Shown here piece after piece: positions 1 through 38,069 of a stretch of 38,069 bases of DNA. The position numbers were made by a program, and so were the translations under genes. The stretch is from Pseudomonadota bacterium (GTDB lineage Bacteria > Tectomicrobia > Entotheonellia > Entotheonellales > Entotheonellaceae). The stretch lies in NCBI GenBank assembly GCA_005777235.1, contig SXND01000041.1, positions 1-38,069 on the forward strand. The letters are read 5' to 3'. The notes under the pieces are model-generated. The model saw only the letters and a program-made list of their open reading frames with translations. It was not told where the DNA came from and ran no database searches. The first letter of the stretch is position 1. The number at the start of each line of letters is the position of its first letter.

Positions 1-45
1 CAACAAAGCCACGACCAGCATCGCACTCACAAGTAAGCGTTTCAT
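1..45 (-). CDS. Small secreted peptide, copy A (partial, runs off left edge)
   Basis: Only the first 15 codons are in the window, reading MKRLLVSAMLVVALL: a lysine-arginine start followed by a hydrophobic run, as in a Sec signal peptide. An AAAGGG ribosome site lies just upstream of the ATG at 45. The 33 bases at 1-33 are identical to 194-226, the same part of copy B, so these are recently duplicated paralogues lying head to tail on the minus strand about 70 bp apart. The mature part is outside the window and no function is assigned. Confidence 0.55.
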   Translation of the reverse strand, partial: MKRLLVSAMLVVALL

Positions 46-226
46 ACAGTCCCTTTGCATAAGTGATGGACGACATCGTCTCTCGGTTCTCTCGCGCCTT
101 TCGGACAGCCCCAGGTCAGTCGCCGCCGCCATCGCCATCATCGGCGACCGCGGTGCCCACGAAGCCGGTGGGCAGACCCACCCCACTGACGGTCAACAAA
201 GCCACGACCAGCATCGCACTCACAAG
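1..226. repeat. 33-bp perfect direct repeat (1-33 and 194-226)
   Basis: Positions 1-33 and 194-226 are identical and encode the shared signal-peptide core of the two tandem small peptide genes. The sequence between the copies diverges, which fits gene duplication with selection on the leader. Confidence 0.8.
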
Positions 227-238
227 CACGTGTTTCAT
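116..238 (-). CDS. Small secreted peptide, copy B (40 aa)
   Basis: A 40-codon gene starts at the ATG at 238 and stops at TGA 116-118, with a GAGGAT ribosome site 6-7 nt upstream. The product starts MKHVLVSAMLVVALL, continues with a hydrophobic stretch containing VGLPTGFVG, and ends in the acidic, glycine-rich tail ADDGDGGGD. A signal peptide ending near the AVA at residues 29-31 would leave a peptide of about 9 residues, so the gene may encode a tiny exported peptide or an uncleaved one-helix membrane peptide. The leader is shared with copy A to the left. It lies downstream of an AT-rich region with a strong hairpin (289-316). I do not recognise a family; it could be a peptide signal, a RiPP-like precursor or a membrane-stress peptide, but no maturation enzyme is visible. 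Confidence 0.55.
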   Translation of the reverse strand: MKHVLVSAMLVVALLTVSGVGLPTGFVGTAVADDGDGGGD

Positions 239-288
239 AGTTCATCCTCACAAATGATCGTCATAAGCTTTTACATAAAACACGATCA

Positions 289-316
289 AATAGTGTTTAT
301 CTTTATAAACACTATT
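289..316. promoter_or_regulatory. Perfect 12-bp inverted repeat with a 4-nt loop
   Basis: AATAGTGTTTAT (289-300) is followed by CTTT and the exact reverse complement ATAAACACTATT (305-316). It lies about 50 bp upstream of the small peptide ATG at 238, in an AT-rich stretch (about 240-480) unlike the GC-rich remainder. It may be a repressor operator, an RNA hairpin in the 5' leader or a weak terminator; it has no clear U-tract on either side. Confidence 0.55.
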
Positions 317-592
317 CAAAATTAAAATTTACACCTTCGTGCAATCGACTTTCAATTATCCTTTATATATTCACCGTTCATTGCTTTCGAGTTGTATACA
401 AAAGCAACATGTGTGCCACAATATGTATATAAAAAATAAAAAATTTAGTTGTTAATTTTCAATGTCTTACACATGCAGTGCAACAATGGGATGACATGAA
501 TCGCTAGGCAGTGCACAGACAAACATGGAGAGCCCTGTGAAGAGAACATCGCCTACGCACGAGAAAACTCTTTAAGAAACAGTATGTTAAGA

Positions 593-688
593 TCTGCCTA
601 TTTTTCAGGGCGTTCTGCCTATTTTGTAGGGCATAAGGATGGCAAAAGTGGAGGCTGGCGCGCGGTTTCTTCTGTCTATTGCTAGGGC
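593..688. promoter_or_regulatory. Three copies of a TCTGCCTATTTTnnAGGGC motif
   Basis: Copies lie at 593-611 and 614-632 (17 of 19 bases identical, 21 bp apart, two helical turns), with a degenerate third at 671-688 (TCTGTCTATTGCTAGGGC). Each has a loose dyad (GCCTA..TAGGGC). The spacing puts the first two on one face of the helix, as for cooperative protein binding. The region 251-1010 otherwise has no gene I can support. Confidence 0.45.
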
Positions 689-1010
689 ACAGTCACATGG
701 GGCGTGTGGACGAAAAGGCTATGGTGTACCTATATGACGAGAAGCGGGGCGTAGAGTTGGGCGACATCTGGGCCAGGGTGTGGATGTATGAGGGACAATA
801 TGGACCTAGAGTGGGCTGTGGCGACGCGAGGTCGGATGGCAGGTTGACGCAGATGTCAGCGGCACGCAAGCGCTGCAAGACATCTCTGGGACGGCATAGG
901 GAGGTGGAGGGAGCACGGCACGGCGCACGCGGCCTGGAGAGACGCGACGAGGCACAGGCGCCTCGAGCGCACTCAGGCGCCTCGCGTCACCACAGAGCGT
1001 GAGGAACGGT

Positions 1011-2402
1011 TTACTCCAAAGGCGAGAGCGGGCGGATATGGAGCAGATCCAATTTCGTGAGTAAGGTGTTGCGATGAATCCCCAAACGCTTCGCGGTTTC
1101 TGTCTGATTCCACCCACACTGATCAAGCGTTTGCAGGATATAGTGGCGCTCAAACTCGGCTCGCGCCTGCCGGAGGTCCGCGCCAGTGGCCAGGATATCT
1201 TCGGCCATTTGGCTACGCACCGATTGCAGGTCGAGTGGCATATCTTCGGCCTCGAGCACGCGGTGACGGCTGATGGCGACGAGGCGTCCAATAATGTTTT
1301 CGAGTTCCCGCACGTTGCCTGGCCAGTGATAATGCGTCAGGATCGTCAGGGCTTCCGGCGTCAGTCCTTGCACCTGGCGACCGAAGGCTTTGTTATACTT
1401 GACGAGAAAATGCTGGGCGAGCAGGGGGATATCTTCACGGCGCTCGCGTAAGGGAGGCACGTGGATCGGCACAACATTGAGACGGTAAAAGAGGTCATCG
1501 CGGAACGTGCGTTCCGCCACCATCTGCCGGAGATCCTGATTCGAGGCGGCGACAATACGTACATCGACTCGAATCGTTTTGCTGCCCCCGACGCGCTCAA
1601 ATTCCCGTTCTTGGATCACCCGTAACAGCTTGGCTTGGAGATCGACCCGTAAACTCCCCACCTCATCGAGAAACAGCGTCCCCGTATGGGCGAGCTCAAA
1701 TTTGCCACGATGCATCTCCACGGCGCCGGTGAAAGCCCCGCGCTCGTGTCCAAAGAGTTCGCTCTCGACGAGATGTTCCGAGATGGCCGCACAGTTGACG
1801 GCCACGAACGGGTTGGCACGTCGCTGGCTTTGCTGATGAATAGCCCGCGCAATCAATTCTTTGCCGACTCCGCTTTCCCCGTTCACGAGTACCGTGGCAT
1901 TCGTATCGGCCACGCGGGTGACGAGGTCATAAATCTGGCGCATCTTCGCACTGCGGCCCACCACATTACCCATCTCATGACGGCTATCGACTTCGGCACG
2001 TAGGTACAGCACCTCACGGAGCAAACTCTGATGTTCCATGGTACGGCGTAACAACGACAGGATGTCGTCGATTTCAAAAGGCTTGACGATATAGTCGTAC
2101 GCACCGAGTTTGATGGCGTCAACGGCGATACGCATATTCCGGTCGGCGGTGATCATGATGACGTCAATATTCTCATCCAGCACTTTGATGCGGCGTAACA
2201 CTTCTAACCCATCAATACCTGGCAAGCGCACATCCAGCAGGGCCATGTGGACATCCTCACGACGCAGCAGCTCCAAGCCCGCCTCACCCGTCTCTGCTGT
2301 GTAGACCTGGAATTCGTCCTCGAGCAACACCATGTAGGATTCTAAAAGGCTTGTATCGTCATCGATAATGAGCACCCGTGGCAGCGCCCCGCTTTCTATC
2401 AT
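1011..2402 (-). CDS. Sigma-54-dependent NtrC-family response regulator
   Basis: A 463-aa transcription activator with the full NtrC layout. An N-terminal receiver (about 8-122) has acidic residues D14-D16, phospho-acceptor D57 in LLDVRLPG, and K107 in VKPF. The AAA+ domain has Walker A GESGVGKE and the GAFTGA loop that contacts sigma-54. The C-terminal Fis-type helix-turn-helix contains NQTETAKRLGIHRNTL. The ATG at 2402 is chosen over an in-frame start 37 codons earlier because GGAAAGGAAGAGGGG sits directly before it and the receiver fold starts right after. It is divergent from the hybrid kinase at 2905, with a 502-bp intergenic region, and is the likely partner of one or both kinases to the right. 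Target promoters are unknown; I found no convincing -24/-12 site in the window. Confidence 0.92.
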   Translation of the reverse strand: MIESGALPRVLIIDDDTSLLESYMVLLEDEFQVYTAETGEAGLELLRREDVHMALLDVRLPGIDGLEVLRRIKVLDENIDVIMITADRNMRIAVDAIKLGAYDYIVKPFEIDDILSLLRRTMEHQSLLREVLYLRAEVDSRHEMGNVVGRSAKMRQIYDLVTRVADTNATVLVNGESGVGKELIARAIHQQSQRRANPFVAVNCAAISEHLVESELFGHERGAFTGAVEMHRGKFELAHTGTLFLDEVGSLRVDLQAKLLRVIQEREFERVGGSKTIRVDVRIVAASNQDLRQMVAERTFRDDLFYRLNVVPIHVPPLRERREDIPLLAQHFLVKYNKAFGRQVQGLTPEALTILTHYHWPGNVRELENIIGRLVAISRHRVLEAEDMPLDLQSVRSQMAEDILATGADLRQARAEFERHYILQTLDQCGWNQTETAKRLGIHRNTLLTKLDLLHIRPLSPLE

Positions 2403-2904
2403 ACCCCTCTTCCTTTCCACCGCATCACTGTGGGTGCCCCGCCCTGGCCGCTCTGATGGCGCGCGTACCCTCCGGATACGATTTCTTGTAACATAGGAAG
2501 GCCCCAAGCACAATCCTAGGGAAATACCCTACACACCCCTCGTGCCGAGACAGGCGGCACGGGACGGAATAGAGTAGAAGAGCTGACCGTGTAAACCCTG
2601 GGGTTCCCGTTCCAGGTATGTTATTGTTGCCCCCAGCGGCTGCACGGCGAGCCTGCTGGAGCGACAGGGTCGGCACAGCGTCTCGTCTTACCCCACCGGC
2701 CCGCGCGTGGAACCACACGGGGGCGAGAGCAGGCGTGGGACGGTGTGCGCAGCGCAGGTACCGTTTCACTGGGATCAAGAGCCGCAGGAGGGGTGACCGG
2801 CCGGCCACTCCTACAATGCCGAGGGGCCGAGAGAGAAGCGACCGAGATAGGCTCTAAACCAGAGAGCTGCAAGAACGCGTGTTGGTCTGTGTGGCTGTGG
2901 GGGG
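2403..2904. promoter_or_regulatory. Divergent intergenic region between regulator and kinase
   Basis: These 502 bases hold no ORF I can support and must contain the promoters of both divergent signalling genes. I see no clear sigma-70 or sigma-54 promoter and no strong hairpin. Confidence 0.35.
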
Positions 2905-5900
2905 ATGTCCATGCCCAGTATCACCTCTGCTACGACGTGGTGTCTTCTCCTCCTGGCTGGTTGTGCGAGCAACGTGGTGCACGTACCCCTGGCAGGAGTG
3001 GGAGTGCTGTTTTTCGGCAGTATCGCTGTCTGGCTCGTCGTGCGGTACTATGGCCCATGGTGGGGGTGCGCAGCGAGTCTCATCGCCGGCGTCTACCCTT
3101 TCATGCTCGGACATCAGCCCTATGACCTGCTGCTGGCGGCTGCAGAAGTGCTGATCGTCGGCCTCGCATGGCAGCGGGGGCGGCGCAGCTTCCTCGTGCT
3201 TGACAGTCTGTTCTGGCTGTGCCTCGGGATGCCCTATATGTGGGGCCTCTCGACGCTCTTCCTGCAGCTGGATGTCGCGGTGACCCAAGTCCGCGTGCTC
3301 CTGTATGGCCTCCATGGGGTAGCGAATGCGGCTGTCGCCTGCGTGTTGATGCACCATCTCCCGCTGCAGCGCTGGACGCAGCACAAGCCCGACACCAGCA
3401 CGATCTCCTTACAACAGAGTGTTATGCATCTCCTCATGGCCTTTGTGTTATTTCCCTCCTTACTCCGTATAGCGCTCCATGGTCATCAGCTGATGACCCA
3501 TGCGCAGCCTATGGCATTCACGGAAGCGCAGCTCCTCAGTTTTTATCACCAACACCTCTTGCTCACGTTGGGGCTCGTGGCGTTGTCCTGTCTGCTCGCT
3601 GTCGTCCTCAGTCGCCACATCACGGCTCCCTTGGCGCGTCTTGCCGAGAGCACCACGGATCTGCCCGCCAAACTCCTGCACCACCAGGCGATGAACTGGC
3701 CGTCGAGTCGGGTGACCGACGTCGAGGCGCTCGCAGGCAATTTTCGCTCGATGATCACGGTCTTAGAGCAAGGGGTGGCAGAGATTCAACACGCCAACAG
3801 CACGCTCGAGTTGCGCGTGCAGGAGCGTACTCGCGCCCTAGTGGAAGCCAACACACGCTTGGTCCAGGAGGTACAACAACACACCCAGACGGGAGACCTT
3901 CTGGTAGAACGCACGCAGCACCTGGAAGTGATTCAGACCGTCACGGGAGAAATCACGCGCGAGTTAGATCTGACGACGCTCCTCCAAATCATTACACGCC
4001 GGGCTGTGGAGCTCGTGCATGGGACATCAGGAGCGACCTATCTCTGGGACATGGCCACCGAGATGTTGATTCCACGTGCCTGGTATGGCCTTGGCGATTG
4101 GATGGAAGCGGTCCGCGTACCCCTCGGCGAAGGCGTGACGGGGATGGTGGCGCAACGCCGGGTCGGGATGATGGTGAATGATGAGCAGGGATTGTCCACG
4201 GCAGGGCCCTTGTTTGCCATTCTCGCGGAGCCCTTACTCTATCGCGACTGCCTCTTGGGGGTGCTCACCATGAATAATGAACGGACAGGCCGGGTGTTTG
4301 GCCCCGCCGAGCGTGATCTGCTCGTCTTGTTCGCCGCGCAGGCCGCTATTGCCATTGAAAACGCTCGGCTCTATGAAGCCCTGGAAACCCGTTTTGCTCG
4401 TCTGCGTACGCTGAGCCGTCTGAATCAGTTGATTTCTTCCTCGCTTGATATTGGCCAGGTTTTGAGCGAGATTGCGCAGGCGGCTGCGACGCTTATGGGG
4501 GCACAGACGGTCAGCTTCTGGATTGTCGATGCGGCGGCGCAGACACTGCATCGACGCTCCTCATCCGACGTGCGCTCGGGCTCGGGCTCCGACTTTCCCA
4601 CGACCACGGTGGCGTTTGGCGAGGGCGGGGTGGGCTGGGTGGCCTTACGGCGACGTCCCCTCCATGTCCCCGATGTGGCGAGTGATGCCCGCTTTATCGA
4701 GCATGCCTGTTTCGCGAAACATGAGCTCACGAGTTTCTTGGCGCTGCCGATTCTCCTCGATGGGACACTCTTAGCCGTCTTGGCGCTGACTGGGCGCCAG
4801 CCTTTCCAATTTGCCCCGGAAAATCAAGGACTCCTGGAGAGTCTAGTGGCGCAAGCCGCCGTCGCCATGCGCAATGCTGCTCTCTATACGGCCGAAGCCG
4901 CGGCCAGGGATGCTGCGGAAGCGGCGACGCGTGCAAAGAGCGAATTTCTGGCCAATATCAGTCATGAAATCCGTACCCCCATGAATGGGATTATCGGGAT
5001 GACCGACTTGCTCCTCGATACGCCACTCACGTCTGACCAGACAGAGTATCTCGGCCTCGTGAAAACTTCCGCACTGTCGTTACTACAAATCCTCAACGAT
5101 CTGCTGGATTTTGCCAAGATCGAAGCCGGGAAGCTGATCCTGGAGCCCCTCCTCTTTTCCCTGCGGGAAAATCTCGGTTTCATGATCAAAACGCTGGCTC
5201 CGTTGCAGCCTGAGGGCGTGGAATTGCTCTATTACATCCATCCAGATGTCCCAGACCTGTTGGTAGGGGATATCACACGTTGGCGCCAAGTGTTAGTGAA
5301 TTTAGTCGGCAATGCCTTCAAATTTACGGCGGCAGGGGAAGTCGTCGTGGAAATCACCCGCGACCAGTCTCCTGGGGGTTCTCGGCGTGCTCCGCCAGAA
5401 GATGACGCGCTGACGCTGTTCGTCCACTGTACCGTACGCGATACCGGTATTGGCATTGCCCCTGACAAGCAACGCCTGATTTTTGAGTCCTTTACCCAGG
5501 CGGATAGTTCGACCACACGGCAGTATGGCGGTACCGGGCTGGGGCTCGCCATTTGCCAGCAACTCGTCACCTTGCTCGGAGGCGAGATCTGGTTAGAGAG
5601 TACGCTAGGAGAAGGCAGTACGTTCCATTTCACCGCATGTTCTACCTTGCCGGACACCGCGGAGTTGACCATGGAGACCATGATCCTCCCCCCCGTGTCT
5701 CCCAACACGGTCTTAATCGTGGATGATAATGCCACCCAACGACGGCTGCTCACGGCGCTCCTCAGCGAGTGGGGCTTACAGCCCACAGCGGTGGGCAGCG
5801 TCCACGAAGCCCGCAGCATGTTACAGCAGGCCCAAGAGGCCATGCAGCCTTTCGCCGTGGTCTTGCTGGATACCACCCTGCCAGGGACGGAGAGCTGGCA

Positions 5901-6108
5901 ACTCGCTGAAGAGGTGCTGGCCTCTCCCACCTGTGCCAGGGGCCTGATCCTGTGCCTCAGTGCCGCCACGCCAACCGCCTCCTCCGCACACTGGCGGGAT
6001 CTGCCGCAAGTCACGCGGGTGATGAAGCCTCTGACACCTGCTGAGGTGTGGAGTGCGCTCCTCATGATGCTGACGCCCGCGGATGCCCCCACGCTCGTCA
6101 GAGCGTAG
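2905..6108 (+). CDS. Membrane hybrid histidine kinase with two GAF domains
   Basis: A 1067-aa protein. Residues 1-250 hold several hydrophobic segments (membrane sensor module), ending in a HAMP-like stretch ([13 protein letters not shown]) and a coiled coil near 290-340. Two GAF domains follow (about 345-500 and 510-650). The HisKA dimerisation domain carries the phospho-accepting H687 in [14 protein letters not shown]. The ATPase domain has an N box (NLVGNAFKF), G1 (DTGIGIAP) and G2 (GGTGLGLAI). A C-terminal receiver has acidic VDDN, phospho-acceptor D989 (VLLDTTLPG) and K in MKPLTP. The ATG at 2905 follows a GGGGGG ribosome site; an in-frame ATG lies two codons later. Being hybrid, it may pass phosphate through an HPt protein elsewhere, or act with the neighbouring NtrC-type regulator. 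The ligand is unknown. Confidence 0.9.
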
Positions 6109-6237
6109 CCAGGGAGGACGTTGCATTCTCCAGACATGCACGTTATGCTTGTACACGTCACATGACATGAAAGGAGAGAAGGCCGTATGCCCCTGGTGAC
6201 CCACGTCTGTCGCAGGCGTTGATCAAGGAGAAAAGTG

Positions 6238-7899
6238 ATGGCCAGAGGAAAGCGGCTAGGGCAACAGACGTTACGGTACAAAGCTGCGATCATTTTTATT
6301 CTCACTTCTCTCATACCCCTTCTACTTTTTCTCTTCGTCTTGGATCGGAAGCATCTCATTGAAGAGACAGACGCAGCGCTCTCTCTGGGCCTGAGTGTCT
6401 GTATAGCTATTGTCGGCTTTCTCCTGTTTTTGCGTACCGTACGTCAGCTCAGTCAGCTCGCACATGATGTCGTGCGGTTGCAACAGGGCGCTATGCACAC
6501 CTTAGATACGCCACAGGAGGCGCATGACTTTGCGGAAATGGCACTCATCACTGAGTCATTTCACAAAATTCTGTCCGAACTGAAAGTCAATACCAGCGAA
6601 CTGGCAAGTTTGGTCTATAAGCTCTCCACGTTAAGCGACGTAACGGATCTCGTCTCGCGTGTCCCGGACATCAGGGAAGTCCTCCACCTGGTACTGCACC
6701 GCGCCATGACCGCCGTCCAATCCCAAATTGGTTCCATCATGCTGCTCGATGCCCCGACACAGATCCTCCGCATTGCCGCCGCCGAGGGCTTAGATGAGAC
6801 GGTGGTCGCAGGGACGACTGTCCGCGTCGGCGAAGGCATCGCGGGCAAAGTGATGCAGACCGGGGAGCCTATGCTGGTGGAAGACGTGGAGCAGGACGAA
6901 CGTGTCCAGAAAGTGAATGATCCCAAGTACGACGCCTCTTCTTTTATCTGTATGCCTCTGCGTGCGCAGGATCGTATTATTGGGGTCTTAAACCTCTCGA
7001 AGAAAAGTGGCCAGCGCGCCTTTAGTACATTCGATATGAAATTTTTGTCGACGTTGCTTGGGCACATCGGTTTTGCGGTGGAAAATGCGCGCTTGCTGGA
7101 AGACGCCAAAGAGGCAGCGCTAGCCTTGCGTCATGTGGTGCATGAAAAGAGTTCGCAACTGGAATTAGCCCAGTATCAATTGCAGCAGTCGAACACATTC
7201 ACCGCGCAACATCACCTGATGACGCGGATGGCGCATGTCTTGCGTCCTCCACTCACCAAGGCCTTGCGCTACGCCCAGCTGCTCATGACCAAGGTCGAAG
7301 ATCGGCAGATGCACGAAGTCAGCCGGCGGATGCTCTACGAAACACAGCGGGCCACAGATACCCTCCACCACTTTCTGACCTTTGGGGAACCTCCGCCCCT
7401 GCACAAGCGTCCCGAGCAGCTCAATGCTGTCTTAGGCGAGGCGTTAAAACGGAAATCCTACGATCTGCGGATGGGAAAAATTACTGTCCAGGCGGAATAC
7501 GACGAAGAGCTGCCGCCAATACCACTCGATGTGCCACAAATCCAACAAGCCTTTATGCACATTCTGACGAATGCGTGTCAAGCGATGGCCGCTTACGGCC
7601 CAACGCGCGTCTTGCATCTGCGGACTACGCAGCACGAGACAGGCCAGCGGGTCGACATTGTCGATACGGGGTCAGGTATTACGGGCGAACATATGCCGCA
7701 CATTTTTACCCCCTTTTTTACCACGAAAGATCGTGCGAAGGCTATGGGCCTCGGGCTCAGCATTGCCCGCACGATCATCCGTGCGCATCAGGGCACCCTG
7801 TCCGTATACAGTGAGGGCGGTAGGGGCGTCACGGTCGTCGTCGAACTCCGCAGCGCCGAGATGGCAGAGCAGGAGCCCAGCGCCTTGCCGAATGCTTAG
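6238..7899 (+). CDS. NtrB-like GAF sensor histidine kinase with atypical H-box
   Basis: A 553-aa kinase. Two N-terminal membrane helices (about 18-35 and 48-65) with almost no loop between them suggest sensing in the membrane or cytoplasm. A GAF domain spans roughly 140-290. The dimerisation helix has H333 in MAHVLRPPLTKAL, where the usual acidic residue after His (HE or HN) is valine. The ATPase domain is NtrB/PAS-kinase-like: N box ILTNACQAM, G1 DTGSGI, F box FTPFFTTK, G2 MGLGLSIART. The ATG at 6238 is preferred to the GTG at 6235 because AAGGAG (6225-6230) is then 7 nt away. It lies 129 nt after the hybrid kinase on the same strand, so the two are probably co-transcribed. The E-to-V change could weaken kinase relative to phosphatase activity (inference). 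Confidence 0.88.
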   Translation: MARGKRLGQQTLRYKAAIIFILTSLIPLLLFLFVLDRKHLIEETDAALSLGLSVCIAIVGFLLFLRTVRQLSQLAHDVVRLQQGAMHTLDTPQEAHDFAEMALITESFHKILSELKVNTSELASLVYKLSTLSDVTDLVSRVPDIREVLHLVLHRAMTAVQSQIGSIMLLDAPTQILRIAAAEGLDETVVAGTTVRVGEGIAGKVMQTGEPMLVEDVEQDERVQKVNDPKYDASSFICMPLRAQDRIIGVLNLSKKSGQRAFSTFDMKFLSTLLGHIGFAVENARLLEDAKEAALALRHVVHEKSSQLELAQYQLQQSNTFTAQHHLMTRMAHVLRPPLTKALRYAQLLMTKVEDRQMHEVSRRMLYETQRATDTLHHFLTFGEPPPLHKRPEQLNAVLGEALKRKSYDLRMGKITVQAEYDEELPPIPLDVPQIQQAFMHILTNACQAMAAYGPTRVLHLRTTQHETGQRVDIVDTGSGITGEHMPHIFTPFFTTKDRAKAMGLGLSIARTIIRAHQGTLSVYSEGGRGVTVVVELRSAEMAEQEPSALPNA

Positions 7900-8070
7900 C
7901 GTCTCTGGACGTGTGGCATCTGTGGGGCACCCCACCAACGGGACGCCAACGCTGCCACGCATCTTTTCCGAGAAGGGGCATCTGCTCATGGGAGAGACCC
8001 TGTCAGCCTGGCTGCGGCCAGCGTGGGTTGTTGAGCCCAGTATCCCCCGCATGGAGGTGTGGGGCGCATG

Positions 8071-8637
8071 TTACTGTCCGACCGGTGTACTACGATTGGC
8101 CTGGCTACTGTCGCCTCCAGCGCTAGGGCGTACAACTTCCGCATCGGTACGCTGGGGCCGTTGCCGACTGAGGTAAGCGCGCAGCGACTGTTGCATGGCA
8201 GGAGCCTCTTGTAACAGTTCGGTGATGGGTTTCAAGGCCAACGCTTGCTCGATCTTCTCCAGCGCTTCCTGATGTTGTCCCTGCCGTACTAACACGGCGC
8301 CCCACTGATAATAGGCTTCCGCATTCGTCGGATCGCGGTCCAAGACGTTTTGGCACTGCACAATGGCTTCGGCGGGTTTATTACTGTACGACAAGGCCGC
8401 GGCCCAATTGAGGCGCGCTTTGAGATGCCCTGGATCTGCCGCGGCGACACGCGCAAAATGCCGCGCGGCTTCGGGGTAGCGTTGCGCCTTGAAAGCGAGG
8501 CGGCCATCCTGATAGACGCTTTCGAGCCCCGGGGTGTTGGGGAGCAGCGTGGTCTGAGGTATCTGCTGACTACTACAGGCGACCAGGAACCCCGCGATGC
8601 CTATGGACCACCCGACGCGTTGCCAGATCGTTGTCAT
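8071..8637 (-). CDS. TPR-repeat lipoprotein
   Basis: A 188-aa lipoprotein. The N-terminal signal ends in the lipobox LVAC with lipidated Cys21, followed by SSQQ, which fits outer-membrane sorting. Residues about 45-150 form tetratricopeptide repeats (for example YPEAARHFARVAAADPG and NAEAYYQWGAVLVRQGQ). The C-terminal tail is polar and proline/serine rich. The ATG at 8637 is chosen over upstream frame extension because GAGGGAG lies 6 nt before it and the signal peptide starts there. TPR lipoproteins usually scaffold envelope or secretion complexes (a PilF-like role is conceivable given the pilin genes nearby, but this is not shown). It converges with the kinase gene ending at 7899; the 171 bp between them show no obvious terminator. 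Confidence 0.82.
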   Translation of the reverse strand: MTTIWQRVGWSIGIAGFLVACSSQQIPQTTLLPNTPGLESVYQDGRLAFKAQRYPEAARHFARVAAADPGHLKARLNWAAALSYSNKPAEAIVQCQNVLDRDPTNAEAYYQWGAVLVRQGQHQEALEKIEQALALKPITELLQEAPAMQQSLRAYLSRQRPQRTDAEVVRPSAGGDSSQANRSTPVGQ

Positions 8638-8758
8638 GCAAGCTCCCTCAGCTGTTGTGTTGCCGGAACGGAGGCGTACTCCGCTCCCCTGTGTCCACAG
8701 GTCGTAGCAGGTCATCTCTAGGGGCATACCCTGTTGGGGGATGCGCCTGCCCAAGAGG

Positions 8759-10051
8759 CTAGACATAGTGTAGCGTACGACAGGAGGCGCGCAACGCGTG
8801 GATCGCCTCGCGGACATCTTTCCCTTTGATGGCATCGCTGACTAACCCGGCCAGACGTTGCATCTCATCCTCGCGCATGCCATAGCGCGTCATTTCCTGG
8901 ACGCCAAGGCGCAACCCGGAAGGACGGCGTGGCTCCGTATCCCACGGCAACAGATTGTAATTCACGATAATATCGTTGGCCTCGAGGCGTTGTGCCACAG
9001 CCACCCCACCCCCGTAGGCTGCCACGTTGACCGCCAGCTGATGACTGGCGGTATAGCCAAAATCGCGTGCTTCAACCCCAATGCCCTCATCGTCGAGCGC
9101 CCGCCCCAGCGTCTGCGCGTTGCGGACGATCTGCGCCGCGTAGGCCGTGGCGTGCTGGCGCATCTCCCGAATCGCCACCACCAAGGCTGGGAGGGTGTGC
9201 AGGTGATGATTGCTCGACGACCCCGGAAACACACCGCGATCGGCAGACGGCCAGTATTGCCGCTCTTGCTCCTCGTCAAGATCGGCCAGGATCACGCCAC
9301 GCTGCGGGCCAGGAAAGGTTTTATGGGTGCTCGCGGTCACCCAGGTCGCGCCCTCCCGCCAGGGGTCTTGGAACTGACCGCCCACAATCAGGCCAAACAC
9401 ATGGGCCGCGTCATAGAGCAACGGAATCCCCAGCTCACGACAGAGGGGCGCCAGGGCCTGCACGGGTTCGGGAAACAAAATGAGACTCTTGCCCAGGACC
9501 AGCAGGCGCGGCTTGGTCTGGGCGATGAGGTCGAGACTTTTGGGCACGTCGATATGATACAGGTCTTCCGCCAGGGGAAAATAGTGCAACGGAATAGCCC
9601 GCGGTGCCTCCAGATTGAGGGAGAGACCACGGGTCTGGATGCGGCGGCCAAACACACCAATCGTGTTATGGCTGATGTGGCCACCGGCTGGTGTCGAGTT
9701 GACGATCACCGTGTCGCCACCCCGTAAATAGCCCAACGCCAGAGCCGTGTTGGCGGCGTTGCCGCTAATTGGACGCACATCCGCTTGTCGGCAGCGCGTC
9801 AACGCCAGGAGTTCCTCCCGGGCCATGGTCTCAATCTGGTCAATGTAGCGCGTCCCCTGATAATAGCGCCGCACCTCATCCCCCCTGTTGGGGTGGCCTT
9901 CGGCATAGCGGGCCATAAAGTCGGAGTTTTGCAACGCGCGCACGGCTGGGCTTTGGGGATTCTCACTGGCGATGAGATTGATGGTCTGGCGCCCGCGCCA
10001 GTGCTCCTGGGCGTCCACAAGTTGCTGAATATCGGCAATATCTACCGGCAT
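8759..10051 (-). CDS. Serine hydroxymethyltransferase-like PLP enzyme
   Basis: A 430-aa fold-type I pyridoxal-phosphate enzyme related to GlyA. Family marks are NLIASENPQS near the N-terminus, SGNAAN (phosphate-binding region), YDAAHVFGLI with D214 for the pyridine nitrogen, and the Schiff-base lysine K244 in TASTHKTFPGPQRG. It is clearly divergent from housekeeping GlyA: GPQRG replaces GPRGG and overall similarity is patchy, so the substrate may be another hydroxy-amino acid (an alpha-methylserine or threonine-aldolase-like role is possible). The ATG at 10051 has AGAAGGAT about 9 nt upstream. It follows a 58-aa gene by 22 bp and an enolase-superfamily gene on the same strand, suggesting a small catabolic operon. 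Confidence 0.85.
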   Translation of the reverse strand: MPVDIADIQQLVDAQEHWRGRQTINLIASENPQSPAVRALQNSDFMARYAEGHPNRGDEVRRYYQGTRYIDQIETMAREELLALTRCRQADVRPISGNAANTALALGYLRGGDTVIVNSTPAGGHISHNTIGVFGRRIQTRGLSLNLEAPRAIPLHYFPLAEDLYHIDVPKSLDLIAQTKPRLLVLGKSLILFPEPVQALAPLCRELGIPLLYDAAHVFGLIVGGQFQDPWREGATWVTASTHKTFPGPQRGVILADLDEEQERQYWPSADRGVFPGSSSNHHLHTLPALVVAIREMRQHATAYAAQIVRNAQTLGRALDDEGIGVEARDFGYTASHQLAVNVAAYGGGVAVAQRLEANDIIVNYNLLPWDTEPRRPSGLRLGVQEMTRYGMREDEMQRLAGLVSDAIKGKDVREAIHALRASCRTLHYV

Positions 10052-10073
10052 AGCCTGATCCTTCTGGGCAGGG

Positions 10074-10250
10074 TCACGACAGGCGTTGCGTCGTTTTGAG
10101 CACATCCTGCCGGGCAATCTGCGCAATCAAAGTGTCCTGATGATACACCAGCACGGTATGTGGCCGTGAGGTATCCAGGCGCGTGACGCCTACGTAGACG
10201 CGTTGTTCGCCATTGCGTAAATGAAACGTGACCGTGTGGGTCTCTGCCAT
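10074..10250 (-). CDS. Conserved-looking hypothetical protein (58 aa)
   Basis: A short gene fills the gap between two enzyme genes on the same strand, with a strong AAGGAGAG ribosome site 8 nt before the ATG at 10250 and stop TGA at 10074-10076. The product begins MAETHTVTFHLRNGEQRVYV and alternates polar and hydrophobic residues as in a small beta protein (HTVLVYHQDTLIAQIARQDV). There is no membrane segment, signal peptide or cysteine. Its placement 57 bp after the mandelate-racemase-like gene and 22 bp before the SHMT-like gene implies co-expression. Function unknown. Confidence 0.65.
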   Translation of the reverse strand: MAETHTVTFHLRNGEQRVYVGVTRLDTSRPHTVLVYHQDTLIAQIARQDVLKTTQRLS

Positions 10251-10307
10251 GACACGCTCTCCTTGGGGCTCTCCATGACCGTGTGCCCGCCGCGCGGACG
10301 CCAGCCG

Positions 10308-11396
10308 TTAACTCACCTGATACGTGCGCAAGATGTCTTGAGCGAACGCCAGCCCCAGGCCAGGTTTGTGCGGCACCACGAGTTGGCCCGCCACAATCGT
10401 TGGGGTCTCCTCAAAGAGCCGCAGCGTCCAGGGCATATACTCGACGGTGAGCCCATGCGGGATAGCGGCCATCAAGTGCACGTGGATCTCGGGAATAAGG
10501 TGGCTCACCACCGGCACGTTAAACGCTTCCGCCATGCCAGCGACTTTCATCCATTGCGTAATCCCACCCACCCGCAGGAGGTCAATCATGACAATATCAA
10601 TCGAACGCGCCTCCAGCATGTGGCGGAAGGGGCGGATCCCATACTGGTACTCCCCGGCGGCAATGGGCGTGGTGAGCGCATCGGCGACTCGCGCCAGGCC
10701 CTGATAGTCGTCGTGCGCCACCACATCTTCGAGCCAGAAGAGATGATAGGGTTCCACACGCCGGCCGATGTCAATGGCCTGGTTCACCGTCCACAGCTGG
10801 TTAATATCGCACATGAGATCCACATGCTCACCAATACCTTCCCGTAACACCCGGATGCGCTCGACTTCCAACGCTACTGTGGGTTCGGCCCCCATTTGGG
10901 TCTTCATCTGCCGAAAACCCATCTGCACCAGGCGTGGTCCGGCCTCGGCGAGGTAGGGGGTAGGGTGCTGCCGCATCAAGGCGCCGCTGGCATAGGTCGG
11001 CACCCGATCACGGTAGCCCCCGAGAAGCGCGTGCACCGATTGCCCAAGGGCTTTGCCTTTAATGTCCCACAGGGCAATGTCAATGGCCGACAGCGCCAAT
11101 GTAAACAGCCCGCCAGGCCCGGCGCCGCTGGCGGCCTGGCGCAGCTTGGCCGCAATGGCTTCGACCTGCAGGGGGTTTTCCCCCACGACCAGCGCCCCTA
11201 AGGCGTCGACGGCATCTCGCAGTGCCACGGTCAAGGGGCCACCAAAGAAGGTCAGACCCAGGCCTTCCACCCCAGCATCGGTGCCTAACTCCAGCGTGAC
11301 AAATTCGCGGGTGGCATCCCCCACGGGAATCCCGATCACGAGAGGATTATCGGCGGGCATGCTGATGATCCGCGTCTTGATGTGCGTCACTTTCAT
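10308..11396 (-). CDS. Mandelate racemase / muconate lactonizing enzyme family protein
   Basis: A 362-aa enolase-superfamily enzyme that would abstract an alpha-proton from a carboxylate substrate with Mg2+. The barrel shows metal ligands D197 (CDIN), E223 (WLED) and E249 (AAGE), the D272/H299 dyad (MIDLLRVGG and SHLIPEIH) and E319. This is the mandelate-racemase-subgroup His side. The Lys side is odd: the usual KxK is K165-T-Q167, so the second, catalytic lysine is replaced by glutamine. One-base His-only chemistry, as in a dehydratase, is therefore more likely than racemisation (inference). GAGGAA lies 7-8 nt before the ATG at 11396. It is probably first in an operon with the 58-aa and SHMT-like genes. 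Confidence 0.87.
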   Translation of the reverse strand: MKVTHIKTRIISMPADNPLVIGIPVGDATREFVTLELGTDAGVEGLGLTFFGGPLTVALRDAVDALGALVVGENPLQVEAIAAKLRQAASGAGPGGLFTLALSAIDIALWDIKGKALGQSVHALLGGYRDRVPTYASGALMRQHPTPYLAEAGPRLVQMGFRQMKTQMGAEPTVALEVERIRVLREGIGEHVDLMCDINQLWTVNQAIDIGRRVEPYHLFWLEDVVAHDDYQGLARVADALTTPIAAGEYQYGIRPFRHMLEARSIDIVMIDLLRVGGITQWMKVAGMAEAFNVPVVSHLIPEIHVHLMAAIPHGLTVEYMPWTLRLFEETPTIVAGQLVVPHKPGLGLAFAQDILRTYQVS

Positions 11397-11606
11397 GAGG
11401 TCTTCCTCTGTTATCTGCGCCCTAGGCGTCTGTGCCGACGGTCACGCCTACGGTGTCAGGACTGCCGCAGTCATGTTGACAGCGCTATCATAGACTGGAA
11501 CAGGCGACGATACCAGTATTGCACAATCTTTGGTCCGGCACTGTTGAGTTCTGCGAGAATCTGCCGACAAGCCACTGTGAGGACACTTCACCACTCCCTC
11601 TGCATG

Positions 11607-11635
11607 TTGAGGCTTGCAAAATGGTCATTGATATA
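11607..11635 (+). promoter_or_regulatory. Candidate sigma-70 promoter of the minor-pilin operon
   Basis: TTGAGG (11607-11612) and GATATA (11630-11635) are separated by 17 bp, about 85 bp upstream of the first pilin ATG at 11721. This is a fair but not perfect match to -35/-10 elements in an otherwise non-coding stretch (11397-11720). Confidence 0.4.
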
Positions 11636-11649
11636 CAGTACACAAGCCA

Positions 11650-11675
11650 TATACCTGATGAAATCTCTAGGTATA
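11650..11675. promoter_or_regulatory. Inverted repeat TATACCT-N12-AGGTATA (operator candidate)
   Basis: TATACCT (11650-11656) is mirrored exactly by AGGTATA (11669-11675) with a 12-nt spacer. It lies just downstream of the candidate -10 box and upstream of the first pilin gene, where a repressor site or leader element would be expected. Confidence 0.4.
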
Positions 11676-11720
11676 CACGATAGTGCGAGGCAGCTATGTC
11701 AAGCACATAGAGGAGCAGCA

Positions 11721-12218
11721 ATGCAACGACACCGTCAGGCATCACAAGGGTTTACGCTGGTGGAACTTCTGGTTGCCACCGCAGTCATAGGGATCATTGC
11801 TGCCATGGCAGGGCCTAACTTCAAAGCTTGGTCGCGCACCTATCAACTCAAAAATGCTACCACAGCGCTCTATGGCCATATGCAAAACGCCAGAATGGGG
11901 GCCATTAAGGACAACAGGCCCTGGGCGGTCAATTTTAATCCCGGCGGGCTGGAGGGCTACGAAGTCCGTAATAGCCTTGGGAGGGTGACGAGACGGGTAG
12001 ATTTCAATACCCAATACGGAGCCTCAGTCCGTTTTCAGCATCCACAGGCTGCACCTCCCGTGGATCGCGGCACGATCGTTTTCAGGCCCAATGGTTCGAG
12101 TGATGCTGGATTTGCCTATCTCGCGGCGCGAGATAGTACGCGCTATTATCGTGTCGGGTTAGCCTTGGCAAATGGGAATACCAGAATCCAAAAATGGGTC
12201 TCTTCGTCATGGCAATAA
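11721..12218 (+). CDS. Type IV minor pilin, GspH/FimU family
   Basis: A 165-aa prepilin. The leader MQRHRQASQG is followed by the class III cleavage site G10/F11 and the conserved FTLVELLVATAVIGIIAAMA helix with Glu at +5. The body matches the GspH/FimT fold (region near LYGHMQNARMGAIKDNRPW). AGAGGAG precedes the ATG at 11721. Minor pilins of this type prime pilus assembly together with PilV, PilW, PilX and PilY1, all encoded next in order. Its stop overlaps the start of pilW. The domain could equally be named GspH; the operon context favours FimU. Confidence 0.88.
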   Translation: MQRHRQASQGFTLVELLVATAVIGIIAAMAGPNFKAWSRTYQLKNATTALYGHMQNARMGAIKDNRPWAVNFNPGGLEGYEVRNSLGRVTRRVDFNTQYGASVRFQHPQAAPPVDRGTIVFRPNGSSDAGFAYLAARDSTRYYRVGLALANGNTRIQKWVSSSWQ

Positions 12219-12979
12219 ACATATACACATGCAGGGCAGTCCTGCGGCACCAAGCAGGCGTCAGTCTCGTCGAGTTGTTACTCTATATCACCATCTCTTC
12301 CGCTCTTATGGCCAGCATGTACCAGATATTCAGCTCACAAGAGCATAGCTATATGACGCAGAATGAGGTGATGGAAATCCAGCAAAGCGCGCGTGCAGCG
12401 ATGACGGTGCTCACCAGGGATATCCGTGCTGCGGGCTACAAGTCTCCCCTCTCGAAGGCTCGCGTAGGCTTCGTCGCTTCTTTGCCGGCTCCGAATAATA
12501 ACTTCACCATTAATTACGCGCTCCAGAACGATATGATTGCCATGCAGAACGATACAGATGGCGACAGCACGGTCGCACCAAACACTGCCGAACAAATTGC
12601 CTACCGCTTTGACGCCCCGACTGGGACGCTGCAACGGTTTGTGCCGGCGACTACCGTGCCGGGCGGGACATGGGAGGTGGTGATCGACCACGTGGATGCC
12701 CTGCGTTTTGTGTATCTGGATGTGAATGGAGTCATCACGACGCTGCCCCAAAACATTCGCTCCGTCGAAGTTTCCCTGCTGGTGCGGTCGCGCCGACCAG
12801 ACGCCAAGGTGAAAAATACCGAGATATACAGAAATGCACGAGGCACGGACCTCTGTCCTGCCTGTCGTACCGGTGCCAACGTGCATTTTTATCGGCGTCT
12901 GTTGACCACCATAGTGCAGGCCCGGAACTGCGCCTATACCGGTATTGAGGGGTTGTGCAATGCTGCGAATCCAATCTGA
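12209..12979 (+). CDS. pilW: Type IV minor pilin PilW
   Basis: A 256-aa prepilin with leader ending AG before VSLVELLLYITISSALMAS (Glu at +5), then the PilW-type body (QSARAAMTVLTRDIRAAGY). The ATG at 12209 overlaps the end of the preceding pilin gene by 10 nt; an in-frame ATG at 12194 is possible, and neither has a strong ribosome site, so translational coupling is likely. It ends in TGA at 12977-12979, inside the start of pilV. The processed protein sits in the inner membrane and pilus tip complex. Confidence 0.85.
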   Translation: MAINIYTCRAVLRHQAGVSLVELLLYITISSALMASMYQIFSSQEHSYMTQNEVMEIQQSARAAMTVLTRDIRAAGYKSPLSKARVGFVASLPAPNNNFTINYALQNDMIAMQNDTDGDSTVAPNTAEQIAYRFDAPTGTLQRFVPATTVPGGTWEVVIDHVDALRFVYLDVNGVITTLPQNIRSVEVSLLVRSRRPDAKVKNTEIYRNARGTDLCPACRTGANVHFYRRLLTTIVQARNCAYTGIEGLCNAANPI

Positions 12980-13364
12980 GAAAGGCTTTTCGCTCGTCGA
13001 AGTGCTCATGGCCCTGGCGATCTTCTCGCTAGCCTTCGCGGAACTTGGGCGGATGCAACTGACGGCAATACAGGCCAATGCAACCTCGGGTCGTCTGACC
13101 CGTATGACCGCCCTGGCGCAGGCGAAAATCGAGCAGCTGATGGCGGTACCCTATACCGACCCGTCGCTGGCAGACCTCACGGTTATGGGGCAAACCACTC
13201 CGTACGAGGACCGGAACGTGCCCCCGGGCTATAGCATGCGATGGCGAGTCGACACCGATACCCCGTTCGTCGGCGTGAAGACGGTGAATCTCACGGTCAC
13301 CTGGCAGAATCGTGGCAAAGCTGCCAAGACCTTTACCCTGGATTTCTACAAAAATTCCTTCTAA
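12960..13364 (+). CDS. pilV: Type IV minor pilin PilV
   Basis: A 134-aa prepilin starting MLRIQSEKG/FSLVEVLMALAIFSLAF, typical of PilV/GspI-like proteins. The ATG at 12960 has GAGGGG 7 nt upstream and overlaps pilW by 20 nt. The remaining domain (RMTALAQAKIEQLMAVPY) fits PilV. The P. aeruginosa order is pilV before pilW; here pilW comes first. Confidence 0.85.
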   Translation: MLRIQSEKGFSLVEVLMALAIFSLAFAELGRMQLTAIQANATSGRLTRMTALAQAKIEQLMAVPYTDPSLADLTVMGQTTPYEDRNVPPGYSMRWRVDTDTPFVGVKTVNLTVTWQNRGKAAKTFTLDFYKNSF

Positions 13365-13373
13365 GGAGCGCCT

Positions 13374-13937
13374 ATGGCTTGCACACGTCGCAGATGGCAC
13401 AACGAACACGGTTCCATTCTGGTGATGGGCCTGTTGACCCTCACCATCCTGACGCTGGTTGGGATGGCTGCCACCACGGGTTCCGGGATTGAAAGTGATA
13501 TTGCCAAAAATGAAAAGAGTGCGCAACAAGCGGTCTATGCCGCCGAGCTCGCCCTCGTTATGGGTGAGAAGACCGTCGACGGCTTCGCGTCACGTGCCAA
13601 CCTCGACGAAGGGACGAGGGCCGGACGGTACGCGCAGGCAATGCTGGCGTTTAATCCCACGACGTATCAGATCGTGAAGACGACGACCTCGCAGCCTCTC
13701 GAGTGGAAGGACGACGATTCCTCCGCAGTCAATCCGCTCCCTGTTGGCATGCAGCAATGGCAGAGCAAGGCTCCCCGGTACACGATCGCAGAAGAGGGAT
13801 TTAAGAAGGATAAGTACAACGAGGGTCACGAGTATGGAGAGACTGGGACCAACCTGTTTCGTGTAACAGGACGGGGCATAGGTGGTGGCAATGCGTCACA
13901 GGTGCTCATGGACACCATCGCTGCCAAACGTTTTTAG
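13374..13937 (+). CDS. pilX: Pilus assembly protein PilX
   Basis: A 187-aa protein with the PilX N-terminal pattern: a short basic leader, then HGSILVMGLLTLTILTLVGM instead of the usual FTLxE, followed by ESDIAKNEKSAQQAVYAAE. A strong AAGGAG site lies upstream and the gene starts 9 nt after pilV. In PilX proteins this N-terminal helix anchors to the pilus core, and PilX works with PilY1, which follows 30 bp downstream. Confidence 0.82.
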   Translation: MACTRRRWHNEHGSILVMGLLTLTILTLVGMAATTGSGIESDIAKNEKSAQQAVYAAELALVMGEKTVDGFASRANLDEGTRAGRYAQAMLAFNPTTYQIVKTTTSQPLEWKDDDSSAVNPLPVGMQQWQSKAPRYTIAEEGFKKDKYNEGHEYGETGTNLFRVTGRGIGGGNASQVLMDTIAAKRF

Positions 13938-13967
13938 TAGTATATACTAGGGCAAAGGATGGGAGAT

Positions 13968-16900
13968 ATGCGACTGTTGTCCCGTTGTATACGTGTAGGT
14001 GTCAGCCTCGCCCTTGTGGGTGGTCTTGTTGGGCATGACAGCCGTGCTGCTGCCGGCACGTTGGTGCTCAGCGATGTCCCGCTGTTTTTGGGGACGGACG
14101 TGGCGCCTAATGTCCTGCTGAGTTTTGATGATTCTGGTAGTATGGACTTTGAAGTGCTCACGAAAGATTTTGCCAAAGACGGAGCGTTTGCCGGTACGCA
14201 GCGCGATGGCACCAGCCCCGCGGGATCGGGGACCATCAAGAATCGCGATAACACGCAAAATGGTAGTGCGGACTGCACGTCTACGTATGGTATCGCTGGC
14301 TATATCTATGGTGTGACGTTTACAACCAACACCTTTGGAGGCGGCTCCAACAATTGCGAAACGGCCGACAATGCCGAGTGGCGTTTCCGCAATTATCAGT
14401 TCAACTCTTTGTACTTTAACCCAAATCGTACCTACAAACCGTGGGCTGGTGTGGATGCCAACGGCACGCCCTTCGCGGATATGGACATCCATAATGCCAA
14501 AGACAATCCCTACAACCCGAGCTCTCTCAAGCTCGATCTCACGCAGGATGACTCCCGCGGGCCGAGTAGTGGCAGTACGGAAGGCTTTCGCTATTATAAC
14601 TGGAGCGATAACAACTCGAATGGGCGCTTTGATAATGGCGAAGAAACGGTGGTCTACATCCGCAACGCGAACGCCGCGACGCAGCAAAACTTTGCGAACT
14701 GGTTTAGTTATTATCGGAGCCGCGAATATGTCTTCAAGGCCATCTATGGAAACCTCATCGCGAATGCCACGAGAACGCGCATGGGCCTGGTGACGCTGCA
14801 TAACAATGTCAATGGCATCAAATCCTCTGTAACAAGCGTAAATACTGCGATAAAACTCATGGAAGTCGATCCTACTATTGGCGCCAAGCGTGCCTTGCTC
14901 GATGCGCTGTATGCCGTACACGCCAATGGTGGTACGCCGCTGCGTGTCACCATGAATAAGATTGGGCAGTATCTAGAGTGTGCGGCGGGACGCAGCTTGT
15001 TTTCCACAGATTGCCCAGCTCTCCCAGTCGCGCAAGGCGGGGCCTGCCAACAAAATTTCCTGATTTTTGCTACAGATGGCTTTGATAATGCATCTTTCTC
15101 CGCCTTGCCTTCCTCCAACGCCAATGCCGACGGCAATCAGAACACCGCCTTTGATGGCAGGGCCTATAAAGACTCCTATAGTCATACCCTGGCGGACATT
15201 GCCATGCACTACTATGAGCGCGATTTGCAGCCCTCGCTGGCCAACACCGTGCCGACCACACCGGGAGTCGATGAGGCCAAACACCAACACATGGTCACCT
15301 ATACCATCTCCTTTGGCCTGGACGGCACCCTCACCAGCAGCCCAACAAATCCCACGCTACCCTTCACGTGGCCAGACCCTGCTGCAAGTTCTGCCGCCAA
15401 GATCGACGATCTACGGCACGCGGCCTACAATGGACGTGGCTTGTATCTGAACGGGTCCGATCCGGGCACCCTGGAGAGTGCCCTTAATGATGCATTAAAG
15501 GATATAATTGATCGTACTAGTTCAGCAGCATCAGTAGCCTTAAATTCTGGATCTCAAAGTACTAATAGCCGTATCTATCAAGCCCGTTTCAACAGCGGCG
15601 ACTGGAGCGGCCAACTCCTGGCTCTCCCCATCGACGACCATGGCAACGTTGGCACGGCGGTGTGGGATGGCGCGGCAGTGCTCGACAAGGCGGTCGCAGA
15701 TGATAAAGATTTCTATACCAAGCGCACCATTCTTACCTATAAACCTTCCACCAAAGCCGGTATTGCCTTCCGCTGGAGCGACCTCGATCCGGCGCAGCAG
15801 ACCGCTCTCCATACCAATAGCAGCACGATTAACGATGGCCTCGGCCTCGCGCGTCTCAATTATTTGCGTGGCAGTAGGGTGGATGAAGAGCAGGGCAATA
15901 GATTTCGTGTGCGTTTGCACTTACTGGGAGACCTGATCAATTCTGATCCAATATATGTCGGCCCTCCACCGTTTAGCGACAGCCTGGGGAGCGACTACGC
16001 CACCTTCCGCAACACGTATGCCCAGCGCAAGCCGCTGGTGGTGGTGGGGAGTAATGACGGCTATCTCCATGCTCTTGAGGCCGCGACAGGACGCGAAGTG
16101 CTGGCGTATCTGCCGAGTGTGCTCATGCCCAAAATGTCGAAATTGACCTCCCCATCCTATGCCCATCTCTATTACACAGATGGCTCCCCAACGGCGGGTG
16201 ATGTGTTCGGCGATTTTAATCGCAACGGCACTCCCATATGGCGGACAGTGCTGGTGGGTGGTCTGCGCACTGGTGGCCAGGGCTATTATGCCTTAGACAT
16301 TACGGATTCCTCCACGTTCTCGGAGGGTAATGCCTCTAAGCTGGTGCTGTGGGAATTTACCGATGCGGATGATAAAGATCTCGGCGTGTCGTTTGCTCAA
16401 CCCGCCATTGTCCGCATGGCCAACGGACGTTGGGCCGCAGTGTTTGGTAATGGTTACAACAATTCTATCAATGACGGATCCTCAACAACCAGTACAACTG
16501 GCACAGCCTCACTGTTTATTGTGTTTCTCGATGGTCGGGCCAGTGGCACGTGGCAGAAGGACATCGACTATATCAAGATCGACACCGGTGTCGGCAGCGT
16601 CGCGACGCCGAACGGTTTAGCCACCCCAGCCCCGATAGATACCAATGGCAATACCACGGTGGAGTACGTGGTGGCTGGAGACTTGCAGGGCAACATGTGG
16701 ACCTTCGATGTCAGCAGTGCTGACCCCAGCCAGTGGAAGGTGCGGTATACCGATAGCGCGGGGAAGCCGCGCCCCCTGTATACCGCGAAAGATGCCGATG
16801 GAAATGTCCAGCCTATTACTGTACGACCAGAAGTGGGGGAACATCCTGAACGCGTTGGGGTGGGCTATCTGGTGTATTTCGGGACGGGAAAATACATTGA

Positions 16901-17600
16901 GACGACCGATAAAATCGTCGACGCCAGCACGAAGACCCAGACGATGTATACCATCTGGGATAAGCCTAATGTGGTGCCCGGTGAGGAGTTGCCGATACTG
17001 GGCCGGAGTAATCTGCAGCAACAGTCTGTACTCACGACCGTGGCCGTCAGTGGCAAGACCGTACGTGTGTCGACGCAGAACAGCGTCAACTGGCAGACGC
17101 AACGGGGCTTTTATATGGATTGGCCCACGACAGGCGAGCGGCAAGTGAGCACTCCGCTGTTGCGTGCTGGGCGTTTGATGTTGACGACCCTGATTCCCGA
17201 CCCGAACATCTGTAGTTTTGGTGGAACAAGTTTTCTGATGGAGCTCAACGCGGCCAACGGCGCACCGCTCACACATCCGGCGTTTGATCTGAATAACGAC
17301 GGGGTCTTTACGGCGGCTGACCAAGTGACGGTAACGATTAACGCCACGCCGACGCTCATCTCCCCAAGCGGTATGGCCTCGACCGAAGGCATTCTGGCCA
17401 CCCCGAAGGTGTTGCGTGGTGGCGCTGGCGCTGGTGGTGGCGGCGGCGGCGGTGGCGACTGTGGCGGTGTCCCATGTCCCTGTGGCGGGCGTCCAGACGC
17501 CGCCTACAGCAGCGGTTCCACCGGTGACATCTTTAAAGCCGATACAAATCCCCCGAGGGAAACGTGTGGCCGCCAGGCCTGGCAGCAGCTCTACCAATAA
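13968..17600 (+). CDS. pilY1: Type IV pilus tip protein PilY1
   Basis: A 1210-aa secreted protein. The signal peptide (MRLLSRCIRVGVSLALVGG) probably ends at the AAA near residue 29. A von Willebrand A-like region has the MIDAS motif D54-D-S-G-S58 (LLSFDDSGSMD). The C-terminal half is the PilY1 beta-propeller (GDVFGDFNRNGTPIWRTVLV, GGQGYYALDIT). Calcium-loop-like motifs occur, including DNNSNGRFDNGEE and DLNNDGVFTAAD. The extreme C-terminus is a glycine run followed by a cysteine cluster (CGGVPCPCGG). The ATG at 13968 is favoured over 13959 because AAGGA lies 8 nt upstream of it. PilY1 acts at the pilus tip in adhesion, surface sensing and control of retraction. A stretch at 15481-15570, encoding the linker before the propeller, is AT-richer than its surroundings. 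Confidence 0.9.
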   Translation: MRLLSRCIRVGVSLALVGGLVGHDSRAAAGTLVLSDVPLFLGTDVAPNVLLSFDDSGSMDFEVLTKDFAKDGAFAGTQRDGTSPAGSGTIKNRDNTQNGSADCTSTYGIAGYIYGVTFTTNTFGGGSNNCETADNAEWRFRNYQFNSLYFNPNRTYKPWAGVDANGTPFADMDIHNAKDNPYNPSSLKLDLTQDDSRGPSSGSTEGFRYYNWSDNNSNGRFDNGEETVVYIRNANAATQQNFANWFSYYRSREYVFKAIYGNLIANATRTRMGLVTLHNNVNGIKSSVTSVNTAIKLMEVDPTIGAKRALLDALYAVHANGGTPLRVTMNKIGQYLECAAGRSLFSTDCPALPVAQGGACQQNFLIFATDGFDNASFSALPSSNANADGNQNTAFDGRAYKDSYSHTLADIAMHYYERDLQPSLANTVPTTPGVDEAKHQHMVTYTISFGLDGTLTSSPTNPTLPFTWPDPAASSAAKIDDLRHAAYNGRGLYLNGSDPGTLESALNDALKDIIDRTSSAASVALNSGSQSTNSRIYQARFNSGDWSGQLLALPIDDHGNVGTAVWDGAAVLDKAVADDKDFYTKRTILTYKPSTKAGIAFRWSDLDPAQQTALHTNSSTINDGLGLARLNYLRGSRVDEEQGNRFRVRLHLLGDLINSDPIYVGPPPFSDSLGSDYATFRNTYAQRKPLVVVGSNDGYLHALEAATGREVLAYLPSVLMPKMSKLTSPSYAHLYYTDGSPTAGDVFGDFNRNGTPIWRTVLVGGLRTGGQGYYALDITDSSTFSEGNASKLVLWEFTDADDKDLGVSFAQPAIVRMANGRWAAVFGNGYNNSINDGSSTTSTTGTASLFIVFLDGRASGTWQKDIDYIKIDTGVGSVATPNGLATPAPIDTNGNTTVEYVVAGDLQGNMWTFDVSSADPSQWKVRYTDSAGKPRPLYTAKDADGNVQPITVRPEVGEHPERVGVGYLVYFGTGKYIETTDKIVDASTKTQTMYTIWDKPNVVPGEELPILGRSNLQQQSVLTTVAVSGKTVRVSTQNSVNWQTQRGFYMDWPTTGERQVSTPLLRAGRLMLTTLIPDPNICSFGGTSFLMELNAANGAPLTHPAFDLNNDGVFTAADQVTVTINATPTLISPSGMASTEGILATPKVLRGGAGAGGGGGGGGDCGGVPCPCGGRPDAAYSSGSTGDIFKADTNPPRETCGRQAWQQLYQ

Positions 17601-17694
17601 CGCACGAGGGGATTGACAGCACCCCGCACTCGCGAAATAATCTGCCCTCCAAGGTGGCACGACCCTGTAGGGCATTTTATCAAGGAGAGACAGC

Positions 17695-18738
17695 ATGCCT
17701 ACGCCCATTCGTATCGGCATCGTTGGTGCGGGGAATAACACCCGTGTACGCCACATCCCAGGACTGCAAGCCATCCCCGACGTGGAGCTGGTCAGCGTCT
17801 GTAATCGCAGTCACGCGTCTTCCCAACGGGCTGCAGAGGCGTTTCGTATTCCCAAAGTCTATGACACCTGGCAGGCATTGGTCGCCGCTGACGATACCGA
17901 TGCCATCCTCATTGGCACCTGGCCGTACATGCACCGCGAAATTTCCTGCGCTGTACTCGCCGCCGGCAAGCACGTGTTGTGCGAAGCGCGTATGGCCATG
18001 AACGCCTCTGAAGCCCGCGCCATGCTCGCCGCTGCGCACGCCCATCCCACGCAGATCGCCCAAATCGTGCCGTCTCCGTTGACCTTCCGCGTCGATGCGA
18101 CCATCTCCGATCTCCTCGCCGCCGGGTATGTTGGTGACCTTTACACCGTGCGCCTGAGCGGCGGGGCCCCGACCTTTGGCGATCCTGCGGCCCCCCTGCA
18201 CTGGCGGCAGCGTCAGACGCTCAGCGGCTATAACATCATGAATATGGGCATCTGGTACGAAGCGGCGATGCGCTGGGTGGGCTCCGTGCAGAACGTCTTT
18301 GCCCGGGGCCGCATTTTTACCCCGCAGCGCCGCAACGAGGAAAGCGGTGCACTGGGCACTGTCGACGTGCCAGATCACCTGGACATGATTGCGGATCTGC
18401 CCAATGGCGCCCAGGTGACCTACACCTTTAGCACGGTCTGTGGTCTGGCGCCCAGCCCTGGGGCCTGGCTCTTTGGCAGCGACGGTACGCTGCATTATGA
18501 CCAGGAGAGCCGCAAGCTGTTCGGCGCCAAGCGGGGCGACAAAGCCTTGCAGGAGATCCCCATCGCCCCGGAGAAAGAGGGCTTTTGGCGTGTGGAGGCC
18601 GAGTTTATTGGCGCCATTCGTGGGGAAGAACCTATCTGTTTCACCACGTTTGCCGATGGCGTGAAGTATATGGAATTTACCGAGGCCGTGCATCGCAGCC
18701 TAACCTCTGGCGAAGTGGTCGCCCTCCCGCTGGCCTAG
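17695..18738 (+). CDS. Gfo/Idh/MocA-family oxidoreductase
   Basis: A 347-aa protein with an N-terminal Rossmann fold (RIGIVGAGNNTRVRHIPG) and the GFO/IDH/MocA C-terminal domain. These enzymes oxidise or reduce sugars and cyclitols with NAD(P). The usual EKP motif (lysine near the nicotinamide) reads CEARMAM here, so the active-site lysine is missing and the reaction may be atypical. AAGGAGAGACAGC precedes the ATG at 17695. It starts 94 bp after pilY1 and probably has its own promoter. Substrate unknown. Confidence 0.85.
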   Translation: MPTPIRIGIVGAGNNTRVRHIPGLQAIPDVELVSVCNRSHASSQRAAEAFRIPKVYDTWQALVAADDTDAILIGTWPYMHREISCAVLAAGKHVLCEARMAMNASEARAMLAAAHAHPTQIAQIVPSPLTFRVDATISDLLAAGYVGDLYTVRLSGGAPTFGDPAAPLHWRQRQTLSGYNIMNMGIWYEAAMRWVGSVQNVFARGRIFTPQRRNEESGALGTVDVPDHLDMIADLPNGAQVTYTFSTVCGLAPSPGAWLFGSDGTLHYDQESRKLFGAKRGDKALQEIPIAPEKEGFWRVEAEFIGAIRGEEPICFTTFADGVKYMEFTEAVHRSLTSGEVVALPLA

Positions 18739-18792
18739 GTGGGGATGGGGCTGGTGGCGCAGCCCCTCACAAAAGACTGCAAAGGATACCGG

Positions 18793-19062
18793 ATGGTAGT
18801 GAGCAAAGGTGACAGCGCCTTTGAAGTGAGCATCCGTGCGGTGGACGGTGAGTGGGAAGGGAAAATCGTCGAGCATCAGATCAGCCGTGTGGTACCGACA
18901 GTGCATCTATGCCACAACTGGACCTCGTCTGCCGCCGCCGTGGCTGGCGTGCGGCGGCGGTGGCAACGGCTGTTCCCTGAGGATCTTGATGAGGATATGC
19001 CGGATTTTCAGGAGGCGTGTGTCGCCCTGCCCGATGATGATGCGCTCCCCATGCCGCTCTAA
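18793..19062 (+). CDS. Hypothetical protein (89 aa)
   Basis: A small gene directly follows the oxidoreductase. The ATG at 18793 has AAAGGA 6 nt upstream; in-frame starts at 18739 or 18745 lack a good ribosome site. The product has a beta-rich first half (EVSIRAVDGEWEGKIVEHQI) and an acidic C-terminus (FPEDLDEDMPDF). No signal or membrane segment is visible. Probably translated with the upstream gene; function unknown. Confidence 0.55.
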   Translation: MVVSKGDSAFEVSIRAVDGEWEGKIVEHQISRVVPTVHLCHNWTSSAAAVAGVRRRWQRLFPEDLDEDMPDFQEACVALPDDDALPMPL

Positions 19063-19106
19063 CCCCACACCGCTCGCCAGCCTCTGCGTGGCGTCACCCA
19101 GTCGAA

Positions 19107-19829
19107 TCACACGCCGAGTTGGGCGGCCAAATCGTTAAAATCTACCGCATGGATGGTAAACGCCGGATCAGGCGTCAGATCAGGCGTACGCTCGGGGCCA
19201 AATTCCATCGGGCGCGTGACAAAGGCCGTTTGTAAACCCACCGCCTGCGCGGCGCGCAAATCGTTTTTATGCGCTGCCACCATCATGACTTCATCAGGTC
19301 GTAGACCCAAGAGGGCTGCCGCCGTGAGATACGTTTCCGGGTCCGGCTTGTAGTGTTTGGCTAACTCCGCCGACAAAATACAATCCCACGGCAAACCAGC
19401 ATACTTGGCCATATTGGTCAGCAACGCCACATTGCCGTTGGAGAGTGTGGATAAAATGTAGCGTGTACGCAGGCGCGTCAAACCTGCGATGGTGTCTGGC
19501 CACCCGGAGAGACGGTGCCAGACGCGATTGAGGTGGTCTTTCTCCGCCTCGCTCAAGCCCGTCATGCCGTACGTCACGATCAACTCGTCGAGGATCTGGC
19601 GATGCAGGATGTCAATCGTCGTCCACGGGAGTTCCCCGGTGCGCACCCGCTGCATAGAGGGCTGATAACCACGGCGCCATTCGTCGGCAAAACGCCCCCA
19701 GTCAATGGTCAGGCCCCGGGCGTCCCCAAACGCCTTCCCTTGCTGGATGATACTGCCACGCCAATTCACGACGGTTCCAAAGACATCAAAGGTCAGGGCT
19801 TTCACCCCTGCGAGTGCTTGCTGGGTCAT
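19107..19829 (-). CDS. HAD-superfamily hydrolase, haloacid dehalogenase type II-like
   Basis: A 240-aa HAD hydrolase. Motif I is LTFDVFGTVVNW with nucleophile D15; the type II pattern lacks the second Asp (DxF rather than DxD), as in L-2-haloacid dehalogenases. Motif II is LSTLSNGN, motif III the lysine in AKHYKPDPETY, and motif IV AAHKNDLRAA. Such enzymes displace halide from 2-haloacids, but many homologues have other small substrates, so the activity is tentative. AGGAGG lies 5 nt before the ATG at 19829. It is convergent with the 89-aa gene. Confidence 0.82.
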   Translation of the reverse strand: MTQQALAGVKALTFDVFGTVVNWRGSIIQQGKAFGDARGLTIDWGRFADEWRRGYQPSMQRVRTGELPWTTIDILHRQILDELIVTYGMTGLSEAEKDHLNRVWHRLSGWPDTIAGLTRLRTRYILSTLSNGNVALLTNMAKYAGLPWDCILSAELAKHYKPDPETYLTAAALLGLRPDEVMMVAAHKNDLRAAQAVGLQTAFVTRPMEFGPERTPDLTPDPAFTIHAVDFNDLAAQLGV

Positions 19830-19926
19830 CGTACCTCCTGCTCTCAGGTTTTCCCTACACATCGTATATCCCCACGCCCCGAGGCCCTTCTTGCCGTGCT
19901 CTTGCCGCCCACGCTACACGGGCTGG

Positions 19927-20229
19927 TTACCGGAAGGCGTTCACGGCAGTCACCAACGCTGGTGTGCCACCGAACAGATAGGCCACCTCTACCGCTTCAG
20001 TGACTTCCGCTTCCGTGGCGCCAGCTGCACGGGCGCGTTGCGCGATGTTCGCGACGCCGTCGGGATGGGCCGTGATGGCATCAACGATCATGGTCATGAG
20101 GATTTTGTATTTGGCCGGGATAGCGCCGTCTTGTAGGATACGTTCGCGTTGTGCCAGATACGTCTCGGCAAAGTGCGGATCGCGTTGCTGCAGAGCCACG
20201 ATCCAGAGGGGGATTGTCGATTGTGCCAC
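19927..20229 (-). CDS. Carboxymuconolactone-decarboxylase-fold protein without cysteines
   Basis: A roughly 100-aa CMD/AhpD-type helical protein (ILMTMIVDAITAHPDGVANI, then AAGATEAEVTEAVEVAYLFGG). It has no cysteine, so the CxxC redox pair of peroxidase-type AhpD is absent. GTG at 20229 is the best start, with AAAGGA 7 nt upstream. It lies 97 bp before the HAD gene on the same strand. It is a distant relative of the UGA-containing AhpD-like gene at 23492-23779. Confidence 0.75.
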   Translation of the reverse strand: MAQSTIPLWIVALQQRDPHFAETYLAQRERILQDGAIPAKYKILMTMIVDAITAHPDGVANIAQRARAAGATEAEVTEAVEVAYLFGGTPALVTAVNAFR

Positions 20230-20314
20230 ACCGTGTTCCTTTCGTGTCGGGTTGGGCTGCGAGGGTAGCCCGTTCATGCCGGCAGGTCAAGGTGAGGACG
20301 AGGGGAGGGAGCCG

Positions 20315-20566
20315 ATGCTGAGTGCAGAGCAACTGAGGTCTTTAGAGAGCCTGATACAGCGTATCAGTCACGCCGTGCATATTGACGAGGCCAGCCTGGA
20401 ACCCGATCAGAGCTTGCGCCTGGTCCTATGTAACGACACCATCTGTTTTCGCCCCCTGCACATTTCTGCCCCGGAAGTGGACATCCCCGCCGTACTGGCC
20501 GGACAACCAGCAGCGCAGCAGGCTCTGTTACAGCATGTACGGTCAGCGCTGCCGGGGATAGTGTAG
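20315..20566 (+). CDS. Hypothetical protein (83 aa)
   Basis: The ATG at 20315 has GGGAGGGAG just upstream, and the product starts MLSAEQLRSLESLIQRI. It shows a helical N-terminus, a short beta segment with two cysteines (LVLCNDTICFRPL) and a helical end. It is transcribed away from the CMD gene and converges with the kinase-fold gene at 20582. No family recognised. Confidence 0.55.
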   Translation: MLSAEQLRSLESLIQRISHAVHIDEASLEPDQSLRLVLCNDTICFRPLHISAPEVDIPAVLAGQPAAQQALLQHVRSALPGIV

Positions 20567-20581
20567 GGTGTGCATCCCGCG

Positions 20582-21565
20582 CTAGGCAGAAGACGCCGCA
20601 AGCAAGGTCCGCAGTCCATGGAGCAGCGGCTGTTGCACATCGACGCCAAGATTGTGGCGCATGCGGGCCGCTTCAGCTTCGAGTTCCGGGAGGGCAGCGT
20701 GTAACAACGCTGTTCCTTCAGGCACCCCAAGCGCATCCAGCACGCCGGGAATGAGCACGTCGTGGACAATATCCTGCCGCATGCCGTACACCGCCGCCAA
20801 ACGCTGGATCACATACGTCAGCCCAACATCGTCTTCCAACCCATGCAGGTCAATAATGGTGGCGACCTGCGGCGCAGCCCATCTCTCCGCGGGCTGAGAG
20901 ACCAAGACATTCCACGGACTGGGATCTGAGGTGAACAGACGACGGTCGAGGGCGTCCCAGAGACGTATAAAGGTCGCCACGGCGAGACGTTCCACCGCAA
21001 TGCGCTGCTGGTGATACGCGGTAGCGCTGAGCTGATTCTCCAGCCACTCCTGCTCGTAGCGGTTTTTCAGGCGTTCGACGGAGAGCCCTGGAATAAATTC
21101 TTCCACCAAAAGATGCTGGTCCGTGCCATCGGCCTCCTGCCAGTGCCACACCCCACCACTGCGCGGGAAAATGCCTGGGGCCCGGTGTGCCAGAGCGTCC
21201 GCCAGGGTCACGAGGCGGTCGAGGAGTTGCCCGGTGGTCTGGGCAGCGGTTTGATGGTCCGTGGGCGTGGTATAGACAATACGGCGCTGATGCGGAATTT
21301 TACAGACCAACAGGGCGGCGGGGTAGTCGAGAAGATGCGCGGTGATCTTATACACGGCCATGCCGCCGCCAACGGCGAGGGGGGTAATTGTGGCGCTGTG
21401 GAGCTCCGGCACTGATCCTGTCACGCTATGCAGACGCTGCACGGCCTGGGCGATGAACTGATAGCGCCGGTGCGCCGTCTCGACTGTCGCTACATGGACT
21501 AGCTCCGGCTGACCGTCCCAATGTAGGGGCGGCGGGGCGGCGTCCTCATGAGGCTGCGTGGGCAT
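20582..21565 (-). CDS. Kinase-fold (aminoglycoside-phosphotransferase-like) protein
   Basis: A 327-aa protein with remnants of the protein-kinase/APH fold. There is a glycine-rich loop and lysine strand (GGGMAVYKI and ALLVCKIPHQ), a hinge-like VEEFIPGLSVERL, a catalytic-loop-like TSDPSPWNVLV retaining Asp and Asn, and a metal-binding-like IDLHG. The catalytic-loop His is not present in the usual place. Substrate unknown (small molecule, protein or lipid). It lies immediately downstream of tatA on the same strand (2 bp gap), so the two are translated together. Moderately sure of the fold, not of activity. Confidence 0.6.
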   Translation of the reverse strand: MPTQPHEDAAPPPLHWDGQPELVHVATVETAHRRYQFIAQAVQRLHSVTGSVPELHSATITPLAVGGGMAVYKITAHLLDYPAALLVCKIPHQRRIVYTTPTDHQTAAQTTGQLLDRLVTLADALAHRAPGIFPRSGGVWHWQEADGTDQHLLVEEFIPGLSVERLKNRYEQEWLENQLSATAYHQQRIAVERLAVATFIRLWDALDRRLFTSDPSPWNVLVSQPAERWAAPQVATIIDLHGLEDDVGLTYVIQRLAAVYGMRQDIVHDVLIPGVLDALGVPEGTALLHAALPELEAEAARMRHNLGVDVQQPLLHGLRTLLAASSA

Positions 21566-21567
21566 AC

Positions 21568-21801
21568 TTATACTTTACTTTCTGTCTTCTTCTTGGCTTC
21601 CGTAGCGTCCTTCTTGGCTTCCGTAGCGTCCTTCTTGGCTTCTACAGCCTCCTCCTCGTTGTCCCGACCCTCGCTGGCGTGCTTAAATTCCCGAATGCCT
21701 TTGCCCAAGCCTTTGGCAATTTCTGGAAGCTTCTTACCGCCAAAGAAAAACATGGCGATAATCAGGATGAGCATGAGTTCCTGGACCCCTAAACCAAACA
21801 T
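21568..21801 (-). CDS. tatA: Twin-arginine translocase subunit TatA/TatE
   Basis: A 77-aa protein: one N-terminal membrane helix (ELMLILIIAMFFFGG), the hinge FFGGKKLPEIAKGLGKGI and amphipathic helix, then a charged tail. This is the canonical TatA pore subunit that moves folded proteins across the inner membrane. The tail contains KKDATEA repeats encoded by a 21-bp DNA repeat. tatB/tatC are not nearby, which is common for stand-alone tatA. GGAGG precedes the ATG at 21801. Confidence 0.9.
   Translation of the reverse strand: MFGLGVQELMLILIIAMFFFGGKKLPEIAKGLGKGIREFKHASEGRDNEEEAVEAKKDATEAKKDATEAKKKTESKV
21590..21646 (-). repeat. 21-bp tandem repeat in the tatA tail
   Basis: Two identical 21-bp units (21590-21610 and 21611-21631) and a partial third encode the repeated AKKDATE heptads in the TatA C-terminal tail. 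Seven-residue units can vary in number by slippage without shifting frame. Confidence 0.8.
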
Positions 21802-21899
21802 ACGTCCTCCTTAACGGTGGGAATAACCTTGTCGGCGATTATACCTCGCCCCGGTGTTGCGGTCTACTGGTGTGCACCGGGGGCCGGTCTCCACGCGTC

Positions 21900-23477
21900 T
21901 CACCCGTGATGCTGCAAGAGATGCCCTGGGCGGACACCGGTAGAGCGGCCGGCCGTAATGACGGGCTGTCCATTGACGAACACATGCGTCATCCCTTCAG
22001 GATACTGCCGGGGGTCTTCGTAGCTCGAACGCTCACGGATCGTCTCGGGGTGAAACACGACCACGTCTGCAGCGTTGCCCTGCTGCAAGACGCCACGATC
22101 GGTGAGATGGAGAATCTCCGCCGGCAGACTGGTCATCTTACGGATGGCCTCCTCCAGTGTGAACAAGCCGAGATCGCGCGCATAGTGGCCCAGAATGCGT
22201 GGACAACTCCCGTAGGCGCGCGGATGCGGCCGACCGCCGAGCAGGCCGTCGGTGCCCATGGCACGCCAGGGTGCCTGCAAAATGTGCTGGATGTCGTCTT
22301 CGCCAATCATGAACGTAATCATCCCGACCGCGAAATTCTCCTCCAGTAACAGACGGATCACCACGTCAAACGGTTCCATGTGCCACTCGCGCGCAATGTC
22401 GGCAATCCGTGCGCCCTCGACGCCGCGATGACGATCGGAGCCGGTGTATGAGACCATAATGTTGTCATAGCCCGCCTCCAACACCATATTGCGTGCCCCA
22501 GGGATGCCGTGCTCCATATCGGTCTTCATCTGCGCCAGGGCGACAGAATCGCGTAACCGGCTGCGCAGTTGGTCGATGCCCCCAGCGTGGGCCCACGTGG
22601 GCAGGAGCGCCGACAGCATCGTACTCCCCGCTTCGTAGGGATACTGGTCGGCGGTGATCTTCAGCCCGGAGGCACGGCCGGCATCAATACGCTGAATCAG
22701 GCGTTGCGCTTGACCCCAGTTGTTGCGCCCAGAGATTTTTAAGTGGGAGATGTGCAAATGCGCATCGGAGGCGCGGGCAATGTCGAACACCTCATCGAGC
22801 GCCGACCAGATGTAGTCGGCTTCATTACGCATGTGCGTGACGAACAGACCACCGTGCTTGGCGACAATACGGTTGAGGTAGATCAACTCCCGGATGTCGG
22901 CATATACACAGGGCGGGTAGATCAGGCCCGTCGACAGACCAAAGGCGCCCATATGTAAGGACTGTGCGAGCAGCAGACCCATGCGGTGGATCTCGTCATC
23001 CGTGGCCGGGCGGTCGTCCATACCCATGACACAGAGGCGCAGGTTGCCATGGCCAACCAGCGTGGCGATGTTTACACTGGCGTGCGGCAGACGATGCAGA
23101 TATTGCTCGGCATCCTGCCAATCCCAGTCAATGGGGGGATTGCAGTCGAGCCCGGAGAGCTGCGTGCGCCAGGTGGTCGTAGCCTCAGGCACCATAGGAA
23201 AAGTGCCCATACCATCTTGGCCAAAGAGCTCGGTGGTGATGCCCTGAGCCGCCTTCATAGGGAGATCGGGCTCGGTAAAGACTACGAGTTGCGAATGTGT
23301 GTGCATGTCAATAAAACCGGGGCACACGATCATGTCCTGGGCGTCGATGACTGCCCCCACGGGCGGCAGATGCGGTGCCACGTCGGCAATGCGTCCATCG
23401 CGGATGAGGACATCCGCGGCAAAGCGCGCCGCCCCGGTGCCGTCAATCACGGTGCCATGTTGAATGGTGTAGTCCAT
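21900..23477 (-). CDS. N-acyl-D-amino-acid deacylase (D-aminoacylase) family amidohydrolase
   Basis: A 525-aa metal-dependent amidohydrolase. It opens with the family start MDYTIQHGTVIDGTG; the metal site shows HTH in GFIDMHTHSQ, later histidines THMRNE and HISHLKISG, and an Asp in MGTDGLLGG. D-aminoacylases remove acyl groups from N-acyl-D-amino acids; some relatives are dihydropyrimidinase- or dipeptidase-like, so substrate is provisional. The ATG at 23477 has GGGAG 8 nt upstream and is 14 nt after the stop of the AhpD-like gene. It is last in the minus-strand operon that begins with the aldo/keto reductase. Confidence 0.88.
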   Translation of the reverse strand: MDYTIQHGTVIDGTGAARFAADVLIRDGRIADVAPHLPPVGAVIDAQDMIVCPGFIDMHTHSQLVVFTEPDLPMKAAQGITTELFGQDGMGTFPMVPEATTTWRTQLSGLDCNPPIDWDWQDAEQYLHRLPHASVNIATLVGHGNLRLCVMGMDDRPATDDEIHRMGLLLAQSLHMGAFGLSTGLIYPPCVYADIRELIYLNRIVAKHGGLFVTHMRNEADYIWSALDEVFDIARASDAHLHISHLKISGRNNWGQAQRLIQRIDAGRASGLKITADQYPYEAGSTMLSALLPTWAHAGGIDQLRSRLRDSVALAQMKTDMEHGIPGARNMVLEAGYDNIMVSYTGSDRHRGVEGARIADIAREWHMEPFDVVIRLLLEENFAVGMITFMIGEDDIQHILQAPWRAMGTDGLLGGRPHPRAYGSCPRILGHYARDLGLFTLEEAIRKMTSLPAEILHLTDRGVLQQGNAADVVVFHPETIRERSSYEDPRQYPEGMTHVFVNGQPVITAGRSTGVRPGHLLQHHG

Positions 23478-23491
23478 GACGCATTCTCCCT

Positions 23492-23779
23492 TCACGAACC
23501 CTGGTGCTTCAGGGCCTCACGTTTGAGTTGGGCTTTGGCACGGAGGTGGAGGGATTGCACGATCCCCGCATCCACCGCGGCAATGACATCGACGGCGCAA
23601 TCGAGATCGTCCTCAGTAATGCCGGCCTTCCTTGCGTCCGCAAGGCGGCGTTCGACTCAGGGTTGGCAGTTACGCACCAGGGCGACGGCCAGGCCCATAA
23701 AGATTTTCTCGCGCTCGCTCAGATTGGGGCTGGCGTGGGCCTCACGGTACAACTGCCGGAAATCAGCCCGCTCGCTCAT
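23492..23779 (-). CDS. Candidate selenoprotein: AhpD/CMD-like protein with CxxU motif
   Basis: A 95-aa reading frame has one in-frame UGA at codon 41 (23657-23659) and ends at TGA 23492-23494. It starts MSERADFRQLYREAHASPNL with AAGGAG 6 nt before the ATG at 23779. The centre reads VALVRNCQP-UGA-VERRLADARKAGIT, followed by a typical CMD helix (DDLDCAVDVIAAVDAG). The AhpD/CMD redox motif is CxxC, and UGA is exactly at the second Cys (C38xxU41); the His four residues later is Arg45. A 6-bp hairpin with loop GGAC (23630-23645) begins its loop 18 nt after the UGA. The frame is open on both sides and has no restart codon right after UGA. Selenocysteine insertion is my preferred reading; a TGC-to-TGA mutation (pseudogene) or sequence error is the alternative. 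AhpD-like selenoproteins are, as I recall, reported from marine metagenomes. It sits 14 nt before the D-aminoacylase gene. Confidence 0.7.
23630..23645 (-). other. SECIS-like hairpin after the AhpD-like UGA
   Basis: In the mRNA, CCUUGC (23645-23640), loop GGAC, GCAAGG (23635-23630): a perfect 6-bp stem. Its loop starts after 17 nt from the UGA, and its first two loop bases are G. A lower GCC/GGC pairing across a small internal loop may extend it. This meets the general bacterial SECIS criteria as I know them (UGA-to-loop distance about 16-37 nt, G in the first loop positions). GC-rich DNA makes chance hairpins fairly common. Confidence 0.55.
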
Positions 23780-23793
23780 GTACTGCTCCTTAT

Positions 23794-24243
23794 TCATTCG
23801 TTACATTTGGGCACCGTGGGCATCAGGGGCAGTGCCTGCTGCTCGGCCTCCGTACAAGCATGGGTGGCACAGTAGTGCGGAATCGGCGTATGCGCGACGA
23901 CCACCGGTCGCCAGATAATGCCTCAGGTTCTGGCCTCCAGCTCATACTGGCGGCCAGTCACCATCTCGAGGGCAAACGGATCATTGTGCTGCCCGGCATG
24001 CGCCGTACTACTCCCAGCATAGACAAAACGGAAGTGGTGCGCCCCAGGGGCAACGTCGAGGACAGAGAGACGCGCCCGGGGGTCTAGTGCCTGGGTATCA
24101 ATGCCGACCAGGCGGATGGCATCCGGTAACACGAGGCGGGCATACGGCTGGGCGCCGCTTGGTTGCTCCGGCAGCGCTATACAGCTTAGCAACCCGCACA
24201 CGCTGCCGAGGAGCACCCCACACCATCGCCTTAGGCTTTGCAT
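23794..24243 (-). CDS. Small lipoprotein with in-frame UGA (conventional stop 23923)
   Basis: The N-terminus (MQSLRRWCGVLLGSVCGLLSC) is a lipoprotein signal with lipobox LLSC at Cys21. The body is beta-rich (YARLVLPDAIRLVGIDTQ, VAPGAHHFRFVYAG, GRQYELEART), like small PEGA/DUF2846-type lipoproteins. UGA at 23923-23925 would end it at 106 aa. The same frame stays open for 42 more codons (GIIWRPVVVAH.., with Cys in HYCATHACTE and PKCNE) to TGA 23794-23796. The longer form gives a 14-nt gap to the next gene, matching the 15 and 14 nt gaps elsewhere in this operon; the short form leaves 143 nt. Either UGA replaced a sense codon such as UGG by mutation, or it is recoded. Confidence 0.5.
23896..23912 (-). 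other. Hairpin after the lipoprotein UGA
   Basis: In the mRNA, GGCGACC (23912-23906), loop GGU, GGUCGUC (23902-23896): 7 pairs including one G-U. The loop starts 18 nt after the UGA at 23923-23925, the same distance as in the AhpD-like gene. It could be SECIS-like, or coincidental in GC-rich coding DNA. Confidence 0.35.
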
Positions 24244-24258
24244 GGCTGCCGTTCCTCT

Positions 24259-25263
24259 CTAGGCTGCGGTAAACTGCGCCCAGATACTATTTAACTGTTG
24301 TAACGCCCCGTCTGGCAACGCGCCACGCGCCTCGGCGGTAATCGCCTGCTCCAGATGTTCCAGACTCGAACAGCCGACCAGTGCCGTCGACAAATTGCCT
24401 TTATTCCAGGCAAAGCGCAGGCCCGCCTCCACCAGGGAACTAGCATAGCCGTTCTGCACCAGGAACGCCAAGGCGCGCGCGCGTTCCACATCGGTGCGGT
24501 ACGCTGGCCCCGAACCAATCGGCGCCACACTGGGGACAGCAATAGGATGCCGCGTTTCTTCACCAGAGAGCGCCCCAGCTGCCAAGAGGCGAATACCAAT
24601 CGAGCCCATGCCGTGCGCCGTGGCTTGATCAATCAGCAACTGATAGTTTTGGCTCGGAAACCCCGCGGGCACCGGATGCCCGGCGCTGGGATTGAGCAGG
24701 TTGTAGCACACCTGCACCGTGTGGAACAACGTCGAAGCCATGACCTCCTGCACCGCCGTGGTGTCTCCCAGGCCGGTGATACCGTAGAAGCGCACTTTGC
24801 TGTCCGCTTGCAGCTGCCGAAACGCCGTGACCACCTCTTCGAGCACCTCTGCAGTGGTCAACGCCGCTGCCGTTTCTGGACCCGGCGTACGGCGCGGCAC
24901 AATGTGGTTGTGGAGCTGAATCACATCCACCTGCTCCATCCCGAGGCGCTGGAGACTCGCCTCCACTGAGCGCTGCACGGCGCCACGGATGTCCCCAAAC
25001 TCCTCAGGACGCAGACGCACTTTGGTGCCGACATACACCGCAGGTTTTAACTCACGCAGCACCTGACCGAGATGCTCCTCGGACTGGCCATCGCCATACA
25101 TCGACGCCGTGTCAAAGTAATTGATCCCCGCCTCTACCGCCCGTGCCACGGCGCGCACGCGTGTGCGCGGGTCAGCGCGGATCAGCAGACCGCCGACGGT
25201 GCCACAGCCAAAACCCAGGACCGAGACGCGTAGACCCGTTTTGCCAAGGGTACGATATTGCAT
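24259..25263 (-). CDS. Aldo/keto reductase
   Basis: A 334-aa NADPH-dependent reductase of the AKR superfamily. The catalytic tetrad is visible: D51 and Y56 (INYFDTASMYGDGQSEEHLG), K81 (VYVGTKV) and H118 (VIQLHNH). The N-terminus MQYRTLGKTGLRVSVLGFG is typical. GAGGAGG precedes the ATG at 25263. It is first in the operon with the lipoprotein, AhpD-like and D-aminoacylase genes (gaps 15, 14 and 14 nt). It should reduce carbonyls; substrate unknown. Confidence 0.88.
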   Translation of the reverse strand: MQYRTLGKTGLRVSVLGFGCGTVGGLLIRADPRTRVRAVARAVEAGINYFDTASMYGDGQSEEHLGQVLRELKPAVYVGTKVRLRPEEFGDIRGAVQRSVEASLQRLGMEQVDVIQLHNHIVPRRTPGPETAAALTTAEVLEEVVTAFRQLQADSKVRFYGITGLGDTTAVQEVMASTLFHTVQVCYNLLNPSAGHPVPAGFPSQNYQLLIDQATAHGMGSIGIRLLAAGALSGEETRHPIAVPSVAPIGSGPAYRTDVERARALAFLVQNGYASSLVEAGLRFAWNKGNLSTALVGCSSLEHLEQAITAEARGALPDGALQQLNSIWAQFTAA

Positions 25264-25740
25264 ACAGACTCCTCCTCTTTCCAGACGACGCCTGTGTCGA
25301 GACAGACATCACATCCATGCTGTCAGTGCTCTCGGGCATCTTATCATAGGTACAGGCCAGCGTCGCCTGGCAGCGTGCGAGTGCGTCGGGCCGTAGGACA
25401 TGAGACGACAGCCTCGGCGGCTAGGGAAGACGATTGCATCTTTCTCTAGGCACACCGATGGGCTATGCTACATCTAGGGAAGGTGCACAGCAGAAACCGC
25501 ACGTGCCTCAGAGGCTATCCCCGTAGGCCATCCAGAAACCTGTCTGTGTTGTCGGGGCGACCAGCCGGTCATCCCGACCAGGAGAGACTCCGAGCACGCC
25601 GCCATCTGTCCGGCGTTGCGCACGCGGAGTCTCCCACGCTCCCAGGGAGCTCATGCTGTCGATGCACCCCAAAAAGTCCACGCTGGCATGGTGGGTACGG
25701 AGAAGGACAGGGGTCGTCTAATGGTACAGGAGAATATACC
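25264..25740. other. Intergenic region with one cruciform-like repeat
   Basis: No gene is supported in these 477 bases. They hold the promoters of the divergent reductase operon and sensor gene. At 25551-25578, GTCGGG..CCCGAC encloses GACC-AGCC-GGTC, a nested hairpin that shares TGTCGGGGCGACC with the terminator-like hairpin near 28645. A short GCTCCC-A-GGGAGC palindrome lies near 25640. Confidence 0.4.
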
Positions 25741-26829
25741 ATGAAGTTCACCATTTTCCCCAAGCTCGTGCTCACGATGTTGTTGCTGACGTTATTGCCT
25801 CTCCTGGGGTTATGGTACCTTGACTCGACCCGCGAGCGGCGCATGCTAGAGACAGACCTAGAGCGCAATATCGCACAGACCGCTCGGGCCGCTGTGGCAC
25901 GCGTCAACGCCTAGGCCGATATAAATTTGCGTGCCCTGCGCCACAATGCCGCCCTGAGTGATGTGCGTTCTATGAACACCGCACGGCAGACGCCCATTGT
26001 GCAAACGATGGGTGTGATCTACGAATGGACGTACCTGGTGTTCGCCATGGGCCAAAATGGGTACATGACGGCACGGAATGATGAGGACAAAGAGCCCGTG
26101 TACAAACCAGATGGGAGCCCCGTGCATTTTCGTGGCGATCGTCCCTATTTTTTGCAGGTGCTGCAAGGACGGCCTTTTGGACAGCAGGTGCTCATTAGTC
26201 GGACCAATAATCAGCCGGCGCACTGTCTCTCCGTACCCATCCGTGAACCAAATGCCACCGTGGCAGGGGCGCTCATCACGTGCTCGCTGCTCACCGAGGT
26301 GTCAAAAACTGTGGCCGATATCCGCATTGGCACCACCGGTTTTGCCTTCTTGGTGGACGACAGCGGTAAAGTGTTGGCCCACGGGCAGCCGAGTAAGGTG
26401 AAGGAGGTGCTGCAGGACTTCAGTACACACCCCGTGCTGACCCAGGGCATCACCAAGCGTCTGCTCAGGGTCAACGACAGCGGCAATCCCATCGTCGCCT
26501 ACGCGATGGAGGCGGATCTGGGATGGAAGCTCGTCGTGCAGCAAGACGAGGTAGAGGCGTTTGCTGCCTTGCACGAGGCACAGCGTCAGACATTGGTGCT
26601 CCTCGTGGTGTCCGTGGTGGGTATTGGGCTGCTGGCCTTTCTTCTGGCGCGTGGCCTCACCAAACCGCTGCGTGCGCTGACCGCGGTGGCAGATGAATAC
26701 AGCCGTGGGGCTCTCGATGTCGCCATTCCCGGGAGCGAGCGTAGTGACGAAATCGGCGCCCTGGCCCATGCGCTCGAGCGCATGGGGCTCAGCATCAAAA
26801 TGGCCATGGCAAAGCTCAGCCAGCGCTAG
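25741..26829 (+). pseudogene. Cache/HAMP sensor protein interrupted by an amber codon
   Basis: The frame starts at ATG 25741 (AGGAG 8 nt upstream) with MKFTIFPKLVLTMLLLTLLP as first membrane helix. It is cut by TAG at 25912-25914 and continues in the same frame to TAG at 26829. The restored 362-codon protein has a Cache-type periplasmic sensor, a second membrane helix (LVLLVVSVVGIGLLAFLLA) and a HAMP domain (TKPLRALTAVADEYSRGALD), then ends without kinase or methyl-accepting output. Context (ARVNA-TAG-ADINLRALRHN) suggests an original CAG glutamine codon (single C-to-T change). Reinitiation at a later start is possible but would lose the first helix. It may be a fresh pseudogene, a sequence error or, less likely, read through. 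Confidence 0.7.
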
Positions 26830-26875
26830 ACGGCCGGAGGTGGGGGCGGGCTGTCCGCCCACCACCCGTCTCGCC

Positions 26876-27874
26876 TCAGCCCACCAGTGTGGCAAGGTCG
26901 CGCGCCGCGGTCTGCGGGTCATCCATCGCCACCTGCACCGTGTGCATATCAATCCCCGCCTCGGCCTGGGCCTGGAGGCGTTCCACACACGCTTCCACGG
27001 AACCAGCAAAGAACAGACTGTCCACCAGGCTATCCGGCACCGCGGCAATGCCGGCGCTGTGGCCCCCGGCGGCCCAGGCCTGCCGCACCGTGGCCACAGT
27101 GTCCTCGTGTCCCATACGGGTGAGCTGTTCGCGGTAGTAGTCGCCCATGTTGGTGAGGTAAAAGGCAATGTGCGCCTTGCCCTCTTGACGCGCTTTCTCA
27201 ACGTCGTGGGTCACCGTGACGCTGCCTGGCGAGCGGATCGTGACGCCGTGCGGATCGCGACCAGCTTGCTGTACGAGGCCGCGAAAACGCTGGATTTCCT
27301 GGCGTAGATGCGACAGGGGAATCAGCACGGGCATCCAACCATCGGCAATCCTGGCCGTTTGTGCCACACTTTTGGGGGTGAGGGAAGCGATGAAGATGGG
27401 AATGCTGTCACGCACCGGCTGGAAGCGTAAACGAAAGCCACGCTGTAAGGTAAACACTTTCCCGGCGTAGTGCAGCGGCTCGCCACGGAGAATCAGGCGT
27501 ATAATCTCTACGTACTCCCGCAGGCGGGTGAGCGACGGCTGAAAGGGCACGCCGTGCCAATGTTCGATGACACGATGGCCACTGGTGCCCAGGCCAATCA
27601 GCATACGCCCGCCGGAGAGCTCGTCCAGCGTGGCAAAGTGTTGTGCCAGGGCTGCTGGGGTACGTGAATAGGTATTGACGATGCCGGTGCCGAGGTGGAT
27701 ACGCCGGGTGTCCCGGGCCATCAAGGCCAGGAGCGTAAAGCAGTCACGCCCCCAGGCTTCGGCCACCCAGGCCGTATCCACCCCGGCGTCTTCGGCCATG
27801 CGCACCCTGGTGAGCGCCGCGTCGTAGTCTACAGACCCTTGCCAGTTAAAACTGATCGAGAGTTGGCGTGTCAT
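26876..27874 (-). CDS. LLM-class F420/FMN-dependent oxidoreductase
   Basis: A 332-aa luciferase-like monooxygenase fold. The N-terminus MTRQLSISFNWQGSVDYDAA leads into conserved GTGIVNTYSRTPAALAQHFATLDELSGGRMLIGLGTSG (positions about 75-115) and later FIASLTPKSVAQTARIADGW. The bacterial luciferase family uses F420 or reduced FMN; many environmental members are annotated as F420-dependent. AAAGGA is 8 nt before the ATG at 27874. It is convergent with the sensor pseudogene and divergent from the phosphatase gene at 27980. Confidence 0.87.
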   Translation of the reverse strand: MTRQLSISFNWQGSVDYDAALTRVRMAEDAGVDTAWVAEAWGRDCFTLLALMARDTRRIHLGTGIVNTYSRTPAALAQHFATLDELSGGRMLIGLGTSGHRVIEHWHGVPFQPSLTRLREYVEIIRLILRGEPLHYAGKVFTLQRGFRLRFQPVRDSIPIFIASLTPKSVAQTARIADGWMPVLIPLSHLRQEIQRFRGLVQQAGRDPHGVTIRSPGSVTVTHDVEKARQEGKAHIAFYLTNMGDYYREQLTRMGHEDTVATVRQAWAAGGHSAGIAAVPDSLVDSLFFAGSVEACVERLQAQAEAGIDMHTVQVAMDDPQTAARDLATLVG

Positions 27875-27979
27875 GCCGATGTCCTTTGCCTGCTGTGCGC
27901 CTCGGTGCCTGCGTAGCTTCAAGCGGGCATTGTAGCGTATGTGTTCTACCTGTGCGACTTGTTGGAGGCAAGCTTGCTT

Positions 27980-28636
27980 ATGATCCAACCCATCCGCGCC
28001 ATTTTGTATGATCTCGATGGCACCCTCATTGACTCCCAGCGCGACATTGCCCTGGCGTTTCAACATGGGCTGCGCCACGTGACCGATGGTCCGCTACCCA
28101 CCGAAACGGCCATTGCCCAGCACATCGGCAAAGCGCTCGAACACATGGCACGCGAGCTGGGCTATGCGCTGACGCCACCGCAACTGACCACCTTCCTGGC
28201 GACCTACCGCGCCTACTATGCCACCTTTGGCACCCGCTATACGCAGCCCTATCCGGGCGTCATCGAGACGCTACACGCCTTAGCGTCGTACACCTGTGGC
28301 ATTGTCACCACCAAGGCCCAGGCCCAGGCCGAGACGATTGTGCAGCAGCTAACGATGACCCACTTCTTTCAGCACATCCAAGGCTGGGTGCCTGGTCTGC
28401 AGCTCAAACCCGCCCCGGACGCGGTCCTCGCCGCCTTGCACGCGTTGAACTGCGCCCCCGAGCACACCCTGATGGTCGGCGACACCACCGCCGACATTTT
28501 AGCCGGGCAAGCCGCTGGTCTGCGCACCTGTGCCGTGACCTATGGTTTTGGGGACACCGCGGCGCTGCGGGCCTGTCAGCCGGATTATGTGCTTGAGACG
28601 TTTGGCGATCTGGTGGGCGTGGTGGCAGCGCAGTAA
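27980..28636 (+). CDS. HAD-family phosphatase, phosphoglycolate-phosphatase-like
   Basis: A 218-aa HAD hydrolase with the full DxD motif (ILYDLDGTLIDSQ; D11, D13), a helical cap, motif II near GIVTTKAQAQAE, the lysine in LQLKPAPDAV and motif IV MVGDTTADILAGQAAG. This fits phosphoglycolate phosphatase or pyrophosphatase PpaX-like enzymes. The ATG at 27980 is 11 nt from GGAGG; TTG at 27974 is better spaced and could be the real start. A strong hairpin (28645-28665) follows the stop. Confidence 0.83.
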   Translation: MIQPIRAILYDLDGTLIDSQRDIALAFQHGLRHVTDGPLPTETAIAQHIGKALEHMARELGYALTPPQLTTFLATYRAYYATFGTRYTQPYPGVIETLHALASYTCGIVTTKAQAQAETIVQQLTMTHFFQHIQGWVPGLQLKPAPDAVLAALHALNCAPEHTLMVGDTTADILAGQAAGLRTCAVTYGFGDTAALRACQPDYVLETFGDLVGVVAAQ

Positions 28637-28644
28637 CCGTTGTC

Positions 28645-28665
28645 GGGGCGACCGGCCGTCGCCCC
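28645..28665. terminator. Hairpin between convergent genes
   Basis: GGGGCGAC (28645-28652), loop CGGCC, GTCGCCCC (28658-28665): a perfect 8-bp stem between the convergent phosphatase and DUF4242 genes. There is no U-tract, so it may be a repeat-type or Rho-aided bidirectional terminator. It shares its first bases with the repeat at 25551. Confidence 0.5.
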
Positions 28666-28680
28666 TCCCGGGATAGACGC

Positions 28681-28965
28681 TTACCCTTCGGCGGTTACCG
28701 GGTCGATCATCTTGCGGACCTCCGTCACCTGTGTAGCTGGAAAGCCGCTGCGCTGGGCATGCTCGTGAATCAGTGCTTCATTATCCGAGAGATAGATGCA
28801 GAATGTCTTATCACCCGCCACGTAGCTGTGTTCCCATTGGATATTTTTGTGCTCAGCTTTCATCGCCGCCAGCACTCCATTGGACTGCTGCGCCGCGGCG
28901 CGCAGTGCCTCACGCTCAGCACTACCAATGGCAGGGATGGCCCGCTCAATGACATAGCGTGGCAT
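28681..28965 (-). CDS. DUF4242 (SCO4226-like) family protein
   Basis: A 94-aa ferredoxin-like-fold protein beginning MPRYVIERAIPAIG with the family blocks IQWEHSYVAGDKTFCIYLSD and EHAQRSGFPATQVTEVRKMI, ending in DPVTAEG. The characterised relative SCO4226 from Streptomyces binds nickel; general function is unknown. AAAGGAGG sits 5 nt before the ATG at 28965. Confidence 0.82.
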   Translation of the reverse strand: MPRYVIERAIPAIGSAEREALRAAAQQSNGVLAAMKAEHKNIQWEHSYVAGDKTFCIYLSDNEALIHEHAQRSGFPATQVTEVRKMIDPVTAEG

Positions 28966-29125
28966 AACGCCTCCTTTGTATGACGAGGTTGACCGATCAA
29001 TGTGCTCTCGCTCGACGTTGTCATTGTACACCATGCGCCCGCAGACGCACTCACGGCGTCCACTGCGAGGGCGCCACCCGTCCGTATATGCTCTAGGGCC
29101 TCAACCGAGCTCATTTGAGAAGTAT

Positions 29126-29186
29126 CCTGGGAGCGCCACGCGCCAGCGTGGCTTCCGGAGCCGGGCTGGAGCCCGGCGTGCCCAGG
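29126..29186. repeat. Cruciform repeat, copy 1 (divergent)
   Basis: Outer arms CCTGGGAGC/GCCCAGG enclose two hairpins: GCCACGC-GCCA-GCGTGGC (29135-29152) and GCCGGGCT-GG-AGCCCGGC, joined by TTCCGGA. Same architecture as copies at 30350-30412 and 31329-31387. It is intergenic, upstream of the FGE-like gene. Confidence 0.7.
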
Positions 29187-29272
29187 AAGCAGCAACTGGC
29201 ACAACAACTCGGTGAAGGCACTAGTGTAGAATCGCATCATACGGCACACCAGGATGCCAGAGGAGAACGACA

Positions 29273-31147
29273 GTGGCCAGCATTACCATCCTCGATCAGA
29301 CCTACGCCCTGCCCGCCATTGCCACGACGCGCTTTCAGACGTTACAGGAGCAGGTGCGTACTCAGCAGCAAGTCATCCAGAGCGGCCTGCGCCCACGAGC
29401 CCGCCTGCTTGGCCTGCTGACCCGCGCCCCCACGCCGCTGACCCCGGAGGAGCGCTGGCAGGCACTCGACCTGCTGGTGCGTCACTACGATGCCATCATT
29501 GCCGAACTGTGCGCCAGCCAGGAGGCCTATACGGCGTTTTTCAGTCGCCTGGCCGCCGGCGTGCAGCAGGCCGTCGAGCGCGAGGGCACCGCCATGCAGC
29601 GCCTGGAAGAAGAGCGCCTGGCCGACGCGCAACGCCCGGAGACGCAGCAGGACGAGACCTTGCAGCGTTTGGTGCAGGAGGACGGCGAGCAGCTCATGCA
29701 GGGCGTGCGCCTGCTCGGACAGGCGGCATTGCTGCTGCTGAAAAAAATCGCCCTGTGCGAAGAGGGTTTAACGCGCCTGGTGACGGACCAGGACGTGCAG
29801 CGCCGTGTGCTCACGGTGTTGACCGGACGCCTGCAGTTGCACCGCCGCGCCTATGAGCGGCGCCAGCGCATCCAGGAGGTGGTGCAGGAGGCCGCGCGTA
29901 TGGCCGAGGTGGCGCTGCAGTTTGAAGCCTATATGCGCGACCATCTGGGACCGCTACAGGGTCTGCTGGAACAGGTGGTGCAGGTGGACAGTACCTTGCA
30001 TCAGACCGTGACGGAGATCGAAGATCTTACCCGGCAACTGCTGCAACAGCAGCAGGCCACGCCGCTGCCCGGTGGCGCGTTGCTCGACGAGCGCTGGCTG
30101 ACGTTCTTAACGACCAGCCAGCTCAAGAAAGAACGCCTGGTGGAGATGTGGGAGCACCTGGAGCGCCAGGATGGTAGCCTGGAAGCGCTGGACATCGAGC
30201 TGGCGAGCAGCACGCCGGAGGAGAGCCCCAGCCCGGTGCTCACGGCGCTGGGGAACATTCGTCTGCTGGTCGAGGCGCGCCTGGCGCCGCTGCTGCCCCC
30301 GCCGGATGCCGTGCGGTCGCCTGGGCGCAACGTGCCTGGGAGGGCCATACCTGGGAGCGCGGGCGTCTCGCCCGCTCAGGGAGACAGCGGCCAGGATGGC
30401 CGCGCTCCCAGGGAAGGCGTGGCGGCTCTACCCCAACTCCTGGTGGACCGCTTTGGCATCGAGTTTGTCCTCATCCACCCCGGGACGTTTCAGATGGGCT
30501 CGGAGCATGGCAACGCTGACAAGAAGCCGGTGCATACGGTGCACATCACCAAGCCGTTGTATCTCAGCATTTATCCCGTGACGCAGCGCCAGTGGGAGGC
30601 GGTCATGGGTAGCAATCCCAGCCATTTTCAGGGACCAGAGCATCCCGTTGAAAACGTCTCCTGGGACAAGGTGCAGGAGTTTCTGCGTAGTCTCAACACG
30701 CACGAGGGGCGCACATGCTACCGCCTGCCCACGGAAGCGGAGTGGGAATACGCCGCGCGGGCTGGCTCTGCTGCAGCGTACTGCTACGGCGATGATGTGC
30801 AGCAGCTCGGCATATATGCGTGGTACGGGGACAATGCCGGACGGACAACGCACCCGGTCGGGCAGAAGCAGCCGAATGCCTGGGGACTCTACGATGTGCA
30901 TGGCAATGTGTGGGAGTGGGTGCAGGATTGCTATGCTGCAGATATATATCGGCAGCGTGTGACAGCAGGTGCTGCAGCACCTGCTGCAGTCGATCCTGTT
31001 GGCCCTGCAGCAGGCGCCTATCGGGTGATCCGGGGCGGGGGCTGGTACTGCGATGCCGGCGACTGCCGGGCGGCGTACCGCAACCGCATCGGCCCGGGCT
31101 ACCGCTACGACTTCCTGGGCTTTCGCCTGCTGAGGGCAGTCCCCTAA
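29273..31147 (+). CDS. Coiled-coil protein with C-terminal FGE-sulfatase/C-type-lectin domain (possible DGR target)
   Basis: A 624-aa protein starting at GTG 29273 (AGAGGAG 7 nt upstream). Residues 1-345 are mostly charged helix/coiled coil with no signal peptide. Residues about 360-380 are an in-frame translated repeat (30350-30412). From about 390 the FGE-sulfatase (SUMF1) fold follows: FVLIHPGTFQMGSEHG, TQRQWEAVMGSNPSHF, RLPTEAEWEYAARAGS, WGLYDVHGNVWEW and RVIRGGGWY. The end (CDAGDCRAAYRNRIGPGYRYDFLGFRLL) lacks the paired catalytic cysteines of true formylglycine-generating enzyme. It is typical of C-type-lectin-fold proteins diversified by retroelements, with variable positions falling on NNC codons (31046-31114). 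Likely a cytoplasmic ligand-binding scaffold; role unknown. Confidence 0.8.
   Translation: MASITILDQTYALPAIATTRFQTLQEQVRTQQQVIQSGLRPRARLLGLLTRAPTPLTPEERWQALDLLVRHYDAIIAELCASQEAYTAFFSRLAAGVQQAVEREGTAMQRLEEERLADAQRPETQQDETLQRLVQEDGEQLMQGVRLLGQAALLLLKKIALCEEGLTRLVTDQDVQRRVLTVLTGRLQLHRRAYERRQRIQEVVQEAARMAEVALQFEAYMRDHLGPLQGLLEQVVQVDSTLHQTVTEIEDLTRQLLQQQQATPLPGGALLDERWLTFLTTSQLKKERLVEMWEHLERQDGSLEALDIELASSTPEESPSPVLTALGNIRLLVEARLAPLLPPPDAVRSPGRNVPGRAIPGSAGVSPAQGDSGQDGRAPREGVAALPQLLVDRFGIEFVLIHPGTFQMGSEHGNADKKPVHTVHITKPLYLSIYPVTQRQWEAVMGSNPSHFQGPEHPVENVSWDKVQEFLRSLNTHEGRTCYRLPTEAEWEYAARAGSAAAYCYGDDVQQLGIYAWYGDNAGRTTHPVGQKQPNAWGLYDVHGNVWEWVQDCYAADIYRQRVTAGAAAPAAVDPVGPAAGAYRVIRGGGWYCDAGDCRAAYRNRIGPGYRYDFLGFRLLRAVP
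30350..30412. repeat. Cruciform repeat, copy 2, inserted in frame in a CDS
   Basis: Perfect 10-bp outer arms CCTGGGAGCG (30350-30359) and CGCTCCCAGG (30403-30412) enclose two hairpins (GCGGGCG..CGCCCGC type and GCGGCC-AGGAT-GGCCGC). At 63 bp it adds 21 codons without shifting frame, between the coiled-coil and FGE parts of the host gene. Confidence 0.8.
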
Positions 31148-31197
31148 CCCTGTGCCCTGTTACCCTCTTACCCTGTGCCGGGATATATCCGGGGTGA

Positions 31198-31274
31198 CGC
31201 CTGCAGGGTGACAGGCCACCCAGCCGGGAGCGTCGCACCGCGCTCCCAGGCAGTGGCCTGTCGCCCTGCAGGCG
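31198..31274. repeat. Large nested inverted repeat downstream of the FGE-like gene
   Basis: 22-bp arms at 31198-31219 and 31253-31274 match with one mismatch (CGCCTGCAGGGTGACAGG.. against its mirror). Inside is a second hairpin, GGGAGCG (31226-31232) with CGCTCCC (31241-31247), resembling the outer arms of the cruciform repeats. It starts 51 bp after the stop codon at 31147. It may act as a terminator, as a mobile repeat, or as the hairpin that follows retroelement variable regions. Confidence 0.7.
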
Positions 31275-31328
31275 TGGGGTCTAAGTACCTGGCCAGAAGT
31301 TTGCGCCATGTTCGTCGGGCGGTCATGC

Positions 31329-31387
31329 CCTGGGAGCGCGGCCATCCTGGCCGCTTCCGGAGCGGGCGAGACGCCCGCGCTCCCAGG
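31329..31387. repeat. Cruciform repeat, copy 3 (inverse orientation)
   Basis: Outer arms CCTGGGAGCG (31329-31338) and CGCTCCCAGG (31378-31387) enclose GCGGCCA-TCC-TGGCCGC and GCGGGCG-AGA-CGCCCGC. The order of inner hairpins is reversed relative to copy 2, so the same unit is inserted in opposite orientation. Confidence 0.8.
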
Positions 31388-31461
31388 AAAAACCAGGCAA
31401 GAATTTTTGTCCAGGTACTGAGGAGCGCAGCCCGTATGCTATGCGGACCGCACTGCCGTCT

Positions 31462-31726
31462 CTACCTGAAAGCGGGCACGCACTCTTGCTGCCCCGCCTC
31501 TGCCTCCACGGCATTCTCGGCAACTGGCAGCATGCTGACGATGATCCCCTCTCCGAGCTTTGCGGGCGCCTGCGGTGATCTCGCAATGTGCCCCGACGCG
31601 CAGAGCGTCGCGGACGTAGGCGGGATTGACGAACGTGATCTCGACATTGCACTCGTCGCCGGGGAAGGCGTGCTGACGATCCAGTAGGGTCACAGCGCCG
31701 TCCATAGCTTACCGCAAAGCATAGTA
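31462..31726 (-). pseudogene. Remnant of an EF-Tu domain-3-like gene
   Basis: On the minus strand, the frame reading MDGAVTLLDRQHAFPGDECN (from 31705) and then FVNPAYVRDALRVGAHCEITAG matches the EF-Tu C-terminal domain pattern. One extra A in the CGCAAAGC context (about 31560) shifts the frame; the restored end reads KLGEGIIVSMLPVAENAVEA and stops at 31462. Upstream of the ATG another frame gives GKLW, as expected just before DGAV, implying a second indel. The 5' part is missing where the insertion sequence begins at 31727. A decayed small EF-Tu-like protein gene is the best reading. Confidence 0.5.
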
Positions 31727-32635
31727 ACCAATGGTGTTAGTTTTATAAGTAATATATAAAATGCGAGTTGACAGGTAGTCACAGATTGGCTCAAGTTGAG
31801 GTTGTGAAGACTTCAACGTAGAGGAGCCAGTCGTATGACTAGTCAAGATTGTATTATTGCACTGTTCTACGCGGTGGACCAGGAGATGCTGGAGGTTCCG
31901 AAACACCCCGACGCCAAACTCTATCCCAGTGAAGTGGTCACCCTGGCTCTGCTGTGTGCGAGCAAAGGCGGGGCTACCCGCGCCTTCTATCGCTGGCTGA
32001 CGCACGACTATCTGCCATTGTGCCCGCAGGTGCCAGAGCGCACCCGCTTGGCACGACTCTTGAAAACCCACACGGCATGGACGACACGCTTTCTCGTGGC
32101 GCCCACCGTATTGGGCGTCGCGGATAGCTATGGGATCGCGTTGATCCACCCCATGCGGGCAGGCCGTAGCCCTGCCCAGATAGGCAAAAAAGGGCAGAGC
32201 AATCATCGGTGGATTGTGGGAGGCAAAGTGTGCCTCATCCTGAACCAGTAGGGCTTGATTTGTGCCTGGGATTGTGCCACCGCCAACGTCCACGATACGC
32301 ATTTTCACCCCCTGATTGCCCAGTTCGACGGCCAGATGATTGTCTGAGCCGATACCGGGTTCCATGCCAGGACCGGCGATCCCGCCAATCTGAAAGTCTG
32401 TCCGCGTGGCACTTGGAACACGCGAATGCTAGTGGAAACCGTGTTGTCGATGCTCACCACGGTCTTTCATAGCAAGAAAGTGGGCCATCGCGTGTGGGCC
32501 TACTTCCGCGCCCGCGTCGCGTGGACGATGGCGGCGTTCAATCTCTTGGCCCGGTGGGGACTAGAAATTGATGCTGAGGACATAGTTCGTCTGTCCATTG
32601 CTGATTTAAGTCTCTAATATACTAACACTATTGGT
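31727..32635 (+). mobile_element. Decayed DDE insertion sequence (IS982/IS4-like) with TSD
   Basis: A 909-bp element with 15-bp terminal inverted repeats ACCAATGGTGTTAGT (31727-31741) and ACTAACACTATTGGT (32621-32635), 14 of 15 matching. It is flanked by a 5-bp direct repeat TAGTA (31722-31726 and 32636-32640), the target-site duplication. It contains one transposase gene broken by two stops. It separates an EF-Tu-like gene remnant from the right end of the TnpB element. Confidence 0.8.
31835..32617 (+). pseudogene. Transposase with two in-frame stop codons
   Basis: Read through, the frame gives a 260-codon DDE transposase with GVADSYGIALIHPMRAGRS, QIGKKGQSNHRWIVGGKVC, ADTGFHARTGDPANLKVC and RGTWNTRMLVETVLSMLT. 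TAG at 32249-32251 and TGA at 32345-32347 interrupt it, so it is inactive unless supplied in trans. The TGA follows MIV where relatives would have a sense codon; simple decay is the likeliest cause. IS982/IS4-type family assignment is from motif impression. Confidence 0.8.
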
Positions 32636-32640
32636 TAGTA

Positions 32641-32800
32641 GGGCGGTACCCGCCACCCCCTCCGGGACCGCCAGCCCCGATGCCTACTCAGGAGCAGGAG
32701 ACCCCGCGGTAGCTCGTGCAAACAGAGTGATTACTCCCCATGGCTCAAGCCAGGGGCTTCTTGGGACAAGCCAAGAGACTGTAATCCCAGTCTCTTGATA
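32641..32800 (-). ncRNA. Candidate omega-RNA / right end of the TnpB element
   Basis: TnpB guide RNAs overlap the tnpB 3' end and run to the element right end. Here the tnpB stop region forms CCCC-A-TGGCT-CA-AGCCA-GGGG (32736-32756). Further on, GGCGGT..ACCGCC with inner CCC/GGG (32642-32672) forms a second stem ending at the insertion-sequence target duplication. Boundaries are approximate. The guide segment would lie beyond this end, where the DDE element has inserted. Confidence 0.4.
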
Positions 32801-33864
32801 TTTAAAGCAGCATTATGGTCCCTATCGAGCGTCAGCCCACAACACACACAAGCATGGGTACGCTCCGCCAGCGTTTTCTTCTGGCGATGCCCACAGCCAG
32901 AACAATCCTGGCTCGTGTACGCGGGATTGACCGCTCCAAACGCTCGACCGGCGCAGGCTGCCTTGTACGAGAGAAACGTAGCGCACTGCGACCACGCCGC
33001 ATCATGAATACTTTTGGCAAGGCAATGATTATGCACAAACCGATTGACCGACAAATCTTCCACGACAAGGACATCAAACCGATTGACGAGACGACGGCTC
33101 TCTTGGTGCGCAAAGTTGGTGCGTCGGTGCACAATGCGTTCATGGACACGCGCCACAATCCTGCGGCGCTTTTGGCGTGCAGGCGTACCCCTGGTGGCAG
33201 CCGACAGCTTGCGCTGGGTGCGCTTCAAGTCTTTTTCATCGGTACGCAAGAACTTCGGACAGGGAGTGCTCTCCCCTGTCGAGAGCGTGGCGAAGCTGCG
33301 CAGTCCCATGTCAATCCCTACCGTTTCGCCCGTGGAGGGCAACGGCTGCGCTTCGACCTCACAGGCCATCGTGACGTACCACTTGCCCGTCGCACTCCGG
33401 CGTATGGTGCAGGTTTTCGGCGTGCCTTCCACGGGGCGATGTTGGACAACGCGCAAGGCTCCGACCTTCGAGAGCTTCAGGACGCCATCGGCCAATTGCC
33501 AGCCATTGCCGTACTGCGGAAAGGTCATCGAGTCATACCGCCCATAGCCACGGAAACGCGGGTAGCCAGGTTTTTCACCCGTTTTGCAGCGACGAAAGTA
33601 CGCCTTGAACGCCAGATCAACCCGCATCACCACGTCTTGCAAGACTTGCGAATGCACGTTGCTCAACTCGGGGCAAAACGCCTTGAGGTGCGGCAACGTC
33701 GCTTTGTGTCCGTAGTAGGTCAAGGATTCCTGCCGTTCCTCCCAGCCACGCTTTCTGTCCTCAAGAAAGTGGTTGTACAGGCATCGGCATTCCTCAAGCT
33801 GGTCTTGCAGGAGGTGCACTTGCTTTGTCGTGGGCTTCAGGCGGTATTTCATCGTTTGAGGCAT
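32731..33864 (-). CDS. tnpB: TnpB, RNA-guided nuclease of an IS200/IS605-type element
   Basis: A 377-aa OrfB/TnpB. RuvC residues: D185 (VGIDMGLRSFATLS), E269 (VLVVEDLSVNRF), and Asp in LDRDHNAALNI (D347/D349). A zinc finger is CSGCGHRQ..ACVCCG (C321, C324, C339, C342). N-terminal helix-turn-helix-like start MKYRLKPTTKQ. No tnpA transposase is nearby, so it is a stand-alone (IS1341-type) element. Start uncertain: ATG 33864 or 33852, neither with a ribosome site; TATAGT lies just upstream. Characterised TnpB proteins cut DNA at targets set by the omega-RNA and help retain the element. The coding frame looks intact. Confidence 0.88.
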   Translation of the reverse strand: MPQTMKYRLKPTTKQVHLLQDQLEECRCLYNHFLEDRKRGWEERQESLTYYGHKATLPHLKAFCPELSNVHSQVLQDVVMRVDLAFKAYFRRCKTGEKPGYPRFRGYGRYDSMTFPQYGNGWQLADGVLKLSKVGALRVVQHRPVEGTPKTCTIRRSATGKWYVTMACEVEAQPLPSTGETVGIDMGLRSFATLSTGESTPCPKFLRTDEKDLKRTQRKLSAATRGTPARQKRRRIVARVHERIVHRRTNFAHQESRRLVNRFDVLVVEDLSVNRFVHNHCLAKSIHDAAWSQCATFLSYKAACAGRAFGAVNPAYTSQDCSGCGHRQKKTLAERTHACVCCGLTLDRDHNAALNIKRLGLQSLGLSQEAPGLSHGE

Positions 33865-33946
33865 GTTGCACACTATAGACCAAAACCAAGAAGGGAACAC
33901 GCCCTGTTCGCACCCATTGAGGGTGCTCGCAGGCCCCTGCTTATAT

Positions 33947-33967
33947 CCCCATGCATAAATGCAGGGG
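33947..33967. mobile_element. Left-end hairpin of the TnpB element
   Basis: CCCC-A-TGCAT-AA-ATGCA-GGGG (33947-33967) has the same frame of stem, A bulge and 2-nt loop as the right-end hairpin at 32736-32756. Such imperfect subterminal hairpins mark IS200/IS605 ends. The element therefore spans roughly 32640-33985, with exact cleavage sites not visible. Confidence 0.6.
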
Positions 33968-34182
33968 GTTTACGAAGGGTTTGCTAAGCGGCTTCGCTTG
34001 ATCCATATGGGGGAGGAGCCGCGATGGTCCCACGGTCTCCGCCGCCACCAGGAAGCAGCAACCCGGCGACCACCGCGACGATGACACACCATGCGCACAC
34101 CGCCAAACGCGATGCCTCATGCTGGCCATCTGCCGGTCTCGGCCCGCCAGAAGCACCGCGGTGGGAGCGTGAGGCAGGACGA

Positions 34183-34815
34183 CTACCGCACGGGGGAGAA
34201 GGCCGCCGGGATCAGCAGCTTGTTTTCCTGCCGGATCGGGCGTACTCCGCTCTGTGGCGGCCATTGGCCGCCGGGCTTACGGGAGGCCTCACGGACGCGG
34301 GCGCGCTCGTTGAGATCCTTGTACACCCAGGTGTGGACAAACTTGTTGAGCCCCCCGAGTTCGCTGGTCCAGCAGGCCGCCAGCGGCGAGAATTGCTCGC
34401 GGGCCTCGATGGCTTTGCTCCACCCATCCAGCACTTTCGGGAGGTCGCCTGTGGCGTAGGTGTAGGTCCGCATCTCATAGACGTTGCCCGTGCCGTAGTC
34501 CCGGCTGCCCAGGGGGTGCATAAACGGCGCCGGATTCATAATCTCGGCCTCTTGCGCCACGATCAGATCCCCGCCGCCAGGCATCTGCTGCCGCGCAGTA
34601 TCTTGGGCCAGGGCGGCGCGCACGGCCGTGCGGTGATTCAAATCGTCGTAGGGATAGACGTGAATCACTTGATTGAGCGGACCGAACTCGGTGTGCCAGA
34701 AGGCCCCTAACTTGGAGTGCTTCTCCCGCAGAGCGAGCCGCTTGGCAAAGCGCTCTTCAAACTCAGCCACCGCCCCGCCGGGGCGCAAGGTATAGGTACG
34801 GACTTCGTAGATCAT
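34183..34815 (-). CDS. NIPSNAP family protein
   Basis: A 210-aa protein made of two NIPSNAP (dimeric alpha-beta barrel) repeats: MIYEVRTYTLRPGGAVAEFE at 1-20 and VYEMRTYTYATGDLPKVLDG near 115. Each has the later block GPLNQVIHVYPYDDLNHR / GGLNKFVHTWVYKDLNER. The ATG at 34815 is preferred, with GGAG 9 nt upstream and exact family start. Bacterial members are of unknown function, often near oxidative or catabolic genes. Confidence 0.85.
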   Translation of the reverse strand: MIYEVRTYTLRPGGAVAEFEERFAKRLALREKHSKLGAFWHTEFGPLNQVIHVYPYDDLNHRTAVRAALAQDTARQQMPGGGDLIVAQEAEIMNPAPFMHPLGSRDYGTGNVYEMRTYTYATGDLPKVLDGWSKAIEAREQFSPLAACWTSELGGLNKFVHTWVYKDLNERARVREASRKPGGQWPPQSGVRPIRQENKLLIPAAFSPVR

Positions 34816-34963
34816 GGGCTCTTTCTCCATAGTGATACGTGAGCGTGGGGAACATTCCTCACGTCTTCTGGGGCTGTTGGACGCTATCCTAGCGCACAGC
34901 TCTCCGTGGGGCAAGTTGAGAAGGGCGGGGAGCCCAGGCCGTCTCGGGCCACACGGACCCGGC

Positions 34964-35935
34964 TTACCAGGGGTTGGCGGACGGCGTCTCCTGCGCAAAC
35001 GCCGTATAGAGGGCATCCAGCACGGGCGTCATGAGGGCGAGCATCTGGTCATCGTCCACACCGGAGGCCCGCATGCCCGTCAGAATCGCCTCAAAGCCTG
35101 CCGCCTCAGGCACGGGGACGCCCCCGGCATCTAGCACATGTACGAGCCGGCCCAGCCGAATCAGGGCTGGATCCGTTTCTAGGCCAAAACTGGCCACACA
35201 CACCTCAAACGTGACCCGCTGGCCCGTATGCGTAAACGCCGCGCCATCAAAGTCAAAACCAATGGCGTCGGCGGGGCACTCCTGCGGTGCAGCGAGCCAC
35301 ACAAACTGTGCCTCGGGATCAATAAAGCGCCGGATGAGCCAGGCACTGGCGACCCGATCCACCCACAGGTGGCGCCGGGTGGCCCAGCGCTGGCCGCGAT
35401 AGTCGGCGCGGGCCAACTGCCGAATACCGGGGTGCAAGGGCAGCGGTTCATCGGGTGAGAACTGCCGCGTGACGGCGGCTTCGGCTTGGGCGAAGGCCAG
35501 GGCACTTTGCGCCTGGGCTTGGCCGGGGAAATAGTCGATGGCGACCAGCGCTTCATACTCCCGCCGGACCTGCTGCAGCAGGCGCCGGGCCTGCGCTTCG
35601 GTCGCCATCGCGGCGCTGGCCCGTATCTGCGCCAGCGTCGTCAGGAGCGTGGCGTAGTCCGCACTGCGATCAAACAAGGCGCGCAGCTGAGCATCTGTGT
35701 CGGTGATGGGCTCGACTCTCAACAGTGCGGCCTCCCCCCCTAAAGTGTGCACCCCTTGCACCTGTTCCACGAGCGCCTGCTGCAACGCCTCGCGCTGGGG
35801 CAACAAGTAGACCCCATCCCGTAACACCACGGCGCCGAGGCTTTTGAGCAGTCGCCACAGGCGAATGCGTGGGGTGGTGCTTTTGCCGGGTTGGCTCATG
35901 AGGAACAACAGCCAGTCATGAGGGGTATTGTTCAT
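34964..35935 (-). CDS. chrB: Chromate resistance protein ChrB
   Basis: A 323-aa protein. The N-terminal part (WLLFLMSQPGKSTTPRIRLW, LGAVVLRDGVYLLP) is the ChrB winged-helix-like region. The C-terminal ChrB domain starts RRHLWVDRVASAWLIRRFID and includes FDFDGAAFTHTG and SFGLETDPALIRLGRLVHVL. ChrB senses chromate and regulates the chr operon in Ochrobactrum. The ATG at 35935 has no strong ribosome site; an in-frame ATG at 35974 is possible. It is divergent from the phosphatase-like gene and chrA. Confidence 0.85.
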   Translation of the reverse strand: MNNTPHDWLLFLMSQPGKSTTPRIRLWRLLKSLGAVVLRDGVYLLPQREALQQALVEQVQGVHTLGGEAALLRVEPITDTDAQLRALFDRSADYATLLTTLAQIRASAAMATEAQARRLLQQVRREYEALVAIDYFPGQAQAQSALAFAQAEAAVTRQFSPDEPLPLHPGIRQLARADYRGQRWATRRHLWVDRVASAWLIRRFIDPEAQFVWLAAPQECPADAIGFDFDGAAFTHTGQRVTFEVCVASFGLETDPALIRLGRLVHVLDAGGVPVPEAAGFEAILTGMRASGVDDDQMLALMTPVLDALYTAFAQETPSANPW

Positions 35936-35978
35936 GTTGCAATGCTCGCTACTTTTTGGTAATGTTTGTTGCATACAA

Positions 35979-36006
35979 TTGACGATACGAGAAAGTATCG
36001 TACATT
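35979..36006 (+). promoter_or_regulatory. Promoter with palindromic operator between -35 and -10
   Basis: TTGACG (35979-35984) and TACATT (36001-36006) are 16 bp apart. A perfect inverted repeat, ACGATAC (35982-35988) and GTATCGT (35995-36001), fills the spacer. It faces the phosphatase-chrA genes. This is a classic repressor geometry; ChrB is the obvious candidate regulator. Confidence 0.55.
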
Positions 36007-36066
36007 ACACTCTCCAGACCCTCGTGTCTATGGAGAGGCTCTCTGCGCCCACAGGAGGCCCGTGCC

Positions 36067-36528
36067 ATGCTCCATCTGCCTACTATCGTGTTTCTCTGTC
36101 CGCATAATGCCGCAAAAAGTGTGATTGCCGCAGCGTACTGGGAGCGTCAGGCGGCCCGGCGGGGTCTGTCTCTCCAGGCGACCTCCGCTGGAACAGACCC
36201 CGATCCTGCGGTGGCCCCGCAAGTGGCCGCCGCGCTCCTGGCCGAAGGCCTTGACGTGCGTGCCCATCGCCCGCGGCGGATCACTCAGGAGGAGCTGGCC
36301 GCGGCCTGGCGCGTGATCGCCCTGGGCTGTGATCTCGGGGATCTGGTTCCGGTGGGCGTGGTGGTGGAAGCGTGGGATGATGTCCCCTCGCCCAGCACGG
36401 CGCTGCCAGGCACACTGGAGGCCATCGCCACGCACATTACCCAGCTCGCTGACGAGGTGGAGCGCGACGGCTTCGACGGCGCCGTAGGGGCCCAACGGAT
36501 CCTGAACCAGGCAGGAGAACCAGCATGA
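36067..36528 (+). CDS. Low-molecular-weight phosphatase / ArsC-like protein
   Basis: A 153-aa protein of the LMW protein-tyrosine-phosphatase/arsenate reductase fold. The P-loop is FLCPHNAAKSVIAA: Cys followed five residues later by Lys instead of the usual Arg (CX5K). A later TSAGTDPDP matches the family. The usual DP(W/F) acid loop is not obvious (DDVPSPST near residue 105 may correspond). The ATG lies in GTGCC-ATG after AGGAGG. It overlaps chrA by 4 nt (ATGA), so the two are co-translated. Role in chromate or oxyanion handling is inferred from context. Confidence 0.78.
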   Translation: MLHLPTIVFLCPHNAAKSVIAAAYWERQAARRGLSLQATSAGTDPDPAVAPQVAAALLAEGLDVRAHRPRRITQEELAAAWRVIALGCDLGDLVPVGVVVEAWDDVPSPSTALPGTLEAIATHITQLADEVERDGFDGAVGAQRILNQAGEPA

Positions 36529-37739
36529 GAGGCCAAGACGCTAGGACACCACAGCCCATGTCGCTCCCCGCAGCGCCCCTGAGCCTGCGGCACTTGGTGG
36601 GGTACTTTCTCAAACTGGGCACCATCGGTTTCGGTGGGCCGGCGGCGCTCGTGGGGTCTATGCGCCAGGATCTGGTCGATGACGGCCAGCACCTCGATGA
36701 GAGTACCTATAACCTGGCCCTCGCCCTCGCCCAGATTATGCCAGGGCCCCTGGCCGCGCAGACGGCCATTGCCATCGGCTACTTCCAAGGCGGGGTATTG
36801 GGCGCGACCCTGGTTGGTCTCGCCTTTATTGTGCCGTCGTTCCTCATGGTGCTTGCCCTGTCCTGGCTGTATGTCGCCTTCGGGGGACTCCCCTGGATGC
36901 AGGGCCTGTTTTACGGCATCGGCGCGGTCGTCATCGCCATCATCGCCATCGCGGCCTACCGCTTGGCGCGTGGCAGCAATAAGCGCGATCCGCTCCTGTG
37001 GGGCATTTGCGGCGCCATGCTCGTCGCCACCGTGTGGTCCCAGGCCGAATTGGCAGGACTGTTTATTCTTTCGGGTGTGGTCGTCCTGATGGTGCGGGCG
37101 TGGCCGGGCTGGCGCGGTGGGCTGCTCCTGAGCGCGGCAGGTATCGGGGGGATCGCGCTGATCTGGGGCATCGAGACGTTGCTCCTCGGTGCCAAGACCA
37201 CGGCGGGCGGCAACGTACTGGCGCAGATTCTGCTCTTCTTCACCAAGGCCGGGGCTTTTGTCTTTGGGAGCGGTCTGGCCATTGTGCCGTTCCTGCAGCA
37301 AGGGGTAGTGCAGGAGTTCGGCTGGCTGAACGACCACCAGTTCCTGGACGCGGTCGCGGTGGCGATGATTACCCCTGGGCCGGTGGTCATCACGGTCGCT
37401 TTTATTGGCTACCTGGTGGCGGGCACGGCGGGGGCGATGGTGGCGGCCATCGGCATCTTTTTGCCCGTCTATCTCTTCACCATTATCCCAGCCCCGTGGT
37501 TTCGGCGTCACCGGGACAACCCGCAGCTCCGGGCCTTTGCCGCCGGCGCCACCGCTGCCGCCAGCGGCGCCATCGCCGGGGCCGTGATCGTCCTCGGCCA
37601 GCGGACGCTTATTGACCTCCCGACCGTGGCGATTGGCCTGACCGGCTTTGTGCTCCTCTGGCGGTTCCGACTCCAGGAACCCCTCCTCGTGGCCGCCGCC
37701 GGCCTGATCGGCCTCGTGGTGTGGCCCCTCTGGCGCTAA
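36525..37739 (+). CDS. chrA: Chromate transporter ChrA
   Basis: A 404-aa long-chain CHR-family membrane protein with two homologous halves. The first has GTIGFGGPAALVGSM and MPGPLAAQTAIAIGYFQGG; the second has FGSGLAIVPFLQQGVVQEFGWL and TPGPVVITVAFIGYLVAG. About ten hydrophobic segments. It exports chromate from the cytoplasm. Its start overlaps the upstream stop in ATGA at 36525-36528. Confidence 0.92.
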   Translation: MRGQDARTPQPMSLPAAPLSLRHLVGYFLKLGTIGFGGPAALVGSMRQDLVDDGQHLDESTYNLALALAQIMPGPLAAQTAIAIGYFQGGVLGATLVGLAFIVPSFLMVLALSWLYVAFGGLPWMQGLFYGIGAVVIAIIAIAAYRLARGSNKRDPLLWGICGAMLVATVWSQAELAGLFILSGVVVLMVRAWPGWRGGLLLSAAGIGGIALIWGIETLLLGAKTTAGGNVLAQILLFFTKAGAFVFGSGLAIVPFLQQGVVQEFGWLNDHQFLDAVAVAMITPGPVVITVAFIGYLVAGTAGAMVAAIGIFLPVYLFTIIPAPWFRRHRDNPQLRAFAAGATAAASGAIAGAVIVLGQRTLIDLPTVAIGLTGFVLLWRFRLQEPLLVAAAGLIGLVVWPLWR

Positions 37740-37783
37740 GCACGTGCCGCGGACGGCCCATATCGTCTCAGGAGGAGTCTCGT

Positions 37784-37975
37784 ATGCCATGGAGCAAGAC
37801 CCCATGGCGTCACGCCTGCTATCTAGTACTGTACCTGGGTGCATGGCTGGGATGGTGGGGCCTGGCTGGAGCGTCTCACTATCGTACGGCGTGGGCCTGG
37901 GCTGCCGAACGCCAAGTCTTCAAGGAGGCACTAGAGCATTTTCATAATTTACGCACTGCATATCCGGCTTTATAG
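37784..37975 (+). CDS. Small membrane protein, probably truncated by an insertion
   Basis: ATG 37784 has AGGAGG upstream. The product (63 aa) has one hydrophobic helix (YLVLYLGAWLGWWGLAG), then EALEHFHNLRTAYPAL. Its last 34 nt overlap, antisense, the end of the IS630-type transposase gene, so the C-terminus probably comes from the insertion sequence end. Function unknown. Confidence 0.45.
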   Translation: MPWSKTPWRHACYLVLYLGAWLGWWGLAGASHYRTAWAWAAERQVFKEALEHFHNLRTAYPAL

Positions 37976-38069
37976 AAGAAGTTGTTGCAATGGGATGGGG
38001 TGACCGCATCATAGATCTTACCAATGGCGCTCCAGAGGGCTTCGACGGTGCGTTCGGCGAGAGTGCGCA
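37942..38069 (-). CDS. IS630-family transposase, C-terminal part (partial)
   Basis: The minus strand from the right edge reads RTLAERTVEALWSAIGKIYD, then AVTPSHCNNFFYKAGYAVRK and stops at TGA 37942-37944. This matches the C-terminus of IS630-type DDE transposases (AVTPxxCxNxFxxAGY). The rest lies beyond the window. Confidence 0.65.
   Translation of the reverse strand, partial: RTLAERTVEALWSAIGKIYDAVTPSHCNNFFYKAGYAVRKL

Follow-up and report, generated by a model that had tools for sequence, protein, structure and literature searches.

CMD-type proteins with a CxxU motif, in which selenocysteine (Sec) stands at the second Cys, are described selenoproteins. They appear as a CMD domain-containing protein in PMC1088965, as AhpD-like 2 (pfam02627) in PMC2398784 and also in PMC9312934, and a 2026 review (PMC13188914), whose table lists 119 selenoprotein families, has a CMD-type row, MBW1767730.1. 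The premise of the initial annotation of the DNA studied here, that Sec replaces a redox Cys in AhpD-like proteins, thus has published precedents. The small CMD gene that we analyzed, located in a stretch of 38,069 nucleotides (the window), adds a member to this known group. It resembles the published CMD-like selenoproteins, the likeness being judged from these features, by the same domain (PF02627), a predicted Sec at the second Cys and a bSECIS; it differs from them in that the hairpin of its subgroup is unusually constant across three labelled lineages.

Membership of the CMD superfamily is clear (35.6 bits for Pfam PF02627, cut-off 23), while no NCBIfam model takes the window CMD protein above its cut-off. 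The top-scoring models, NF041537, MduS (NF045649) and TIGR04169 (arsenosugar-associated peroxidase-like), give 31.8, 32.6 and 38 bits, far under their respective cut-offs of 510, 380 and 120. NF041537 describes a fused arsenite methyltransferase/AhpD, whereas the window protein is stand-alone, with 95 residues and no adjoining methyltransferase gene. The GSU3128 family (NF041047), a distant AhpD homologue, is also small, CMD-like and of the CxxU type, but the window protein, with 25.7 bits where the cut-off is 110, is not a member.

The predicted fold of the CMD protein is all-helical, and this helical fold and the position of the CxxC are shared by AhpD of M. tuberculosis, RclX (7y4r) and O27018 of M. 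thermoautotrophicum (3bey). Foldseek matches to solved AhpD-like structures are nevertheless weak (best E 1.2e-3), 3bey being the closest solved fold. In AhpD-type proteins the proton relay includes a His at the fourth position past the second Cys. Both 3bey and 7y4r carry this His; the window protein has Arg45 in its place, so the relay is not conserved. The scores for the AhpD core domain (TIGR00778, 21.1 against 27.8 bits; the Cys homologue P0010 reaches 27.9) and for AhpD proper (TIGR00777, 14.7 against 191.95 bits) are below the cut-offs. On these scores and on Arg45, the window CMD is not AhpD proper.

Two adjacent genes of the window, the CMD gene and a gene for a predicted lipoprotein 14 nt upstream, are each interrupted by one in-frame UGA (Table 1). 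From the comparisons given below we consider it very likely that both codons, 41 in the first and 107 in the second, are read as Sec. For the CMD gene this reading is strongly supported by homologous sequences. The initial annotation had placed the CMD gene among co-oriented genes; the neighbours do lie on the same strand, but the upstream one, which it treated as an ordinary neighbour and not as a candidate, is the second candidate. This lipoprotein, probably a new selenoprotein family, is the main gain over the initial annotation.

Table 1. Position of the features of the locus in the window
Feature	Position	Strand	Remarks
Aldo/keto reductase gene, first of four	24259..25263	(-)	PF00248, 136.5 bits
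Predicted lipoprotein gene, second predicted selenoprotein	23794..24243	(-)	149 codons + TGA stop
Codon 107 (UGA) of the lipoprotein gene, predicted Sec	23923..23925	(-)	Cys in 28 of 115 homologues
bSECIS-like hairpin UGGCGACC-GGU-GGUCGUCG	23895..23913	(-)	8 bp contiguous, 6 Watson-Crick
CMD/AhpD-family gene, predicted selenoprotein CQPU	23492..23779	(-)	95 codons + TGA stop
UGA codon 41 of the CMD gene, predicted selenocysteine	23657..23659 (23659-23657 as read)	(-)	Second Cys position of CxxC
bSECIS-like hairpin CCUUGC-GGAC-GCAAGG	23630..23645	(-)	Loop begins at nt 18 after the UGA
Amidohydrolase gene, last of four	21900..23477	(-)	PF07969, 102.5 bits; probable start 23477

The CMD reading frame and its in-frame UGA

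All the features of the 95-codon frame with UGA41 in a CxxC motif, as initially annotated, were found; the strand, left unstated, is the minus strand, and the plus strand of 23492-23779 yields a translation unrelated to the CMD protein. The minus-strand translation starts MSERADFRQLYREAHASPNLSEREKIFMGLAVALVRNCQPUVERRLADARKAG..., where the motif around the UGA is C38-Q-P-U41, and contains no further internal stop. The announced ribosome site is also there, a Shine-Dalgarno-like AAGGAG ahead of the ATG at 23779. Another in-frame ATG at 23797 is a possible start, less well placed.

A scan of one genome per species gave 23 related loci, spread over 22 genomes, whose records are labelled Binatia, Nitrospinota and Deltaproteobacteria. 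The identical codon is TGA in 22 of the 23 loci (21 genomes). The remaining locus (L041) is family-like at the first residues only, then diverges, and the codon is unreadable. Since the same TGA occurs at 22 further loci in 21 genomes, a base-call error is unlikely as a general explanation. In all five pairwise comparisons the nonsynonymous proportion is well under the synonymous one, before as well as after the UGA, a substitution pattern indicating that the frame is still under selection downstream of the UGA.

These results bear on the reading of both genes as pseudogenes, or as products of sequencing errors, with premature stops. The contig does come from a draft genome of 284 contigs, and two consecutive interrupted genes would fit a decaying locus. 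But the CMD break falls on one and the same codon in 22 of the 23 loci, and the lipoprotein break on one and the same residue in 79 of 115 clusters, the substitutions past the CMD UGA are constrained, and neither frame has another internal stop. We regard this reading as extremely improbable for the pair of genes, and for the CMD gene we rejected it on the recurrence of TGA at the same codon. Two UGA-containing CMD copies (L024 and L029) lie about 21 kb apart on one chromosome, OX638375.1.

Among the 22 protein-database matches that bear on codon 41, read as the database translations, Cys is found in 7, in line with the Cys-bearing homologues that the initial annotation looked to, beside the TGA of the 22 loci. 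Seven others stop exactly one residue ahead of the codon-41 position and three start one residue past it. The last five have Trp (P0003, P0004, P0006 and P0017, one of them odd and frameshifted-looking) or Arg (P0005, from Candidatus Entotheonella palauensis, the nearest named related protein). Trp and Arg records, here or at the lipoprotein UGA, could correspond to a real loss of Sec or to a TGA translated under another table.

Such records, in which codon 41 of the CMD protein corresponds to Trp or Arg and residue 107 of the lipoprotein to Arg, would also suit a general or local change of the code by which UGA is read as Trp, Arg or Cys. This seems very unlikely, because the source genome has SelB and a tRNA-Sec with anticodon tca and a bSECIS-type hairpin follows each UGA. 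As the initial annotation had stated, moreover, UGA is an ordinary stop in other genes of the window: it terminates 4 of the 23 long ORFs picked there, all four Pfam-matched, plus the CMD and lipoprotein genes themselves. General reassignment was rejected on this ground.

The search for CMD relatives near the source genome gave matches in 9 of 60 genomes, namely its own and 8 others whose matches are distant, with 26-34% identity and without an internal stop; the four other genomes of the same phylum gave no close relative. The only matches in 395 genomes of another phylum were in G065 and G068, both already among the known relatives, and the viral contigs searched contained none.

Hairpins downstream of the UGA codons

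In bacterial Sec decoding, SelB with Sec-tRNA(Sec) binds a hairpin and decodes the UGA. The model given in PMC13188914 sets for the bSECIS a loop of 3-9 nt with a G within the first two, a stem of 4-16 bp, a spacing of 16-37 nt and an MFE of at most -7.5 kcal/mol. The CMD hairpin, which is present as initially annotated (6 bp, loop GGAC, 18 nt from the UGA), falls within these published ranges, with 17 nt between and -13.5 kcal/mol over 26 nt. Its counterpart in the lipoprotein gene has a GGU loop from nt 18 after the UGA, again with 17 nt between, and -10.5 kcal/mol over 26 nt; judged on one sequence, it fits the same ranges.

Hairpins are nevertheless common enough that the CMD one, by itself, is weak evidence. 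A comparably spaced stem of at least 6 bp, whose loop has a G among its first two nucleotides, follows 37 of the 997 TGA triplets of the window, that of the CMD gene included. The stem length of the lipoprotein hairpin is equalled by 6 of the 997, its own included. The 76 nt that surround the CMD UGA fold no more stably than their shuffles (z = -0.45) and into a different minimum-energy structure; being unremarkable, fold stability was discarded as evidence. What raises the CMD hairpin above chance is its conservation among relatives.

This conservation was analyzed on 23 sequences, the window and the 22 TGA-bearing relatives, across which the hairpin is almost letter-for-letter constant. Pairing of the stem is kept in all 23 (138 of 138 cells for the six pairs). 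At one pair, seven sequences have G-C for U-A, both changes being synonymous, and slid controls have no both-sided change. The number of pairs with a both-sided change, one, is not above that of shuffles (484 of 500 reach 1), and the seven G-C sequences, near-identical, may represent a single event. Codon usage was tested on the 16 CUU-form sequences, the other seven being too alike: of the six hairpin positions with an invariant amino acid, five always use the same codon, whereas outside the hairpin this holds for 1 of 28 (Fisher p = 1.3e-4). CTT, GCA and AGG, three of the codons that are frozen or almost so, are uncommon in these loci, where they account for 15, 9 and 7% of their amino acid respectively. 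The CMD subgroup thus carries an unusually clean bSECIS, useful for studies of SelB recognition.

The upstream lipoprotein gene

In the list of open reading frames the lipoprotein has 106 codons, from 24243 to the TGA at 23925-23923. The frame is open for 42 more codons, without another internal stop, to a TGA just ahead of the ribosome site of the CMD gene.

A first search gave 11 homologues, and a second one with their alignment gave 115 (protein clusters), from the 7997 candidates sharing most words. Exactly at residue 106 end 79 of the 115; those that continue have Cys (28 of 115) or Arg (4 of 115: P0077, P0090, P0114 and P0136) at residue 107, and the other 4 are uninformative (two end elsewhere, one has an unrelated tail and one a gap). 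The 79 short forms, known as protein records, probably end in TGA and not in TAA or TAG. On a tree of 110 sequences, built from the part before codon 107 with six poor rows excluded, and with few columns and about half of the inner branches unresolved, the stop, Cys and Arg classes cluster (3 changes, against 29 in shuffles).

Several features of the Cys forms persist in the window protein beyond the UGA, namely G-I-x-W-R-P, three Cys and a P-x-C at the end. Its mean identity with the 32 relatives that read on is 55% over residues 108-149 and 48% over residues 22-106. The motif of the candidate family is [RK]-T-U-G-I-x-W-R-P, followed by C-x4-C in the tail and by a terminal P-x-C, and the conserved Cys besides position 107 are 125, 130 and 147.

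It might be argued that the CMD gene alone encodes a selenoprotein and that the lipoprotein ends at residue 106, the following 42 codons being the relic of a longer Cys form. The 79 database records that end at this residue would agree with this, 106 residues make a complete-looking small lipoprotein, and its hairpin is known from the window sequence alone. But decay is expected of a relic, and here the tail retains its motifs and is even better conserved than the part before the stop; the position of the stop is also constant in 79 diverged clusters. We therefore hold the relic tail to be unlikely, and prefer a lipoprotein of 149 residues with Sec at position 107.

The AlphaFold2 model of this protein (pLDDT 83.8 on average, with a drop over the final 20 residues) has an N-terminal helix, residues 2-19, and is mainly beta afterwards. 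One strand ends with residue 107 and the one after it spans 110-120, followed by the Cys-rich tail; if the UGA were not read through, the predicted sheet would lose strand 110-120. In the LLSC sequence Cys21 is invariant across 51 aligned sequences. This Cys after LLS, together with helix 2-19, predicts that the protein is exported and lipidated.

Described families seem not to account for the lipoprotein. The window protein is matched by no model of Pfam (E <= 1) or NCBIfam (E <= 10). Three models, the PA0061/PA0062 lipoprotein NF052250, DUF2057 and WYL, are faintly matched (E 0.061, 0.064 and 0.035), each by 2 of 14 lipoprotein relatives, and not by the window lipoprotein. A sequence search of solved structures returned nothing at E <= 1 and Foldseek against the PDB nothing at E <= 0.001, the fold matches being weak and mixed. 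The lipoprotein gene was matched in 26 genomes by the window's own copy only and in viral contigs not at all; relatives were found neither in 95 nor in 18 genomes, sets that partly overlap the earlier one and were searched without a positive control.

The PMC13188914 table of 119 selenoprotein families names no lipoprotein, and the word lipoprotein is absent from the main text of that review and of PMC12013277. In one open-licence library, papers on selenoproteins together with lipoproteins were, by title, on human health and neurobiology; absence there is not proof of novelty. We find it likely that the lipoprotein is the first member of a hitherto undescribed selenoprotein family, exported and anchored by lipid, and that it is encoded in a two-selenoprotein operon with the CMD protein. 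If so, 79 of 115 homologous lipoprotein clusters would lack about 40 residues from a selenocysteine codon onward, the short database lipoproteins arising from a UGA taken as stop, and bacterial selenium use would, with this family, reach the cell envelope.

Selenocysteine machinery and gene neighbourhood

The four sel genes that the initial annotation proposed to look for, selA, selB, selC and selD, were all found in the source genome, selA only as a fragment. selB (377.7 bits) and selD (357.4 bits) are above their cut-offs, the latter having its own in-frame TGA in a CAGU motif, and the tRNA-Sec (77.6 bits) is identified by ARAGORN as tRNA-SeC with anticodon tca. The selA match covers the last third of the gene at a contig end (169.2 bits, below the cut-off) and ends 23 nt ahead of the selB match. 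The sel genes sit on contigs other than that of the window, in a draft of 284 contigs that is 89.7% complete with 6.72% contamination; they and the window are likely from the same organism.

For the 21 genomes with TGA-bearing CMD relatives, selB is above the cut-off in 18 and not in 3; for tRNA-Sec, 19 have a match that scores 73 bits or higher, the other 2 being without a strong one. One of the 21, G068, has neither selB above the cut-off nor a strong tRNA-Sec. The gathering score of the tRNA-Sec model is not a safe line, because a tRNA-Leu of the source genome passes it.

The sel genes, the TGA shared by 22 of the 23 loci, the homologues with Cys and the bSECIS all agree with the initial proposal that the CMD gene encodes a selenoprotein rather than a pseudogene, and none of them speaks against it. 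We propose that SelB would bind the hairpin after each of the two UGAs, whose loop starts at nt 18 downstream, and would deliver Sec-tRNA(Sec) at both instead of termination. With selenium so incorporated, the CMD protein would work in the cytoplasm as a redox enzyme of the CxxU thiol/selenol type; the lipoprotein, predicted to be an exported, lipid-anchored beta-sandwich, would carry Sec and three conserved Cys outside the cytoplasmic membrane.

For lineages of this kind the open-licence library searched has little on selenoproteins: none of its papers names selenoprotein together with Binatia or Tectomicrobia, and Entotheonella and selenocysteine occur together in three. A paper on Entotheonella symbionts, PMC12858407, reports a putative RiPP operon with SelA and SelB homologues.

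The two genes stand in a row of four on one strand, in the order aldo/keto reductase, lipoprotein, CMD and amidohydrolase. The last presumably is N-acyl-D-amino-acid deacylase-like. The gaps are of 14-15 nt (15 nt between the aldo/keto reductase and lipoprotein genes, 14 nt between the CMD and amidohydrolase genes), a spacing which suggests that the four genes are co-transcribed. Rfam has no match in the window. A third selenoprotein in the window was considered for the PilW-like gene at 12194-12979, where 84 codons are open past the TGA, and rejected; these codons are probably the following gene out of frame.

Neighbours differ among the CMD-related loci (11 loci and 20 ORFs examined) and, their conservation being only partial, we draw no pathway or function for the CMD gene from them. 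An amidohydrolase match recurs in L032 and L037, and PEMT/ICMT is found downstream of the CMD gene in L034 and L035. In 4 of the 11 loci (L025, L032, L037 and L039) the CMD gene is preceded by a SAM methyltransferase gene, about 1 kb away in L039. At least three of these four methyltransferases are His-rich at the N-terminus, and the arrangement recalls the fused methyltransferase/AhpD selenoproteins of NCBIfam.
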